Source: Sphingobacterium sp. SYP-B4668 (GTDB lineage: Bacteria > Bacteroidota > Bacteroidia > Sphingobacteriales > Sphingobacteriaceae). From it: DNA of 64,000 bases. Of this stretch, positions 1-64,000 are shown piece after piece. Within the stretch, counting starts at the first letter, position 1, and each line of letters begins with the position of its first letter. A program made the translations under genes and the position numbers. The stretch is taken from positions 744,001 to 808,000 of the forward strand of contig NZ_CP115483.1 of assembly GCF_027627455.1 (NCBI RefSeq), given 5' to 3'. A model generated the notes under the pieces. That model saw only the letters and a list, made by a program, of their open reading frames with translations, made no database searches and had not been told where the DNA came from.

Positions 1-611
1 ATGTCGGCAAGGGTTAATGCCGAGGTATCTTTTCCAATCTTTATGAAGATATTGTCCAACTGTTCCTTAAGTTTACCATAGTTGAGTTGGCCGAATTGCG
101 CTTCTTCAAGTTTACGGGCATACTCGCTTACCATCCCTTGGTAAGCAACGAACTCTCTTCTTTCGGCGGCACTTAATGGCGTGCTGGGAAGGACGGAGAT
201 ATATTTAGGTTCGAATTTCCTAATTTGGCGGGTCAATTCGAGGTTGTCTTGGTTGACATTCTCTCCATTGGCATTCCCAATGAAATTCCAACCGTGCTTG
301 TCATTGACATACCCATTTTTGTCGTTATCCTTGCCATTATCGTTGTTGTCGTTCGTATTTGTCCAGAGCACATCTTTTAAGTCCTCATGTTGGACATCTA
401 CTCCTCCGTCAATGACAGCTACTATTATAGGAGTTGCTTTTCGGCCTTTTAGTAAAGTATTGTATGCTTTTTCCGTGCTAATCCCCATCACTCCGTCTTG
501 TTGAAAATCAAGATTAAACCAGTTTTGCGGAGCTTTTTTATCTTTTTGGGCAAATGATAGCGAAGGTAAAAGTCCTAGTGCTAATATAAATGCTAATTTA
601 CTTAATCTCAT
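1..611 (-). CDS. S8 (subtilisin) family serine peptidase, C-terminus cut by the window edge
   Basis: Reading the - strand from the ATG at 609-611 gives about 203 residues open to the window edge. A Sec signal peptide (about residues 1-21, ending in SFAQ) is followed by VAVIDGGVDVQHEDL around residue 65. This is the Asp-box of subtilases (V-I-D-G-G with a downstream H). An Asn/Asp-rich segment and GWNFIGN follow, as is usual in Bacteroidota S8 peptidases. The catalytic His and Ser regions lie beyond the window. It is probably an exported, periplasmic or surface protease. A TATATTTG-like -7 element lies upstream on the same strand (plus positions 651-658). The family call is firm, the substrate is unknown. 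Confidence 0.85.
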   Translation of the reverse strand, partial: MRLSKLAFILALGLLPSLSFAQKDKKAPQNWFNLDFQQDGVMGISTEKAYNTLLKGRKATPIIVAVIDGGVDVQHEDLKDVLWTNTNDNNDNGKDNDKNGYVNDKHGWNFIGNANGENVNQDNLELTRQIRKFEPKYISVLPSTPLSAAERREFVAYQGMVSEYARKLEEAQFGQLNYGKLKEQLDNIFIKIGKDTSALTLAD

Positions 612-640
612 TCTTGCTGCTTAATGTTTTATTTAAAATT

Positions 641-680
641 GATGTATAAGCAAATATAGGGCAATAATCTAAAGCAAACT
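641..680 (-). promoter_or_regulatory. Putative promoter of the S8 peptidase gene
   Basis: On the - strand TATATTTG (plus 651-658) matches the Bacteroidota -7 consensus TAnnTTTG. A TTTG (plus 675-678) lies 16 nt upstream of it, slightly shorter than the usual spacing. This places transcription start about 30 nt before the ATG. It is a motif match only. Confidence 0.4.
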
Positions 681-789
681 GTTAATTTATTCTAAATCGC
701 TAAAATTTTCGCCTATCTTTAATGAATTTTCATTGAGAAAGGGAGTAAATGCTTTTTTATTGTGGAATTGCTAATCTTGACGCTAAATT

Positions 790-2946
790 ATGAGTAAATT
801 AATTTTGTGGGCTGCTGGAGTATTCACTATGGCGTCCTGTTCTTCAAATAATACAATGTTGGAAAATAAAGCAGTAACATGGCCTGACCTGACTCCACCA
901 GTTGCGGATGTAAAGGCACACGAGCGGATTATCCATGGGGATACCGTAGTCGATAATTATTATTGGATGATTGACTATTTCAAAAAGGGTCCAGATTCGT
1001 CCAACGTCGTCCAATATCTAGAAGCGGAGAATGCTTACACCTCAGGCATGATGAAAGATACCGAACCCTTTCAGAAGCGACTTTTTGATGAGCTGAAAGG
1101 ACGGATTAAGGAAGCTGATGAGTCGGTGCCATACTTAAAAAATGGATATTACTATTATACACGGACAGAGGAAGGAAAGCAGTATTATAAATATTGTCGT
1201 AAGAAGGGAAGTCTTGATGGGGTAGAGGAGGTCTTGCTAGATGTTGATGCTATGGCTGAGGGACACGCTTACTATGCCATCAGTGGTCTGTCTATAAGTC
1301 CAGACAATAAGCGACTGGCCTATGGGGTTGATACCATTTCTCGTAGAGAATATATAGTACACATCAAGGATTTGGAAACTGGCAAGATCTTTAGTGATCG
1401 TATCAGCAGGACCTCAGGTGGTACTACTTGGGCGAATGACAATGAAACGCTGTTTTATACATCCAAGAATCCAATCACTTTGTTGAGTGAAAAAATTAAA
1501 AGACATCGTATTGGGACCGATGAACAAGCAGATGTAACCGTATATGACGAGAAGGATAATACAAATTATATTGGAGTAAGTAAGTCGAAAAATGGAGAGT
1601 TCATCCTGATTTATTCAGGAGGGACGCTTTCTTCTGAAGTTTACATTTTAAATGCTAATGATCCAAATGGAACATTCAAGGTTTTTCAACCTCGTGTAAA
1701 AGATGTGCTTTACTCGGTGGTGGCTTTGGAAAATAAATTTTTGATTGTTACAAATGATGGCGCGACGAACTTTAAAGTGATGGAATGTCCTCTTGACCGT
1801 ACAGGAAAGGAAAATTGGAAAGAATTCATCCCCCATCGTACAGATGTGTTGGTGAGTGATATCGACGAGTTTAGGGATTTTATTGTTATTTCGGAGCGAA
1901 AGAATGGACTTACTCAGCTGGCTGTTCGTAGTTTGAAAGATGGAAACCAGCATTACCTAGATTTTGGAGAAGCCGCGTATACGGTGTATCCAAGTACGAA
2001 TGTAGAATATAATTTGGATGTGGTTCGATATGGCTATACTTCTTTGGTGACACCCTCATCGACATATGAGTATAATATGGATACGCACGATAAGAAGCTT
2101 CTTAAACAGCAGCCTGTCTTAGGTGGATATGAGATTAAGGATTATGCAACGGAGCGAGTATTTGCAAAAGCGCAAGATGGGACTTCTATTCCTATTTCGA
2201 TTGTTTATAAAAAAGGGATAGAGCGTGACGGTAGGTCTCCTTTATTGCTGTATGCCTATGGATCATATGGAGCATCTATGGACCCATCTTTTTCGTCTAC
2301 AAGATTAAGCCTTTTGGATCGTGGTTTTGTTTATGCCATCGCTCATATTCGGGGTGGAGAGGAAATGGGAAGACAATGGTATGAGGATGGAAAAATGATG
2401 AAAAAGAAAAATACATTTACCGATTTCATTGACTGTGGACAATATCTTATTGACCAACAATATACAGCTAAAGGTCGCCTATATGCAAAGGGAGGGAGTG
2501 CTGGTGGGCTATTGATGGGAGCTGTAGTCAACATGGCTCCAGACATGTGGCATGGTGTAATCGCAAATGTTCCATTTGTAGATGTGGTCAATACTATGCT
2601 TGATGAAACAATCCCATTAACTACAAATGAATATGATGAATGGGGTAATCCGAATGGTAAAGAGGCATATCAGTATATGAAGAGTTATTCTCCTTACGAA
2701 AATGTAGAAGCAAAGGACTACCCCAATATGCTGGTCACGACTGGTCTGCATGATAGCCAAGTCCAATACTTCGAGCCAGCGAAATGGGTAGCAAAATTAC
2801 GTGTAATGAAGACCGACAAAAATGTACTACTACTCAAAACGGATATGGACTACGGCCATGGTGGTGCGTCAGGAAGATTTGATTACCTAAAGGAGATTGC
2901 TTTGGAATATGCTTTTCTATTTAAATTAGAACATATTGATAAATAA
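790..2946 (+). CDS. S9A prolyl oligopeptidase / oligopeptidase B-like lipoprotein
   Basis: A 718-residue serine peptidase of family S9A. Residues 1-17 form a lipoprotein signal ending in a lipobox-like MASC, so it is probably anchored in the envelope. The N-terminal two thirds should be the seven-bladed propeller. The C-terminal alpha/beta hydrolase carries the nucleophile in GGSAGG (Ser570), Asp655 in GLHDSQVQYFEPAKW and His690 in YGHGG. The GLHDSQV..EPAKW block resembles oligopeptidase B (PtrB), which cuts after basic residues in short peptides, so that specificity is plausible but inferred. It is monocistronic and closed by a terminator immediately after the stop. It is one of three S9 peptidases in the window. 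Confidence 0.9.
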   Translation: MSKLILWAAGVFTMASCSSNNTMLENKAVTWPDLTPPVADVKAHERIIHGDTVVDNYYWMIDYFKKGPDSSNVVQYLEAENAYTSGMMKDTEPFQKRLFDELKGRIKEADESVPYLKNGYYYYTRTEEGKQYYKYCRKKGSLDGVEEVLLDVDAMAEGHAYYAISGLSISPDNKRLAYGVDTISRREYIVHIKDLETGKIFSDRISRTSGGTTWANDNETLFYTSKNPITLLSEKIKRHRIGTDEQADVTVYDEKDNTNYIGVSKSKNGEFILIYSGGTLSSEVYILNANDPNGTFKVFQPRVKDVLYSVVALENKFLIVTNDGATNFKVMECPLDRTGKENWKEFIPHRTDVLVSDIDEFRDFIVISERKNGLTQLAVRSLKDGNQHYLDFGEAAYTVYPSTNVEYNLDVVRYGYTSLVTPSSTYEYNMDTHDKKLLKQQPVLGGYEIKDYATERVFAKAQDGTSIPISIVYKKGIERDGRSPLLLYAYGSYGASMDPSFSSTRLSLLDRGFVYAIAHIRGGEEMGRQWYEDGKMMKKKNTFTDFIDCGQYLIDQQYTAKGRLYAKGGSAGGLLMGAVVNMAPDMWHGVIANVPFVDVVNTMLDETIPLTTNEYDEWGNPNGKEAYQYMKSYSPYENVEAKDYPNMLVTTGLHDSQVQYFEPAKWVAKLRVMKTDKNVLLLKTDMDYGHGGASGRFDYLKEIALEYAFLFKLEHIDK

Positions 2947-2975
2947 AAAAATGGGACTATTTGTCCCATTTTTTT
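2945..2975. terminator. Bidirectional terminator
   Basis: ATGGGAC (2951-2957) pairs with GTCCCAT (2963-2969), flanked by runs of A on the left and T on the right. It can serve the + strand peptidase gene and the convergent small - strand gene whose stop overlaps it. Confidence 0.85.
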
Positions 2976-3222
2976 ATTTATTGTGAAGACTATCCAGCTT
3001 CTCTTCCCGTTCAATTTCTCGAGAGTCTATCTGATGTTGACGATAGTTGTCCATTGCAACCTTACTGGCCTTTTGTGAGACTATGATTCCGATGATGGCT
3101 ATTATTGTCACAATGGTAATCCCCCACACGTATTTTTTTTTGTCTTGCTTGACGAGCCAGTACATGACAAAAATATAAGGCACTGCAAAAAATAAGTAAA
3201 AGATTATACTGGGCGTATCCAT
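2974..3222 (-). CDS. Small two-TM membrane protein of unknown function
   Basis: An 82-residue protein counted from the ATG at 3220-3222. The frame extends 16 codons further to a GTG, but the ATG gives MDTPSIIFYLFF, a better start next to the first membrane segment. Two hydrophobic segments (about residues 5-24 and 32-49) are followed by a strongly charged tail (about 55-82) rich in Glu, Arg and Lys that may be helical. It converges on the S9A gene and shares its terminator. I do not recognise a family. It may be a Sphingobacteriaceae-restricted protein. Confidence 0.6.
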   Translation of the reverse strand: MDTPSIIFYLFFAVPYIFVMYWLVKQDKKKYVWGITIVTIIAIIGIIVSQKASKVAMDNYRQHQIDSREIEREEKLDSLHNK

Positions 3223-3506
3223 TTCGCTATGTTCTATAAGTTCGCTCCAAAAATACCTAAAATTAACCACTTACAAAATCCATAAATCTTTTACGGTCTT
3301 ATGATGACATCAAATTGACCTGTGGATGCTTTTTTGAGTGAATGTTTTAGTAATAGAAAGGTTATAAATATTAGACGAAAAAATAGCAATTTCGTAAAAA
3401 CTGGAGCGCAAGAGTGGTGGTAGGTAGTAGTCTGAAAATCAATAAATTCTTAAGTTATCATGAATGCGTAAGAATTTGTGTTTTTTTCAAAAAAACGAAG
3501 AGTTTC

Positions 3507-3540
3507 TTGCATAAAAGAAAAAAATAATTTTATACATTTG
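3507..3540 (+). promoter_or_regulatory. Promoter of the arginine operon
   Basis: TTG (3507-3509), a 23-nt AT-rich spacer and TACATTTG (3533-3540) match the Bacteroidota -33/-7 consensus (TTG, TAnnTTTG). Transcription would begin near 3547, giving a leader of about 300 nt before the first large gene of the operon at 3847. Confidence 0.65.
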
Positions 3541-3554
3541 CGCAGTCGATATAC

Positions 3555-3710
3555 ATGGACGTCTATAACAAAAAAATGAAGATACATCAAATAGGACATA
3601 TTTCTTTTTCGCAACCTTTTGAGAGGTTTGTGGGAAGGTGTGCTTATTCTTCGTTGCAAATGGAACGTCCGTTTATCCGCTTCCGACGACCCATACTGCC
3701 TCGAGCTTGA
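3555..3710 (+). CDS. Arg-rich leader ORF, candidate arginine attenuation peptide
   Basis: A 51-codon ORF begins just after the predicted transcription start (ATG at 3555; in-frame second ATG at 3576 giving 44 residues). It has seven Arg in all, five of them in the last 14 residues (RPFIRFRRPILPRA, codons CGT, CGC, CGA, CGA, CGA), and ends with TGA followed by an in-frame TAA. It sits alone in the long leader of the arginine operon. The Arg cluster next to the stop and the hairpins that follow are what an attenuator peptide would look like. It could also be a chance ORF. I know of no described homologue. Confidence 0.4.
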   Translation: MDVYNKKMKIHQIGHISFSQPFERFVGRCAYSSLQMERPFIRFRRPILPRA

Positions 3711-3770
3711 TAAAGAGGCAGGCCACTTCCAAAAAATAAGAAGATTTTCCTGCTCGGAGATCCGATTTTT
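3702..3770 (+). promoter_or_regulatory. Possible terminator/antiterminator region in the arg leader
   Basis: A short hairpin TCGG-AGAT-CCGA (3754-3765) is followed by five T (3766-3770), resembling a weak intrinsic terminator. Its 5' arm can instead pair with CGAGC (3702-3706), and CCTGCTC (3749-3755) can pair with GAGGCAGG (3715-3722, one bulge). The alternatives are mutually exclusive, as expected of an attenuator. The terminator stem is only 4 bp, so the call is tentative. Confidence 0.3.
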
Positions 3771-3846
3771 CAATCCTTTAGTTTATATATTTTTTAACAA
3801 AACTAACATTCAGTTGTTGTTTTATTATTTGGGGTCGTATAAATAG

Positions 3847-4563
3847 ATGACTATTTCAGATTTTTTGATTATTCCGGCAAAGCCCGAACATACACAGTAC
3901 GCAGAGACTATCTGCGATGAGATGTTTGAATCTGCAAAAGCACGCGGTACAGGTATAGCGCGTCGTAAACCGGAATATGTAGCGAAGAAAATGATAGAGG
4001 GAAAAGCTGTCATTGCCTTACATAAAGATGGTAGATGGGCAGGATTTTGTTATATTGAGACATGGGGGCACGAAAACTATGTGGCCAATTCGGGATTGAT
4101 TGTGAACCCTGACTTTAGAAAAGTAGGACTGGCTAAAGCTATTAAGAAAAGAGTCTTTGAATTGTCTAGAGAAAAATACCCTCACGCCAAGATATTTGGA
4201 CTTACTACGGGACTCGCAGTCATGAAGATTAATTCTGACTTGGGCTACGAGCCTGTGACCTATTCGGAGTTAACAACTGATGATGAATTTTGGAAGGGAT
4301 GTCAGAGCTGTGTTAATTATGATATATTGATTAGCAAAGAGCGTAAGAATTGTATGTGTACTGCCATGCTTTGGGATCCAGTTGAAAAGGAAAAGGAACT
4401 AAAGGAAAAGATCCAACGAAAGCTTGAAGCTAAGGAACGGTTAGAGCGGATTGCGAAGAAGCAATCACTATTGAAACGTATTGAAGCCAAGTTGTGGAAA
4501 TCGACAAAAAAGATAGTACTGACCTTTTTTCCTCAACCTCGTAAGGCGGCAAAGGGATTTTAG
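3847..4563 (+). CDS. GNAT acyltransferase of the arginine operon (candidate N-acylglutamate synthase)
   Basis: A 238-residue GNAT-fold protein. The acyl-CoA-binding region is the stretch LIVNPDFRKVGLAKAIKKRV (about residues 84-103), in place of the usual R/Q-x-x-G-x-G/A loop. Residues 1-80 form the first half of the GNAT fold. Residues 180-238 are a very basic, probably coiled extension (KEKELKEKIQRKLEAKERLERIAKKQ). Cys residues cluster at CQSC and CMC (about 149-176). It is the first gene of an operon with argG and argC, an arrangement conserved in Bacteroidota that otherwise lack a recognisable argA or argJ. It is therefore the obvious candidate for the first step, acylation of glutamate with acetyl- or succinyl-CoA. 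The function is inferred from context. Confidence 0.8.
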   Translation: MTISDFLIIPAKPEHTQYAETICDEMFESAKARGTGIARRKPEYVAKKMIEGKAVIALHKDGRWAGFCYIETWGHENYVANSGLIVNPDFRKVGLAKAIKKRVFELSREKYPHAKIFGLTTGLAVMKINSDLGYEPVTYSELTTDDEFWKGCQSCVNYDILISKERKNCMCTAMLWDPVEKEKELKEKIQRKLEAKERLERIAKKQSLLKRIEAKLWKSTKKIVLTFFPQPRKAAKGF

Positions 4564-4719
4564 CCTATTTGTTGTCAACCCTCGGTGGGATTGACTACCT
4601 TTAAAATCAGTGAAGGTAATTTACGAGCCTTTGGAGACAAACCATAATGAATAAACAAACCGAGTGTAACGGGCTCATTTATACAATTTGGGCTTATACT
4701 CATAAATAAATATATTCCA

Positions 4720-5907
4720 ATGAAAAAAGTAGTTTTAGCATTTAGTGGAGGATTGGATACTTCATTTTGTTGTATTTATCTTACTCAAGATTTAGGTTTA
4801 GAAGTTCACTCTGTGATTGTAAATACAGGTGGTTTTTCGAAAGATGAATTGGATCAAATTGAAAAACGCGCTTATGAATTAGGTGTTAAATCTCATGCTG
4901 TTGTTGACGAAACAGAGAACTACTATCGTGATAGCATTAAATATTTGATCTTTGGGAATGTACTTAAAAATGCTACCTACCCCTTGTCAGTATCCGCGGA
5001 ACGTGTATGCCAAGCTACTGCAATTGCCAACTACGCAAAGAAAATTGGGGCTGAATGTGTGGCACATGGATCGACTGGAGCAGGTAATGATCAGGTACGG
5101 TTTGATATGATTTTTAATACTTTGATTCCTGGAGTGGAAATCATTACCCCAATCCGAGATTTAAAGCTTAGTAGAGAAGCTGAAATTGAATACTTAAGTC
5201 AGCATGGAGTGGAATATTCTGCAGAAAAGGCTAAGTATTCAATTAATAAGGGCATTTGGGGTACGTCTGTTGGAGGAGCAGAGACGTTGACTTCCAATCA
5301 GTATTTACCAGAATCAGCTTGGCCTACAGCAGCAACTTCTACAAATACCCGGAAAATTACGATTGATTTCGAAAATGGAGAGCCTGTAGCATTGGATGGA
5401 AATAAAATTGGTGCTGTGAGGGTTATTCAGGAACTGCAAGCTATTGCGCAACCTTATGGCATAGGTAGGGACATCCATGTTGGGGATACCATCATTGGTA
5501 TAAAGGGACGTGTGGGGTTCGAAGCTGCTGCACCTGTGATTTTGATTAAGGCACATCATACCTTGGAAAAACATACGTTGACTAAGTGGCAATTGGCTTG
5601 GAAGGATCAAATTGCTGGTTTCTATGGTAACTATATGCATGAAGGGCAGATGCATGATCCTGTCATGAGAGATATCGAAGCTTTTTTAGCGAGTTCTCAA
5701 GGTACTGTGAACGGACGTGTATATGTAGAACTTAACCCTTATCGTTTTACTATACTGGGAATAGATTCAGATAATGATTTGATGTCAAATAAATTTGGTA
5801 CCTACGGTGAGATGAATAATGGTTGGACTGGTGATGATGTTAAGGGGTTTTCTAAAATTTTTGGAAATCAGACTCTTATTTGGCATAAAGTAAATACTAA
5901 AGACTAG
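4720..5907 (+). CDS. argG: Argininosuccinate synthase
   Basis: A 395-residue cytoplasmic enzyme that joins citrulline and aspartate with ATP to give argininosuccinate. The N-terminal PP-loop motif AFSGGLDTS (about residues 7-15) and the STGAGNDQVRFD block (about 118-129) are characteristic, and the length fits the family. It lies 156 nt after the GNAT gene and 143 nt before argC, on the same strand with no clear terminator between. The intergenic segment before it contains only a 20-codon mini-ORF and a weak stem TACCTT/AAGGTA. Confidence 0.97.
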   Translation: MKKVVLAFSGGLDTSFCCIYLTQDLGLEVHSVIVNTGGFSKDELDQIEKRAYELGVKSHAVVDETENYYRDSIKYLIFGNVLKNATYPLSVSAERVCQATAIANYAKKIGAECVAHGSTGAGNDQVRFDMIFNTLIPGVEIITPIRDLKLSREAEIEYLSQHGVEYSAEKAKYSINKGIWGTSVGGAETLTSNQYLPESAWPTAATSTNTRKITIDFENGEPVALDGNKIGAVRVIQELQAIAQPYGIGRDIHVGDTIIGIKGRVGFEAAAPVILIKAHHTLEKHTLTKWQLAWKDQIAGFYGNYMHEGQMHDPVMRDIEAFLASSQGTVNGRVYVELNPYRFTILGIDSDNDLMSNKFGTYGEMNNGWTGDDVKGFSKIFGNQTLIWHKVNTKD

Positions 5908-6050
5908 TTATTTGATTAAGGTTGAATTTTTCGAATGAAGACCGTAAAACGACACATGATTGGTAAGTAATATATTGGTCTGTATCTGTTTAAAATTTCA
6001 TTTTTTATCATAGAGATGACTTTGAATTTTAATGTTAAAAATATTTATAG

Positions 6051-7070
6051 ATGAAAGAAATTAAAGTTGGTATAGTGGGATCAGCCGGTTATACAGGAGG
6101 TGAGCTGCTTCGTGTGTTGATCTACCATCCTAAAGTCGAGATTGTTTTTACACAGAGTGCGTCTAATGCAGGTAATAAAGTCTATGATGTGCATAATGAC
6201 CTATTTGGCGATACAGAGCTCATTTTTTCTTCAGATATTTGCGATGACATTGATGTCTTATTTTTGTGTGTGGGGCATGGTGATGCTCGGAAATTCCTAG
6301 AGACAAATATTATTGCTGAACATGTGAAAATTGTCGACTTGTCTCAAGATTACCGATTAAAAGCCAATACCGAGTATCAAAGCCGGAATTTTGTTTACGG
6401 ACTTCCAGAGCTGAATCGTGAAGCCATCAAAGCTGCACACTATATTGCGAATCCAGGTTGCTTCGCTACTAACATCCAATTAGCACTATTGCCTTTGGCT
6501 GCGGATGGAAAGCTTTCAGAACAAATCCACGTGCATGCCACGACAGGCTCTACAGGCGCTGGCCAAAAGCCAGGGCCGACTACCCACTTTTCGTGGAGAA
6601 ATAATAACCTATCTGCCTATAAATCCTTTGAACATCAACATCTACAAGAGATCTCGGAGTCATTGGATCAATTGCAAGATGGGTTTTTGCCAGATATCCC
6701 TGGTACTCTTTTAGAGAGGGCCGCGCAGAGAATAAATTTTATCCCGCAAAGAGGAGATTTTACACGAGGTATATTTTCAGCTATTTATGTTGATTTTCAG
6801 GGGGATGAAGCGGACGCTTATCAGTTGTATGAATCGTATTACGGCACCCATCCTTTTACAATAGTTAGTCATAAAAATATTGATCTGAAACAGGTAGTGA
6901 ACACCAATAAAAGCATTATTCACTTAGAGAAGCATGGAGATAAATTGCTGATTTTGAATGCTACTGACAATCTATTGAAAGGTGCATCTGGTCAAGCCGT
7001 ACAAAATATGAACCTACTATTCGGTTTAGATGAACGTGAGGGTTTGAGATTGAAGTCTGTAGGGTTTTAA
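6051..7070 (+). CDS. argC: N-acyl-gamma-glutamyl-phosphate reductase
   Basis: A 339-residue NADPH-dependent reductase making the N-acylglutamate semialdehyde in arginine synthesis. The N-terminal dinucleotide-binding motif VGIVGSAGYTGGEL (about 6-19) and the active-site Cys137 in NPGCFATN are present. In several Bacteroidota this pathway runs on N-succinyl intermediates, so the acyl group here is not settled by sequence. It is the last gene of this operon. A strong intrinsic terminator follows, and argD, argB, argE and a transcarbamylase gene were not found in the window. Confidence 0.96.
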   Translation: MKEIKVGIVGSAGYTGGELLRVLIYHPKVEIVFTQSASNAGNKVYDVHNDLFGDTELIFSSDICDDIDVLFLCVGHGDARKFLETNIIAEHVKIVDLSQDYRLKANTEYQSRNFVYGLPELNREAIKAAHYIANPGCFATNIQLALLPLAADGKLSEQIHVHATTGSTGAGQKPGPTTHFSWRNNNLSAYKSFEHQHLQEISESLDQLQDGFLPDIPGTLLERAAQRINFIPQRGDFTRGIFSAIYVDFQGDEADAYQLYESYYGTHPFTIVSHKNIDLKQVVNTNKSIIHLEKHGDKLLILNATDNLLKGASGQAVQNMNLLFGLDEREGLRLKSVGF

Positions 7071-7082
7071 TCTATAGCAAAG

Positions 7083-7124
7083 AAGGGACTTAAAACTAAT
7101 TTTAAGTCCCTTCTCTCTTTTTTT
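7083..7124 (+). terminator. Terminator after argC
   Basis: A perfect 13-bp stem (AAGGGACTTAAAA 7083-7095 with TTTTAAGTCCCTT 7100-7112) with a CTAA loop, followed by a T-rich tract ending in seven T. It ends the arginine operon and may also serve the convergent lipoprotein gene. Confidence 0.95.
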
Positions 7125-7136
7125 GAGTATATCGGA

Positions 7137-7967
7137 CTATTTTTCTAATAATTTGATATCTCTTTCTACTGACACGTTGTCTCCAGTAACGGCATTGCCA
7201 TCTTTGTCAACAAGTGTCAATTTAATCTTCGCATCTCCAAGAGGTAGTCCTTTAATCTCATATGGAGTCCATTGGTCCAATTTAAATTCTTGGCCGTTTA
7301 CTGTTGCGACAACTTTGTTCCCGTCAGCTGCAATAGCTGTATTTACCAAATAGAAGTCTAGCAATAAATTTTTAGTATCTTCTCCTTTGTATTCTCCTTT
7401 TGGACGGCTGTAGAATAAGCTCGCTTCAGTAGGTGTTGGAAGTTCAGTCAATTTGCCCGTTCCATCCACTTTGAATTTAACGAGCTTATAAGCATCAGCA
7501 GCTTTAATAGATTCGTGGTACGAACGTGATAGGAATGAAAGTAAATAGTGCTCAGAGTTCAACGCAACCGTCACTGAATTCTCAGGCTTATACAATGCTG
7601 CATATGGCTTATTATCCAAGATGAAATGAATGTGCTGGCCGTCATGGGAGTTGGCGAGATGGTCAGCGTGCTCATGCGCTGTCTGCTCTGTCAGTTTGAA
7701 ATTATTGACGGTGTACTTCACTGTTACTTTCGCGGAGTCTGTTCCTACTTTTTCAGATGTAAGTGAGGCTATTTTTAATTCAGCTCCCGGAAAATCTTTG
7801 GAGTGAGCGATAGGAGTGACTGTTATTGAGGAAGTAGTGGAAGAGTCTGAAATTGCTGTTGAATCTCCGCTCTCGTCCCCTGTTGTTTTGGCTGGATTAT
7901 TACATGAAGCTATGGTTGCGCCAACGGCCAAAATAGCTAATGCTGCTTTCCATGATTGTTTTTTCAT
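7137..7967 (-). CDS. Lipoprotein with His-rich loop, function unknown
   Basis: A 276-residue lipoprotein. The signal peptide ends at the lipobox IASC (Cys22). A Ser/Thr/Asp-rich low-complexity linker (about 25-50) follows. The middle contains HEHADHLANSHDGQHIHFI, with six His in about 17 residues, then LDNKPYAALY. This could bind a metal, but no family with known function is recognised. Similar Bacteroidota proteins are sometimes labelled phosphopeptide-binding, without evidence I can see here. It is a single gene, convergent with argC. Confidence 0.7.
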   Translation of the reverse strand: MKKQSWKAALAILAVGATIASCNNPAKTTGDESGDSTAISDSSTTSSITVTPIAHSKDFPGAELKIASLTSEKVGTDSAKVTVKYTVNNFKLTEQTAHEHADHLANSHDGQHIHFILDNKPYAALYKPENSVTVALNSEHYLLSFLSRSYHESIKAADAYKLVKFKVDGTGKLTELPTPTEASLFYSRPKGEYKGEDTKNLLLDFYLVNTAIAADGNKVVATVNGQEFKLDQWTPYEIKGLPLGDAKIKLTLVDKDGNAVTGDNVSVERDIKLLEK

Positions 7968-8102
7968 TTTAGTGTATTTATAATTAAAGATTTGATTGAA
8001 TTTATGTAAGACCGAAATCCTATTGTTCTATAACGCTAAATGTATAGAATTGTTTCGATTTAATCTATTTTTTATACTTTTTAGTATGCAATTATGAAGG
8101 CC

Positions 8103-9422
8103 CTATTGGCTAAAAACTACATCTAAGCTTTCGAAAATTGCCTTCTTTGCTTTTTCAAGATCTTGTGCGGTGTGTGCGGCAGAGATAAAGCCAACTTCAT
8201 ACCCCGATGGACCAAAATAAACACCTCTATTTAACAATTCACGATGCATGATTTTGTATTTTTCCATCGACTTATGGTCGATTTGATCAGCGCGAGTGAT
8301 ATTCGTGTTTGGACTAAATGCAAACCAAAAGATCGATCCCACAAGTTGTATCTGCAGTTCATAGTTTTTAGATAGTACGTACTCGCGGATTTCAGAGATG
8401 AATTTTTCTGTAACCTGGGCGAGATTCTTGTAAAAATCGGGTTGCGACAATATGCCCAATGCTGCAATTCCTGCGGACATCGCTACCGGATTGCCCGACA
8501 ATGTACCTGCTTGGTATACATTCCCGTCCGGAGATATACAGGCCATGAGCTCTTTAGAACTTCCATATGCACCTACAGGCATTCCACCACCGATGATTTT
8601 TCCATAAGTAATAATATCAGGCTGAATATTGTAATGTGCTGCTGCACCTTCAAATCCAAGTCGGAAACCGGTAATGACCTCGTCAAATATTAAAAGTGTT
8701 CCATTTTCTTTTGTAATCTGACGAAGGAAATCGATGTATTCTTTAGACTGGATGAGTAGACCATTGTTAGCGGGTATGCCCTCAATTATAACGGCTGCAA
8801 TTTGATCTCTAAATTGACTGAACACGGTTTGCAGTGCCTCTGGGTCATTCAATGCAATGACGATAGTTTCTTCTGCAAAAGATTTGGGTACACCTGCTGA
8901 TGATGTTTCGCCAAAGGTTACCAAACCTGAGCCAGCTTTTACTAATAGTGAATCGGAGTGACCGTGATAGCACCCCTCGAATTTGATAATCTTATCTCTT
9001 TTGGTGTAGCCGCGAGCCAATCGAATTGCCGACATGACGGCTTCTGTACCTGAACTTACAAAACGAATTTTCTCCATGTAATTGTTATTGGACAGAATGA
9101 GGTCGGCAAGGTCATTTTCCAGTGCTGTTGGGGCTCCAAAACTCAATCCTTTCTCCAATTGACTGGCGACGGCGTTACGTACCTCAGCATTGTTATGTCC
9201 TAAAATAAGGGGTCCCCAGGAACAACAAAAATCAATGAATTCATTCCCGTCAGCATCCCATAAATGGGCTTTATCGCCACGCTCGATGAATAGAGGAGAT
9301 CCATATACGGATTTGAAAGCTCTTACTGGAGAATTGACCCCGCCGGGAAAATATTGTTTTGCTTTTTCAAATAGTTCTTTAGATTTTTCCCTTGAAATAT
9401 CAGGATAGAATGTGTTGCTCAT
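8103..9422 (-). CDS. hemL: Glutamate-1-semialdehyde 2,1-aminomutase
   Basis: A 439-residue PLP enzyme that converts glutamate-1-semialdehyde to 5-aminolevulinate, the second step of the C5 pathway. The motif GGVNSPVRAFKSV near the N-terminus is typical of HemL, and the PLP lysine is Lys275 in TYGKIIGGGMPVGAYG. Length is normal. It lies downstream of hemB on the same strand, but a terminator-like hairpin (9532-9560) separates them, so it may have its own promoter. Confidence 0.97.
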   Translation of the reverse strand: MSNTFYPDISREKSKELFEKAKQYFPGGVNSPVRAFKSVYGSPLFIERGDKAHLWDADGNEFIDFCCSWGPLILGHNNAEVRNAVASQLEKGLSFGAPTALENDLADLILSNNNYMEKIRFVSSGTEAVMSAIRLARGYTKRDKIIKFEGCYHGHSDSLLVKAGSGLVTFGETSSAGVPKSFAEETIVIALNDPEALQTVFSQFRDQIAAVIIEGIPANNGLLIQSKEYIDFLRQITKENGTLLIFDEVITGFRLGFEGAAAHYNIQPDIITYGKIIGGGMPVGAYGSSKELMACISPDGNVYQAGTLSGNPVAMSAGIAALGILSQPDFYKNLAQVTEKFISEIREYVLSKNYELQIQLVGSIFWFAFSPNTNITRADQIDHKSMEKYKIMHRELLNRGVYFGPSGYEVGFISAAHTAQDLEKAKKAIFESLDVVFSQ

Positions 9423-9524
9423 AGTTGTCGTTGTTATCGCTCCAAAATTATCTATTTATTTGCGAATAACCACTTTTGATTAGAACTATGAGGTTAGATT
9501 GACAATAAGAAGTTGATTGGACAT

Positions 9525-9560
9525 AAAATAAATATGCCCGAAACATGTGTTCGGGCATAT
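9525..9560 (-). terminator. Terminator after hemB
   Basis: A perfect 11-bp stem (ATATGCCCGAA 9532-9542 with TTCGGGCATAT 9550-9560) around a 7-nt loop, followed on the - strand by a T-rich stretch (TTATTTTAT). It separates hemB from hemL. Confidence 0.8.
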
Positions 9561-9563
9561 GGA

Positions 9564-10538
9564 TTATTTTAACCAACCTTTTTCCAGTACTTCTTTGGAA
9601 TGATAGGTTAGGATTGCAGTTGCCCCCGCTCTTCTGAAACTTAGCAATGTTTCCATTATGGAGCGTTCTTCATCTAACCAACCGTTTTGAGCAGCGGCCT
9701 TCAGCATCGCATACTCACCGCTCACATTATATGCTGCAATAGGTAAATCAAAGTTGTCTGCCAATAACTTGATGATATCCAAATAAGGGAGACCGGGCTT
9801 GACCATCAAGAAATCTGCGCCTTCTTCGGCATCTAGTTGTGCTTCAATCAGAGCTTCTCTTGAATTGGCGGGATTCATCTGGTAGGTTTTTTTATCACCA
9901 TGCTTTGGTGCCGACCCTAAAGCATCGCGGAATGGACCATAGAATGCGGAAGCATATTTGGCGGTATAGGACATTAGAGAGACCTCGGTAAAACCATTTT
10001 TATCAAGTATATTGCGAATGTATCCAATTCGACCATCCATCATATCTGATGGCGCGATAATATCTGCACCCGCCTGCGCATGAGCTAACGCCATTTTACC
10101 TAATACATCCAGGGTTTCATCGTTCAATATCCTGCCACTTTCAACGATTCCGTCGTGTCCATCGCTACTGTAGGGGTCCATCGCGACATCTGTCACTACG
10201 CACGCCTCTGGAAAATTTTTCTTTACTTCTTCGATGGCACGCGTGTATAGATTTCCGCTTCGGTAACTTTCGGTTGCATACTTATCCTTTAAGGCTTCTT
10301 CTATATTAGGGAAGAGATCAAAAGATTTTAAGCCTAGAGCTAAGCAACTTTCGACTTCACGTAAAAGATTATCAATCGAATATCGATAGATGCCAGGCAT
10401 CGAAGAAACTTCAGTTTTCTGGTTTTTCCCCTCTACTATAAATAAAGGAAAGATTAAATTAGACGCGTCTAAACGTGTCTCTTGAATCATGTCGCGAATC
10501 ACGGCAGATTTACGATTTCTTCTAGGACGTTGTAACAT
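9564..10538 (-). CDS. hemB: Delta-aminolevulinic acid dehydratase (porphobilinogen synthase)
   Basis: A 324-residue enzyme condensing two 5-aminolevulinate molecules to porphobilinogen. The two active-site lysines are Lys194 (SYTAKYASAFYGPFRDA) and Lys247 (FLMVKPGLPYLDII). The metal-site segment reads DVAMDPYSSDGHDG (residues 117-130) without the Cys ligands of zinc enzymes, which suggests the Mg-dependent or zinc-independent class. It follows the hemC-hemD fusion gene by 77 nt on the same strand, in pathway order. Confidence 0.97.
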   Translation of the reverse strand: MLQRPRRNRKSAVIRDMIQETRLDASNLIFPLFIVEGKNQKTEVSSMPGIYRYSIDNLLREVESCLALGLKSFDLFPNIEEALKDKYATESYRSGNLYTRAIEEVKKNFPEACVVTDVAMDPYSSDGHDGIVESGRILNDETLDVLGKMALAHAQAGADIIAPSDMMDGRIGYIRNILDKNGFTEVSLMSYTAKYASAFYGPFRDALGSAPKHGDKKTYQMNPANSREALIEAQLDAEEGADFLMVKPGLPYLDIIKLLADNFDLPIAAYNVSGEYAMLKAAAQNGWLDEERSIMETLLSFRRAGATAILTYHSKEVLEKGWLK

Positions 10539-10615
10539 GTTGTTTTGATATTAGATAAGGGCGTATAAATGGGAGCAATCCCTTTTACACTACCTTTTAA
10601 TTGCTTTTTTGAATG

Positions 10616-12202
10616 TTAGTACTTCAATCCGAACACCGCCTCTGCAAGGCCTATTTCATCTGGAGAATAAGGAGTGACGTAGGGTAACCCCATTTCCTCA
10701 ATCTTGGCACCGGTTGACTTTCCTATTGATATGATTTGTTGCCCAGGTTCGATGAGGTTATCATTGAAATAAGCCTCTACATTGCTTGGGCTAGTAAAGA
10801 TCAGGACATCGGCAGCAGAGGCTGCTACGTCTTCTTCCAGTACTGTCTCGTAAACAGGCATGTCGATTATTTTCGTGCCTGCGGTCATCGCTTTTTGAAT
10901 GGTTTCTAACGAACCTTTAGCTCTAGGAAACAATACGGTCTGTCCATCGGCAATCTTTGCAAATTCGTGGCCGATTTCATCGGTATGTATACCGAAGTCA
11001 TCACCTGAAAAATCTGCTATACGATCATACTTGCGTAAAGCTTCTTCAGAGCCTCTGCCTACGACACCTATTTTAGTGTGTTTGCGGAGTTGGGGCTCCA
11101 AAGCAAAGAAATGATCAATTCCATTCTTGCTAGCAAAGAATACCCAGTCTACATGTTTAAGGATGAATGGGTCTAATTTGTTGATAACAGGATATATTCG
11201 TATTAATGAACGAGCGTCGATGACGATATTATGTTTGGCCAATGCACGGGCAAAATAGGTGTTTTCATCAATATCCCTAGAAATGAATACTGACCCTGGA
11301 AGTTTTCGGTCTTTAGCAAATTTCGCAAAAATCTCTTCGGCCATTCCATCAGTTGTATCCCTTTGGATATACAGACGGTCAGGGAATTCATCGCTGGTAT
11401 CGGCTACTGATGTCCAAGCTTCATACTTGTTGTCAACTTTGCGGCAATAGCAGCCTAGAGGGGCGTGACAGCCAGCATCAAATAGATTAAGTACTTTTCT
11501 TTCAACTGCTATGACCTCTGCTACAGCAGCATCATGGATTGCTTGCAATGTTTGGAAGAGCTCTTGGTCGTTTTCTCGGATTTGAATTGCCAATACTCCT
11601 TGAGCTGGTGCTGGAATGATTTCTACTGGTGGAATCTCTTCTACATGAAATTCTGAAAGATCCATTTCAATGCGCTCTATGCCCGCTTTTGCTAATACAA
11701 TCGCATCATAGTTCTCATCTCTCAACTTTTGAATACGTGTTTGAAGATTGCCTCTCAAGTCGTCAAACTCTAAATCTGGACGTAGAGAGAGCAATTGAGC
11801 TTTTCTTCGGTTGGAGGAAGTGCCTACCGTAGCGTTATGTTTTAAGGACAGACGCTTTTTGATATCAACACAGTCTTTTAGTACAATTAATAGTTCGGCA
11901 GGATTTTCGCGCTCGGACACTGCTGCTATAATTAACCCAGGAGGATTTACAGTAGGGAGGTCTTTATGTGAATGAACAGCGAGGTCAATGGTTCCGGAAA
12001 GCAATTCTTCCTCTAACTCTTTTGTGAAGAATCCCTTTCCTTCTAATTTGTCAAGTCTCAGGTGTTGTATGATATCACCTTGGGTTTTGATTACTTTTAA
12101 GTCGGCTTCGATGCCTACGTCGGCAAGTCTATCTTTGATATGGTTAGCTTGCCACATTGCAAGAGCGCTTCCGCGGGTTCCAATGATTAATTTTCTGTTC
12201 AC
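10616..12202 (-). CDS. hemC: HemC-HemD fusion: hydroxymethylbilane synthase plus uroporphyrinogen-III synthase
   Basis: A 528-residue protein, too long for HemC alone (about 310). Residues 1-300 are hydroxymethylbilane synthase: GTRGSALAMWQ at the start and the dipyrromethane-attachment Cys245 in DAGCHAPLGCYC. Residues from about 305 (LPGSVFISRDID) to 528 form a HemD-type domain with two Rossmann-like halves and the late motif VLIFTSPSNVEAYF. It would carry porphobilinogen to uroporphyrinogen III in one chain. The start is GTG: an in-frame TAG lies two codons upstream and no closer ATG fits. It lies between hemA and hemB. Confidence 0.93.
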   Translation of the reverse strand: MNRKLIIGTRGSALAMWQANHIKDRLADVGIEADLKVIKTQGDIIQHLRLDKLEGKGFFTKELEEELLSGTIDLAVHSHKDLPTVNPPGLIIAAVSERENPAELLIVLKDCVDIKKRLSLKHNATVGTSSNRRKAQLLSLRPDLEFDDLRGNLQTRIQKLRDENYDAIVLAKAGIERIEMDLSEFHVEEIPPVEIIPAPAQGVLAIQIRENDQELFQTLQAIHDAAVAEVIAVERKVLNLFDAGCHAPLGCYCRKVDNKYEAWTSVADTSDEFPDRLYIQRDTTDGMAEEIFAKFAKDRKLPGSVFISRDIDENTYFARALAKHNIVIDARSLIRIYPVINKLDPFILKHVDWVFFASKNGIDHFFALEPQLRKHTKIGVVGRGSEEALRKYDRIADFSGDDFGIHTDEIGHEFAKIADGQTVLFPRAKGSLETIQKAMTAGTKIIDMPVYETVLEEDVAASAADVLIFTSPSNVEAYFNDNLIEPGQQIISIGKSTGAKIEEMGLPYVTPYSPDEIGLAEAVFGLKY

Positions 12203-12319
12203 GTTATACTATATTAAATAGATTAGAATATGATAGCGCAAATTTAGCCAAATAGATGTACAATGCCGACATAGCACTGTCAGAATATATCGATTTTTAA
12301 GAAAAAGGAATATGCAAAT

Positions 12320-13561
12320 CTAGTTGTTGTCGATATCTGTAGATTTTACCAAGATTTCTTTGGCCATGACCATGGGGACTTTTATGTATTTTTTCTCCAT
12401 GTAACTGATGACCTTCTCCAAAACCTCTCTTGCTTGTGGGTCAAGCTTATTCAAGTCTTGTGCAAATACTTCATTCATTGCGAAGGATTTAATTTCCTTG
12501 ATTTTTTCAGGAACTTGACGCATTGCTATTTCTACGCGTCGCTGTTTTACAATGGGGAGGAACTCTTCTATGTTTTGTTTGATGATGAGTTCTGCACTGG
12601 AAAGTTCATCATAACGCTCCTGTATATTCTTCTCAGCAATTGCCTGTAGGCTACTGACCTCGATATAATGTATTGGATATTTGGCAATGACCGCTGCGTC
12701 GATGTCATTCGGAATGGCTAGGTCGACAATTATTTTCTTGTCTGTCTCCCCGTTTAACAAAGATTGATACATCTCTTCATTGACAATCGAATCAGGGGCA
12801 CCAGTACAAGTAATCAATATGTCAAACCCATTTTTGTAATCTTTCAAAGCACTCAATGGATAGATAGGTGCATCAAGTTCAGCGGCAAGTACTTTTGCAT
12901 TTTCAACTGTACGGTTGAAGATAACAAAGTTTGTAAATTTATGCTTTTGTAGGTATTTCGCAAGATTCTGATTGGTCTCTCCTGAGCCTATGACCAAAAT
13001 TCTTGGGTTTTTGCTTAATTTTAACTCTCTGAGTTTACGATAAGCAAGTGATACGACCGAAATAGGGTTTCTAGATATTTTAGTATAGGTGTAGACCTCT
13101 TTAGCGGTCTTAATCAGGCGATCCATCATCAATCTTAGAAAGTCTCCTGTAAAACCAGCTTCTTTGCACTTTTCGTATGCACGTCGTACTTGCGCAAGTA
13201 TTTCTTTTTCGCCAACTACTAAGCTCTCTAGTGAACAGGACATACGTAAAAGATGGTTGAGCGCATCTAGACCTTCATAACGATTGACCTGTCCAAGGTA
13301 GCATTGAAGACGTTCTTGAGGGACACAAAAGTTTAGTTTCTCCATAAACTTTGCCACAAAGTCGTCACTTAATTCATAGGCTCCATAAAAGACAAACTCG
13401 ACACGATTGCATGTGCCGATATAGAAAATCTCAGGAATATCAAGACTATGTTTTAAGTTGACCAATCTGCTCTCTAGCTCTTCATTACAAATGACTAGAT
13501 TGCCAAGGTCTTTAAGCTCGACATGCTTATGTGTAAATGCTATAACTTTTAAATTCTTCAA
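12320..13561 (-). CDS. hemA: Glutamyl-tRNA reductase
   Basis: A 413-residue NADPH-dependent enzyme that reduces glutamyl-tRNA to glutamate-1-semialdehyde, the entry step of the C5 pathway. The catalytic Cys51 lies in IGTCNRVEF and the signature SLESLVVGEKEILAQVRRAY near residue 110. A GSGETNQNLA nucleotide-binding segment follows. The start is probably TTG, giving MKNLKVIAFTHK, because no in-frame ATG lies between it and the upstream stop. It is the promoter-proximal hem gene. A TTG-N23-TACATTTG promoter ends about 34 nt upstream. Confidence 0.96.
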   Translation of the reverse strand: MKNLKVIAFTHKHVELKDLGNLVICNEELESRLVNLKHSLDIPEIFYIGTCNRVEFVFYGAYELSDDFVAKFMEKLNFCVPQERLQCYLGQVNRYEGLDALNHLLRMSCSLESLVVGEKEILAQVRRAYEKCKEAGFTGDFLRLMMDRLIKTAKEVYTYTKISRNPISVVSLAYRKLRELKLSKNPRILVIGSGETNQNLAKYLQKHKFTNFVIFNRTVENAKVLAAELDAPIYPLSALKDYKNGFDILITCTGAPDSIVNEEMYQSLLNGETDKKIIVDLAIPNDIDAAVIAKYPIHYIEVSSLQAIAEKNIQERYDELSSAELIIKQNIEEFLPIVKQRRVEIAMRQVPEKIKEIKSFAMNEVFAQDLNKLDPQAREVLEKVISYMEKKYIKVPMVMAKEILVKSTDIDNN

Positions 13562-13921
13562 AGCTAAATCTTGTTGCTCACTATATTAGTTGTGCAAATG
13601 TAGGTTAAAGCGGCATGTGTTCTGTCAAAAATCTGTCATACACAAGAATTTAGAACGATTATAAATAATGTTAAATTATTGTTAATTATCTGTTTTTCAA
13701 AAAATTACATTTGTTGTTTACAAAAAATAGTGACCATTATCATTTTTTGTCAATTTTAAAAGACTTGAGATATTGTATAAAATGATAAAGACTACAGTGG
13801 TTGTAGGGTAGTTTGTAAGGTTGTTATATAGGGTCACCTATGAACCCACTTTTCATTTTTTTTACATGAAGATATAGGCAACTATAGTTACTTTTGATGG
13901 ATTTATAAATAATTTGAGAGT
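13562..13921. other. Divergent intergenic region, hemA / membrane protein gene
   Basis: 360 nt, AT-rich. It holds the hemA promoter at its left end, an imperfect inverted repeat around 13666-13690 (AATAAT-GTTAA-ATTATT) and the presumed, unrecognised promoter of the + strand gene at 13922. No gene or RNA was recognised. Confidence 0.6.
13595..13629 (-). promoter_or_regulatory. hemA promoter
   Basis: On the - strand TTTG (plus 13626-13629) and TACATTTG (plus 13595-13602) are separated by 23 nt, the same -7 octamer and spacing as the arginine promoter at 3507-3540. Transcription would start about 25-30 nt before the TTG start codon of hemA. Confidence 0.65.
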
Positions 13922-14332
13922 ATGTTGATTGTTCGTAAAAAGTTTGTTTTGGTGGGATTATTCCTATGTTTGATTTCCGGAATATTACCGATGTTAAAGG
14001 TTCCTATAAAGGGCAATTGGAATCTATATCAAACCGATGAGGCTTTATTCTTTATCACCTATATCATTGTTGGTATAACTGGCCTATTATTCTTTGTTAG
14101 GCAACTAGGGTTTTATAGATTAATGGCAAGAGTTACTGCCGTGTGGTATCTAATTAGTGTTTCTGCAGTTTTTTTTAAGATTAACAACTATTTTGGATGG
14201 AAGTTTGCGGACGGTATACTTTCTAAATCTATACATATGCGATGGGGATGGATCGTATACCTTCTAGGAGTTCTGTGTTTGCTCCTTAGTACTTGGCAAC
14301 CTCGTAAGGTGAGAGAAGGTGCTGAAGAATAG
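13922..14332 (+). CDS. Four-TM membrane protein, function unknown
   Basis: A 136-residue hydrophobic protein with about four membrane segments (roughly 8-24, 40-60, 69-88 and 108-124) and a short charged tail (PRKVREGAEE). No motif suggests an activity. It resembles the small DUF4293-like membrane proteins of Bacteroidota in size and topology, but I cannot confirm that. It is monocistronic and convergent with the DUF2027 gene, and its stop codon lies inside the shared terminator stem. Confidence 0.6.
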   Translation: MLIVRKKFVLVGLFLCLISGILPMLKVPIKGNWNLYQTDEALFFITYIIVGITGLLFFVRQLGFYRLMARVTAVWYLISVSAVFFKINNYFGWKFADGILSKSIHMRWGWIVYLLGVLCLLLSTWQPRKVREGAEE

Positions 14333-14368
14333 AAAATAGGGCGGAGTTACCAGCCCTATTTTCTATTC
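14327..14368. terminator. Bidirectional terminator spanning both stop codons
   Basis: A perfect 16-bp stem, GAATAGAAAATAGGGC (14327-14342) with GCCCTATTTTCTATTC (14353-14368), and a 10-nt loop. The stop codons of both convergent genes (14330-14332 and 14356-14358) are inside the stem. Confidence 0.85.
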
Positions 14369-15003
14369 GGTCTATTCGAAATAAAGTGTGATTTCAATTT
14401 GTCAAGACCAATTTCCTCTTTATTGTCCAATTCATAATACCATATTTTTTCACCCAAAGTGGTATTGAGATGTTTGGTCTCTGTCAGGTCTATAGGACGG
14501 ACACGTTGCTCTCTATCCAATAGTTCATTTGCCTTATGGAGTGATGATCGATGTCTAAGGATTTGAAAGTGAAAGATGGGCCAGTTTCCTACATTACTGA
14601 AATTGGCGGAAAAGAAAGCAGAAGCACTGTGCTTGTCTACTTTTTCTGCGAATATTCCCTTTACTTTGTTGTTGTGGACTTCGGAGATACTGACCAGTAG
14701 TTCGTAAGAAGTCATATTGATGATATGTAGCTTTGCTAAGCCTTCTTTTTGATCGCCCGAGATTCCTAATAATATGCCGTTTTCTATAAATTGTGTCGGT
14801 TCCACAATCGTTTTCACTTCTTCTTGTTCATCATCTTCGCGTTGCATGTTGCCATGCACTAAGGTGACTTTATTGCTGAGTACGGGGATTTCAAATCCTG
14901 TATCATCTGTCACACCGATGATATCATTGTGTTGAAAAGATGTGATGTGGCCTTCGATTGGTTCGTCGACGAATCTGACCAAGTCTCCTATTTTAAATTT
15001 CAT
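14356..15003 (-). CDS. DUF2027-type protein without C-terminal Smr domain
   Basis: A 215-residue protein from the ATG at 15001-15003 (an in-frame TTG 12 codons upstream is less likely). The start MKFKIGDLVRFVDEP, the middle GIFAEKVDKHSASAFFS and the sequence FHFQILRHRSS resemble the DUF2027 domain of Bacteroidota proteins. Those usually end in a Smr/MutS2 nuclease-like domain, which is absent here: the chain ends soon after YYELDNKEEIGLDKLKSHF. An acidic linker (EDDEQEEVK) lies near residue 62. Its function is unknown. Confidence 0.65.
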   Translation of the reverse strand: MKFKIGDLVRFVDEPIEGHITSFQHNDIIGVTDDTGFEIPVLSNKVTLVHGNMQREDDEQEEVKTIVEPTQFIENGILLGISGDQKEGLAKLHIINMTSYELLVSISEVHNNKVKGIFAEKVDKHSASAFFSANFSNVGNWPIFHFQILRHRSSLHKANELLDREQRVRPIDLTETKHLNTTLGEKIWYYELDNKEEIGLDKLKSHFISNRPNRK

Positions 15004-15196
15004 CTCGTTATTTTTTAATTCATTATTATCTGTTTCCAAAGATATCCATACAGCCTTTAACGTTTTTAAATGCTGATGAGAGCTGGATGGGGTGATATTT
15101 GATTTTTGGTATCAAAATCATTTATTTTTCAGTTTCATCTGTATCTACTTTAAAGTAATTTGGCCTCTGTTCCACTTGCCAAAGATAGTTTTCCTC

Positions 15197-16285
15197 CTAC
15201 TTCAGTTGAAAGTCAATTACATGTAATAACATTTCCAAATCCCTTGGGTCGTTATACAGGTGGAATCCTATTCGGATGCCATTACCTCGAGGAAAGCACT
15301 TAATACCATTGTCCATTAACGTTGAGAAATGATGCGGTTCAATTTGTAGATTGAAGATATTGCTGGATACTTGCCTTTTGCTGATTATGGTGGATAAGAT
15401 ACCTCGGGCCTCAAATTCTGCTTTTGCTGCAGCTGTCAATTCTTTTGTAAAAGCAGATGTGCGTTCTATAGTAAGCTTCTCTAGAAAATGTAAGGATTGC
15501 TGGAGCGTGCCTTGTGCTAAAGTGTCTACATGACCTGGTTCAAAGTATAATTGAAGTATCGTTTTCCCTTCCCACATTTTTTCAAAAGTTGGTGTTTGCT
15601 GTTGAGCTTCCCTATATAAATAGTTCCTGGTTTTTTCATTGAGGATGAAGAAGCCATTTCCAAAACCCGACATCAACCACTTGTATCCACTGCATCCTAT
15701 GGCATCGAAACCCGAAGTGTCAAAATGGAAAGCTTCGGTACCTAAAAATTGCGTGCCATCTCCAATAATCATCATATCGGGGTAGCGGTGCTTTAGTTCT
15801 TGGACAAACGACAGATCTATTTTTATGCCCGAAATATATTGGACGATACTTAGGATAAATACATCTGGTTTGTAATGTCCGATGGCTTCTATTACGTTTT
15901 GTTCCAAATTTTCATTGACTTCAACAAACGTATGGTCGAAATCTCGGCTTATTACTGGGAAATTTACTGACGGATAGTCATCGGCTAATAGCAGTATACG
16001 AGCATCTTTTGGAAGACCATTCAATAAGACATTAAATCCAATTGAAAAGTTAGGTGTACAAAAGATATTAAGGGAAGTAGTTCCAAAAAAACGTGCAATA
16101 GATTGCTTTACTTGATTTATAAATGCGCCCTGTTGTTCTCGCAAGTCGGTAGCAGTTTCGAAAAATGCGATATCCCGTTCTGCTCGCCACTGTTTTATTT
16201 CTGAAGGAATCAATCCAGAGCCTGGCGTAGAAAGATAAGCGATATCTTCAGGGATATCAAAGTAGGTTTTATAAGATGATTGCAT
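15197..16285 (-). CDS. Class V aminotransferase (PLP-dependent, cysteine desulfurase-like fold)
   Basis: A 362-residue fold-type I PLP enzyme. The PLP lysine is Lys202 in GCSGYKWLMSGFG, preceded by the GDGTQFLG segment that provides the cofactor Asp. The C-terminal part (RGNGIRIGFHLYNDPRDLEMLL) is typical of class V enzymes. Lack of a conserved Cys loop argues against a true cysteine desulfurase, so the substrate is unknown. It starts 3 nt downstream of the aat stop, suggesting co-transcription in an rbfA-aat-aminotransferase unit. Confidence 0.85.
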   Translation of the reverse strand: MQSSYKTYFDIPEDIAYLSTPGSGLIPSEIKQWRAERDIAFFETATDLREQQGAFINQVKQSIARFFGTTSLNIFCTPNFSIGFNVLLNGLPKDARILLLADDYPSVNFPVISRDFDHTFVEVNENLEQNVIEAIGHYKPDVFILSIVQYISGIKIDLSFVQELKHRYPDMMIIGDGTQFLGTEAFHFDTSGFDAIGCSGYKWLMSGFGNGFFILNEKTRNYLYREAQQQTPTFEKMWEGKTILQLYFEPGHVDTLAQGTLQQSLHFLEKLTIERTSAFTKELTAAAKAEFEARGILSTIISKRQVSSNIFNLQIEPHHFSTLMDNGIKCFPRGNGIRIGFHLYNDPRDLEMLLHVIDFQLK

Positions 16286-16288
16286 GCG

Positions 16289-16924
16289 TTAAATATTAAG
16301 CATCTCTAAATAATCTTCCTGTGAAATCATCTCGCCACCCATAGAGGCAAGGTGATCCGTATGGAATTGACAATCTACAAATTTGAGATTAAAAAAATGG
16401 AATAAATCTATCAATGCTATTTTCGAAGCATTTGAGGTTTCTGAAAACATGCTCTCGCCACAAAATATTCCGGTTGTTGCCATGACGCCATACAATCCAC
16501 CTACAAGGTTTTTTCCTTCCCATACCTCTATAGAGTGTGCATATCCACAATTATATAGCGTGATGTAAGCTTGGATCATGTCATGTGTAATCCACGTGCC
16601 CTCTTGGTCTTTTCTACTGATTTGGGCACATCGTTGAATGACTGTGGCAAATGACTGGTTACAAGTGGTCGTATAGATGCCTTTCCTAATGGTTTGTCGC
16701 ATACTCTTGCTGACTCGTAGACGCTCTGGAAAGATGACAAAACGATTATGGGGAGCGTACCATAATATAGGGGAATCATCACTAAACCATGGAAATATGC
16801 CATTTTCGTATGCAAGTATCAATCTTTCTGTTGAAAGATCTCCTCCGATTGCTAGTAGCCCATCGTCATCAGCATAGCTGGGATGAGGGAATGTAAGCTC
16901 GTTTTTGTCTAGTTGAAAAATCAT
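16289..16924 (-). CDS. aat: Leucyl/phenylalanyl-tRNA--protein transferase
   Basis: A 211-residue enzyme that adds Leu or Phe to N-terminal Arg or Lys of proteins and so marks them for the ClpS/ClpAP N-degron pathway. The start FPHPSYADDDGLLAIGGDLS, the block GIFPWFSDDSPILWYAPHNR and the signature GGLYGVMATTGIFCGESMFS are diagnostic. Length is normal. It follows rbfA by 20 nt. Confidence 0.96.
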   Translation of the reverse strand: MIFQLDKNELTFPHPSYADDDGLLAIGGDLSTERLILAYENGIFPWFSDDSPILWYAPHNRFVIFPERLRVSKSMRQTIRKGIYTTTCNQSFATVIQRCAQISRKDQEGTWITHDMIQAYITLYNCGYAHSIEVWEGKNLVGGLYGVMATTGIFCGESMFSETSNASKIALIDLFHFFNLKFVDCQFHTDHLASMGGEMISQEDYLEMLNI

Positions 16925-16944
16925 GACATTAAAAAACCAGATTG

Positions 16945-17316
16945 CTAATCTGGTTGTCTTGGCTCTTTACTGATTTTGTCAAATATTTTGTCCATATGTT
17001 CGACATACTCATTGGTGTCATCGAGGAAAAACTCTAGTTGAGGGACGATTCGCGCTTGGTTTTTAATTCTCGAACCAAGCTTATATCTAATTTCGGTTGT
17101 CTTAGTCCTTACAGCTTTGATGTCCTCTTGCGCTGTAGCTGTATTTAGGAAACTGAGGTAAACCCTTGCTATTGCTAGATCAGGTGTGACGCGCACCCGC
17201 GTGACTGTGATAAATGCACCGGGCGCCCAATGGTTTCCTTCTCGTTGAAATAGCTCTGCTAAATCCTGCTGAATGACCCCCGCAAATCGTTGCTGTCTTT
17301 TGCTTTCTGTTGCCAT
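16945..17316 (-). CDS. rbfA: 30S ribosome-binding factor A
   Basis: A 123-residue KH-fold protein that assists 16S rRNA 5'-end maturation and 30S assembly. The start RQQRFAGVIQQDLAELFQRE and the middle VTPDLAIARVYLSF match RbfA, as does the C-terminal block RIVPQLEFFLDDTNEYVEHMDKI. It is the first gene of the short unit with aat and the aminotransferase. A TACATTTG-like -7 element lies about 40 nt upstream on the - strand (plus 17354-17361). Confidence 0.95.
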   Translation of the reverse strand: MATESKRQQRFAGVIQQDLAELFQREGNHWAPGAFITVTRVRVTPDLAIARVYLSFLNTATAQEDIKAVRTKTTEIRYKLGSRIKNQARIVPQLEFFLDDTNEYVEHMDKIFDKISKEPRQPD

Positions 17317-17411
17317 AGTTGGGTGACTTGATATTTGAATAGTGAATTGATGACAAATGTACGGTTTATTTTTTTAATAATTCTTCACGTAGAGGTACTT
17401 CAAGGGGAAAT

Positions 17412-17446
17412 AAAAAAGGCCTGTCGTGGGTGTTGACGGGCCTTTT
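17412..17446 (-). terminator. Terminator, - strand
   Basis: AAAAGGCCTGTC (17414-17425) pairs with GACGGGCCTTTT (17435-17446) with one G-U pair. On the - strand the stem is followed by a T-rich run. It would end the transcript coming from the S9 peptidase gene before rbfA. Confidence 0.8.
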
Positions 17447-17749
17447 GCTCAAAATTAGTTTATAATTGGTTAGGTTGTAATATTTTTCAAGTTTTAAGAC
17501 TTTAGGGTCTATCATAGTTGGTTTATTTTGCTTTTGAAAAAGGTGAGTATTAGCTCATCCGTCCTTTTTCCTTCTTTCCATTCTCCCTTTGTTGTCACAA
17601 ACATATGGATATAAATCCTTTGCACAAAGTGTTATCTCAAAAAAAAGTAACCGATCACTTACTTATTGTGTTTCGATAAATTGTAAAAAAAGGCCTACCA
17701 ATATCAAGACACAAGCTTTTAAGCTGTTTGAACATCTTAAATTTTTTTT

Positions 17750-17788
17750 GTTAACACAGTATTAAGTCAATATTAATACTGTGTTAAC
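17750..17788. repeat. Perfect 16-bp inverted repeat after the S9 peptidase gene
   Basis: GTTAACACAGTATTAA (17750-17765) and its exact complement (17773-17788) are separated by 7 nt. It lies 7 nt from the S9 peptidase stop. On the - strand the stem is followed by A, not U, so it is not a classical intrinsic terminator. It may be a 3'-end stabilising hairpin or a protein-binding site. Confidence 0.75.
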
Positions 17789-17795
17789 TTCCGTT

Positions 17796-20708
17796 TTAGA
17801 ATGCGCGCTCCTCCAGATGCTTGTCCATGTCAATCAGATCAACTCCTTTTTCCCACCAGTCGGGAGATTTTTCATTTTTCAAAAAGTGATCAAAATACTC
17901 CATCATTCGGACGGCATAGTCTTTTTTGTTTTCTTCTTTTACCAATCCGTGGTTTTCGCCATTGTAAGTGAGCATCACAACAGGTTTGTTCAGTCTACGG
18001 AGTCCGTTATAGTACTCGATACCTTGAGTATAATCTACAGCACCATCTTTGTCATTGTGCAATAGTAGGAGTGGTGTATTTACTTTTTTGATATGGAAGA
18101 TTGGGGAGTTTTGGGCATAAGCTTCCCAATTGTCCCAGTATCCCGTGGTTAGTCTTCCCTGGCTTGATTCAAATATCGCTTGGTTGGAGCTTCCCGAATT
18201 CCAGTAAATTAAGCTGTACATGGATATCATGTTCGTCAAAGCCGCGCCCGCTGCTGCCGCTTTGAATATATTTGTCTGTGTTATTAAGAATGACGTTTGG
18301 TACCCTCCCCATGAGTGACCGTGAATACCTACATTCTTTTCGTCAACAATACCTGTCGCTATGGCGGCTTTCACCGCTGGAACCACGCAAGCTACCGCCG
18401 ACATTCCGGGTTGATTCAATTGATAAGTGATGTCTGGCATCAAAACAGCATATCCGTTGCTGGTGTACATTGCTCTATTAAATCCACCTCCAGGAAAAGC
18501 AGGCATGGAGTAGGCATTCAATTCGTCTGTCAGGCGCTCATATATGTAGGTTATTGTCGGATAAGTTTTCCCTTCTACGTAGTTGGCGGGTAAGTAAAGA
18601 GAGGCTTGTAAAGTGTCTCCGAAATCATTTACATAAGAAATCAATCTGACCCCCGATGAAAAAGCAAATTTGTTTTGATCAGGAGTGTTGCTAGTGAGTT
18701 GTACTGCTGCGTCCAATGTCTTTTGTTGAGATGCAAAGACTTCAGGTGATTTGGTACTACTCTGCTTATTAAAGAAAAATGTGCTCCCTTCTTCAGCCTT
18801 TCCATTAAGTCCATATCTATTCGAGTCGAGAAACAGGATTTTTATCTTCTGCGTGCCAGGAGCTAATATCCCAATCCCTGAATTTTTTGTTTTATCGTCA
18901 AAAATTCCAAAATATTGGTCTTTTTTTAGATCAATGTTTTTGTCCTTCTCATAGATACGGTATACTCCTTGTGCCACTAAGCCGCTTTTTTTAAAGTTGG
19001 CTGTCAATTGTACAATAGATTGGCCGTCCTGACTGATTTTCCATAGATCATTGTTATCGCGAATGAGCAGATATTTACTATCTGCTGTCCATCCATAACT
19101 TGGTGTCGCCGGACGGTCAATATTGTGGTCTGATTTATTATCTATAAATGAGCTTTGGATTTTGGCGGTAATGTTTTGAGATTTCAAACTCTTCAAATTC
19201 ATTACATAGTAAGCTCCATCTTGGTAATAGGATATCCATTCGCTGTTAGGTGCGAATTGGAATCCACCTCTGGAGGCGTTCATGTAGAACTTTTTGATGA
19301 GCAGCTGCTTTTGTCCACTATGGACATCAACGAGGTAGATGTCTGCATAAGACTGACCATTGAGGTTGCTTTCCAATTCATATTCGCTGATATCATATGA
19401 TAGGGCGAGTTGTTGACTAGGAGCCAATTGTACGGATTTGAATATGCTATCTCCAAGTTGTACAAATCGGTTTTCATCGATATGATATACCCCCAATGCA
19501 TTGAAGTTTTTGTCACGCATGAGTTGGTTTTTCTGGGCCGATTGAAGGCGCTTATCCTGCCAGTTCCAGATAATCATATCTGGTTTTTTGATGGATTTTT
19601 TATCCACCACTGGCTTTTTGTCTTTCTTATTCGAGGTAATCTTCGTAGAATCTGCAGTAGTATTTGTACTGTCAGTAGTTTGTTTTGCAATAAGATCCTG
19701 TGTACTCAAGGTATCCTTTTTTCCAACCGATACCGTCTTTTCAATCTCTTTTTTCTCATCTCGCTCTATTTTTGCAATCCCAAAGAAGATAGATTTTAAA
19801 TCTTTGGACCAATATGGTGTGCTGTTCGAGCTAATTCCAAATCCTTCTGTAATGTCTTTGTTGGCTAGACCATTATATTGGGTAATCTTGGTCAAATCTC
19901 CATTGAGATCTTTGACAGCAATTGCAGTATATAGCAAATCTCGGTATCCTTTTTCCTTTTTGCTTTTTATTAATGTGAATGCCGTACCTTCTTCGTTCCA
20001 ATTAATCTTTGAAAAAGACGCTTTATCGTTGGCCAATGCCGTAATCAATCCTGTTTTCATATCACGGATGAATACCCCGTTTCCATTTTCTCCGGCAGCG
20101 TCTACTGTGAATGCCAAATAAGACCCGGCTTTATTAAAGCTGTAGTCGGAGACATTTCCAATATTATAACTTTTTTTCGTGAGCAGGTTGTACAATAGTA
20201 GATCTGCTCCTTTGAATGTGTTGGAAGCTTGTCCTGTCGGTGAAAAACTAACCGCTAGCCAAGATCCGTCATCAGCTGAAAAGGTGAAACTTTTTACGTT
20301 TTCAAATACGACGCTGGATGTGTCTTGTAGTGAGACAACCCTCAATTTCTTAGTAGGGGTCTTTTTTTGTTGTACAAGCGCTTTAATTTCTTTTGTTTTA
20401 GGAGACTCCATAAAACCGACGAAATTACTGTTCTGGCTAAATATGATTTGACTCGATTGTCCACCTATAGGGTAATTAAAGCGCGCAGTGTCTATTACCT
20501 TTCTTATTGTTAATGTCAAATCTCCTTCCGTTGGACCTGCCACGGAAGCAAACCATTGGCCGTTATTAGAATAACTACTTCCACTTGTACGAGTGAAATT
20601 CCAACTTGGGATGTCCGTCCACTTCAGAGCAGACTTTGCTTGGCCTTGGGTGATGTTACAATATGTGCATAGTAAGGCTATACAACTGATTAATTTGAGT
20701 TTCTTCAT
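17796..20708 (-). CDS. Large S9 family peptidase, exported (acylaminoacyl peptidase / glutamyl endopeptidase-like)
   Basis: A 970-residue serine peptidase with a Sec signal peptide (about 1-22). A long beta-propeller region precedes the C-terminal hydrolase with Ser799 in GHSWGG, Asp888 in HNDKDGAVDY and His920 in GENHGL. A low-complexity Thr/Ser/Lys linker (about 335-380, with SKKDKK-like runs) interrupts the propeller region. At 970 residues it is much longer than the roughly 700-residue S9A enzymes, and matches the large periplasmic S9 group of Bacteroidota. The substrate is unknown. It is monocistronic. Confidence 0.88.
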   Translation of the reverse strand: MKKLKLISCIALLCTYCNITQGQAKSALKWTDIPSWNFTRTSGSSYSNNGQWFASVAGPTEGDLTLTIRKVIDTARFNYPIGGQSSQIIFSQNSNFVGFMESPKTKEIKALVQQKKTPTKKLRVVSLQDTSSVVFENVKSFTFSADDGSWLAVSFSPTGQASNTFKGADLLLYNLLTKKSYNIGNVSDYSFNKAGSYLAFTVDAAGENGNGVFIRDMKTGLITALANDKASFSKINWNEEGTAFTLIKSKKEKGYRDLLYTAIAVKDLNGDLTKITQYNGLANKDITEGFGISSNSTPYWSKDLKSIFFGIAKIERDEKKEIEKTVSVGKKDTLSTQDLIAKQTTDSTNTTADSTKITSNKKDKKPVVDKKSIKKPDMIIWNWQDKRLQSAQKNQLMRDKNFNALGVYHIDENRFVQLGDSIFKSVQLAPSQQLALSYDISEYELESNLNGQSYADIYLVDVHSGQKQLLIKKFYMNASRGGFQFAPNSEWISYYQDGAYYVMNLKSLKSQNITAKIQSSFIDNKSDHNIDRPATPSYGWTADSKYLLIRDNNDLWKISQDGQSIVQLTANFKKSGLVAQGVYRIYEKDKNIDLKKDQYFGIFDDKTKNSGIGILAPGTQKIKILFLDSNRYGLNGKAEEGSTFFFNKQSSTKSPEVFASQQKTLDAAVQLTSNTPDQNKFAFSSGVRLISYVNDFGDTLQASLYLPANYVEGKTYPTITYIYERLTDELNAYSMPAFPGGGFNRAMYTSNGYAVLMPDITYQLNQPGMSAVACVVPAVKAAIATGIVDEKNVGIHGHSWGGYQTSFLITQTNIFKAAAAGAALTNMISMYSLIYWNSGSSNQAIFESSQGRLTTGYWDNWEAYAQNSPIFHIKKVNTPLLLLHNDKDGAVDYTQGIEYYNGLRRLNKPVVMLTYNGENHGLVKEENKKDYAVRMMEYFDHFLKNEKSPDWWEKGVDLIDMDKHLEERAF

Positions 20709-20825
20709 GTTTGTTAATAAAAATTAGGCTTATGCAGTAATTTTGTGCGAAAATAATAGTTTTGACGCACAAGGGTGTCGCATTTCAAGAATGATACAAA
20801 TTGCTGGACTAAACCTAGTATTAGA

Positions 20826-20857
20826 TTGTAGTATTTCCGTTGCAAATGGTATTTTTG
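20826..20857 (+). promoter_or_regulatory. argH promoter
   Basis: TTG (20826-20828), a 21-nt spacer and TATTTTTG (20850-20857) fit the Bacteroidota consensus. It predicts a 5' leader of about 125 nt before argH that includes a 10-codon ORF. Confidence 0.55.
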
Positions 20858-20927
20858 CTTTCGCGCTATGCGTTGGAAGGTTGCTATCATTTCGAGCGAT
20901 TCACCATAAAAAGGCATATTATTAGAT

Positions 20928-20960
20928 ATGAAAAGAGTCCCGCTAAAGGAAAGGCTCTGA
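20928..20960 (+). CDS. Ten-residue upstream ORF in the argH leader
   Basis: ATG to TGA encodes MKRVPLKERL. Its start context (TATTAGATATGAAAA, 20920-20934) is repeated exactly at the argH start (20980-20994), 60 nt downstream. Two of its ten residues are Arg (AGA and AGG codons). The ORF body can form an imperfect hairpin (AGAG..CC/GG..CTCT). It may regulate argH translation or may be a relic of a local duplication. Confidence 0.3.
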   Translation: MKRVPLKERL

Positions 20961-20987
20961 TGTATCATTAAAAACATAGTATTAGAT

Positions 20988-22319
20988 ATGAAAATCTGGC
21001 AAAAAAATATAGATGTAGATTCATTTGTCGAATCATTTACGGTAGGGAATGACCGTGTGATGGATTTGCAGCTTGCGGCAGCTGATGTATTAGGCTCATT
21101 GGCTCATACCAAAATGTTGAATAGTATTTCTTTGTTGTCGGATGAAGATCTTGAGGTTGTCCAGATGGAATTGAAGAATATTTATTCGGAAGTTATGAAC
21201 GGTCAGTTTCAGATTGAGGATTCCGTGGAGGATGTTCATTCTCAAGTTGAGATGATGCTGACCCAGCGCGTCGGAGATGCAGGAAAGAAAATACATTCTG
21301 GACGTTCACGAAATGATCAGGTGTTGGTCGATTTGAAATTATACTTTCGTTCAGAAATACAAAGCATCTTTCGTAATACAGAAGAATTGTTTTATACCCT
21401 TACGGGATTAAGTAACCGCTACCAACACATTTTAATTCCTGGCTATACACATCTGCAGATAGCCATGCCTTCTTCTTTTGGACTATGGTTTGGAGCTTAT
21501 GCAGAAAGTTTGGTTGATGATTTAGAATTATTGAAAGCTGCTTGGAATGTCTGTAATAAAAATCCACTAGGTTCAGCTGCTGGATATGGCTCTTCTTTTC
21601 CGCTCAATCGTACCATGACAACCCGTTTGTTGGGTTTTGAGGATCTTAATTATAATGTGGTCTATGCACAGATGGGTCGAGGTAAGACGGAGCGAATCTT
21701 AGCACAAGCAATGAGCTCTATTGCGGCGACCCTTGCCAAGTTTGCGATGGATGTAACACTCTATATCAATCAAAATTTTGGGTTTATTTCATTCCCCGCA
21801 CACTTAACTACAGGTTCCAGTATTATGCCACATAAGAAAAATCCAGATGTGTTTGAGTTGATTAGATCTCGCTGTAATAAGATTCAAGCATTGCCCAATG
21901 AAATTGCTTTAATGACAACCAATTTACCTTCAGGCTACCACCGTGATTTGCAACTATTGAAAGAGAATCTATTTCCAGCGTTTAAGTCCCTGAATGAATG
22001 CTTGGAGATTGCGGCTTATATGTTAAATAATATAACTGTTAAGGATAATGTATTGGATGACCCAAAGTATGATTATCTTTTTTCGGTGGAAGTCGTAAAT
22101 AACGAAGTATTGCAAGGAGTTCCGTTTAGAGAAGCATATAAAAATATCGGTATGGCGATAGAAGAGGGGACATTTAAACCATCCAAGGAGGTCAATCATA
22201 CCCATGAGGGTAGTATAGGCAATCTTTGCAACGATCAGATTGAAGCAATGTTTGAACGCATAAAGGCTTCTTTCGGGTTTGAAAAAGTTGATCAAGCATT
22301 GAACGAGTTGGTCAAATAG
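20988..22319 (+). CDS. argH: Argininosuccinate lyase
   Basis: A 443-residue member of the fumarase/aspartase superfamily, splitting argininosuccinate into arginine and fumarate. The superfamily signature GSSIMPHKKNPD contains the catalytic-loop Ser277/Ser278. HSGRSRNDQV near residue 102 and YTHLQIAMPSSFG near 155 are also typical. It stands alone, 14 kb from argG and argC, with its own promoter and a strong terminator. Confidence 0.97.
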   Translation: MKIWQKNIDVDSFVESFTVGNDRVMDLQLAAADVLGSLAHTKMLNSISLLSDEDLEVVQMELKNIYSEVMNGQFQIEDSVEDVHSQVEMMLTQRVGDAGKKIHSGRSRNDQVLVDLKLYFRSEIQSIFRNTEELFYTLTGLSNRYQHILIPGYTHLQIAMPSSFGLWFGAYAESLVDDLELLKAAWNVCNKNPLGSAAGYGSSFPLNRTMTTRLLGFEDLNYNVVYAQMGRGKTERILAQAMSSIAATLAKFAMDVTLYINQNFGFISFPAHLTTGSSIMPHKKNPDVFELIRSRCNKIQALPNEIALMTTNLPSGYHRDLQLLKENLFPAFKSLNECLEIAAYMLNNITVKDNVLDDPKYDYLFSVEVVNNEVLQGVPFREAYKNIGMAIEEGTFKPSKEVNHTHEGSIGNLCNDQIEAMFERIKASFGFEKVDQALNELVK

Positions 22320-22337
22320 CTCTTCATACAGAAATTG

Positions 22338-22373
22338 AAAATGGTCGTACATGTATGTACGACCATTTTTTAT
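22338..22373 (+). terminator. Terminator after argH
   Basis: A perfect stem AAAATGGTCGTACAT (22338-22352) with ATGTACGACCATTTT (22355-22369), followed by T. Confidence 0.92.
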
Positions 22374-22477
22374 ATCAGATATTTTGAGACTCTCTCGGGT
22401 TGGAAAGATTGTATTGGGGAAGCTCTGTTCCTTTTTAAGGTGCATCTTCCTCCAATAATGAATAATTTACAAATAAC

Positions 22478-23533
22478 TTATTTCTCAATAGAAAAGCTGA
22501 AATGTGTTTCTGAAGTAAAAACTTCCTCCTTTTTAAGCACCGTTGTTGGAAATTCTGGTTGATGGGGACTGTCCGGAAAGTGCTGTGTCTCTAGACAAAA
22601 ACCTGTGTAGGCGAGATATCTATGTCCAGATTTGCCAATATCATTTCCAGTCATCCAATTGGCGGTATATAGCTGCACGCCGGGTTCGGTTGTAAACACA
22701 TCCATACGAACACCTGAATTTGGTGAAAAAATAGACGCACATGGTTGAGATATGGGAGTATTGACGGCAAAACAGTGGTCGTATCCTTTGGCAGCGACTA
22801 ATTGATGGTCTTCGTTCCTAATATCTTGGGCAATTGTTTTGAATTCGCTAAAATCAAATGCTGTACCTGCTATAGGGAGTATTGCACTTGGGATTTGATG
22901 CTCATCAACGGCAATGTATTCGGTAGAGTTGATTTTCAGATGATGGTTGAGGATATCACCATTCCCCTCGCCATTTAAATTAAAGTAAGTATGATTAGTG
23001 AGATTGATGACCGTATCTTCATCTGTTTGCGCCCTATATTTGATAATGATTTTGTTTTCGGAGGTAAGGGTGTAAGAGACGACCACGCTGAGATTTCCAG
23101 GAAAGCCCTCCTCTCCATCCTTCGATATATAATAGAATTCGGCGTGTGCCTCATAGCTGATACGTCGGTCCCATACTTTACGATGAAATCCTTCGGGGCC
23201 GCCATGTAAGCTATTTATGCCGTTATTTTGGGCTAATGTGTAAGTTTTACCATTTAGTTCAAATCGCCCATTGGCTATTCTATTGGCAAATCGACCTGCA
23301 GTCACGCCATGATATTGTTCGTCAGCCTCGTAATATTTTTGGATGCTGTCAAATCCCAAAGCGACGTCTATCAAGTTGCCTTTCCTATCCGGTACCAGTA
23401 TACTGACTATTCGGGCACCATAATCACTTAGCGCTACTTGCATACCTCTGTCATTTTTTAGCACAACAAGATGGGTATTCTTGTTACTAAGTGTACTTTC
23501 AAAGTTTTTGGATGGAGGAAGTGAGTATGTCAT
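22478..23533 (-). CDS. galM: Aldose 1-epimerase (galactose mutarotase)
   Basis: A 351-residue enzyme interconverting alpha and beta anomers of aldoses. The sequence ALSDYGARIVSILVPDRKGN, then YHGVTAGRFANRIANGRF and NGINSLHGGPEGFHRKVW, place it in the family. NLTNHTYFNLNGEG holds the catalytic His. The late GVQLYTANWM segment and the C-terminal FCLETQHFPDSPHQPEFP complete the active site. No signal peptide is seen, so it is probably cytoplasmic. It is a single gene. Confidence 0.93.
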   Translation of the reverse strand: MTYSLPPSKNFESTLSNKNTHLVVLKNDRGMQVALSDYGARIVSILVPDRKGNLIDVALGFDSIQKYYEADEQYHGVTAGRFANRIANGRFELNGKTYTLAQNNGINSLHGGPEGFHRKVWDRRISYEAHAEFYYISKDGEEGFPGNLSVVVSYTLTSENKIIIKYRAQTDEDTVINLTNHTYFNLNGEGNGDILNHHLKINSTEYIAVDEHQIPSAILPIAGTAFDFSEFKTIAQDIRNEDHQLVAAKGYDHCFAVNTPISQPCASIFSPNSGVRMDVFTTEPGVQLYTANWMTGNDIGKSGHRYLAYTGFCLETQHFPDSPHQPEFPTTVLKKEEVFTSETHFSFSIEK

Positions 23534-23611
23534 GATGCTTGTCTATAAATAATAGACTAATTTAGCCATTTTTGGACAGAATGATGAAAGACATCTAAAT
23601 TTTCGAAAACA

Positions 23612-24934
23612 TTATCTTCGTAAGATTTTTCGAAAAACGATCTGCTCATTGTTTTGGTGCAAAATCATCTTATCTTCATCGGGAACAAATTCTATATGAG
23701 CCTCCTCGTTGGGGACTTCAAATATTAGCTTATCTTTATAATCGAGTAGATAGGTTAGTCTATTGGGTTGTGTTGCCCGTAAATAATTACCATCCTTCGA
23801 AAAAGTTATTTTAAAATCTTTTACTTCATTATAGTAAGTACCAACAAGCCTGTCGGCAGATGGGCCGATGACTACACCTGTCCTAAAGACTGGTAGTTCA
23901 TAGGGTATATTGAGTAAATCCTTAATTACATAGTTTTTCAAAGACGAAGTAGGGAATCGCTCTCCGTTTACTATTATGCAATAGTAGATATTGTATTGAG
24001 GGTCGAAATATGCTCTTGTGTGCGTGCCCCACGTATCGCCCCCAAGTTCGGGTATTGACCTGTTGTGGATAGGGAAATTGAGCGTGCCCATACCAAAGTA
24101 ATTGTCAAACTTGCTACCCTTTGTCATAAGTGCTACGGTTTCTCGCTTTAAGATTCTATTGCTCATCAATAATCGAAAGAAGCGATTTACATCCTGTGGA
24201 GAGGCCACGATATCGCCTACACCTATATTATTTTTCGGTGAGAAGTCCAATTTGGTCCGCCATTTCCCATTAAATTCTAGGCTAGGATTTATGACATGAC
24301 CCCTGATGTCCTTTGCTGAGTATGTTTGGTGTAGCTTATATGGAATGCAAATTTCTTGCTTCAATATCTCATGATATTCTTTTTTATATATTTTTTCCAG
24401 TATACGAGCGAGTAGGTAGTATCCTGAGTTGGAGTATTTCACGGCTGTGCCAGGTTCAAACGCTAGTGGCTCTTTAAATATGCGTTCAAGAATGAACTTT
24501 TGGGAGGTTGGCTTGGCTTCCCAATAGTAGTTTTTCTTATCAATAACGTAGTCTCCAAGTCCTGCACTGTGTTCAAGGATATTTTCTATTGTTATCTTTT
24601 CTGCTCCTGGCACTTGTGGAAAGTATGTTGAAAGCCGAGTGGTCAACATCAATTTTCCATCTTCTACGCACCCTAAAATCAATGTAGAGGTATATGCTTT
24701 TGTAACAGACCCAATTCTATAAAGATTACTTTTATTGACAAGACTATTGGGTACTGCTGTTGATCCAAATTGACGTTGATAGACTTCCGTACTATCCTTA
24801 TAAACTGAAATGACACCAATAGATTGATTATGGACCTCTATATAATCTATTAATTTATCGATGCGATTTTTGGCGTCTTGGGCCCAAAGTGAAAGCGGAA
24901 ATAAGAAAGCTAGTAGATATATAATTGGCTTCAT
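23612..24934 (-). CDS. Exported serine hydrolase, beta-lactamase / PBP4* family
   Basis: A 440-residue protein with a signal peptide (about 1-19). The catalytic S-x-x-K is Ser76-Val-Thr-Lys79 and the Y-x-N motif is Tyr167-Ser-Asn169, as in class C beta-lactamases and low-molecular-weight D-aminopeptidase-type proteins (pfam Beta-lactamase). The C-terminal 110 residues form a separate beta-rich domain (GTYYNEVKDFKITFSKDGNYL). Its substrate cannot be assigned. It follows galM's start by 78 nt on the same strand. Confidence 0.85.
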   Translation of the reverse strand: MKPIIYLLAFLFPLSLWAQDAKNRIDKLIDYIEVHNQSIGVISVYKDSTEVYQRQFGSTAVPNSLVNKSNLYRIGSVTKAYTSTLILGCVEDGKLMLTTRLSTYFPQVPGAEKITIENILEHSAGLGDYVIDKKNYYWEAKPTSQKFILERIFKEPLAFEPGTAVKYSNSGYYLLARILEKIYKKEYHEILKQEICIPYKLHQTYSAKDIRGHVINPSLEFNGKWRTKLDFSPKNNIGVGDIVASPQDVNRFFRLLMSNRILKRETVALMTKGSKFDNYFGMGTLNFPIHNRSIPELGGDTWGTHTRAYFDPQYNIYYCIIVNGERFPTSSLKNYVIKDLLNIPYELPVFRTGVVIGPSADRLVGTYYNEVKDFKITFSKDGNYLRATQPNRLTYLLDYKDKLIFEVPNEEAHIEFVPDEDKMILHQNNEQIVFRKILRR

Positions 24935-25095
24935 CTCATTAATATTATTTACTGATTAGGATTTGACTGCATATTGGTTACCCTTTGAGTCGAAATTATT
25001 TACATTTCGAGTTGGTGGTACCTCATACGTTATGACGATAAATATATAGAAAAGGTTGCATGTATTATTGTGGTCAGCATAGCCGCACATAAGTA

Positions 25096-25126
25096 TTGTA
25101 CTTCAATTTCAAAATCTTTAAGTTTG
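25096..25126 (+). promoter_or_regulatory. Promoter of the aromatic amino acid hydroxylase gene
   Basis: TTG (25096-25098), a 20-nt spacer and TAAGTTTG (25119-25126) match the Bacteroidota consensus. Transcription start would be only about 10 nt before the ATG at 25144. Confidence 0.6.
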
Positions 25127-25143
25127 TTGCAAACCAGTTATAA

Positions 25144-26733
25144 ATGGAGACTTACAATAATCCAGTATTGGCACGTCTGCCATCACATCTCAAAAAGTAT
25201 GTGGTACCGCAGCAATATGAACGATATACCGCTATTGATCAAGCAATATGGCGTTATGTGATGCGGCAAAATTATGCCTATCTCAAAGATGTAGCTTACT
25301 ATCCCTATATTCCTGGACTTCGTAAAGCAGGTTTGACTATTGAGTGCATCCCCAGCTTACAAAGTATGAATGATAGTTTGCAGCACATTGGTTGGGGTGC
25401 TGCTACGGTGGACGGTTTCATTCCACCATCTGCGTTTATGGAATTTCAAGCATATCGTGTGCTTGTTGTTGCGGCTGATATCCGACAGATGGAACACATC
25501 GAATATACCCCTGCACCAGATATTATACATGAGTCTTCGGGTCATGCGCCAATAATTGGGGAACTAGAATATGCCGAGTACTTGCAATATTTTGGTGAGA
25601 TCGGTGCCAAAGCGATGTTTTCTGCGAAAGATTTTGAACTTTATGAGGCGATTAGACGATTGTCCATCATCAAGGAAAAGGGCGATGCGACAATTGGCGA
25701 GGTTGAAGAAGCAGAGTCGATTCTGAATAATATACAACAAAATATGGGAGAGCCATCCGAAATGGGGCTGTTGAGTAGGTTGCATTGGTGGACAGTTGAA
25801 TACGGGTTGATTGGCCCTTTAGATAATCCCAAGATATATGGCGCGGGGTTACTATCGTCTATTGGTGAGAGTGCATCTTGTATGCGTCCTGAAGTGCTCA
25901 AACTTCCCTACACCCTAGAAGCTATTGAGTATCCCTATGATATTACCAAGCCACAGCCACAATTATTTGTGACTCCTGATTTCGGTCGACTGAGGGAGGT
26001 GCTGGATAAGTATGCTGACTCGATGGCTTTTCGTGTCGGGGGCAAGGTGAGCGTCGACAAAGCGATTGCTTGCCATAATATTTGTACTGTAACGTATAGC
26101 TCGGGATTACAGGTTTCGGGTGTATTTCAAACGACTGCTCAGTCTGATGGACTGATATACATTCGGACAAAAGGACCTTCTGCGCTGTCCTTTCAAGGGA
26201 AACAACTGGATGGTCACGACAAATCGTATCACGCTGAGGGATTCAGTAGTCCGGTAGGCAGATTAGCGGCTGCCGGTAAATCTCTAGAGTACTATACGGT
26301 GGACGATCTGGCTGGTGCAGGTATACAAATTGGCAAAGAGACCCAACTTACTTTTGAATCTGGGATAGAAGTGCGGGGAGTCGTCCAATCCATGATTTTT
26401 CGAGAAGACAAACTTTTATTGCTGTCATTTTCGCCTTGTCAAGTGACAGATGTTCGAAATTGTATGGTGTTATTTGAACCTGATTGGGGGACATACGACA
26501 TGGCTGTTGGAGAATATATAACATCGGTGTTCTCTGGAGCTGCTGATAAAAGTGCTTTTGAAACTCAAGCAACAGTTTCCAATGTCAAATCGGCCCAACA
26601 ACAATACGATGAAGACACCATTTTTCTACAGGGGCTGTATGCCGATATCAGAAGTATCCGTGAAGGGCATCGTGCTGAAAGGACTGTTCAAGACTTATTT
26701 GAGCAGTTGGTCGATCAATACCCAACAGCTTAG
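25144..26733 (+). CDS. Aromatic amino acid (phenylalanine 4-monooxygenase-type) hydroxylase, ends at an in-frame TAG
   Basis: A 529-residue protein whose first about 290 residues are a pterin-dependent aromatic amino acid hydroxylase. The iron ligands His129 and His134 lie in IIHESSGHAPI, and Glu219 in WWTVEYGLI. It probably converts Phe to Tyr, feeding the adjacent tyrosine catabolic genes. The C-terminal half (about 300-529) is absent from the roughly 260-300 residue proteobacterial enzymes and looks beta-rich. The frame ends at TAG (26731-26733) and then stays open for 57 protein-like codons, so the ancestral protein was probably 587 residues. Activity of the catalytic domain may survive. 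The specific substrate is inferred from neighbours. Confidence 0.88.
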   Translation: METYNNPVLARLPSHLKKYVVPQQYERYTAIDQAIWRYVMRQNYAYLKDVAYYPYIPGLRKAGLTIECIPSLQSMNDSLQHIGWGAATVDGFIPPSAFMEFQAYRVLVVAADIRQMEHIEYTPAPDIIHESSGHAPIIGELEYAEYLQYFGEIGAKAMFSAKDFELYEAIRRLSIIKEKGDATIGEVEEAESILNNIQQNMGEPSEMGLLSRLHWWTVEYGLIGPLDNPKIYGAGLLSSIGESASCMRPEVLKLPYTLEAIEYPYDITKPQPQLFVTPDFGRLREVLDKYADSMAFRVGGKVSVDKAIACHNICTVTYSSGLQVSGVFQTTAQSDGLIYIRTKGPSALSFQGKQLDGHDKSYHAEGFSSPVGRLAAAGKSLEYYTVDDLAGAGIQIGKETQLTFESGIEVRGVVQSMIFREDKLLLLSFSPCQVTDVRNCMVLFEPDWGTYDMAVGEYITSVFSGAADKSAFETQATVSNVKSAQQQYDEDTIFLQGLYADIRSIREGHRAERTVQDLFEQLVDQYPTA

Positions 26734-26907
26734 TTGGCATTGTTGGAGATACTCGAAGTTGTCACTGAACAGTCTGATAATGAATTGTCCTTAGCAGTTG
26801 AGCGTAGATTGAACGCCATTCAAACACAACATCCGCAGCTCAATAAATTGATTGCCGATGGGATAAGGTTGGTGAATGATCGTGACATTGGAATCCTATT
26901 GATTTAA
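26734..26907 (+). pseudogene. Severed C-terminal segment of the aromatic amino acid hydroxylase
   Basis: Directly after the amber codon the same frame encodes 57 residues (beginning LALLEILEVVTEQ and ending RLVNDRDIGILLI) before a TAA. The segment is rich in Leu and Glu and probably helical. It overlaps the end of the convergent flavin reductase gene by 12 nt. If the stop replaced a Trp codon (TGG to TAG), the junction would read PTA-W-LALLEI. It is a nonsense-truncated tail, a read-through extension or a sequencing error. Confidence 0.75.
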
Positions 26908-27798
26908 TAGTAAAATCTGCCAAGCTTGCTCTATCTCTCCATCATCCAATAGCTGTGCGGCATACTGATGTAGGTGCAACTGGAGTTGCTGCGTGTCATT
27001 TTGCCAAGTATTCAGTAGTTGTTGGATGAGGAGATTGGTGGCCGCGCTTTGTTTTAGTAGAGGTAGCTCCTCAACATTGGCCAATAGGCCGAGGTGATTA
27101 CCTGTTAATACTCTAGAGAGTCGGATATGTGTCGGTAATCTGTCAATTCCTATTCCTAGACTACGCAGTGGTTTGGGGATTTTAAAGAGATTGTCTCTCG
27201 TTACTCGACAATACCAGTCCCCACCCAATCGCGCAACGAGGTCCAATGCATCTTGAGCAATCTCGTTTTGTTCATCGACAAGGTGTTCGTGCACATGCAT
27301 ACTCAGTATTTCGGCTAATACCAGGTTACCTGCTCCGGGGGCATCACTGAGTGGTATAATATTCGTCACTCGACATTCTAATTGTACGGGAGATTCTGCT
27401 ACGCGTGGGGGGGTCACATGATCCGATGCAATCGCTGTAAAACCCGCCTTTTCAAATTCATTTACTCCTTTGACATACTCAGTGCTAGCCAGAGATTGTT
27501 GCTGCACCATGCTGTAGCTCACAATATTAATGACTACCTCGCCAACTTCTTTTATGTTTTCCAGTGTATGCTTGGTCGATCCATCTCGCATTCGACGCAA
27601 AGGAGAGAAGACGCAAATCGGCGGTTGGTGTGACATCAGGTTGAAGTAGCTAAAGGGGCTAAGATTAATATTGCCGTTAGCATCAACTGTACTGGCAAAA
27701 CAAATAGGACGGGGAGCTACCGCGTATTTGATTAAATTATCAAATATCGTTTGTTGTTGTATGGGGTCAAAAGTTTTGGTGTTTATATGCTGTGACAT
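26896..27798 (-). CDS. Flavin reductase-like (FMN-binding split-barrel) protein
   Basis: A 300-residue protein. Residues 15-200 match the flavin reductase-like domain: APRPICFASTVDANGNINLSPFSYFN, then PPICVFSPLRRMRDGSTKHTLENI and EVVINIVSY. About 100 C-terminal residues (from GIGIDRLPTHIRLS) are an extension of unknown role. It is 39 nt from fahA on the same strand and lies within an aromatic amino acid degradation island, so it may act in that pathway, but its reaction is unknown. It could be an FMN-binding enzyme rather than a reductase. Confidence 0.82.
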   Translation of the reverse strand: MSQHINTKTFDPIQQQTIFDNLIKYAVAPRPICFASTVDANGNINLSPFSYFNLMSHQPPICVFSPLRRMRDGSTKHTLENIKEVGEVVINIVSYSMVQQQSLASTEYVKGVNEFEKAGFTAIASDHVTPPRVAESPVQLECRVTNIIPLSDAPGAGNLVLAEILSMHVHEHLVDEQNEIAQDALDLVARLGGDWYCRVTRDNLFKIPKPLRSLGIGIDRLPTHIRLSRVLTGNHLGLLANVEELPLLKQSAATNLLIQQLLNTWQNDTQQLQLHLHQYAAQLLDDGEIEQAWQILLLNQ

Positions 27799-27837
27799 GT
27801 AGCGTATAGTTGGAAAATTAGAATGTAGATTTCTTAA

Positions 27838-28812
27838 TTAAGATTGTAGAACAAGAGTATTGTGCAGCTGTCCCAGCCCTGTTACTTCTAAAGTTACCTC
27901 GTCGCCTTCGGATAGCCATTGTTCTGTGTAATTGGGCGAGTGGAGTTTGCCCGTACCGTTCAATTCCAGGAAGCACCCTGTTCCTACAGTTCCTGAGCCG
28001 ATGACATCTCCTGGATATATCTCCACACCATAGGATATTCTTTCGATGATTTCTGCAAATGTCCAGTGCATATCTGCAAAACTACCTTTAGACACTTGAA
28101 TGCCATTGATAGAGCAGGTCATTTGAAGGTTGTATGCATCGCCAATATGTCCTGTTGGAGCAGGTATCTTGAATGGGAGGAGTTCGTCTTTTGTTACTAG
28201 CCATGGACCGATGGCCGTCGCAAAGTCTTTCCCCTTAGCTGGCCCCAAGCTCAGTTTCATTTCTTCCATTTGTAGCGCTCGCGCACTAAAGTCGTTCATG
28301 ATCATATATCCTGCTATATATTGATCTGCGTCTTTGGCGGCAATATTTTTGCCGCGTTTGTTAATGACGATAGCGACTTCCAGTTCGAAGTCTAGTTTTT
28401 CAAAGTGTTGGGGCATGCAGTATACATCACCTGGGCCAACTATAGCTTGATGATTGGAAAAATAAAATACGGGAAACTTATCAAATTCTGGAATCATGTC
28501 CAATCCACGATTCCGTCTGGAAGTGGCCACATGCTGCCTAAAAGCATACGCATCACGTAGTGATTTGGGGTGAGGTACCGGAGCCATAAAGGATACTTCT
28601 TCAATAGCGAGAGTTCCTTCATGATTTTGTTTGGAAGTGGTGATGCGGTCATAAGATTCTTGCAGGATTTGCATGCTTTCAGCACCCCCATCCAAAAACT
28701 GAGCCATAGTAGCGGGGTACGTTGGGTTGGTTTTGGAAATTGGGTAGATCCATTTTCCGACAACAAATCCTAAGCCTTCTAATCCTTCATATAGGTATGT
28801 TGCAATTTTCAT
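27838..28812 (-). CDS. fahA: Fumarylacetoacetate hydrolase family protein
   Basis: A 324-residue FAH-fold enzyme. FYFSNHQAIVGPGD, DFELEVAIVINKRGKNI and the metal-ligand region GYMIMNDFSARALQMEEM are characteristic. GKDFATAIGPWLVTKDEL and PGDVIGSGTVGTG follow. Next to hmgA and hppD, it most likely hydrolyses fumarylacetoacetate to fumarate and acetoacetate, the last step of tyrosine breakdown. It is shorter than eukaryotic-type FAH (about 420), so the specific assignment rests partly on context. Confidence 0.88.
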   Translation of the reverse strand: MKIATYLYEGLEGLGFVVGKWIYPISKTNPTYPATMAQFLDGGAESMQILQESYDRITTSKQNHEGTLAIEEVSFMAPVPHPKSLRDAYAFRQHVATSRRNRGLDMIPEFDKFPVFYFSNHQAIVGPGDVYCMPQHFEKLDFELEVAIVINKRGKNIAAKDADQYIAGYMIMNDFSARALQMEEMKLSLGPAKGKDFATAIGPWLVTKDELLPFKIPAPTGHIGDAYNLQMTCSINGIQVSKGSFADMHWTFAEIIERISYGVEIYPGDVIGSGTVGTGCFLELNGTGKLHSPNYTEQWLSEGDEVTLEVTGLGQLHNTLVLQS

Positions 28813-29113
28813 ATTACTGAAGTATCATCATAAACAGGTATTGGGGTAAATATAAACATGTTCTGATTTAAATATGCAAAATCTATAAAAGTTATTGAAA
28901 ATATGCGTTATATTTGAGTAGTAACTATATACCAATTTATGAACATCAGCAGGTTACATTATCTAAAAGTATCCACAGGTATGATTGCTTTTACTAGAGC
29001 AATGATTGCTGATGTGGTGTTTGCCCAATATTAAGTTCCTCTTCCCTTTGCCATTTATTCTTTTGGCTATCTTAATTTATTAATTTTTTAACGGTTTTAA
29101 ATCAGGCACTATT
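28813..29113. other. Divergent intergenic region, fahA / hmgA
   Basis: 301 nt. It holds a TATATTTG octamer (28909-28916, + strand) without a well-spaced TTG, and a hairpin ATTGCT/AGCAAT. The nonamer ATGATTGCT occurs twice (28981-28989 and 29002-29010). A 31-codon ORF at 28939-29034 overlaps these elements and is probably fortuitous. The region probably carries both divergent promoters. Confidence 0.45.
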
Positions 29114-30271
29114 ATGTCAATTTATCATCAACTGGGTAAAATCCCAAAAAAAAGACACACAGTTTTCAGAAAATCCAACGGAGAGTTGTATGCTGAGGAA
29201 CTAGTATCTACACATGGTTTCTCTAGTACGTACTCCTTGGTTTATCACTGTCATCCTCCAACCTTGGTCAAACAGATTAGAGAGCCCTATGATGTCTCTC
29301 CAACAGTCGCCCGTGAAAAACATCTTAAACATACCAGTTTAAAAGGATTTAAGATTCAACCAAAGGCCGACTACCTAGAGAGCCGGACCCCAATTTTGGT
29401 TAATCAAGATTTGCATATCTCACTCGCAGCACCTCAAGAATCCATGCGCACCTACTTTTACAAAAATAGTCAGGCGGATGAAATCATCTTTGTGCACGAA
29501 GGGAGGGGTGTCTTGAAAACGGGATATGGTCATATTCCCTTTGAATATGGTGATTACCTCGTGATTCCACGAGGGGTTATCTATCAATTAGATTTCGAAA
29601 ATGCAGAGAATAGACTTTTTATCGTAGAGTCGTTTGCACCTGTAAGGACTCCCAAGCGATATCGTAATGAGTTTGGACAGCTTATGGAGCACGCTCCCTT
29701 TTGCGAGCGGGATATCAAACGACCTCTTGATTTGGAGACAATAGACCAATTCGGGGAATTTGAGATTAGGATAAAGAAGCAAGGGTTGATATACCCATAT
29801 GTGTATGGCAGTCATCCCTTCGATTTTATAGGATGGGATGGCTATCATTATCCATGGGCATTCTCCATACATGATTTTATGCCTATTACGGGCAAGCTTC
29901 ATCAACCTCCTCCTGTGCACCAGACATTTGAAACCGATTCTTTCGTGTTGTGCAGTTTCTGCCCAAGGCTATATGATTATCACCCCCAATCCATCCCAGC
30001 TCCTTATAATCATAGTAATGTGGATTCAGATGAGGTGTTGTATTATGTAGATGGAGATTTCATGAGTCGTAAATCTGTTGAGCGGGGGCAGATCACATTA
30101 CACCCGGGGGGGATACCTCATGGACCACATCCCGGTACTGTCGAAAAAAGTATTGGGCAGACCAAGACGGAAGAGCTTGCGGTCATGATTGATCCTTTTA
30201 GACCCTTGATGTTAACACAAAAGGCGTTGGAAATCGAAGATCAGGATTACTATAAATCTTGGTTGAGTTAG
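29114..30271 (+). CDS. hmgA: Homogentisate 1,2-dioxygenase
   Basis: A 385-residue cupin-type iron dioxygenase opening the ring of homogentisate to maleylacetoacetate. The block VHQTFETDSFVLCSFCPR and the iron-site region NHSNVDSDEVLYYVDGDF are typical, as is HPGGIPHGPHPG. It heads a + strand operon with hppD 23 nt downstream. It is somewhat shorter than the human enzyme (445), as usual for this bacterial subgroup. Confidence 0.93.
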   Translation: MSIYHQLGKIPKKRHTVFRKSNGELYAEELVSTHGFSSTYSLVYHCHPPTLVKQIREPYDVSPTVAREKHLKHTSLKGFKIQPKADYLESRTPILVNQDLHISLAAPQESMRTYFYKNSQADEIIFVHEGRGVLKTGYGHIPFEYGDYLVIPRGVIYQLDFENAENRLFIVESFAPVRTPKRYRNEFGQLMEHAPFCERDIKRPLDLETIDQFGEFEIRIKKQGLIYPYVYGSHPFDFIGWDGYHYPWAFSIHDFMPITGKLHQPPPVHQTFETDSFVLCSFCPRLYDYHPQSIPAPYNHSNVDSDEVLYYVDGDFMSRKSVERGQITLHPGGIPHGPHPGTVEKSIGQTKTEELAVMIDPFRPLMLTQKALEIEDQDYYKSWLS

Positions 30272-30294
30272 ATAATGAAAAAAACATAAACGTT

Positions 30295-31422
30295 ATGACA
30301 AAAACCTTTGCAGAGAAAATAGCACTTGCCCAAGATTTTCTTCCCATTAATGGGACGGATCACATTGAATTCTATGTCGGCAATGCTAAGCAAGCGGCAC
30401 ATTATTACAAGACGGCTTTTGGATTTCAGTCTGAGGCCTATGCCGGACCGGAGACCGGAGTGCGTGATCGGGCTTCATATGTCCTTCGGCAGAATAAAAT
30501 TAGACTAGTATTAACCACTGCACTCCATTCGGATCATCCAATAGCTCATCATGTCAAAAAACACGGTGATGGAGTAAAAATATTGGCTCTATGGGTGGAT
30601 GATGCTAAAAAGGCTTATGAAGAAACTGTTAAGCGAGGAGCAAGGTCATATCAGGAGCCTAAAATCATGCTGGATGAATATGGTGAGGTTTGTACGTCGG
30701 GTATTTATACTTATGGCGAGACTGTTCATCTATTTGTTGAACGGGGGAACTATCGAGGCGCTTTTATGCCTGGCTATGAACCTTGGGAGAGCGACTATCA
30801 ACCGAAGGAAACAGGTTTGTTATATATCGATCATTGTGTAGGTAATGTTGGGTGGAATCAAATGAACGAAACTGTTGAATGGTATCAAAATGTGATGGGT
30901 TTTGTCAATGTACTTTCTTTTGATGACAAACAGATCAATACCGAATATTCCGCCCTTATGAGCAAAGTAATGAGTAATGGAAATGGTTTCGTCAAATTTC
31001 CTATTAATGAACCGGCCGAGGGAAAGAAAAAATCCCAGATTGAAGAATACTTAGAATATTATGAAGGCGAGGGTGTACAACATGCTGCTCTGGCAACCCA
31101 AGATATCGTCAATACGGTAAAAGCTTTAAAGGATAGAGGCGTAGAGTTTTTAGGTGCTCCACCAGAAGCTTATTATGATATGTTACCTGAGCGTGTAGGG
31201 CAGATTGATGAAGAAATTAAGATTATCCAAGAGTTGGGTATCTTGGTTGATAGAGATGATGAAGGGTATCTTTTACAGATTTTCACAAAGCCAGTTGAAG
31301 ATAGACCGACATTATTTTACGAGATTATTCAACGTAAGGGGGCACAAAGTTTTGGCGCCGGTAATTTTAAGGCATTGTTCGAGGCAATAGAGCGTGAGCA
31401 AGAGAAACGAGGTAATCTATAA
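30295..31422 (+). CDS. hppD: 4-hydroxyphenylpyruvate dioxygenase
   Basis: A 375-residue two-domain vicinal-oxygen-chelate enzyme turning 4-hydroxyphenylpyruvate into homogentisate. Iron ligands are the His of IDHCVGNV, the His of VQHAALAT and the Glu of FYEIIQRKG, and the C-terminal helix GAGNFKALFEAIE gates the site. I start it at ATG 30295 (MTKTFAEKIALAQDF). The frame extends 12 codons upstream to a TTG that overlaps hmgA, which is less likely. It lies directly behind hmgA. Confidence 0.96.
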   Translation: MTKTFAEKIALAQDFLPINGTDHIEFYVGNAKQAAHYYKTAFGFQSEAYAGPETGVRDRASYVLRQNKIRLVLTTALHSDHPIAHHVKKHGDGVKILALWVDDAKKAYEETVKRGARSYQEPKIMLDEYGEVCTSGIYTYGETVHLFVERGNYRGAFMPGYEPWESDYQPKETGLLYIDHCVGNVGWNQMNETVEWYQNVMGFVNVLSFDDKQINTEYSALMSKVMSNGNGFVKFPINEPAEGKKKSQIEEYLEYYEGEGVQHAALATQDIVNTVKALKDRGVEFLGAPPEAYYDMLPERVGQIDEEIKIIQELGILVDRDDEGYLLQIFTKPVEDRPTLFYEIIQRKGAQSFGAGNFKALFEAIEREQEKRGNL

Positions 31423-31430
31423 TACAGTTG

Positions 31431-31454
31431 TTTTAGAATTAGGGGATTCTAAAA
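31431..31454 (+). terminator. Hairpin after hppD, possible terminator
   Basis: TTTTAGAAT (31431-31439) pairs with ATTCTAAAA (31446-31454) over a 6-nt loop. No T run follows, so it may attenuate rather than stop transcription into the dehydrogenase gene. Confidence 0.4.
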
Positions 31455-31599
31455 AGGTCACTGCCTACCTGCTAGGAATTAGAAAGTACCTATGGGTCAA
31501 TGAAGATTCTTTAAACCTTGAGTGCGAGTGAGTCGTAGACAATCAAGGTCGGGAAGTTTGTGGTCTTTTTGGACCCCCAAACCATCTAATTAGATATGC

Positions 31600-32835
31600 A
31601 TGAAAGATTTATTACAGGCATTTGAACAGAAGCGTCCTGAAATTGTATTTGAATGGAAAGACAATCAGACCGAGGCAGAGGGTTGGGTCGTAATCAATTC
31701 CTTAAGAGGTGGTGCAGCGGGCGGAGGTACCCGGATGCGTGCCGGTTTGGATCGTAATGAAGTAGAATCACTGGCCAAAACAATGGAAGTGAAATTTACG
31801 GTATCTGGTCCTGCTATTGGTGGGGCAAAATCTGGAATCAACTTCGATCCAGCGGATCCTCGAAGACAAGAGGTATTGGATAGATGGTTTAAAGTTGTTA
31901 CGCCACTACTTAAAAACTACTACGGCACAGGGGGCGATCTCAACGTAGATGAGATACATGACGTCATCCCGCTGACTGAACAATATGGCCTATGGCACCC
32001 ACAGGAAGGGGTGCTCACTGGACATTTCAATGTGAGGGAAAACGAACGTATCCATCAAATCGGTCAACTGCGCTATGGTGTCTCAAAAGTATTGGAGGAC
32101 TCGGCGTATAGTCCAGATCTCAAACGAAAGTATAAGGTCGCCGATATGATAACAGGTTATGGTGTTGCTGAAGCAGTTCGACATTTTTATACTTTATACC
32201 TCAATGGATGTCAAGGTAAACGGGTCATTATCCAGGGTTGGGGGAATGTGGCTGCTTCCGCGGCCTTTTACCTTTCCAAGCTAGGTGTAAAAGTAGTTGG
32301 AATCATTGATAGGGTAGGTGGGTTAATCCGTCAGGAGGGATTTACTGAGGAGGAGATTACGGCGCTTTTTTTGAATAGAAATCGAAATGAGTTGAGCTCC
32401 TCTGATCTCGTCCCTTTCGAGCGTATCAATGAGGAAATTTGGAAGGTAGCTGCTGATATTTTTATTCCCGCTGCCGCCTCTCGCTTGGTGTCTAAAGATC
32501 AAATCGCAACAATGGTCAGTAATGGACTAGAGCTCATTGCTTCGGGTGCAAACGTACCCTTTGCCGATCGAGAAATCTTCTATGGCCCGGTAATGGAATA
32601 TGCGGACCACGAAGTAGCTGTTATTCCTGACTTTATAGCTAATTGTGGGATGGCTCGGGTATTTGCTTATTTGATGCAGTCGAATATCGAAATGAGCGAC
32701 GATGCTATTTTTTCCGATGTATCTGCCATCATTTTTGCGGCGCTTCAAAGAATTAGAAATGAAAGCTCCCTCAAAACACATATCTCCTCCAAGGCTTATG
32801 AAATTGCATTGAGACAGCTGGTGTCAAATGTCTGA
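31600..32835 (+). CDS. Glu/Leu/Phe/Val-type amino acid dehydrogenase
   Basis: A 411-residue NAD(P)-dependent amino acid dehydrogenase. RGGAAGGGTRMRAGL (about residues 34-48) and PAIGGAKSGINFDP (about 73-86), with its catalytic Lys, mark the substrate domain. The Rossmann motif is GWGNVAASAAFYLSKLGVKVVGI (shown here as GWGNVAAS, about residue 214). In this context it may deaminate Phe or Tyr, or another amino acid, to its keto acid, replacing the aminotransferase that the pathway otherwise needs. The substrate is not fixed by sequence. It lies 177 nt after hppD, with a 9-bp hairpin (31431-31454) between. Confidence 0.88.
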   Translation: MKDLLQAFEQKRPEIVFEWKDNQTEAEGWVVINSLRGGAAGGGTRMRAGLDRNEVESLAKTMEVKFTVSGPAIGGAKSGINFDPADPRRQEVLDRWFKVVTPLLKNYYGTGGDLNVDEIHDVIPLTEQYGLWHPQEGVLTGHFNVRENERIHQIGQLRYGVSKVLEDSAYSPDLKRKYKVADMITGYGVAEAVRHFYTLYLNGCQGKRVIIQGWGNVAASAAFYLSKLGVKVVGIIDRVGGLIRQEGFTEEEITALFLNRNRNELSSSDLVPFERINEEIWKVAADIFIPAAASRLVSKDQIATMVSNGLELIASGANVPFADREIFYGPVMEYADHEVAVIPDFIANCGMARVFAYLMQSNIEMSDDAIFSDVSAIIFAALQRIRNESSLKTHISSKAYEIALRQLVSNV

Positions 32836-32875
32836 ATAGAGGGATTTCTCATCGGTCATTTTGAGCTAGAAACAG

Positions 32876-32883
32876 TATATTTG
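32876..32883 (+). promoter_or_regulatory. -7 element directly upstream of dgt
   Basis: TATATTTG ends four nt before the dgt ATG (32888). No TTG lies at the usual distance. If this is the real -7 element, the transcript would start at or within the first codons. Confidence 0.35.
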
Positions 32884-32887
32884 CGCT

Positions 32888-34252
32888 ATGTCTGATAACA
32901 TGCAAATGAATTGGAAGCAGTTGCTTTCCGCAAAGCGCTGGGGCTATGAAAATCGTACGAATGACGATTATCTAGAAGCTCGCTCTGAATTTCAGCGGGA
33001 TTATGATCGGTTGATTTTTTCTTCTCCTTTTAGGAGATTGCAGAATAAAACACAAGTATTCCCTCTGCCTGGTGCGGTATTTGTGCATAACCGATTGACA
33101 CATAGCCTTGAAGTCGCCAGCGTTGGCCGGTCGTTAGGACGCCTATTCTATGCAAGGATGAAGGATGCTGATCCTGCAATTGACGATCATTATCCTTATC
33201 TCCAAGAAGTAGGAAATATTGTTTCGGCAGCATGCCTCTCCCACGACTTAGGCAACCCCGCCTTTGGTCATTCGGGTGAGGCGGCCATCTCGACCTACTT
33301 CACGGAGGGAGAGGGGCGTAAATTCCAAGAACAAGTTACTGCTGAAGAATGGGCTGATTTGACACATTTTGAAGGGAATGCCAACGCTTTACGCATCTTG
33401 ACCCACCCTTTCAATGGAAAGGATGATAAAGGATTTGCGTTGACTTACACTTCTTTAGCTGCTATTGTCAAGTATCCATGTGCAGCCATAGATGGGCATA
33501 TCAAGAAAAATCACCACCGCAAGAAATATGGTTTCTTTACTGCCGAAAAGCAAACCTTTGATAAAATAGCAGATGAACTAGGATTATTAAAAGATCCTAC
33601 TAATCCAAGGGGGTATCTTCGACATCCGCTCGTGTATTTGGTAGAGGCTGCCGATGACATTTGTTATAATATCATTGATTTGGAGGATGCCCATCATCTC
33701 AAAATTTTGTCTTATGAAGAGGTCGAGAGTTTATTGCTACCCCTTTGTGGAGGAGAGAACCTCCGTCACAGATTGGACAGCCTATATGACAAGGCAAGTC
33801 GCGTAGCTCTACTACGTGCAAAAGCGATCAATACACTTATCCACGGATGTGTAGATGTATTTTTCAAAGAGCAGCAGAAATTTCTCAACGGAACCTTTCC
33901 AATGGCATTGATGGATGCACTGCCCGAGCAGGTGGTTTTGCAGATGAAAAAGATATCTAAAATATCAATAGCCCAGATTTATAATGCTCCTACCGTCGTT
34001 CAAATTGAAATTGCAGGCTACAAAGTTATGAATGCATTATTGGCTGAATTTGTACCGGCCTATCTCAAGAAGAATAAAAACGCGTACGATCAGAAACTGG
34101 TAGCGTTACTCCCGCATCAGTTTTATACCGATCGAGATGATGCATATGCCAAAATTCGTTCTGTACTCGATTTTGTATCGGGTATGACAGATGTATATGC
34201 AATAGATTTGTATCGCAAAATTAAAGGAATTACTATTCCGTCCATCGATTAG
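32888..34252 (+). CDS. dgt: Deoxyguanosinetriphosphate triphosphohydrolase (dGTPase)
   Basis: A 454-residue HD-superfamily metal enzyme that hydrolyses dGTP to deoxyguanosine and triphosphate. The metal site is built from the His of NRLTHSLEVASVGR, the HD pair in CLSHDLGNPAFGHSGE and the late Asp in EAADDICYNIIDLEDAHH. FSSPFRRLQNKTQVFPL at about residue 44 is typical of Dgt. The ATG at 32888 is immediately followed by further Mets (residues 5 and 7), so the start could be up to six codons later. Confidence 0.93.
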   Translation: MSDNMQMNWKQLLSAKRWGYENRTNDDYLEARSEFQRDYDRLIFSSPFRRLQNKTQVFPLPGAVFVHNRLTHSLEVASVGRSLGRLFYARMKDADPAIDDHYPYLQEVGNIVSAACLSHDLGNPAFGHSGEAAISTYFTEGEGRKFQEQVTAEEWADLTHFEGNANALRILTHPFNGKDDKGFALTYTSLAAIVKYPCAAIDGHIKKNHHRKKYGFFTAEKQTFDKIADELGLLKDPTNPRGYLRHPLVYLVEAADDICYNIIDLEDAHHLKILSYEEVESLLLPLCGGENLRHRLDSLYDKASRVALLRAKAINTLIHGCVDVFFKEQQKFLNGTFPMALMDALPEQVVLQMKKISKISIAQIYNAPTVVQIEIAGYKVMNALLAEFVPAYLKKNKNAYDQKLVALLPHQFYTDRDDAYAKIRSVLDFVSGMTDVYAIDLYRKIKGITIPSID

Positions 34253-34345
34253 AAAATTTGCTTAAGGCCGAGTTTAGGGAGAATAGCTAGCGGGCAGTAG
34301 GGTGAGCTCACCTTGATTAGCAGTGGAGAAGAAAAATTGAAATAG

Positions 34346-36460
34346 ATGAAAGTTGTTATAGCGGAAAAGCCATCTGTGGCGAGGGATTTGGCGCGTGTAA
34401 TGGGAGCCAAAGAAGTGAATGATGGATATATTTCAGGTAATGGATACGCCTTTACATATGCTTTTGGACATCTGGTCCAGTTGTGTACCCCACAGGCCTA
34501 TGGTTATCATTCTTGGAGTATTTCCAATCTGCCTATTATACCTCCAGCTTTCAAATTAGAAGCAAAGAAGGTCAGAAAAGATGGAAAGCAAATAGATGAT
34601 GCTGGGGCGCTGAAACAATTGAATACCATCAAATCTCTTTTAGAGAAAGCGGAAGAAGTCATAGTCGCGACCGATGCCGGGCGTGAAGGAGAACTAATCT
34701 TTCGAAATATATATTACTTTTTGGGGGCAAAGTTACCTTTTAAACGCTTATGGATATCTAGTCAGACTGATAAAGCTATTAAAGAGGGTTTTGCCAATCT
34801 GAAAGACGGTACAGAGTACGATAGTCTATACATGTCTGCGCGTTCCCGTTCCGAATCTGATTGGTTGATTGGTATAAATTCAACTCAGGCCATTACGTTG
34901 GCCGCGGGTAACAGAGGGTTGCTGTCATTGGGTCGCGTGCAAACACCGACATTGGCCATGATTTGTTCGCGTTATGTTGAAAATAAAAATTTCAAACCCA
35001 CGGCCTTTTATAAGGTTCAGGCACAGTTTGAAAAAGATAATATTCGATTCAAAGCTACTTCCAATCGAATCGATAAGAAGGATTTGGCTGAAGAGACACT
35101 TGCTAAAGTGACGGTGGGTGCAGATGCGTTAGTCACCAAAGTAGAAGGAAAAGAGGTTAAAGAACCTCCGCCGTTGCTTTATGATTTGACCACATTACAG
35201 CAAGATGCCAATAAAAAATACGGATATTCAGCGGATCAGACATTAAACCTAGCCCAGACGCTTTATGAAAAGAAAGTAATCACTTATCCACGTACGGGCA
35301 GTCGGTATATTGGTGAAGATGTTTTCGAAAATATTCAAGAGCTCTTTCAGCATCTCGCTGATACTGCAGAAGAGGGTATAGCGAGTATAAGTCGCAATTT
35401 GATTGGAGCCAAGCTAAATAAGCGTTCAGTAGACGATAAGAAAGTCACCGATCACCATGCGCTACTCGTCACGGATGAGAAGCCATCAGCTATGTTGAAA
35501 GAGCAGGCTAATATTTATAATATGATTGCCAAGAGGATGGTAGAAAGCTTTTCCGAAGTATGCTTAAAAGACATTACGACAGTCATCTTGGATGCGCAAG
35601 GGGTAGAGCTTATTGCTAAAGGAACCGTTATCAAACAATATGGCTGGCGTCTTTCAGCAGACCAACTGGAACAACCTGATGATGATAAAAAGGACGCTGA
35701 TGATGCGGATAGTGAAAATGCACAGCTTCCTAAATTGATTGCGGAAGAGCAATTGGAGATTTTGGCCCTTGAGTTGATGGAGAAATTTACCAAAGCTAAA
35801 CCGGTCCATACCGAAGCATCGTTGCTGAAAGCAATGGAAACCTCAGGTAAAGAGATAGATGATGATGAGATGCGTCAAGCGATGAAAGATTGTGGTTTAG
35901 GGACTCCAGCTACGAGAGCGGCCACAATAGAAACTTTATTTCAACGAGATTACATCAAGCGCGATAAGAAGAAACTCATTCCTACGGATAAGGGCTTGAC
36001 CGTCTATAATTTGGTCAAGGACCGGGCGATTGCCAAGGTCGAGCTGACAGGGAAATGGGAGCAAAAGCTAGAAGAAATGAGGGCTAATAAGGTGTCCTAT
36101 GATGTGTTTATGAAGCATATTAAAGATTTCACTATACGTATTACAAAGGAGTTATTGCAGTTGCGTATTTCATTGACACAAGAACCCGAGCTCCCTAAGC
36201 AGACCCTTCAGATAAAATGTCCTAAATGCAGCCCAGGGAAAATGGTCCTGTATGAAAAAGTTGCACAATGTGATCACTATGCGAGAGGTTGTGATTTTAA
36301 GTTATGGCGTACCCTTTCAGGTGTTCTGCTCGAGGAAAAGGAAATGAAAAACCTTTTAGAAAAAGGGAAAACAAGTCCTTTGAAAAATCTTCAAAGTAGA
36401 GATGGAAAGAAAGTTGACGGATCTCTTGTGCTTGAAAATTTCAAAGTCAATATCGTGTAG
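34346..36460 (+). CDS. topB: DNA topoisomerase III
   Basis: A 704-residue type IA topoisomerase. The Toprim domain starts at the N-terminus (VVIAEKPSVARDLARVMG; acidic triad region ATDAGREGEL about residue 110). The active-site Tyr314 lies in VITYPRTGSRYIGED. An acidic insert (QPDDDKKDADDADSE) sits near residue 450. The C-terminus has one zinc-ribbon-like Cys4 module (IKCPKCSPGK...QCDHYARGCDF). It decatenates DNA during replication and recombination. No conjugation genes are nearby, so it is likely the chromosomal copy. Confidence 0.95.
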   Translation: MKVVIAEKPSVARDLARVMGAKEVNDGYISGNGYAFTYAFGHLVQLCTPQAYGYHSWSISNLPIIPPAFKLEAKKVRKDGKQIDDAGALKQLNTIKSLLEKAEEVIVATDAGREGELIFRNIYYFLGAKLPFKRLWISSQTDKAIKEGFANLKDGTEYDSLYMSARSRSESDWLIGINSTQAITLAAGNRGLLSLGRVQTPTLAMICSRYVENKNFKPTAFYKVQAQFEKDNIRFKATSNRIDKKDLAEETLAKVTVGADALVTKVEGKEVKEPPPLLYDLTTLQQDANKKYGYSADQTLNLAQTLYEKKVITYPRTGSRYIGEDVFENIQELFQHLADTAEEGIASISRNLIGAKLNKRSVDDKKVTDHHALLVTDEKPSAMLKEQANIYNMIAKRMVESFSEVCLKDITTVILDAQGVELIAKGTVIKQYGWRLSADQLEQPDDDKKDADDADSENAQLPKLIAEEQLEILALELMEKFTKAKPVHTEASLLKAMETSGKEIDDDEMRQAMKDCGLGTPATRAATIETLFQRDYIKRDKKKLIPTDKGLTVYNLVKDRAIAKVELTGKWEQKLEEMRANKVSYDVFMKHIKDFTIRITKELLQLRISLTQEPELPKQTLQIKCPKCSPGKMVLYEKVAQCDHYARGCDFKLWRTLSGVLLEEKEMKNLLEKGKTSPLKNLQSRDGKKVDGSLVLENFKVNIV

Positions 36461-36510
36461 AGCCTGTTTAGTGTACACGTTGTACGTGTAAACAGACTCT
36501 ATCGTTTTTG
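36458..36510 (+). terminator. Terminator after topB
   Basis: TAGAGCCTGTTTA (36458-36470, including the topB stop codon) pairs with TAAACAGACTCTA (36489-36501) with one mismatch, and five T follow at 36505-36509. Confidence 0.85.
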
Positions 36511-36523
36511 GGGACCTTGTTTT

Positions 36524-37132
36524 TTAAAATATACTTTTTATCATTTCCCAAATATGATGTGGGTGAGTCGCTGCTATGTATATTAATTTGAAAACAGAGC
36601 TAGAACATTCCAAAAGAATCATAAATACCGGTACAAGCATATAAGACAGTTTGGTATGCACAAGCTTAATTGCCTTTATATCCACGAGCCTTTTCAGTAG
36701 TGGTAGTAGATCTTCACGATAGTAATACAACAGTGCGGAGATAAAAAGCAGATAGAACGACAGCCTAAATGTAAAGGCTATTTTGAGACCTTTAGGCATA
36801 ATCGTCAGGTCAATCACCAAGATGTTCACGATGATGGGAATCAGCATCAACGCACCTATTATTACGGTCTTGCGGTGCAATAGAAGTAATGAGGCTATTA
36901 TTTGTGAAATTCCAATAAAATATTTAAACGGTTGATGGTCGAATAAATACCAACCCACCTTAAAAAGTGAAAGCTCTTGAATGGGGGTTGAGAGTTCTTT
37001 CGTCGTTAGATTTCCAAATTGACCATTGGACAATTTTCCTATTCCGTATGACAAGAAGATAAAGGCTAACAAGCAGCGGATAGAAAGGATAATTAGATCA
37101 TGTATCTTTTCGTTGTGAATTTGAAACTTCAT
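36524..37132 (-). CDS. DoxX-like integral membrane protein
   Basis: A 202-residue membrane protein with five to six hydrophobic segments. The N-terminal FLSYGIGKLSNGQFGNL, followed by WYLFDHQPFKYFIGISQIIAS, is the pattern of DoxX/MauE-like proteins, in which a conserved G-K and a membrane-embedded repeat form the core. Its biological role is unknown. It is a single gene, convergent with topB. Confidence 0.7.
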   Translation of the reverse strand: MKFQIHNEKIHDLIILSIRCLLAFIFLSYGIGKLSNGQFGNLTTKELSTPIQELSLFKVGWYLFDHQPFKYFIGISQIIASLLLLHRKTVIIGALMLIPIIVNILVIDLTIMPKGLKIAFTFRLSFYLLFISALLYYYREDLLPLLKRLVDIKAIKLVHTKLSYMLVPVFMILLECSSSVFKLIYIAATHPHHIWEMIKSIF

Positions 37133-37286
37133 AGGTTAATGATTTAAAATGGTTATATATTATTCACGTAATTAAAGCTACTAATGAGATGAAAACTGTT
37201 CATATATTCCATAATCAAATTTTAATTAGATTCATGACAGTAAGTAAACGGTTATATATACCAAAAAAAGCTAGTTTTGTAGTCTT

Positions 37287-38276
37287 ATGTCAACAACATT
37301 ATACAATCCCTTTAAAGCATTTAAGTTCGATAATGCAACCTGTTTTTTGACGGGGCAAGCTTTAGTCTCTACAGATGAACAGATACAAGTCTTTCCGATA
37401 TGGATGATGCGTGCATTTGACTTGGAAGACAAACCTTTTAAGATGCTGGATGAAAGCGTCGTCACCTATAAGTCGTTAAAGTTGCCATGTTCCGTAGACG
37501 CCGCATTGGCAATTGAAAAGATGGAAAGCGAAGTAGAGCGTGCATTTGCTGAAGGGTATGCTGCCGTGAAAGAGCTTTCACCCGTTGTTCTCTTTCAATG
37601 GATGGCAAAAATTGTCTATGGAGTTGTTTTTAATGAAATTCAATCCGGGATTCGCCAGCAGGTTCTCTCGGGTGAAGAAATGAATTTTTCCCAGGTATTG
37701 GTCCAGAAGTTCAAGAATCTACATGCCATGTTGCAGTCCTTATTGATACCAATGGAGTTCGAAAATACACTGCCATTTTCGCTGGTGGTTGTACCTGTTG
37801 ATAACCCCGAGCAGACCTTTATTTATAGGGATGAAATCAATACACTCATTTTCTCTCTACGCATGAATGATTTCGGTCTGATTTCCTGTCTACAAGATAA
37901 TGCAACCAATAATATTTATCACGAGGATAGCCTAGCTTTGGTAAAAGGACAGACATTGCATCCGATTCAATTTGAAGAATTGGCCGCACGTTACTTTTAT
38001 TCGTCATACCTATTTAACCGCTTACCGGAATATACCTATCTACAGACTCCCCATAAAGTGTATATAGAGCCCATGCCGCTAGCAGATATGTCTATGAAAC
38101 CTATCTTTGACCACTGGCAGGTTAAGACGTACGGTCAAGTATTAGAAAATTTTTGGAAACCATGGGGCTTTATACTTTTCGAGATTATCAAAAATCCTGA
38201 GCAGCCGATGAGCTTCATTCAAGATGAGGATGGTCAATTTATTCCGAATAGTCAATTGGATTTGCCACGATCATAA
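37287..38276 (+). CDS. Conserved-looking protein of unknown function
   Basis: A 329-residue soluble protein with no signal peptide or membrane segment. The opening YNPFKAFKFDNATCFLTGQAL and VFPIWMMRAFDLEDKPFKML show a single Cys-x-x-T-G. A central helical region (about 80-160) and an aromatic-rich C-terminal half (FYSSYLFNRLPEYTYLQTP, about 232-250) follow. I do not recognise a family. Codon use looks like that of its neighbours, so it is probably a real, vertically inherited gene. It is monocistronic. Confidence 0.75.
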   Translation: MSTTLYNPFKAFKFDNATCFLTGQALVSTDEQIQVFPIWMMRAFDLEDKPFKMLDESVVTYKSLKLPCSVDAALAIEKMESEVERAFAEGYAAVKELSPVVLFQWMAKIVYGVVFNEIQSGIRQQVLSGEEMNFSQVLVQKFKNLHAMLQSLLIPMEFENTLPFSLVVVPVDNPEQTFIYRDEINTLIFSLRMNDFGLISCLQDNATNNIYHEDSLALVKGQTLHPIQFEELAARYFYSSYLFNRLPEYTYLQTPHKVYIEPMPLADMSMKPIFDHWQVKTYGQVLENFWKPWGFILFEIIKNPEQPMSFIQDEDGQFIPNSQLDLPRS

Positions 38277-38292
38277 TCTATAGGTCTTACAA

Positions 38293-38325
38293 GATTGGGA
38301 AACAATATTCCCCAATCCTTATTTT
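38293..38325. terminator. Hairpin between convergent genes
   Basis: GATTGGG (38293-38299) pairs with CCCAATC (38311-38317), followed on + by a moderately T-rich stretch. It sits between the unknown gene and acyl-CoA dehydrogenase, whose stop it touches. Confidence 0.55.
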
Positions 38326-39458
38326 AAGATTTCTCGTGCGATGACTAACCGCTGTATTTCAGATGTGCCCTCATATATCTGGGTAATCTTGGCATCCCGC
38401 ATGAGTCGCTCTACGTGATATTCCTTTACATAGCCGTAACCACCATGGATCTGTACGGCCTCAATGGTGGTTCGCATAGCGACTTCGGATGCGTATAACT
38501 TGGCGATAGCCGCTGCTTTTCCATAAGGTTGTCCAGTATCTTTGAGCCAGGCTGCTTTGTGAATCAGTAATCGTGCTGCTTCTATTTCTACTTCCATATC
38601 GGCGAGTTTGAACTGTATGGCTTGATGCTCACAGATAGGTTTGCCAAATGTTTTGCGCTCCTTAGCGTATGCCAAGGAGAGTTCATATGCTCCCGCCGCA
38701 ATCCCTAGCGCTTGTGCTGCTATACCGATTCGTCCACCATCCAGTGTCTTCATCGCAAATTTAAATCCAAACCCATCTTCTCCAATTCGGTTTTCTTTTG
38801 GAATCTTGACATCAGTGAACATCAAGGAGTGCGTATCTGAACTACGAATTCCCAATTTGTTTTCCTTTGGACCAATGCTAAATCCGGCGGTGTTTTTATC
38901 CACAATCAATACATTAATACCGCGATGACCTTTATCGATATGAGTTTGTGCAATTACAAGATAGATATCTGCATTGCCGCCGTTTGTAATCCAATTCTTC
39001 GTGCCGTTCAAAAGATAGTAATCTCCCATATCTTCTGCAATGGTGTGTTGTGAGGTAGCATCCGATCCTGCCTCGGGCTCTGACAGGGCAAATGCACCCA
39101 GTTTTTCCCCAGATGCTAACGGTTTTAGATACTTCTCTTTTTGATTGACTGTCCCGAATTCGTTCAATCCGTAACACACCAGCGAGTTATTTGCCGACAT
39201 GATTACAGCTGCCGACGCATCAATCTTTGATATCTCTTCTAATACGAGGGTGTAGGCTAGTGTATCCATACCCGCCCCATTATATTGAGGATCGACCATC
39301 ATTCCCATAAAACCCAATTGTCCCATTTGCTTTACATGTTCGAAAGGAAATTTTGCTGACTCATCCCGTTCTATCACTCCAGGTTTGAGGTCCTGCTGTG
39401 CAAAGTCTCGCGCAGCATCCCGTATCATTTTATGTTCTTCGCTGATTTCAAATATCAT
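38319..39458 (-). CDS. Acyl-CoA dehydrogenase (short-chain/butyryl type)
   Basis: A 379-residue flavoenzyme from ATG 39456-39458 (MIFEISEEHKMIRDAARDFA). The frame extends 18 residues further, but those residues run into the promoter and operator. FAD and substrate motifs AFALSEPEAGSDA and TKNWITNGG are clear, as is the catalytic Glu363 in YEGTSEIQRLVIAREIL. It catalyses the first dehydrogenation of beta-oxidation or an equivalent step in branched amino acid breakdown. The 24-bp palindrome over its promoter suggests specific repression. Confidence 0.93.
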   Translation of the reverse strand: MIFEISEEHKMIRDAARDFAQQDLKPGVIERDESAKFPFEHVKQMGQLGFMGMMVDPQYNGAGMDTLAYTLVLEEISKIDASAAVIMSANNSLVCYGLNEFGTVNQKEKYLKPLASGEKLGAFALSEPEAGSDATSQHTIAEDMGDYYLLNGTKNWITNGGNADIYLVIAQTHIDKGHRGINVLIVDKNTAGFSIGPKENKLGIRSSDTHSLMFTDVKIPKENRIGEDGFGFKFAMKTLDGGRIGIAAQALGIAAGAYELSLAYAKERKTFGKPICEHQAIQFKLADMEVEIEAARLLIHKAAWLKDTGQPYGKAAAIAKLYASEVAMRTTIEAVQIHGGYGYVKEYHVERLMRDAKITQIYEGTSEIQRLVIAREILK

Positions 39459-39485
39459 AACATATTCATTTTGAAGGTTTATAAC

Positions 39486-39523
39486 CAAATATATTAAAAT
39501 TTTATTATGCATGCATAATAAAA
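39486..39523 (-). promoter_or_regulatory. Acyl-CoA dehydrogenase promoter with a 24-bp palindromic operator
   Basis: On the - strand TATATTTG (plus 39486-39493) is a -7 element 28 nt before the ATG. Immediately upstream, 39500-39523 is a perfect 24-bp palindrome with core ATTATGCATGCATAAT. It occupies the space between -7 and -33, where a repressor would block polymerase. No regulator gene lies next to it. Confidence 0.65.
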
Positions 39524-39569
39524 ACTTAAAATAATAGTCTTTGGTGTGTCACTTTTTAGCTGAGGTAGT

Positions 39570-39599
39570 TGGTGGCTATATAAAATCTACTATATTTGT
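39570..39599 (+). promoter_or_regulatory. Peroxiredoxin gene promoter
   Basis: TTG (39570-39572), a 19-nt spacer and TATATTTG (39592-39599) fit the Bacteroidota consensus well, with start of transcription about 30 nt before the ATG. Confidence 0.7.
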
Positions 39600-39635
39600 A
39601 GAGTAAATAATTTGTACATTAAATCTTGATAAATT

Positions 39636-40271
39636 ATGAGTTTAAGACTAGGAGATGAAGCGCCAAACTTCAAAGCGCAGACAACAATAGGAGAAATCGA
39701 TTTTCACGATTATATTAAAGATAGTTGGGTCGTATTCTTTTCACACCCCTCTGACTACACACCAGTCTGTACGACTGAATTAGGAAGGACAGCTAAGCTG
39801 AAATCAGAATTTGACAAAAGAGGAGTAAAGGCTCTTGCACTTAGTGTTGACAATTTGGAAGACCATCATGGCTGGGTGAAAGATATCAATGAGACCCAAG
39901 GTACTACGGTCAATTTTCCGATAGTCGCTGATGAGGACCGTCATATCTCTGAGCTATACGATATGATTCATCCTAACGCTTCTGCTACTGCCACTGTTCG
40001 TTCTGTATTTATTATTGGCCCGGATAAGAAAGTCAAGTTGACTTTAACCTATCCTGCCTCTACTGGGCGTAATTTTGACGAAATCTTGCGCGTTATTGAT
40101 TCATTGCAACTGACTGCCGATTATTCTGTAGCTACTCCTGCAGATTGGAAACATGGTGAAGATGTGATTGTGGTTCCAGCAATCAAGACGGAAGATATTC
40201 CAGCCAAGTTCCCAAAAGGATTTAAAGAGATAAAACCATATTTGCGTACAACACCACAACCGAACCTTTAG
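39636..40271 (+). CDS. 1-Cys peroxiredoxin (Prx6 group)
   Basis: A 211-residue thiol peroxidase reducing hydrogen peroxide and alkyl hydroperoxides. The peroxidatic Cys45 lies in HPSDYTPVCTTELG. No resolving Cys appears in the rest of the chain, and the long C-terminal domain (DWKHGEDVIVVPAIKTEDIPAKFPKG) is that of Prx6-type enzymes. Cytoplasmic. It is divergent from acyl-CoA dehydrogenase, with both promoters in 177 nt. Confidence 0.94.
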   Translation: MSLRLGDEAPNFKAQTTIGEIDFHDYIKDSWVVFFSHPSDYTPVCTTELGRTAKLKSEFDKRGVKALALSVDNLEDHHGWVKDINETQGTTVNFPIVADEDRHISELYDMIHPNASATATVRSVFIIGPDKKVKLTLTYPASTGRNFDEILRVIDSLQLTADYSVATPADWKHGEDVIVVPAIKTEDIPAKFPKGFKEIKPYLRTTPQPNL

Positions 40272-40289
40272 GACAAGAGGAATAAATAG

Positions 40290-40320
40290 AGAGAGCTGGG
40301 ATTATTTCCAGCTCTTTTTT
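40290..40320 (+). terminator. Terminator after the peroxiredoxin gene
   Basis: AGAGCTGG (40292-40299) pairs with CCAGCTCT (40308-40315), followed by a T run. Confidence 0.85.
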
Positions 40321-40322
40321 GT

Positions 40323-41807
40323 TTACCAGCGTCCGCCAGCACCACCACCACCACTTGAACCACCTCCAAAACTCCCACTGCTGGATCTAGAGCCGCTTCC
40401 TCCTGATGAGCTTGAAGATCCCGATGACGTGCTGCGTACCTTGATAGGGATGATAACTTCTCCTAGCTCCGATTTATGATGACAATTTTTACAATCTTGT
40501 TTCTCCATGCCTAGTCCTGAAGAGGAGTAGGTTGCTTGTTTAATCGTGTCCACATAGGGCTTGCTATAAGTGAGGTATTGGCATTTCGGACAGATTTCGT
40601 AGTCATCAGCTTGGGCTCCATTGAAGCCAATGATTTTTATTTGGTAGTTTTTTTTATTCCTCCAATGCTCAAAGACCCTAGATGCTATCCTTTGTTCGGT
40701 AAGCTGTCCTTTATCAAGATTTTTATTGAGTTCTTTGGTGGCGTTCGTATCCTTATTAAGACGTTCCCAGTCGCCCGTGTTGTCTGGAGGTACAAAGCGG
40801 ACTTTAGTTTTATTATTAGACCGCATGATACTAAAGAAATCAAAAAGAGCCAATGGTGCTAGCAACATAGGTATAAAAGTCCGCAAGGAAAATTTGGAAA
40901 GTGCCTGTAGTTTGCTTTCTTCGTCCTTATAGGAGTTGCTGATGCTATTGCGACCGTCATTGTACTTCATCGCTACAACAAGGCTACCCAGTATGGCCAG
41001 AAATATGGGGAGATTGCGCAGACGGAATACTTCTTCGATATTGTTAAAGCCAAATGCGAATACAAAAATGCTAATAAACATGAGCACTAGAAAGCACCCA
41101 CAGCCACTCGCTAAGGGATGTAGCCCTTTTTTAATCTTTAAGGGCCCTACTAGCGTTTTGGTGATTACACTTATTATCAGGTAGGCTATTAAAAATAAAA
41201 ATACTACAAATCCAGATTGTTGAAGTAATTTGCCATGCTTGAACCAAAAAGAATTGTTCTGTTTAAAAATGCGATCAAGCTCTTTTGTCGCATCGGGCGT
41301 TAATAATGCCTGTTTGATTACTCCCATTGCCGCCAACACACCAGCGTCATAATCGGAGTTTTTGAAATGTGGGACCAGGAATTCTTCACCGATTCTCTTA
41401 AGATAGGCATCGGGCAGTATAGCTTCCATCCCATATCCCGTTATAAATCGATAATAGTGTCGATTCGTCCCAATGAAAAGTAATAGGCCATTGTTGGCTT
41501 CTGCTTTCCCTATTCCCCAAGTGTTAAATAGCTGATGTGCAAACTGAAAATCATCATCCCCTTCAAAATCACCGACAACGACAATTGCTACTTCGGCTTT
41601 TGTCCGGACTTCTATTTCTACCGCCATCTCATTAAGCAATTGTTCGGTATCACTTCTCAATATCGCATCTGGATTGCTAATGAAGTAGTTTTGTCCCTTT
41701 TCTTTGGGATTGGGGACTTGCTCTATTGAATACTGTGCAAATGTAGAGCACGTTCCTAATAGAAAGATGATGAATATTATTATCCTTTGAAACGAGGAAG
41801 TACGCAT
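40323..41807 (-). CDS. TPM-domain membrane protein (YgcG-like)
   Basis: A 494-residue protein. A signal peptide (about 1-24, ending in TFAQ) is followed by a TPM domain (about 40-165: TEQLLNEMAVEIEVRTKAEVAIVVVGD, then GLLLFIGTNRHYYRFITGYGMEAILPD). Further hydrophobic segments lie at about 200-220 and 232-262. Residues 405-450 hold two CxxC pairs (CPKC...DCKNCHHK), probably a zinc ribbon, and the tail (about 460-494) is Ser/Gly-rich ending in GGAGGRW. TPM proteins are envelope-associated with poorly known roles. The Gly-rich tail is typical of the family. Confidence 0.85.
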   Translation of the reverse strand: MRTSSFQRIIIFIIFLLGTCSTFAQYSIEQVPNPKEKGQNYFISNPDAILRSDTEQLLNEMAVEIEVRTKAEVAIVVVGDFEGDDDFQFAHQLFNTWGIGKAEANNGLLLFIGTNRHYYRFITGYGMEAILPDAYLKRIGEEFLVPHFKNSDYDAGVLAAMGVIKQALLTPDATKELDRIFKQNNSFWFKHGKLLQQSGFVVFLFLIAYLIISVITKTLVGPLKIKKGLHPLASGCGCFLVLMFISIFVFAFGFNNIEEVFRLRNLPIFLAILGSLVVAMKYNDGRNSISNSYKDEESKLQALSKFSLRTFIPMLLAPLALFDFFSIMRSNNKTKVRFVPPDNTGDWERLNKDTNATKELNKNLDKGQLTEQRIASRVFEHWRNKKNYQIKIIGFNGAQADDYEICPKCQYLTYSKPYVDTIKQATYSSSGLGMEKQDCKNCHHKSELGEVIIPIKVRSTSSGSSSSSGGSGSRSSSGSFGGGSSGGGGAGGRW

Positions 41808-41908
41808 ATATCTTATGTTGATATTCCGAATATAAAAAAATTATGAAAGATTTCGTCCGAAATTAATTGTTCATGACTTGTCATATGGACAACAGAAATG
41901 TCCATTTA

Positions 41909-41946
41909 CAAAAAAGGCCCTTTCCATTTGAAAAGGGCCTTTTTTG
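41909..41946. terminator. Strong terminator, probably bidirectional
   Basis: A 15-bp stem, CAAAAAAGGCCCTTT (41909-41923) with AAAGGGCCTTTTTTG (41932-41946). On the - strand it ends the sigma factor/protease transcript. Confidence 0.9.
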
Positions 41947-41958
41947 TAAGTATAACGT

Positions 41959-43074
41959 CTAAAAAACTTTTACCATGTATATATAATCTTGCATCTGTTT
42001 AATTTGATCTGTCCGCGAAAGATTGTACAACGTATTTTTCTTATTGAGAATGATATCGCCTTCAAGCGAATCTGCCGGGATTTCATTTAGTGCTTGTAGC
42101 AACACTTTCGTTTTGATTGCAAATCCAGCTCCGTCAATTCCCGTCTGTTTACCACTGATAATACCGATTACATTACCTCTACTGTCCAATACAGGTCCCC
42201 CGCTGTTACCAGGATTGACTGGAATGGATATTTGATACGCGATAGTATCACCAGCATAGCCAGTTGCAGAACTTAAGTAACCTTGGCCATATACAGCCTC
42301 ATCCCTAGGAAATCCTATTGTATAGATATCTTCACCTAAGTCCGACGCTCGAGATTTGAATGTATAAGGGATATTTTTTAATTTTTTGAAAGCCTCATCA
42401 TTGATATGCAATACAGCGAGGTCCCTAGCAGCATCAGCATAGACTACATTTGCTTTGAAAGATTCTCCTTTATTATTTTGAAGGTGGATGGAGTCAGCTC
42501 CCGTAATTACGTGATAATTGGTTACGACATAGCCGTCTTTGGTCACCATAAATCCGGTAGCTCCAAAATGACTATCTGCTTTATTTGCGTTCTTCTTTTC
42601 GGTATTGATATTTCGTAGTGCTGCATTATGTTCATTAACATTCCGCTTCACATTATTCATATCCCGTTTTAAAGCACTATAATCTGTAGATGTTTTTTGA
42701 AGGTTTTTATAGTATCCGCTCATCCACAATGTAGAGAATACAGATATGATAGCTACAGCAGCAGCTACTGCTATATTAAGCTTGAAGCGTTCCCAGATCG
42801 GTATAACGGGGGTATCCTTATTTTCTTTAGGAGATGCTTTTTCAGTCATTTGATGGTACATCTTTGCACTATGGCCCAATTGCGATTTGAATGCTTGACG
42901 GGAAGCATTTAAATTCATATCGGTAATGAATGCTTTATGTTGTTTCAATTGGATACTGAAGCTCGGATTTTCGGCACAGAAAATTTCAAAGGACTTACGT
43001 TCTCCAACCGACATTTTGTCTTGTATGTATCGATCTGCTAAATCGTAAAACTCTTGTTGACTCATCATTGTCAT
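41959..43074 (-). CDS. Anti-sigma-like N-domain fused through one TM to a periplasmic S1C (DegP-type) protease
   Basis: A 371-residue protein. Residues 1-60 (DRYIQDKMSVGERKSFEIFCAENPSFSIQ) resemble the short cytosolic helical domain of RskA/FecR-type anti-sigma factors. A single TM spans about 101-119, and a probable coiled coil covers 122-158. A trypsin-fold domain follows with the full triad: His188 (NYHVIT), Asp218 (ARDLAVLHI) and Ser291 (PVNPGNSGGP). No PDZ domain follows. It lies 32 nt after an ECF sigma factor gene on the same strand. This suggests a membrane anti-sigma that carries its own sensing or self-cleaving protease. The anti-sigma role is inferred. Confidence 0.75.
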   Translation of the reverse strand: MTMMSQQEFYDLADRYIQDKMSVGERKSFEIFCAENPSFSIQLKQHKAFITDMNLNASRQAFKSQLGHSAKMYHQMTEKASPKENKDTPVIPIWERFKLNIAVAAAVAIISVFSTLWMSGYYKNLQKTSTDYSALKRDMNNVKRNVNEHNAALRNINTEKKNANKADSHFGATGFMVTKDGYVVTNYHVITGADSIHLQNNKGESFKANVVYADAARDLAVLHINDEAFKKLKNIPYTFKSRASDLGEDIYTIGFPRDEAVYGQGYLSSATGYAGDTIAYQISIPVNPGNSGGPVLDSRGNVIGIISGKQTGIDGAGFAIKTKVLLQALNEIPADSLEGDIILNKKNTLYNLSRTDQIKQMQDYIYMVKVF

Positions 43075-43106
43075 TTCGCTGACCCCTTTTTGTTGTTAGT
43101 TATAAT

Positions 43107-43688
43107 TCAATTGTCGTTCAGAAAAAATAATTTCTTCAGCCTTTGTAGGCATTTGTACTTTTGAGTCTTGGCATTGTCAGTATTCGTGTAACCGAACTTT
43201 TCGCAGATTTCCTGCATCGAATGATTGTTGATATAAAAATCCTGAAGAATAGTCTTACACGGCTCCCCCAACTTGTTCATTGCTGCTTCCATTTGGGAAA
43301 ACTTGAGGTCCTGTTCTTCGTGCTTGGCTATATCATCCTCATATTGGAGGGTGTCTTGATAATCATTGATGTCATTCGTCGCATACGATGCGCCACTACG
43401 ATTGAGCTGCTTAAGCCAAAGTCGTCTGCAAATCGAATAAAGATAGGTTTTCAGTTTACTCTTCAACTCAAAATTTCCGAAAGTAACTTTATCGTATAAG
43501 ACGATAACTGCCTCCTGAAAAATATCCTTTGCTTCTTCTTCACTGCCGTTGTTCTGGAGAATCATGTGACTGATGCTGGGATAATAAAGCTTATAGATTG
43601 CATCTAATGCTAAGTTATCACCAGCGAGAATCCCATCGACAATCTCCTGATCATTTTCTGAAGTGAAAGACTTGCTGAACTTACTCAC
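43107..43688 (-). CDS. ECF-type RNA polymerase sigma factor
   Basis: A 193-residue sigma-70 family protein with regions 2 and 4 only. Region 2 includes SEEEAKDIFQEAVIVLYDK and LKTYLYSICRRLWLKQL. Region 4 (KLGEPCKTILQDFYINNHSMQEICEKFGYTNTDNAKTQKYKCLQRLKKLF) ends in a helix-turn-helix. The start is GTG: an in-frame TAG is the next codon upstream and the next Met is 41 residues in. It is co-transcribed with the anti-sigma/protease gene. Its targets are unknown, and no matching promoter could be identified. Confidence 0.9.
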   Translation of the reverse strand: MSKFSKSFTSENDQEIVDGILAGDNLALDAIYKLYYPSISHMILQNNGSEEEAKDIFQEAVIVLYDKVTFGNFELKSKLKTYLYSICRRLWLKQLNRSGASYATNDINDYQDTLQYEDDIAKHEEQDLKFSQMEAAMNKLGEPCKTILQDFYINNHSMQEICEKFGYTNTDNAKTQKYKCLQRLKKLFFLNDN

Positions 43689-44048
43689 CTATTAATACCT
43701 TTTATAACTAATAGTAACCCAACTACTTTGATGATTTTTCAATTTTCGTTAAAAGTATTCGATTACCCATTCCAAACGTACGCTATTTTTTTTAAAATGG
43801 GTAAGATTAGTTGGGCCTTTTTTTTGAATAAAAACGTTCGAAATAGCTGCTATGTTGTCTTTCAAACATTTATTTTTTTTCTAGATGATTTGTCTCCTTC
43901 AAAGATATCAAGCACCCAATAGGAAGGTTGATTTTCCTTTTTTGCAGTTGTTAATTTAAATTGATAAAACGTTTTATCATATGATTTTCGTACCTTCAAC
44001 TTGATAACAAACCTATTTTACCTTATTTCTTAATATGATTCATATCTT
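43689..44048. other. Divergent intergenic region, sigma factor / GH43
   Basis: 360 nt, very AT-rich. It includes the presumed promoter of the sigma factor gene (not recognised as a housekeeping type) and the palindrome at 43962-43979. Nothing else was recognised. Confidence 0.55.
43962..43979. promoter_or_regulatory. Perfect 18-bp palindrome, LacI-type operator
   Basis: TGATAAAACGTTTTATCA is an exact inverted repeat with a central CG, the signature of LacI/PurR-family operators. It is 69 nt upstream of the GH43 ATG, a position suited to sugar-responsive repression. No LacI-family gene is in the window, so the regulator must be elsewhere. Confidence 0.65.
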
Positions 44049-45002
44049 ATGAAAAAAACGATTACTACGCTTTTGAGCTTAGCTTCCCTTACTTACTGTC
44101 TTGGTCAGCAAAATCCTATTGTGAAAGGTTGGTACGCTGATCCGGAAGGTATTGTCTACAATAACCGATATTGGGTTTTCCCCACCTTTTCCGCTGCCTA
44201 CGAAAAGCAGGTCTTTTTTGATGCATTCTCTTCTGATGATTTGGCTCACTGGACAAAACATGAGCGTGTATTGGATACAGCTGCGGTAAAATGGGCAAAA
44301 AAAGCTTTATGGGCTCCTAGTGTCATTCAAAATAGTGGAAAATATTTTCTTTTCTTTGGTGCAAATGATGTTCATGAAGGCGAGATCGGTGGGATAGGGG
44401 TATCGGTTGCTGATAAACCCGAAGGACCATATAGAGATTTATTGGGCAAACCCCTGATTAATAAAATCGTTAATGGAGCTCAACCCATCGACCAATTTGT
44501 CTTTAAGGACAGCGACGGAACGCATTATATGTATTATGGAGGATGGCGGCATTGTAACATTGTCAAACTGAAGGATGATTTTACTGGACTAGTGCCATTT
44601 GATGATGGTGAGATTTATAAAGAAGTCACTCCACAAAATTATGTTGAAGGCCCCTTTATGTTTATTCGGAATGGTAAGTATTATTTTATGTGGTCCGAAG
44701 GGGGATGGGGTGGTCCCGACTACAAAGTAGCTTATGCCATTGCTGATTCTCCTTTTGGTCCATTCAAGCGGGTTGCTACAATACTGGAGCAAGATTCTAC
44801 AATAGCGACAGGAGCTGGTCACCATTCAGTCATTAAAGTGCCCAATAAAGATAAGTACTTTATCGTTTATCACCGTAGACCCATCGGCAAGACAGGGGCT
44901 AATGAGCGAGAGACTTGCATTGATGAGTTGAATTTCGATGAGCAAGGTTTTATCCTGCCTGTCAAGATGACTAAAAATGGTGTCAAATTTCCGTTGAAAT
45001 AA
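44049..45002 (+). CDS. GH43-like glycoside hydrolase, exported
   Basis: A 317-residue five-bladed beta-propeller glycosidase with a signal peptide (about 1-19). The three acidic residues expected of GH43 are Asp31 (WYADPEG), Asp148 (QPIDQFVF) and Glu200 (YVEGPFMF). Enzymes of this clan release arabinose or xylose from plant polysaccharides. Which sugar is attacked here cannot be read from sequence. It is monocistronic with an upstream LacI-type palindrome. It is not part of a SusC/SusD locus in this window. Confidence 0.87.
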   Translation: MKKTITTLLSLASLTYCLGQQNPIVKGWYADPEGIVYNNRYWVFPTFSAAYEKQVFFDAFSSDDLAHWTKHERVLDTAAVKWAKKALWAPSVIQNSGKYFLFFGANDVHEGEIGGIGVSVADKPEGPYRDLLGKPLINKIVNGAQPIDQFVFKDSDGTHYMYYGGWRHCNIVKLKDDFTGLVPFDDGEIYKEVTPQNYVEGPFMFIRNGKYYFMWSEGGWGGPDYKVAYAIADSPFGPFKRVATILEQDSTIATGAGHHSVIKVPNKDKYFIVYHRRPIGKTGANERETCIDELNFDEQGFILPVKMTKNGVKFPLK

Positions 45003-45109
45003 CTACAAGCTTTCTTCTATCCTGTATTCTTCCATGAGAAGGATGCAGGATAGAAGGGGGATAAATTCTTAAGATAGTAGGCCGCGAAATGAAAAGGCCA
45101 CAAACAAAA

Positions 45110-45132
45110 AAAGCATCCTAAAAGGATGCTTT
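45110..45132 (-). terminator. Terminator of the tRNA-Asp array
   Basis: AAAGCATCCT (45110-45119) pairs with AGGATGCTTT (45123-45132). On the - strand it is followed by a long T run, and it lies three nt beyond the last tRNA. Confidence 0.92.
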
Positions 45133-45135
45133 AAG

Positions 45136-45209
45136 CGGTCTGGACGGGACTCGAACCCGCGACCCCATGCGTGACAGGCATGTATTCTAACCAGCTGAAC
45201 TACCAGACC
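45136..45209 (-). tRNA. tRNA-Asp (GTC), copy 1
   Basis: On the - strand: GGTCTGG acceptor, D-arm with AGTTCAGCTGGTTAGA, anticodon loop CTGTCAC (anticodon GTC), GGGGTC variable region, T-arm GGGTTCGAGTCCC and CCAGACC plus discriminator G. No CCA is encoded. It is the promoter-distal copy. Confidence 0.97.
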
Positions 45210-45261
45210 AAAATATTTTAATTGTTGTAATGATGTTTTGAAAGTAAGATACTTTCAAGAG

Positions 45262-45335
45262 CGGTCTGGACGGGACTCGAACCCGCGACCCCATGCGTGA
45301 CAGGCATGTATTCTAACCAGCTGAACTACCAGACC
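45262..45335 (-). tRNA. tRNA-Asp (GTC), copy 2
   Basis: Identical to copy 1 across all 74 nt. It lies 52 nt from copy 1, with a spacer related to the one before copy 3. Confidence 0.97.
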
Positions 45336-45415
45336 GTTTGTGCTTTCATCATTCCAATTCTGCCAGTTTTGTATTTCCTTAATGAAAGGATTTTCAGCTA
45401 ACTGAGCCATCGGAA
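45336..45415 (-). other. 80-nt insert between tRNA-Asp copies (tRNA-like or ORF remnant)
   Basis: This segment is missing from the spacer between copies 1 and 2. Read on the - strand it begins ATTCCGATGGCTCAGTTAGC, close to a tRNA 5' half and D-arm. It also holds hairpins TCAG-TTAG-CTGA and a TCCT-loop-AGGA whose 7-nt loop has CAT in its centre. ATTCC also has a complementary GGAAT near the end. The same strand also reads as an ORF from that ATG (MAQLAENPFIKEIQNWQNW) running straight into tRNA copy 2. A decayed tRNA and a gene remnant are both possible. Confidence 0.35.
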
Positions 45416-45475
45416 TTAAAATATTATTACTATTGTAAAGAACGTTTTGAAAGTAGTAATCTACTTTTCTTTAAG

Positions 45476-45549
45476 CGGTCTGGACGGGACTCGAACCCGC
45501 GACCCCATGCGTGACAGGCATGTATTCTAACCAGCTGAACTACCAGACC
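45476..45549 (-). tRNA. tRNA-Asp (GTC), copy 3
   Basis: Identical to copies 1 and 2. It is the promoter-proximal copy on the - strand and lies 71 nt downstream of the prfA stop codon, so it may be transcribed from prfA or its own promoter. Confidence 0.97.
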
Positions 45550-45620
45550 TTTTTCCTTCCTGAGAAGGTGTGCAAATATAGCGTTAATTTCTTTACTTGC
45601 TAACTATTTTTTTAAAAAAA

Positions 45621-46694
45621 CTACTCTACGGCTCCGTCTTTCATCTTTTCAGCATTTTCAGCAAACTGTAATGCATCTATAATTCCTTGAATATCACCGT
45701 CCATAACCGCTGGAAGATTGTAAAGTGTCAATCCAATTCTGTGCTCTGTCACACGCCCTTGTGGATAGTTATAAGTACGTACTTTTGCCGAACGATCACC
45801 TGTAGATACCATTGTTTTTCTTTTTGCAGCTACATCTCCATGTTTTTTCTGCACCTCAAGCTCGTATAATTTGTTTCGGAGCATCTCCATCGCCAGCTCA
45901 CGATTGGCTAATTGTGAACGTTCCACTTGACACACTACGACTATTCCACTTGGTTTATGCGTAAGCTGTACCTTGGTTTCGACCTTGTTCACATTTTGTC
46001 CACCAGCTCCACCTGAGCGCGATGTTTGTAATTCAATATCTCCAGGGTTCAATTCCACATCCACTTCTTCCGCTTCTGGGAGCACAGCCACTGATGCTGC
46101 CGAAGTATGGACTCGCCCTTGTGTCTCTGTGTCTGGAACACGTTGTACGCGATGTACTCCCGATTCGTACTTTAACTGTCCATACACGTCATCACCTATG
46201 ACTTTTAAGATTACTTCTTTGTATCCACCAGAAGTACCTTCCGTTACATCCATTACTTCATTTTTCCAGCCTTTGGTTTCGAAGAAGCGTGTATACATGC
46301 GATATAGGTCTCCTGCAAATAGCGCTGCTTCATCACCTCCAGTACCTCCGCGGATTTCTATGATAGCATTCTTCGCATCTTCTGGGTCTTTAGGAATTAA
46401 CATCAAGCGGATTTCTTCTTCTTTTTCTGCTTTTTGCTCATACAAAAGGTCGAGTTCTTCTTTCGCCATTTCGCGAAGTTCTTGATCTTTTTCATTGGCC
46501 AAAATATCCTTGTTTGTCTCCATATTACTCACCATATTCTTGTATAGATGGTATTGCTCTACGATTTTGCCAAGGTCTTTGTATTCTTTATTGAGTTTTG
46601 CAAAGCGCTTCATGTCGCTGATTGTAGCAGGATTGCTCAATTCAGCTTCTACTTCTTCCCAACGTTCTTTTATTGCTTGTAATTTATCTAACAT
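45621..46694 (-). CDS. prfA: Peptide chain release factor 1
   Basis: A 357-residue class I release factor recognising UAA and UAG. The catalytic GGQ is in [21 protein letters not shown] (about residue 230), the site of Gln methylation. [16 protein letters not shown] precedes it, and [23 protein letters not shown] lies near the C-terminus. Length and order of domains are standard. It is directly relevant to the amber codon in the hydroxylase gene at 26731, because RF1 ends translation at UAG. Confidence 0.97.
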
Positions 46695-46788
46695 ATAATC
46701 AAAGTATCACGATAATACCGAAAGAAATTTCGGTACATCTTTTTTAAGTGTACAAAAATAAAGAAATTTTGTCGCTTTTTAGTAAGTA

Positions 46789-47121
46789 TTATTCATGCGG
46801 AGAGACGGCCTTTAGACCTATTATAGAGACTATTAATGTGAAAATAAAAAATATTCTCCAAAATTCGGCCGGCTCCTTGAAGAAAAATATTCCCATTAAT
46901 GCTGTACCTACCGCCCCGATGCCGGTCCACACTGCATACGCAGTGCCTAGTGGGAGTGATTGGCTAGCTTTCATTAGCAAGGCCATACTTACGAACAAGG
47001 AGATGATAAAGCCTACATACCACAGATACATTTCTGTGCCAGAGGAGGTTTTGGCTTTACCCAAGCAAGTCGTAAAGCCGACTTCGAATAATCCACCGAT
47101 TATTAATATAATCCAATTCAT
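46789..47121 (-). CDS. SMR-family transporter, SugE/Gdx (guanidinium exporter) type
   Basis: A 110-residue four-TM small multidrug resistance protein with the essential membrane Glu13. The stretch LPLGTAYAVWTGIGAVGTAL (about residues 56-75) is the signature of the SugE/Gdx subgroup, which exports guanidinium in studied members, not of the EmrE/Qac subgroup. It is a single-gene type, so it would work as a dual-topology homodimer. It follows lpxH by 10 nt and is probably co-transcribed. No guanidine riboswitch was recognised. Confidence 0.85.
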   Translation of the reverse strand: MNWIILIIGGLFEVGFTTCLGKAKTSSGTEMYLWYVGFIISLFVSMALLMKASQSLPLGTAYAVWTGIGAVGTALMGIFFFKEPAEFWRIFFIFTLIVSIIGLKAVSPHE

Positions 47122-47131
47122 ATATTACTAC

Positions 47132-47881
47132 TTAGTGTTCCCAATACTTTAATTCCAATTGCGAACCATCCCATACGGCATATGTTTGATTTTTGAACCA
47201 TTCTCCCAAATTCAGCACCCGAGAGTTATTCGATAACGGTATATCATACGGCAGGTGGCGGTGTCCAAAGATATAAAAGTCAAAATGTTGGCTTACTTCC
47301 AGCTCCTTAGCATAATTGATTAACCATTCTTTATCTTCTCCCAGGAAAATCTCGTCAGTATCATTGGCTGCTCGACTAGAACGGGACCATCTTTGTGCTA
47401 TTCCAATACCTAAGTTAGGATGGAGACGGGCAAAAAGCCATTGACATGATTTGCTGCGGAATATTTTTTTTAATAATTTATATTTAACATCGCCATCTCC
47501 TAACCCATCCCCATGGTGTAAGTAAAATGAAGTGTTATCCCTTTCAATTATTAGCTCATTATCAATGATGGTTGCACCAAGCTCCTTTTTCAAATAACCA
47601 AACATCCACATATCATGGTTACCCTTGAAAAAAGTTAATTTTATGCCCATATCAGCTAGCTCGGCAAGCTTACCTAAGAAACGGATATATCCCTTTGGAA
47701 CTACAGTCTGGTATTCGAACCAAAAATCAAACACATCTCCCATTAAATAAAGCTCTGTGGCGTCGTGCTTGATGTGGTCTAGCCAACGCACAATTTCGCG
47801 CTCTCTGGACAGTGATTTTTCTGCAGGATATGATCCTAAGTGAAAATCAGATGCAAAATAGATTTTTTTCGTTTCGGACAT
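47132..47881 (-). CDS. lpxH: UDP-2,3-diacylglucosamine diphosphatase
   Basis: A 249-residue calcineurin-like metallophosphatase, from ATG 47879-47881 (MSETKKIYFASDFHLG). The motifs are complete: DFHLG, GDVFDFWFEY, KGNHD, LHHGDGLGDGD and FGHRHLPYD. It cleaves UDP-2,3-diacylglucosamine to lipid X in lipid A synthesis at the inner membrane. It is followed immediately by the SMR transporter gene. Confidence 0.9.
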   Translation of the reverse strand: MSETKKIYFASDFHLGSYPAEKSLSREREIVRWLDHIKHDATELYLMGDVFDFWFEYQTVVPKGYIRFLGKLAELADMGIKLTFFKGNHDMWMFGYLKKELGATIIDNELIIERDNTSFYLHHGDGLGDGDVKYKLLKKIFRSKSCQWLFARLHPNLGIGIAQRWSRSSRAANDTDEIFLGEDKEWLINYAKELEVSQHFDFYIFGHRHLPYDIPLSNNSRVLNLGEWFKNQTYAVWDGSQLELKYWEH

Positions 47882-48161
47882 TTGCCTCAAAACTACCTAA
47901 ATAGGCTTAATTTTCAAATTCGGAGCCCAATAAAATTGAATATCTTGATGCTATAACACCACTGTAACCGACAGTGGTTTCAGCTGAGGGAATTTGAGGT
48001 GCTGTTGCCGAATGCGTAAATAATACCGGTCAGATGTGGCTATTTTTGCTAACTTAATAATTGAATGGTGCTCTTGTTGAAAAAATGCTTACAGATTGGG
48101 TGTGCTAGTCTTATTTGTTTGGTATTATTATTAGATTTGTGAATCAAGGAACAATACAGTT

Positions 48162-50297
48162 ATGATAAATAGAAAATTAGGAATGGTTTTAATGGTGTTA
48201 AGTCTAGCAGCAATTCAAAAACGTGGTTCAGCGCAGTCCGAACCTCAATTGAAAGCTTATCCATCTACACAAAAAGGGAGTGTAAACGATGAATATTTCG
48301 GTGTTAAAGTCGCAGATCCGTACCGTTGGCTAGAGGATGATCGGTCTGCGGAAACAAAGAAGTGGGTTTCCGAGCAAAATCAAACTACATTTGATTATCT
48401 AAATGCGATTCCTTACCGAGGCAAGCTCAAGGAACAATTGACGGATATTTGGAACTATGAAAAAGTTGGCACCCCATTTATAGAAGGCGAGTATACGTAT
48501 TTTTATAAAAATGATGGATTACAACAGCATTCGGTATTGTACAGGAAGAGGGGCGAGAACGGAAAAGAAGAGGTTTTTTTAAATCCCAATACTTTTTCTA
48601 AAGATGGATCTACTTCTTTGGCTGATGTAAGCTTTTCGAAAGATGGTAGTCTGATGGCTTACTCTATTTCCGAAGGTGGATCAGATTGGAGAAAAGTGAT
48701 TGTTTGGAAAACGAATGACAAATCTAAAGTAGGAGAAACACTTGTTGATGTCAAGTTTTCAGGCATCGCCTGGAAAGGGAATGATGGATTTTACTATTCC
48801 AGCTACGACAAACCTAAAGGATCTGAGCTGTCTGAAAAAACAGATCAGCATAAGCTCTATTATCATAAACTAGGCACAGCTCAGTCTGAGGATCAGTTGG
48901 TATTTGGTGGTCCCCAGACTCCGAGACGCTATGTTGGGGCTTACCTTACTGATGATGAGCGTTTCCTTATTATTACAGCAGCAAATACCACTACGGGTAA
49001 CGAATTATATTTTAAAGATTTGAATCAAAATGATGCCAAGATTAAGACCATCGTTGGCGATTTTAATTCGAATACGACTGTGATAGACAATGATGGCGAG
49101 CAGTTCTACCTCATGACCAATCTAGGTGCCCCCAACAATAAATTAGTAAAAGTAGCCAGCAGTAAGCCGGAAGCGAGTAATTGGATTACACTTATTCCCG
49201 AGACCGAGAATGTATTGAGTATATCGACTGGTGGCGGATATCTATTTGCGAATTATTTAAAAGATGCAATATCCGTAGTCGAGCAATATGACTATACCGG
49301 CAAAAAGATTCGCGAAATTCAATTGCCAGGTGTAGGTACTGCTTCTGGATTTGGGGGAAAGAAGAAAGAAAAAGATATTTATTTTAGTTTCTCTAACTAT
49401 ATCACACCTTCTTCCAGTTTCAAATACAATGTGGAGAGTGGACAATCCACGCTTTATATTAAGCCTAACGTCAAATTTGACAGCGACGAGTACGAATCCA
49501 AACAAGTCTTTTATATCTCTAAGGACGGAACTAAAGTCCCTATGATTATTACACATAAAAAAGGGTTGAAGATGGACGGTAAGAATCCTACCATTGTATA
49601 TGGTTATGGCGGATTTAATATTAGCCTGACACCTGCATTTAGCGTATCTACTGCAACTTGGCTTGCGAATGGCGGAGTTTATGCTGTTCCTAACCTACGT
49701 GGAGGTGGAGAGTATGGGAAACAATGGCACGACGGGGGGCGGCAATTCAACAAATTGAATGTATTCCATGATTTTATTGCAGCGGTAGAATGTCTTCAGC
49801 AGCAAAATTATACTTCACCCGCCTATACAGCACTTGCTGGTGGATCTAATGGAGGGCTTTTGGTCGGAGCGACGATGACGATCAATCCCACTATCGCTAA
49901 AGTAGCGCTGCCTGCTGTGGGGGTTCTCGATATGCTACGGTACCATACCTTTACCGCAGGAGCAGGTTGGGGACATGATTATGGTACTGCCAATGATAGC
50001 AAAGAGATGTTTGAATATTTGAGGGCTTATTCTCCTGTGCATAATGTTAAGCAGGACGTTTGTTATCCTGCTACATTGGTGACCACTGGCGATCATGATG
50101 ATCGAGTAGTACCTGCCCATTCTTACAAGTTTGCGGCCGAGTTACAAGCCAAGCAGTCTTGCCCTAATCCCGTCCTAATTCGTATCGAGACCAAAGCAGG
50201 GCATGGAGCAGGACGCTCGACAGATGTTGTAATCAATGAAACAGCCGATAAATTTGCCTTTACCCTGTGGAGCATGGGGATTAAGAGTCTAAATTAG
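48162..50297 (+). CDS. S9A prolyl oligopeptidase, exported
   Basis: A 711-residue prolyl oligopeptidase. A signal peptide (about 1-24, ending in GSAQ) directs it out of the cytoplasm. The propeller region begins after YPSTQKGSVNDEYFGVKVADPYRWLEDD, the classic N-terminal POP motif. The triad is Ser562 (AGGSNGGLL), Asp in GDHDDRVV (about 646) and His681 (KAGHGAG). It cleaves short peptides after Pro. It is closely matched to the POP archetype, unlike the oligopeptidase B-like gene at 790. A TAGATTTG octamer (48132-48139) may be its -7 element. Confidence 0.94.
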   Translation: MINRKLGMVLMVLSLAAIQKRGSAQSEPQLKAYPSTQKGSVNDEYFGVKVADPYRWLEDDRSAETKKWVSEQNQTTFDYLNAIPYRGKLKEQLTDIWNYEKVGTPFIEGEYTYFYKNDGLQQHSVLYRKRGENGKEEVFLNPNTFSKDGSTSLADVSFSKDGSLMAYSISEGGSDWRKVIVWKTNDKSKVGETLVDVKFSGIAWKGNDGFYYSSYDKPKGSELSEKTDQHKLYYHKLGTAQSEDQLVFGGPQTPRRYVGAYLTDDERFLIITAANTTTGNELYFKDLNQNDAKIKTIVGDFNSNTTVIDNDGEQFYLMTNLGAPNNKLVKVASSKPEASNWITLIPETENVLSISTGGGYLFANYLKDAISVVEQYDYTGKKIREIQLPGVGTASGFGGKKKEKDIYFSFSNYITPSSSFKYNVESGQSTLYIKPNVKFDSDEYESKQVFYISKDGTKVPMIITHKKGLKMDGKNPTIVYGYGGFNISLTPAFSVSTATWLANGGVYAVPNLRGGGEYGKQWHDGGRQFNKLNVFHDFIAAVECLQQQNYTSPAYTALAGGSNGGLLVGATMTINPTIAKVALPAVGVLDMLRYHTFTAGAGWGHDYGTANDSKEMFEYLRAYSPVHNVKQDVCYPATLVTTGDHDDRVVPAHSYKFAAELQAKQSCPNPVLIRIETKAGHGAGRSTDVVINETADKFAFTLWSMGIKSLN

Positions 50298-50323
50298 AAT
50301 CGAATCCACGAGTTAAGCTATGT

Positions 50324-50349
50324 ACAAGCCTCTGACGTCAGAGGCTTGT
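50324..50349. terminator. Hairpin between convergent genes
   Basis: ACAAGCCTCTGA (50324-50335) pairs perfectly with TCAGAGGCTTGT (50338-50349). There is no T run on either side, but it sits between two convergent stop codons. Confidence 0.6.
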
Positions 50350-50368
50350 GCATTCGTATATAAGGCTT

Positions 50369-51601
50369 TTACCAGGTAGGCTCACCTTTTTTCATTTTAT
50401 CCAAATTGACCTGAAGCTCTTGTTTTGAATCCTCATCTGCTGTTGCGACGGCTTTTTCTTGCGTCAAAATAGCATTATCTTTATCCCCTTTCTTATACAA
50501 GAGATTCGCATAAGTATCCAAGAACGCCGAATTGTTTTTATCGTCCTCTAGTGATTTTTCACTCCAAGTTAAAGCAGCCTCAATACATGCATTATCGTCA
50601 CAGTTTTCGAAGATAGTCCATGCGAATGAATTCAATTGAAGAGGAGCGACATCTGTTTTCGCTAGAAAACTCTCTACAGACTCTTTGAATGCTGGCCAAT
50701 CTTTTTTGCTGAAATAGAATTGCGGCTTGAAGCGCACAAACATCTCGGTCATGTCAATATCGGCATGGCTTTGGGCCAATTCATCTTGAAGTATATTGAT
50801 GTCAAGGTTTTGATCCTGTTTGATTTTTGAAAGTACCTGTTCATTCATCAGTATCATTGCCAAGGTTTTATTTACCGTGCCAGCACCCATTAGTTCATCA
50901 ATTTTCGCTCTATTCTTTGAAATCAATTGATAAGATTTCGTGTCTGAAGAGGATGCACTTTTCAAAAGCATTTCCAGGTTTTCTTTTTCGAATAGTTCTT
51001 TTTCTGTTAGTGAATTGATGATTGCAGCTTGGGCTTTCTTTTGATTCTCTTGATCATAAGCACTTTCTGCTGCTTTTGCTAGACTTTTTGCAACAGCTAT
51101 GTTATTTGGAGCAGATTCGAATTTCTTTAATAGACTATAATACTGCGTCTGTGGATCCAATCCTTCTTTTGCTCTAGCTATGAATTGGTCCGCCTCTCCA
51201 CCGCCAACTATACGATGTACAAGCTCGCCATTCGGATCGAAGATAAGGAATGTTGGATAAGCTTTTATATTATATTCCTTTTCAAACCGAGCCGCTTCTG
51301 TATACCAGCTTTGGACTTCCTCATTGTCATTTTTGGTTTTGTCCATCTGTATTTTAGCATTTACGAATTTGCTATTAAAAAAATCACCAACTTTTGGCTG
51401 GGGGAATATTGTATTAGACATATATTTACAAGGCCCACACCATGTTGTAAAGCAATCGACAAATATGTATTTCTTTTCTTTTTTCGCCTTCTCTTTAATC
51501 TGTGTCCAAGAAAGACCGTGTTCAAATACAGTGGCTCCCTCTTGCGCTACACACATCAATGGCAAGAAGAACAGTATAAAAATTAGCTTTTTCATCATCA
51601 T
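50369..51601 (-). CDS. Exported thioredoxin-fold protein with helical-repeat C-terminus
   Basis: A 410-residue protein with a signal peptide (about 1-20). The thioredoxin domain (about 25-150) has the redox motif Trp54-Cys-Gly-Pro-Cys58 (FTTWCGPCKYMSNT) and the cis-Pro segment AYPTFLIFDPNG. The remaining 250 residues are helical and look TPR-like (EAALTWSEKSLEDDKNNSAFLDTYANLLYKKGD). It probably acts in periplasmic disulfide chemistry. Its partners are unknown. Single gene. Confidence 0.85.
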   Translation of the reverse strand: MMMKKLIFILFFLPLMCVAQEGATVFEHGLSWTQIKEKAKKEKKYIFVDCFTTWCGPCKYMSNTIFPQPKVGDFFNSKFVNAKIQMDKTKNDNEEVQSWYTEAARFEKEYNIKAYPTFLIFDPNGELVHRIVGGGEADQFIARAKEGLDPQTQYYSLLKKFESAPNNIAVAKSLAKAAESAYDQENQKKAQAAIINSLTEKELFEKENLEMLLKSASSSDTKSYQLISKNRAKIDELMGAGTVNKTLAMILMNEQVLSKIKQDQNLDINILQDELAQSHADIDMTEMFVRFKPQFYFSKKDWPAFKESVESFLAKTDVAPLQLNSFAWTIFENCDDNACIEAALTWSEKSLEDDKNNSAFLDTYANLLYKKGDKDNAILTQEKAVATADEDSKQELQVNLDKMKKGEPTW

Positions 51602-51741
51602 CTAGTTTAGTTAGGTACCTAAAATTTGTTATCCTTAAGAGCTCTTTTTATGGTTATATCGTATTTGCGAGAAATATCGTCGTGTCGGCAAACCTATTTT
51701 TGCTTACATATTTCATATGAATGTAAAAAAATATTCAATAT

Positions 51742-51783
51742 AAAAAAAATAGGTTCCTGAGCATTTCAGCTCAGGAACCTATT
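51742..51783 (-). terminator. Terminator after the C1 aminopeptidase gene
   Basis: AATAGGTTCCTGAGC (51748-51762) pairs perfectly with GCTCAGGAACCTATT (51769-51783), and on the - strand a run of T follows. Confidence 0.92.
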
Positions 51784-51802
51784 CATCAAGGGTTATATAG
51801 GG

Positions 51803-52987
51803 CTAGAAGCCCATTTTAGACCTCAAGTCCTTCTGGATGCCGTCTTTGTGTATCAATAAAGAAGTAGTTTTGTAACGAACAAATTCCTTACTAGCGTAAA
51901 GATATCCTTTATAATCATTAGAAGTACCCCATGAATTTTTAACGATATAGTATTCTTTGCCATTTTGGTCTTTCACCAATCCAACAATATGCATACCATG
52001 GTCATCGGTCGTGCTATAGTCATCAAAAGCCTGTTGTCTCTGATCAGATGTGATTTTAGCTTCTGGTTTTGGGCCTACAAACATAGACTGTCTTTCCGTT
52101 TCAGTCATTTCTTCAACGGGCTTTTCTGGGACGTAAGCGATCCCATTCTTCCAGCTAAATCCCTTTTCCGACACATCTGTTGCCCAAGCCACGGTATATC
52201 CTTTAGCCAGAGCGTTGTCGATGACAGAGGTTAAGTCATTCATCTGTACATTATAAAAGCTGTCAAAAGACCAATTGTCAGGAATCAATAAAACGAATTT
52301 CTTATAGAAAGGTTGATCGGTGACCGATGCAAGTCCGATATAGTCGTCTGGATTGATACCTATTACTTGATCTGCAAATGTTTTAGCGGTGTAAGTTTTT
52401 CCTTGGTAGTCAAATTCCTTCGGTACTTCTCCTAAATAGCTGTCCATTGCGGCTGCATATGCTTTTTCCCAATTCGGTGTTAGTTTCTTTGCTTTAACAA
52501 ATGTGCCGATCATAGCGTCTAGCATATTCGTCATCTCTCCGAAATTATTGCGATTAGCCCCATAGTGTAAGCCAGTATATACTTCCTGCGGTAATGCACC
52601 ATATTTACGATATGCGTTCAATACATCATGAAATTGGCCACCTTCACCTAAGGATAGCCCTCCATGTAGTCGTACATAAGTCTTAGCTTTTTCTAGGTAA
52701 GTATTGCGAGCCGAGAAAATTTGAGAAATTTCAACCGGTTTTTTGCCCATACGAATCATTTCAGACTCTAAAAATGAATTTCCCGAGTAGGACCAACATG
52801 TACCAGATGAGCCTTGATCTTTGATTGATGTATTGGCAAGATTGATTACTTCGGTAAAAGTAAATCCGGACTTGCTGTTGTCATTTTGATTTGCCTTTAA
52901 AGCATTGATGAGATTGTCTTGTGCTTGAACGTGAAAAGATGCGACAAATAGAGAAGCAGCAAGTACAAGGGTTTTATTCCAATTCAT
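51803..52987 (-). CDS. C1-family peptidase (bleomycin hydrolase / aminopeptidase C type), exported
   Basis: A 394-residue papain-fold peptidase. A signal peptide (about 1-22, ending in VQAQ) is present, unlike cytosolic PepC. The catalytic Cys64 lies in IKDQGSSGTCWSYSGNSFLESE. The catalytic His is in DDHGMHIVGLV (about 335) and Asn in YYIVKNSWGTSN (about 352). The family removes N-terminal residues from peptides and forms self-compartmentalised hexamers in studied members. Monocistronic. Confidence 0.9.
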   Translation of the reverse strand: MNWNKTLVLAASLFVASFHVQAQDNLINALKANQNDNSKSGFTFTEVINLANTSIKDQGSSGTCWSYSGNSFLESEMIRMGKKPVEISQIFSARNTYLEKAKTYVRLHGGLSLGEGGQFHDVLNAYRKYGALPQEVYTGLHYGANRNNFGEMTNMLDAMIGTFVKAKKLTPNWEKAYAAAMDSYLGEVPKEFDYQGKTYTAKTFADQVIGINPDDYIGLASVTDQPFYKKFVLLIPDNWSFDSFYNVQMNDLTSVIDNALAKGYTVAWATDVSEKGFSWKNGIAYVPEKPVEEMTETERQSMFVGPKPEAKITSDQRQQAFDDYSTTDDHGMHIVGLVKDQNGKEYYIVKNSWGTSNDYKGYLYASKEFVRYKTTSLLIHKDGIQKDLRSKMGF

Positions 52988-53165
52988 ATATAACAGTTTG
53001 ATTTTGATGTTGAAAAGATATTTCCAGTATTATGTTCAATAGAATCCCTTATCTAGTGTCCGATGAAGATTCCGAATTATGGGACGAATTTAGCTTTATT
53101 ATCAATAAACCTTGAATACAGCGTGTAAAATTATTACAACAATTAGCTAAAGCTTGGTCATTATA

Positions 53166-53204
53166 AAACGAAGAAGGAGCTCGTTTAGAGCTCCTTCTTC
53201 GTTT
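53166..53204 (-). terminator. Terminator after the TerC gene
   Basis: AAACGAAGAAGGAGCTC (53166-53182) pairs perfectly with GAGCTCCTTCTTCGTTT (53188-53204), overlapping the TerC stop codon. It ends the long - strand run of envelope genes. Confidence 0.9.
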
Positions 53205-54261
53205 ATTTCAGTGCGGGATCATTGTTCTTTTTCGGAAACATTAATGAGGCAATGACGCTCAGGACCAATATACCGATAATGATGATTAACGAATGAGAGG
53301 TGGTAAAACCTAGTTTCTCTAACCAACTATGCAAGAGCATTTTTACGCCGATGAATACCAAAAGGAATGCCAACCCAACCTTTAGGTAATGGAACTTGTG
53401 GATGATGTTCACCAATAGGAAGAACATCGACCTCAACCCTAGGATAGCAAATATATTTGAAAAGAATACAATATATGGGTCTTTCGTTACCGAGAAAATT
53501 GCCGGAATTGAATCTACCGCAAAGATAAGATCGGTGAATTCAATAGCTAGCAACACTAAAAACAAAGGTGTGACATAGCGGATGCCATTTTCGATGTGAA
53601 AAAAGTTTCCATGTTCGATTTTTGGATATACTTTGAAGTACTTTGACGCAAATTTAACAACAGGATGTGTTTGGGGGTCCACTTCCTCTTCTTGATTCCG
53701 ATTGATGTACATCGTGATTCCTGTATAGACTAAGAATGCGCCAAATACATACAATATCCATCCAAATTTTGCGATTAGGGCGGCGCCTACGAATATGAAG
53801 ATACATCTCAAAATTACAGCCCCTAGAATACCCCATACCAATACCTTGTGGTAATACTTTTCAGGTATCCCAAAGGAATGGAACAAAAGCACCATTACAA
53901 AAATATTATCCACAGAAAGTGCATATTCAACTACATAACCAGTTATGTACTCTAATGCCAAGTTATCATTGTATATCTTAATGCTTCCTGCTAGGTCATT
54001 CGTATTTATCTTGATATTGTGGTAATGTTTGGCGATTACATCTTGTAGACTCGCTATATCATGGGCATTGTGTAGTTCGTTTCCCCATATTTTTAGCACT
54101 ACAAAGAATCCTAACGCAAAAAGCACCCATATTGCGCTCATGATTGCCGCAGCTTTAAGCGATATTGGTTTGTCTCCTTTCGAGAATAGACCTAGGTCTA
54201 TTGCCAGCATAAGGATGATGAAGATAATAAATCCTCCAAAAAACATTAATTCGTGACTCAT
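53203..54261 (-). CDS. TerC-family integral membrane protein
   Basis: A 352-residue protein with about nine TM segments. The conserved acidic motifs EYALSVDNIFVMVLLFHSF (about 115-133) and EFTDLIFAVDSIPAIFSVTKDPY (about 225-247) are those of TerC/Alx proteins, which handle tellurite resistance or manganese/metal efflux in different bacteria. A roughly 50-residue insert in the first loop (about 52-110) is a variation I have not seen named. It is 2 nt from the polyprenyl synthase gene, hence co-transcribed. Confidence 0.88.
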   Translation of the reverse strand: MSHELMFFGGFIIFIILMLAIDLGLFSKGDKPISLKAAAIMSAIWVLFALGFFVVLKIWGNELHNAHDIASLQDVIAKHYHNIKINTNDLAGSIKIYNDNLALEYITGYVVEYALSVDNIFVMVLLFHSFGIPEKYYHKVLVWGILGAVILRCIFIFVGAALIAKFGWILYVFGAFLVYTGITMYINRNQEEEVDPQTHPVVKFASKYFKVYPKIEHGNFFHIENGIRYVTPLFLVLLAIEFTDLIFAVDSIPAIFSVTKDPYIVFFSNIFAILGLRSMFFLLVNIIHKFHYLKVGLAFLLVFIGVKMLLHSWLEKLGFTTSHSLIIIIGILVLSVIASLMFPKKNNDPALK

Positions 54262-54263
54262 AT

Positions 54264-55235
54264 TTATTTTTTTCTTTCTGTAGTGTACCTTACTAATTGC
54301 TCTAATCCTGTTTTATATGCTCCTTCCGGAAAAGATTTTAAAATATCAAAGGCTTCCTGTTGATATTCTAACATCTTTGTCGTTGCATAATCCAATCCGC
54401 CGCTACTTCTCACGAATTCAATCACTTCTGCCACTTTTTTATGGTCTTCATTGTGATTTTTGACCAAGTTTATGATGCGACGCTTCTCCGCTTTGTCCGT
54501 TTGTTGGAGTGCATGTATCAAAGGTAACGTCATTTTTTTTTCTTTAATATCATTTCCAAGAGGTTTACCTACATCGTCCAATCCAAAGTCGAACAGGTCA
54601 TCTTTGATTTGAAATGCAATACCTACTTTTTCTCCGAAGGCATGCATTTGTTTCACAAGTTCGGTGTCGGCACCAGTTGATGCTGCTCCACATGCACAGC
54701 AAGAGGCAATCAAAGAAGCTGTTTTTTGCCTGATTACTTCGAAATAAACACTTTCCTCAATGTCCAGTTTTCTAGCCTTTTCGATTTGAAGTAACTCCCC
54801 CTCACTCATCTGCTCCACAGCTTCTGATACAATCTTCAAAAGATGGAAGTCATTGTGCTCTACAGATAGGAGTAAGCCCTTAGACAAGAGAAAGTCTCCA
54901 ACTAACACAGCGACCTTATTTTTCCATAGTGCATTTACAGAAAAAAAACCTCTTCGTTCATTTGCGTTATCTACCACGTCATCGTGTACGAGAGAAGCCG
55001 TATGTAATAATTCTACCAATGAAGCGCCTCTATATGTAGATTCATTGATAGACCCACAAAGCCCCGCTGAGAAGAAAACGAACATAGGACGCATTTGTTT
55101 GCCTTTACGTTTGACAATATAATGCGTTATCCTATCCAGCAAAGGAACCGAACTTTGCATAGAGGCTTTAAATTTATGTTCAAAAGCCGCCAATTCAGTG
55201 GCTATAGGCTTCTGGATATCGTTTAATTTGAGCAT
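54264..55235 (-). CDS. Trans polyprenyl diphosphate synthase (octaprenyl/heptaprenyl type)
   Basis: A 323-residue prenyltransferase. The first Asp-rich motif is Asp85-Asp86-Val-Val-Asp89 in SLVHDDVVDNANERRG, and the second is KDDLFDFGLDD (about 217). It builds the long side chain of menaquinone or ubiquinone from IPP. The chain length is not fixed by inspection. It is upstream of terC in the same operon. The residue before the first motif (His) is bulky-free, as in long-chain synthases. Confidence 0.9.
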   Translation of the reverse strand: MLKLNDIQKPIATELAAFEHKFKASMQSSVPLLDRITHYIVKRKGKQMRPMFVFFSAGLCGSINESTYRGASLVELLHTASLVHDDVVDNANERRGFFSVNALWKNKVAVLVGDFLLSKGLLLSVEHNDFHLLKIVSEAVEQMSEGELLQIEKARKLDIEESVYFEVIRQKTASLIASCCACGAASTGADTELVKQMHAFGEKVGIAFQIKDDLFDFGLDDVGKPLGNDIKEKKMTLPLIHALQQTDKAEKRRIINLVKNHNEDHKKVAEVIEFVRSSGGLDYATTKMLEYQQEAFDILKSFPEGAYKTGLEQLVRYTTERKK

Positions 55236-55296
55236 GAATGATGGTTAAAAACCATGAATTAGACACCTTTTAAGAGGCCTAAAGATAACAAATAGA

Positions 55297-55860
55297 TTAT
55301 AATGATGCTACAGTATTCTCTAATTCTTGATACCATTCTTCACCATATTCGCGGATCAGTGGATCTTTCAAAAATTTGTACACCGGAACTTGCAATTCCT
55401 TGCCAAATGAACACGCATCTTTACAAATATGCCATCGGTCATAATGCAACACATCAAACTCTGGATAAGCGGTAGTTCGAATAGGGTAGAGGTGACAGGA
55501 GATCGGCTTTTTCCAGTGAATGTCACCCAGTTCATAGGCTTTTTCAATTGCACATTTGGTCACCCCATTTTCCCAGGTCACATAAGCACATTCTTTATTC
55601 CCATCTACGCAAGGAGTAGTGAGGTCACCATCCATATCAATTACATGCGTTCCATATTCTTCTACAGCCATAATACCCTTCTCAGTCATATAGGGTTTGA
55701 CTTTAGGATAGATTTCTTCCAAAATGGCAAGTTCATTCTCCTTAAGAGGGGCACCAGCATCTCCTTCAATGCAACATGCTCCTTTACATTTTGAAAGATT
55801 ACATACAAAATCATTTTCAATCAAATCTTCGTGTACGAGTACACTTCCTACTTCTATCAT
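55297..55860 (-). CDS. DUF3109 family Cys-rich protein
   Basis: A 187-residue protein with about ten Cys: [35 protein letters not shown] and HICKDAC. The spacing CxxxCxGxCC then CHLYPIR is typical of the DUF3109/YkgJ group, thought to bind zinc or an iron-sulfur cluster. Function is unknown. It lies 5 nt from the DUF3108 gene and 62 nt from the polyprenyl synthase gene, on the same strand. Confidence 0.85.
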
Positions 55861-55864
55861 GTTT

Positions 55865-56656
55865 TTATTTTGAATAGCTTACGCGTTTGCCTAGTGGATG
55901 TTTCAATCCACTAGCTTTGTGCAGTTCCATTGTTACCGAACCAATTAATATTTCTACCTCAGCTTTTACTGGGATACGGTTGCCATCGTTAGTTACCCAG
56001 AGGTATAATTGACTGTCTTTTTTAAATATACGTCCGGGTTTAATCTCAGGACTGAATTTGATACACTCTAGGCTTCCAAGTTTTGTTTTTATTGTTTCAA
56101 TTCCCAAGTATTTTATGCCCAAAGTTGCGACCTCATCGTTCAGGAAATAGGTAATCTTAAATGAGTCGCCAATCTTTAATTTGGATAGGTCCAAATTCCT
56201 AGAAAAATAATAAGCAGATAGGAGGTCAAATGTTTGAGCAGTAGGACTTTTGAAATTCCCCTTTTTCCCTTTTATAGATTGTGTATTTTGCTCAAAAGTG
56301 ACATAATCCTGTCTTGTATAACTGCCTTCATGTATATCTTCTGTATATAAGTACGGAAGGAACGTGCTTCCATCTACATAAGAATTGTATTTGTTTTTTA
56401 CTGTATAGAATACCGAGAATGCTCCAGATGTTTGTCCAAGTGCTGTAAGTTGAAAAGTCTTAGGATTACTGAATCTCAATTTTGAATCGGACACTATCAG
56501 TGTGCCACTCGCAGCAGATATAATGCCGTATTTCAATTTATACTCCAGTTTTTCACCGGCTTGATAGGCCGATTCCTTCAGATAGGGTAGACTCTGTGCT
56601 AAGGCACAGGTCATGCTGGATAAGACAAGAAGTAGTAGCGTAAAGGTTCTTTTCAT
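55865..56656 (-). CDS. DUF3108 family exported protein
   Basis: A 263-residue protein with a signal peptide (about 1-21, ending in ALAQ). A beta-rich domain with [24 protein letters not shown] at its start and [25 protein letters not shown] near the end matches DUF3108, found in lipocalin- or LolA-like envelope proteins. Its function is unproven. It is 4 nt from the DUF3109 gene and so translationally coupled. Confidence 0.82.
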
Positions 56657-56691
56657 ATAGTTATGGACAGTTTGCAGTCTTAGAAGTTTAA

Positions 56692-57207
56692 TTATGTCTT
56701 TCTCTTGAATACAGGTACAGTGGAGCAGGGCTCCCCATACATAATACTTTTGGCCACTTTGCTGAGTTTGACAGTCAATGTAACGAATGCCGATTCTGGG
56801 ATATATATATCACCGCAACCTTTGACAACGACACGCTCATCCACGAATCTCGACATGTCCAAATTTGCTAATTTAGCATCAAACAGTTGATCTCTTAAAT
56901 CCTCCTTAGTCCCAAAAATAACAGTTTTTGCGAAAGGTTCAAGTTTATTTGCTAAAAGCATGATAGCCCACGTTGGGATAATGGCATCTGCTGAGCACAT
57001 AATGGCGACGTGCTTTCCCCCATATTGGGACCAGTCATTATCCTTTATAAAGGCTCTAAAGTCTTTCTCTTTCAGGATAAGGCCATGGAAAAGATTGTCT
57101 TTGATATCATATTCTACCAAGTCACCATCTGGTGCGAGAGTAGCTAGGTCAAATGTTAGAAGTCCACTTTGGGCAACTTTGTTGATTATATTTTCTTGGA
57201 TATCCAT
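56692..57207 (-). CDS. DUF2480 family protein
   Basis: A 171-residue cytoplasmic protein from ATG 57205-57207 (MDIQENIINKVAQSG). An upstream in-frame start would sit inside the terminator of the preceding gene. GDLVEYDIKDNLFHGLILKEKDFR and HVAIMCSADAIIPTWAIMLLANK match DUF2480, a Bacteroidota family of unknown function. It lies 36 nt upstream of the DUF3108 gene. Confidence 0.82.
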   Translation of the reverse strand: MDIQENIINKVAQSGLLTFDLATLAPDGDLVEYDIKDNLFHGLILKEKDFRAFIKDNDWSQYGGKHVAIMCSADAIIPTWAIMLLANKLEPFAKTVIFGTKEDLRDQLFDAKLANLDMSRFVDERVVVKGCGDIYIPESAFVTLTVKLSKVAKSIMYGEPCSTVPVFKRKT

Positions 57208-57212
57208 GATGC

Positions 57213-57250
57213 TATAAAAATAAAAAAGCCGGACCATACAGTCCGGCTAC
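57213..57250 (-). terminator. Terminator after the PpiD-like gene
   Basis: AGCCGGAC (57226-57233) pairs with GTCCGGCT (57240-57247). On the - strand it is followed by T-rich sequence just before the DUF2480 start. Confidence 0.88.
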
Positions 57251-57269
57251 AAAGTTACTTATTTATCTT

Positions 57270-59381
57270 TTAAAAGAATCTAATGCGATTGTCATCAATC
57301 TTTGCCTTGTCTTGAAGTGCTTTGAAGATTGAATTCCAAGCACGTTGTGCTTTTGAAGCCATTAGTTGTTTTTGTTGTGCTTTCACTTCACTGTCAATTT
57401 GGTTTTTAGGATTAACAAAACCGTTGACTTGAACAACATACACCCCTTGATTTCCTTTGATTGCAGCAGATGGCTTATTAGGCTGAAGTCCAAATACAGT
57501 ACCCACTACAGCATTTTCTAATGCAACACCTGGAATTACTGGATTTGCCAATACTACATTTTCAACTTGGATAGGAGCTTTTCCTAATTTTTGTCCAACT
57601 TGGTCGATGGAAGAAGCCCCTTTAACAGCTGCTTCAGCCTTTTCTTTCAGTTGTCTAGCTTTCACAAGGTTCCGCACGGGAGTTTCGATATCTGCTTTAA
57701 CAGATTCCAAAGGAAGAGAACCTTTTGGTTGGATATCCACCAAGCGAGCTACTACAAATGTATGGTCCGTCTCGTAAACTTTATCTGCAACTTCTCCTTT
57801 TTTAGCCTCAAATGCCCATCTAATCAATTCGCGAGGTACTTCATTGCCGTCCAATGTGTTGTCCATTGCCAGCACACGCTTAGCAGTAGCCTCTTTCAGC
57901 CCTTGTTTAGCAGCCTGCTCCTTGAAATTATCTTTATTGATTGCTGTGAAAAAGTTGTTGGCCTTTGCATAGGCGGCATCGATTGTTTCCTTTCCACTCG
58001 TAATCGCTTTATCGACGATAGCTGCTTTTACGACTTTCGAATTGCCGATTTGATTTTCAATCTTAATAATATGAACCCCAAATTGTGTGTTAACTACAAG
58101 CACATCTCCAGTTTTTCCTTCAAATACAGCCTTGTCAAATTCAGGAACCATGCGGCCACGGGCAAACGTACCTAACTCACCACCATTGACCTTACTGCCT
58201 TGATCTTGGCTGAATTGTATAGCCAATGGAGCGAATGACTCACCTTTTACAAGTAAGCTCTTGATCGAGTCTGCCTTTGCCTTAGCTTTATCGATACCAC
58301 CTTCAGCGGTTGGGTTAAGTAAGATGTGACTAGCTTTGACCGAATCAGGACTAAATGTAGCATCTTTGATTTTCGCAATCTCATATGCCCCATTGGATAG
58401 ATAAGGGCCTACAGTGGTACCAACAGCAGCTGTAAATAGAACAGAGTCTAGTGCAGGACTCACTTGTCCTTTTTTAAGATAAGTGTATGGATATTTTGTG
58501 TCCGAGTTTATACTTGCAAACAAGGAGTCATTTGTAGACGCGATCAAATCTGCTTTCAGTTTTTCAATAGCACTCAATGTCGCTACTGTATCCTTTTGGG
58601 TAGGGCGGCCATCTACTACGACATATTCAATAGAACGAGATTCTTCTGGATTTTTGAAAGCATTCTTATTTTCATCATAGTACTCTTTATAGTCTGCATC
58701 TGTCAATTTAACATCAGCATCTTTGATAGAAGAGTAGTCTAATAGTACATATTTAAAGTTAGCTAATTTATTACGTTGCAGATAGTCATCGTTCGCTTCC
58801 AAGGAAGTAACAAAAAGACTATTGTTAACTAGATTCGTGTATTTGGTGCCTATACGCTCATCCCGTACACTCTCCAATAACATTTCCCATTGCTGGTGCA
58901 TCTCGGGAGTTCCTGCACTAGAAAGCTGTCCGATAAACATATTAAGTTGAGCTTTATCAAATTGACCTGTCTGTGGATTTGTAAATGCCTGTACGATTTG
59001 GTACGATGGGTTTGGTCCACTCACCAACGTATTCAATTCATCTTTACCGACAGTAAGTCCAATTTTTTCAACTTCCTGTTTTAGAATTTCTTTCGTAACG
59101 AATTGATTCCATACCTGCTGAACGGCATAATTCTTCATTTGAGGTGTGAGGCTTCCTCCACCCATCTGTTGTTGAAACATCGCAGAAGTCTGGTCGACTT
59201 GCGCATTAAAATCATTGTAGCTGATTGTTTCTCCATTGATGCTTCCGACTTGATTCTGGTTACTGGCCCAAAAAGGTGCTCCAGTACGAACAACGTCTCC
59301 TAACAAAAACGCAACAATTGCAATACCGATAACGGTTACGATCAAACCCGCACGGTTTCGCAAAAAGGTCATTAATCCCAT
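57270..59381 (-). CDS. PpiD/SurA-type peptidyl-prolyl isomerase, membrane-anchored periplasmic chaperone
   Basis: A 703-residue protein. A single N-terminal TM (about 12-31, AGLIVTVIGIAIVAFLLGDV) anchors it with the rest in the periplasm. A SurA-N-like helical region (about 45-200) is followed by one parvulin domain (about 345-445: SVKASHILLNPTAEG, GGELGTFARGRMVPEFDKAVF, GVHIIKI). A long helical C-terminal region completes it. It probably helps outer-membrane protein folding. Between LptC and DUF2480, it belongs to an envelope cluster. Confidence 0.9.
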   Translation of the reverse strand: MGLMTFLRNRAGLIVTVIGIAIVAFLLGDVVRTGAPFWASNQNQVGSINGETISYNDFNAQVDQTSAMFQQQMGGGSLTPQMKNYAVQQVWNQFVTKEILKQEVEKIGLTVGKDELNTLVSGPNPSYQIVQAFTNPQTGQFDKAQLNMFIGQLSSAGTPEMHQQWEMLLESVRDERIGTKYTNLVNNSLFVTSLEANDDYLQRNKLANFKYVLLDYSSIKDADVKLTDADYKEYYDENKNAFKNPEESRSIEYVVVDGRPTQKDTVATLSAIEKLKADLIASTNDSLFASINSDTKYPYTYLKKGQVSPALDSVLFTAAVGTTVGPYLSNGAYEIAKIKDATFSPDSVKASHILLNPTAEGGIDKAKAKADSIKSLLVKGESFAPLAIQFSQDQGSKVNGGELGTFARGRMVPEFDKAVFEGKTGDVLVVNTQFGVHIIKIENQIGNSKVVKAAIVDKAITSGKETIDAAYAKANNFFTAINKDNFKEQAAKQGLKEATAKRVLAMDNTLDGNEVPRELIRWAFEAKKGEVADKVYETDHTFVVARLVDIQPKGSLPLESVKADIETPVRNLVKARQLKEKAEAAVKGASSIDQVGQKLGKAPIQVENVVLANPVIPGVALENAVVGTVFGLQPNKPSAAIKGNQGVYVVQVNGFVNPKNQIDSEVKAQQKQLMASKAQRAWNSIFKALQDKAKIDDNRIRFF

Positions 59382-59537
59382 AGTTTATAAACTGTATTTT
59401 ATTGTTTAAATGCTGATTTTTAGTTTAATAATTCACCTACACTAAAAACGAGGTGCAAGATACAACTTTTATAAAAAAAAGCGTAATATTTTGTCACTGA
59501 TGAAAACTATTCTGTTACTTTTCTGTTTATAAACACT

Positions 59538-60134
59538 TTAATTTCCAAAATTAGGGAATGCAGTGCCACTTTGAACGTGGTATAGCGCAGTAGCATTCTC
59601 AATATTGATGTTTTTAAAGTTACCATCAGATGTAAAAGATGATCCTTGCAGGTTGTCGTTTTTGGAGTAGGCCGTGATTAGCGTATGATTGTAAAACGTA
59701 TCTGAGTTTTCATCATAGATCAACTCTTCCGTTTTTACGATATCTCCATTTATAGCGGTGACGACTACATTTTTACGGAAAGTAGTCGTTTTTTCTTTCT
59801 CCCGTTGGATGGCATAATCCGAGACAATTCGGTGGCTTTCCTTTCCGGCCTCATCGTAGAATACAATCAGCACCCCTTTTGGGAACTCATAGTTTTGTGT
59901 ACTATCATGCAGGACCCTCATCTCCGGGCTCGTCATTACAGCCTTTACCACTGCCGAATCACTGTAAGTTAGGGTCACTCCGTAGGAAATATCCACAGCT
60001 TCACCCTTCTTCATATTCGCAATCCTGTCAACTTCTCTTAAATCCGGCTCACAAGATCCCAATAAGATAACCCCTAACCAGATGAATAAGGATAGGGGTA
60101 TAAATTTTTTTATGAACCAAACGTTGATAAACAT
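59538..60134 (-). CDS. lptC: LPS export periplasmic protein LptC
   Basis: A 198-residue OstA-like beta-jellyroll protein with an N-terminal lipoprotein-like signal (GSCEPDL, Cys28). The core DISYGVTLTYSDSAVVKAVMTSPEM and AGKESHRIVSDYAIQREKEKTTTFRKNVVV is typical of LptC/LptA-like proteins of Bacteroidota. It would pass lipopolysaccharide across the periplasm with the rest of the Lpt bridge, which is not in the window. It lies 13 nt downstream of the outer-membrane protein gene. Confidence 0.88.
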   Translation of the reverse strand: MFINVWFIKKFIPLSLFIWLGVILLGSCEPDLREVDRIANMKKGEAVDISYGVTLTYSDSAVVKAVMTSPEMRVLHDSTQNYEFPKGVLIVFYDEAGKESHRIVSDYAIQREKEKTTTFRKNVVVTAINGDIVKTEELIYDENSDTFYNHTLITAYSKNDNLQGSSFTSDGNFKNINIENATALYHVQSGTAFPNFGN

Positions 60135-60147
60135 AGATTATCTGATG

Positions 60148-61470
60148 TTAATCATAATTTCTTCTTATAAACCACTTGTCGTTTAGCGTAAAACCAATAT
60201 TAAGGTTGATATAGCGTTCTCGTACTAAGTTGTTTGATAGCGTACCCATCTGTCCAAACTCAGCTGAAACATTTATTTTGGAAAAAGTTCTCGAATACGG
60301 TTGTGTTGGAAGTGGAAGTCCCATCCCCACCGTAATCGCCATATCCTTTATATCCGTACCGTTGTAGCTCATTTGCGTTTTGTTATATCTGAACCCTAGT
60401 CTATAGTCCACAATATTCAAATAACGGATGGAAGATGGGTCAGGTGTAAATTGACCACCTATTGCCCCTCCATAATTTTTACCCAATCTAGGTTCACCCT
60501 GTCTCACCTGAAAGTCTGACCAATCTTCATATTTGAAATCGGCACCAACCATCCATTTGTTGGATTTTGCGAGTGTAAAGCCGATACTATGCTTCAATGG
60601 AAGGTTGATTTTTCTTGAACTTTTCTCATTGATGTAAGAGGTGTCTTTCGGAATGTTTTCTACATCAGAAAAGCTGGGCTCTGTGCGCGTAATTACCAAT
60701 GTCGATTTATCCTTAATCGTGTTGTTTAATGATCCCGCATATCCTACAGTTAAGCTCAACTTGTTTCCCAGTGGTTTAAAATATTGGACACCATAGTCCA
60801 AAGATACTCCAGTGAACGAACGGATATCTTTTCTTGTGGTGTTAAACGCATCAAGTGAATATGGAAAATCTATTTTACTGATATCCGTAAGATTTCCAAA
60901 AATATAACTCACGTTGGCACCGATACTAAAGCCCTTGAATGGACTCACACCGTAGCCGATAAAAGCCTTGTTTACGCCCCCTTGACCAGACAGTGTACTT
61001 CTGTAATTCAGCGTGTCCAAAGTCTTTATGCTACTTGACGAATAACCGACATCCGAAAAAGGCATCAGGCCAAAAGCGATACCTCCGGCTTTGCCCAACG
61101 GGATTCCCATTGTAATGTGGCTAAATGCAAAGTCAGCCGAATTGTCAGCAGCGCTACCCTTTTCGAGCTGTGTCAAATTTCCATACAACCCCGCGTCAAA
61201 TATAGTGTGATGAAATCCAGTATAGGATGCTGGGTTAGCCAAATTTAAGGTGTTGGCACCTCCCAAGAATCGCACCCCTGTTGAAATACCTCCCATAGCA
61301 CGCGTTTGGGGAAGTAAGTCTCCGCGCATCTGACCAAGTCCGAATTTTGAATATGGAGAGGCCGAAGTGGATTGTTGCGCATACACACTCGTGCTGCATG
61401 CCAATAGACCTAATGCAATAAATAGTGTTGAAGCTGCTTTTTTCAGCCCGTGTATATCGTGTTTCTGCAT
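60148..61470 (-). CDS. Outer-membrane beta-barrel protein (FadL-like), function unknown
   Basis: A 440-residue protein with a signal peptide (about 1-31, ending in VYAQ). Alternating amphipathic strands and a C-terminal FTLNDKWFIRRNYD suit a beta-barrel. SPYSKFGLGQMRG and RAMGGISTGVRFLGGANTLNLANPASY resemble the N-terminal plug of OmpP1/FadL-type transporters. No substrate can be given. It is cotranscribed with lptC, which suggests a role in envelope biogenesis. Confidence 0.78.
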   Translation of the reverse strand: MQKHDIHGLKKAASTLFIALGLLACSTSVYAQQSTSASPYSKFGLGQMRGDLLPQTRAMGGISTGVRFLGGANTLNLANPASYTGFHHTIFDAGLYGNLTQLEKGSAADNSADFAFSHITMGIPLGKAGGIAFGLMPFSDVGYSSSSIKTLDTLNYRSTLSGQGGVNKAFIGYGVSPFKGFSIGANVSYIFGNLTDISKIDFPYSLDAFNTTRKDIRSFTGVSLDYGVQYFKPLGNKLSLTVGYAGSLNNTIKDKSTLVITRTEPSFSDVENIPKDTSYINEKSSRKINLPLKHSIGFTLAKSNKWMVGADFKYEDWSDFQVRQGEPRLGKNYGGAIGGQFTPDPSSIRYLNIVDYRLGFRYNKTQMSYNGTDIKDMAITVGMGLPLPTQPYSRTFSKINVSAEFGQMGTLSNNLVRERYINLNIGFTLNDKWFIRRNYD

Positions 61471-61842
61471 GTTAAAAATTGATATTCGCGTTACAGATTC
61501 TATTTGATGACATCAATAATACTCTTTTCATTCCGTATAAATTTATCTGTAGCACATTTTGGTCGGGTAAGGACAAAAAGAATCGTTTACTTCTCAAACA
61601 ATAATATTGGATCAATATCCTCATGCTGGCAATACCATCTCTATCTGGATGGCAGGAGTAAAGATTCATGTTCAGCTTTATATTTGATGACAATTTTGAT
61701 CGTATTACAAGTTAAAATGAAGATAAATTATTCGATTCAAATAAGTTCTATCCTAATTTTTTCAGTTACAAAACTATCTAAATTTTGGTTATTACGTAGA
61801 TTCTATTTGTTAAAAAAGGTTAAACATCTATTTTTCAGATAT
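61471..61842. other. Intergenic region upstream of the outer-membrane protein gene
   Basis: 372 nt of AT-rich sequence between the DUF6427 stop and the outer-membrane protein start. A TAGTTTTG octamer occurs on the - strand (plus 61769-61776) without a clear -33. No gene, repeat or RNA structure was recognised. Confidence 0.5.
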
Positions 61843-62826
61843 TTACATGAATTGGAAGTAGATGATTGTGAGAATAATGAGAGCATACATTGACTCGTAT
61901 ATCCATTTGTTCTTGGCATATGTAAAGTAATAAGCCAGATATACAGTTATTGGCGGTGCACATAGGAGAAAATGGCTCTCTGTGATAATCGGATTAAGAT
62001 AGAAGGAGCCAATAGCCAGCAGTAGCATGAAAAAGAGCAATTGAAACGACTTTCGCACATGCACTATGCTTTTGAAAAATTGATCCTTTAATATCAAAAG
62101 AAACAATACCAGCGCGATGAAGATTGGTATTAAGACGAGATAGTCATGGAAATCCATACTTAGCGCAGTCGGAAAATTGTAGGTAAACGGTTTGAATATA
62201 TTGAAAAATTCCTCCATTCGGTCTAACCAGTAGTAAATGACCGCCAACATAAAATAAATCGTGCATAGACCAAGTAGCGTCGCTATCCATTCACGCCAAC
62301 TAAATGGTCTGAAAATAATTAAGCTAATCCAAAGTAGGAAAAACATGACAATGAAAGGAAAGTATATTAAACTCCCAATACCCACAATCATGCCCAGATC
62401 AAACATTAAACTCTTGATATCTTGCTGATGATAGATTGTCAACAGCTTTCTTAACATCAGAATAGAGATGAAGTTACAAATCAATGTTGGTGACAGTACC
62501 AAAAAGGGGATGAATAGACTCGCTAGTGTCATATACATTAATGCTGTCAAAAAGCTAGGTTTACCCAAGAAATTAAAGTCATTCATAACCTTATTAAGTA
62601 AGAATGCCTGTAAGATTGTCAATCCCAAGGTCGTAATGACATTGGATTGGGGAGCCAGCGAAAGGCCCGATTGCAAGCCTAGAAGGTTATTTAATGCAGG
62701 CTCAAACAGTATTGGTGTCAGTTCATTTGGCAAATGTAGAAATACCCCTAAACACAGCGCTAGCCCAATTAATGCTAATAACCCAATGTTGATGGGTGTG
62801 AATTTCCTGAATTGATTAATGATCAT
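61843..62826 (-). CDS. DUF6427-like polytopic membrane protein
   Basis: A 327-residue protein with about nine hydrophobic segments throughout its length. The start MIINQFRKFTPINIGLLALIG followed by a loop with NELTPILFEPALNNLLG resembles the DUF6427 membrane family of Bacteroidota. The function is unknown. It lies between the CcmD-like gene and the lptC operon and has its own intergenic spaces on both sides. Confidence 0.72.
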   Translation of the reverse strand: MIINQFRKFTPINIGLLALIGLALCLGVFLHLPNELTPILFEPALNNLLGLQSGLSLAPQSNVITTLGLTILQAFLLNKVMNDFNFLGKPSFLTALMYMTLASLFIPFLVLSPTLICNFISILMLRKLLTIYHQQDIKSLMFDLGMIVGIGSLIYFPFIVMFFLLWISLIIFRPFSWREWIATLLGLCTIYFMLAVIYYWLDRMEEFFNIFKPFTYNFPTALSMDFHDYLVLIPIFIALVLFLLILKDQFFKSIVHVRKSFQLLFFMLLLAIGSFYLNPIITESHFLLCAPPITVYLAYYFTYAKNKWIYESMYALIILTIIYFQFM

Positions 62827-62922
62827 ATCCCCAGATGTCTATGCAAAGTTGCCCTTATCTAATAGATACAGAATTAGGTCTGCCATTTCAACTATACCCA
62901 TATATCTATTCTTTTCCGACAA

Positions 62923-63132
62923 TTACTTATTGTGCTTCTCCAATTTAGATATTTTTTTATCCAGTGTAAATAGATAAGCTGCTATCCCAAAGAATACGAT
63001 CAGTAGCACTAAGACTACTACCCATATTTTGCCAGAGCTTCTTAGGCCAGTAGCCATTTCTATCTCCCCTTGAGCATATACAGATAAGGACGACATTAAT
63101 AAAAGCGATAGTGTGAAAATATAATGTTTCAT
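62923..63132 (-). CDS. CcmD-like small membrane protein
   Basis: A 69-residue protein with a signal peptide-like N-terminus (about 1-20, SVYAQ), one TM (about 37-55) and a short charged tail (DKKISKLEKHNK). The layout and its position next to a CcsA/CcmC gene fit the CcmD role in heme export for cytochrome c maturation. Tiny size makes homology weak, so this rests mainly on context. Confidence 0.7.
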   Translation of the reverse strand: MKHYIFTLSLLLMSSLSVYAQGEIEMATGLRSSGKIWVVVLVLLIVFFGIAAYLFTLDKKISKLEKHNK

Positions 63133-63287
63133 ACGTATATAATTATTTATGAGTAGTGAGTATTTCCTGAATAAATGTGATTTGTTACACTCCGTTATTT
63201 CTACTTATTAAGACAATTTCGTCTGCCTTTGATGGTAGGAGTGTATCTTTATGAAGATGCTCCTATGTAGCTCTTTCACGATAAAAT

Positions 63288-63968
63288 TCAATTCGATTCA
63301 TCTAATTCGTTGTCAAGCTCTTTATTTTCTATCAAACGGGTTCTGTAGCGGAGCGTTGTAATCCATGCACCAATCAAAATCCAACCAATAGCAGCAGTGT
63401 ACAAGACGAATCTAAGTTGGTTGTTCATGTCGATATCGCTAAACGTCGAATTTCCACCATTTCCAGGGTGGAGCGAATCGGTAAGTCGAGGAAGAATGTA
63501 CAAAAGGACGATCATCACAGGGAAGGCAAATATGTTGTAAATCGCTGATATCTTAGCTCGTTTTTGCTCCTCATCCAAGGCATTTCTCAATACAAGATAA
63601 GCTAAGTACATGAGTGTTGCAATTGCTGAGCTATTCAATTTAGGATCCTTCGGCCAAGGGTCTCCCCACGTATAGGTTGCCCACAACATCCCAGTCGCCA
63701 ACCCCATGAAACAGAAAACAATCCCAGTATTTACCGCTTCTACAGCTATGATATCAAACTTCATGTTCCCAGAACTTAGATATTTAATACTGTATATGAC
63801 CGATACTAGATACAATGTGACCATTACAAACCACATTGGGAGGTGAAAGTATAGATTTCGAATGGTTTCATGAAGAATCGGAAGAGTAGGGACCGGACCG
63901 ATAAACCCTGCTACGATAGATGCTGAAACTAAGACTACGGCAAGGATTTTCCACCAATTTTTTCTCAT
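63288..63968 (-). CDS. ccsA: CcsA/CcmC-type cytochrome c biogenesis membrane protein
   Basis: A 226-residue protein with six TM segments. The heme-handling Trp-rich motif appears as WATYTWGDPWPKDPKL (about 109-124), flanked by conserved His (LYFHLPMWFV about 41 and SLHPGNGGN about 167). It handles heme in cytochrome c maturation. It is close to full length, since CcmC proteins are about 230-250 residues. A CcmD-like gene follows 155 nt downstream on the same strand, as in ccm clusters. Confidence 0.85.
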   Translation of the reverse strand: MRKNWWKILAVVLVSASIVAGFIGPVPTLPILHETIRNLYFHLPMWFVMVTLYLVSVIYSIKYLSSGNMKFDIIAVEAVNTGIVFCFMGLATGMLWATYTWGDPWPKDPKLNSSAIATLMYLAYLVLRNALDEEQKRAKISAIYNIFAFPVMIVLLYILPRLTDSLHPGNGGNSTFSDIDMNNQLRFVLYTAAIGWILIGAWITTLRYRTRLIENKELDNELDESN

Positions 63969-64000
63969 TTCAATTGAATATTTAATGCTGTTTTAATCTC

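Follow-up and report, generated by a model that had tools for sequence, protein, structure and literature searches.

An in-frame TAG in a long-form aromatic amino acid hydroxylase gene of Sphingobacterium sp. SYP-B4668: a probable strain-level nonsense allele

Long-form hydroxylases and the interrupted gene

Long-form aromatic amino acid hydroxylases are collected in the family NF010657 (PRK14056), whose profile has a length of 580 and a curated cut-off of 346 bits; a full-length member has about 580 residues and includes a C-terminal helical module. Among the described enzymes is the phenylalanine hydroxylase of Bacillus cereus ATCC 14579 (crystal structure, PDB entry 7vgm), for which a published paper (PMC10776388) names R32, D62, R494, E530 and E533 around a hydrogen-bonding network. 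The phenylalanine hydroxylase of Chromobacterium violaceum (1ltv and related entries) consists of the catalytic domain only, without the beta domain or the C-terminal helical module. A literature search found no paper on Sphingobacteriaceae bacterium DW12, the relative used for comparison below, or on a Sphingobacterium phenylalanine-4-hydroxylase.

The window, i.e., the whole stretch of 64,000 nucleotides that was analysed, belongs to a genome of one 5.42-Mb contig, in which no second copy of the hydroxylase was found. On its forward strand the ORF 25144-26733 contains 529 codons and then TAG, and the same frame is open again from 26734 to a TAA at 26905-26907. Residues 1-529 (25144-26730) match NF010657 with an E value of 2.6e-211, as well as Pfam Biopterin_H; their score of 703.6 bits lies above the cut-off, so that this body belongs to the family, and its residues 11-527 correspond to positions 6-523 of the 580 in the profile. 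It comprises the catalytic and beta domains together with C-terminal helices one and two, and the iron ligands H129, H134 and E219, already recognised in the preliminary description, are all there and do not vary among 39 aligned relatives. Beyond the TAG, which is codon 530 (26731-26733, forward strand), the severed remainder of the gene (26734-26907, forward strand) consists of 57 codons, which belong to the C-terminal helical module, and the TAA. This tail by itself matches positions 529-578 of the 580 in NF010657 (E 1.3e-4). Because of this C-terminal match, together with a gapless and collinear alignment to the tail of DW12, the tail is regarded as the missing end of the hydroxylase gene and not as a chance open frame.

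That is to say, the window hydroxylase is an interrupted member of NF010657 and not an intact one: it stops at 529, and most of the helical module lies beyond the TAG. Its identity as a phenylalanine hydroxylase is predicted from the family. The profile match and the DW12 alignment bear out the earlier observation of an in-frame TAG followed by 57 protein-like codons up to TAA; the accompanying statement that the last 57 residues are lost is correct for the codons after the stop, but relative to the intact protein 58 residues are missing, i.e., W530 and these 57.

Comparison with DW12 and with homologues

The second genome labelled as the same species (G256) is that of DW12, record JROE01000004.1, which is 97.4% identical to the window over 13.6 kb. 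Its hydroxylase gene (L031 6001-7764) is intact and encodes 587 residues, and its codon 530 is TGG, exactly one base apart from the TAG of the window; the TGG-to-TAG change proposed as a possibility in the preliminary description was thereby confirmed. Tryptophan also occupies this column in 58/58 homologues of an alignment that covers, by record titles, Bacteroidota, Verrucomicrobiota, Bacillota and Gammaproteobacteria, and W530, L531 and E538 are invariant in an alignment of 39 sequences. Not one of the 58 homologues ends at 529. The homologue alignment suggested earlier for this codon thus gives a sense codon throughout, and a natural end at 529, the finding that would have spoken against an interruption, was rejected, since no intact homologue stops there and all have tryptophan. 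On the compared sequences, the nonsense change is specific to this genome, because DW12 has TGG and an intact gene and the tryptophan is invariant in homologues. As for the age of the mutation, the data would place it only after the split from DW12.

In a survey of the genus, 54 of 93 genomes were found to carry the hydroxylase gene, and no intact copy ends near 529. The remaining 39/93 are without any match, and owing to this absence, loss of the gene is, judged by gene content, tolerated in the genus. Two of the 54 copies are interrupted, that of the window and that of genome G038. In the latter (a one-contig genome; L014 and L162), an independent nonsense change has replaced the glutamate codon within the iron-ligand motif HESSGH by TAA, and the remaining frame is intact. 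The G323 homologue, which had also been flagged with a TAG, has a natural full-length end there.

The tail of the window gene differs from that of DW12 in 7 codons besides the stop and shows no indels. Five of these differences are nonsynonymous and 2 synonymous; the body has 15 and 26, respectively (Fisher p 0.037, nonsynonymous sites). They fall at positions that are variable across the whole family, and compared with the other variable stretches near the C-terminus the tail shows no significant difference (p 0.16 and 0.45), so relaxed selection on the tail was rejected as a sign of decay. Nor does the body, placed in the 58-homologue alignment, show clearly faster decay than that of DW12, changes at conserved positions being present in both lineages. 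In the window protein codon 208, near the iron-ligand helix, is glycine, where DW12 and 52/57 homologues have alanine; the full-length DW12 protein departs from glycine at two positions, with cysteine at 372 (glycine in all 57 other homologues) and serine at 393 (glycine in 43/57).

Consequence of the stop and competing explanations

It is considered probable that the window carries a strain-level TGG-to-TAG nonsense allele, whose truncated product is probably impaired, and that the gene stands at the start of decay. In this genome, a single G-to-A change would have converted TGG (W530) into TAG after the split from DW12; RF1 would then terminate at this codon and release a protein of 529 residues. 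Normally, the last three C-terminal helices would pack on the catalytic domain, and without them the truncate would probably be unstable or poorly active. The gene would thus be at the onset of decay, a strain-level loss that is presumably tolerated.

The structural side of this explanation comes from an AlphaFold2 model of the full-length DW12 protein (mean pLDDT 89.7). The model has five helices in the stretch from residue 490 to residue 578; the third of them opens with residue 530, so the stop takes away three of the five. The model aligns with 7vgm over 563 residues (Z 43.0, rmsd 2.9, 43% identity), and by alignment the residues named for 7vgm, R32, D62, R494, E530 and E533, correspond to R37, E67, R503, E535 and E538 here. 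R37 and E67 belong to the catalytic domain, and the first of the lost helices carries E535 and E538. From the model, from the analogy with 7vgm and from the description of its network, we infer that this lost helix normally docks on the catalytic domain. Since the stop removes it, the product of 529 residues is likely to be unstable or impaired, and hydroxylase function is most likely reduced or lost, as favoured by both conservation and structure.

The same truncation could be real and yet harmless if the last three helices are dispensable for the folding and activity of the catalytic domain. This is consistent with the intact iron ligands and catalytic domain, with the short bacterial hydroxylases of about 300 residues, which are the catalytic domain alone, and with the conserved sites of the body, which have not clearly changed more often than in DW12. 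It is nevertheless unlikely, since W530, L531 and E538 are invariant, the intact homologues of the genus do not end near 529, and the lost helix appears in 7vgm to touch the catalytic domain.

Another explanation is that the strain has TGG and the assembly consensus is wrong at this single base. Only one base in one genome is concerned, and outside it the gene has a functional appearance; against this stands an assembly of one contig with 99.95% completeness. In a comparison of 332 kb with DW12 (97.05% identity), the hydroxylase alone among 252 comparable ORFs looked truly interrupted. Judged by eye from their translations, the remaining ORFs that were flagged are likely start-site artefacts of the ORF caller: their breaks all precede a plausible internal start, after which the frame is intact. 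Because no other clear break, nonsense or frameshift, was seen among the 252, poor assembly quality in general is unlikely on this comparison, and the sequencing error listed among the first options is accordingly doubtful, a lone wrong base being the form of it that could still apply; we consider such an error quite improbable.

It is very improbable that the interrupted gene keeps normal hydroxylase activity by way of low-level UAG read-through or a separately made tail. RF1 was earlier reported in the window, with UAG taken as a stop, and this stands: the RF1 gene is intact, and TAG terminates 70/247 long ORFs in 400 kb, i.e., it is an ordinary stop here. Among the tRNA genes that ARAGORN identified at all 65 places matching the Rfam tRNA model (RF00005), none has a CUA anticodon, a census that may be incomplete, 150/306 first-look candidates having been scored. 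A pattern scan for a suppressor tRNA was no richer in hits than its control (52 in each), and the only hit with tRNA geometry proved to be tRNA-Arg(TCT) by ARAGORN. Moreover, an in-frame UAG is not conserved at the site, which is tryptophan in all 58 homologues and TGG in DW12. On the genomic evidence a reassigned UAG or a suppressor tRNA is not supported. Read-through by such a tRNA or by a programmed event, giving a full-length protein, is thus hardly credible; the option, raised in the preliminary description, found no support, and the conservation of the downstream frame without indels is accounted for equally well by a recent mutation. A restart of translation at the TTG that immediately follows the TAG, which would yield the tail as a separate peptide complementing in trans, is just as remote, for although a TTG-start ORF begins at 26734, this TTG simply codes for the invariant L531 and nothing else is in favour.

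Neighbouring genes and relation to known enzymes

Downstream lies a convergent flavin-reductase-like gene (26896-27798, reverse strand), which at its 3' end shares 12 bases with the ancestral end of the hydroxylase gene, as in DW12; the 12 nt originally given for the distance between the end of the tail and the stop of this gene (low end 26896) are correct. It is followed by an intact gene of the fumarylacetoacetate hydrolase family (27838-28812, reverse strand), a probable tyrosine-catabolism neighbour of the same length in DW12, and on the forward strand by an intact homogentisate 1,2-dioxygenase-like gene (29114-30271) and an intact 4-hydroxyphenylpyruvate dioxygenase gene (30295-31422; TIGR01263, E 3.2e-138). 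Loss of the hydroxylase would stop the entry of phenylalanine into the pathway and leave the use of tyrosine unaffected; the adjoining tyrosine catabolism genes could still use tyrosine.

In summary, this looks like a known enzyme hit by an ordinary and recent gene-damaging mutation. For annotation, it follows that an interrupted hydroxylase gene should be recorded for this genome, with little importance beyond that; the allele is also a natural truncation for probing what the C-terminal module does in phenylalanine hydroxylases of the long form, with the intact DW12 gene as the control. Compared with known systems, the C. violaceum enzyme shares the catalytic fold, over residues 13-297 of the model, and the B. 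cereus enzyme aligns with the full-length model and conserves the tryptophan. However, 7vgm is full length, whereas the window protein is without the last three helices. The long-form hydroxylases of NF010657 resemble the window gene in the body and in the match of the tail, but the window gene is interrupted by the TAG at codon 530.
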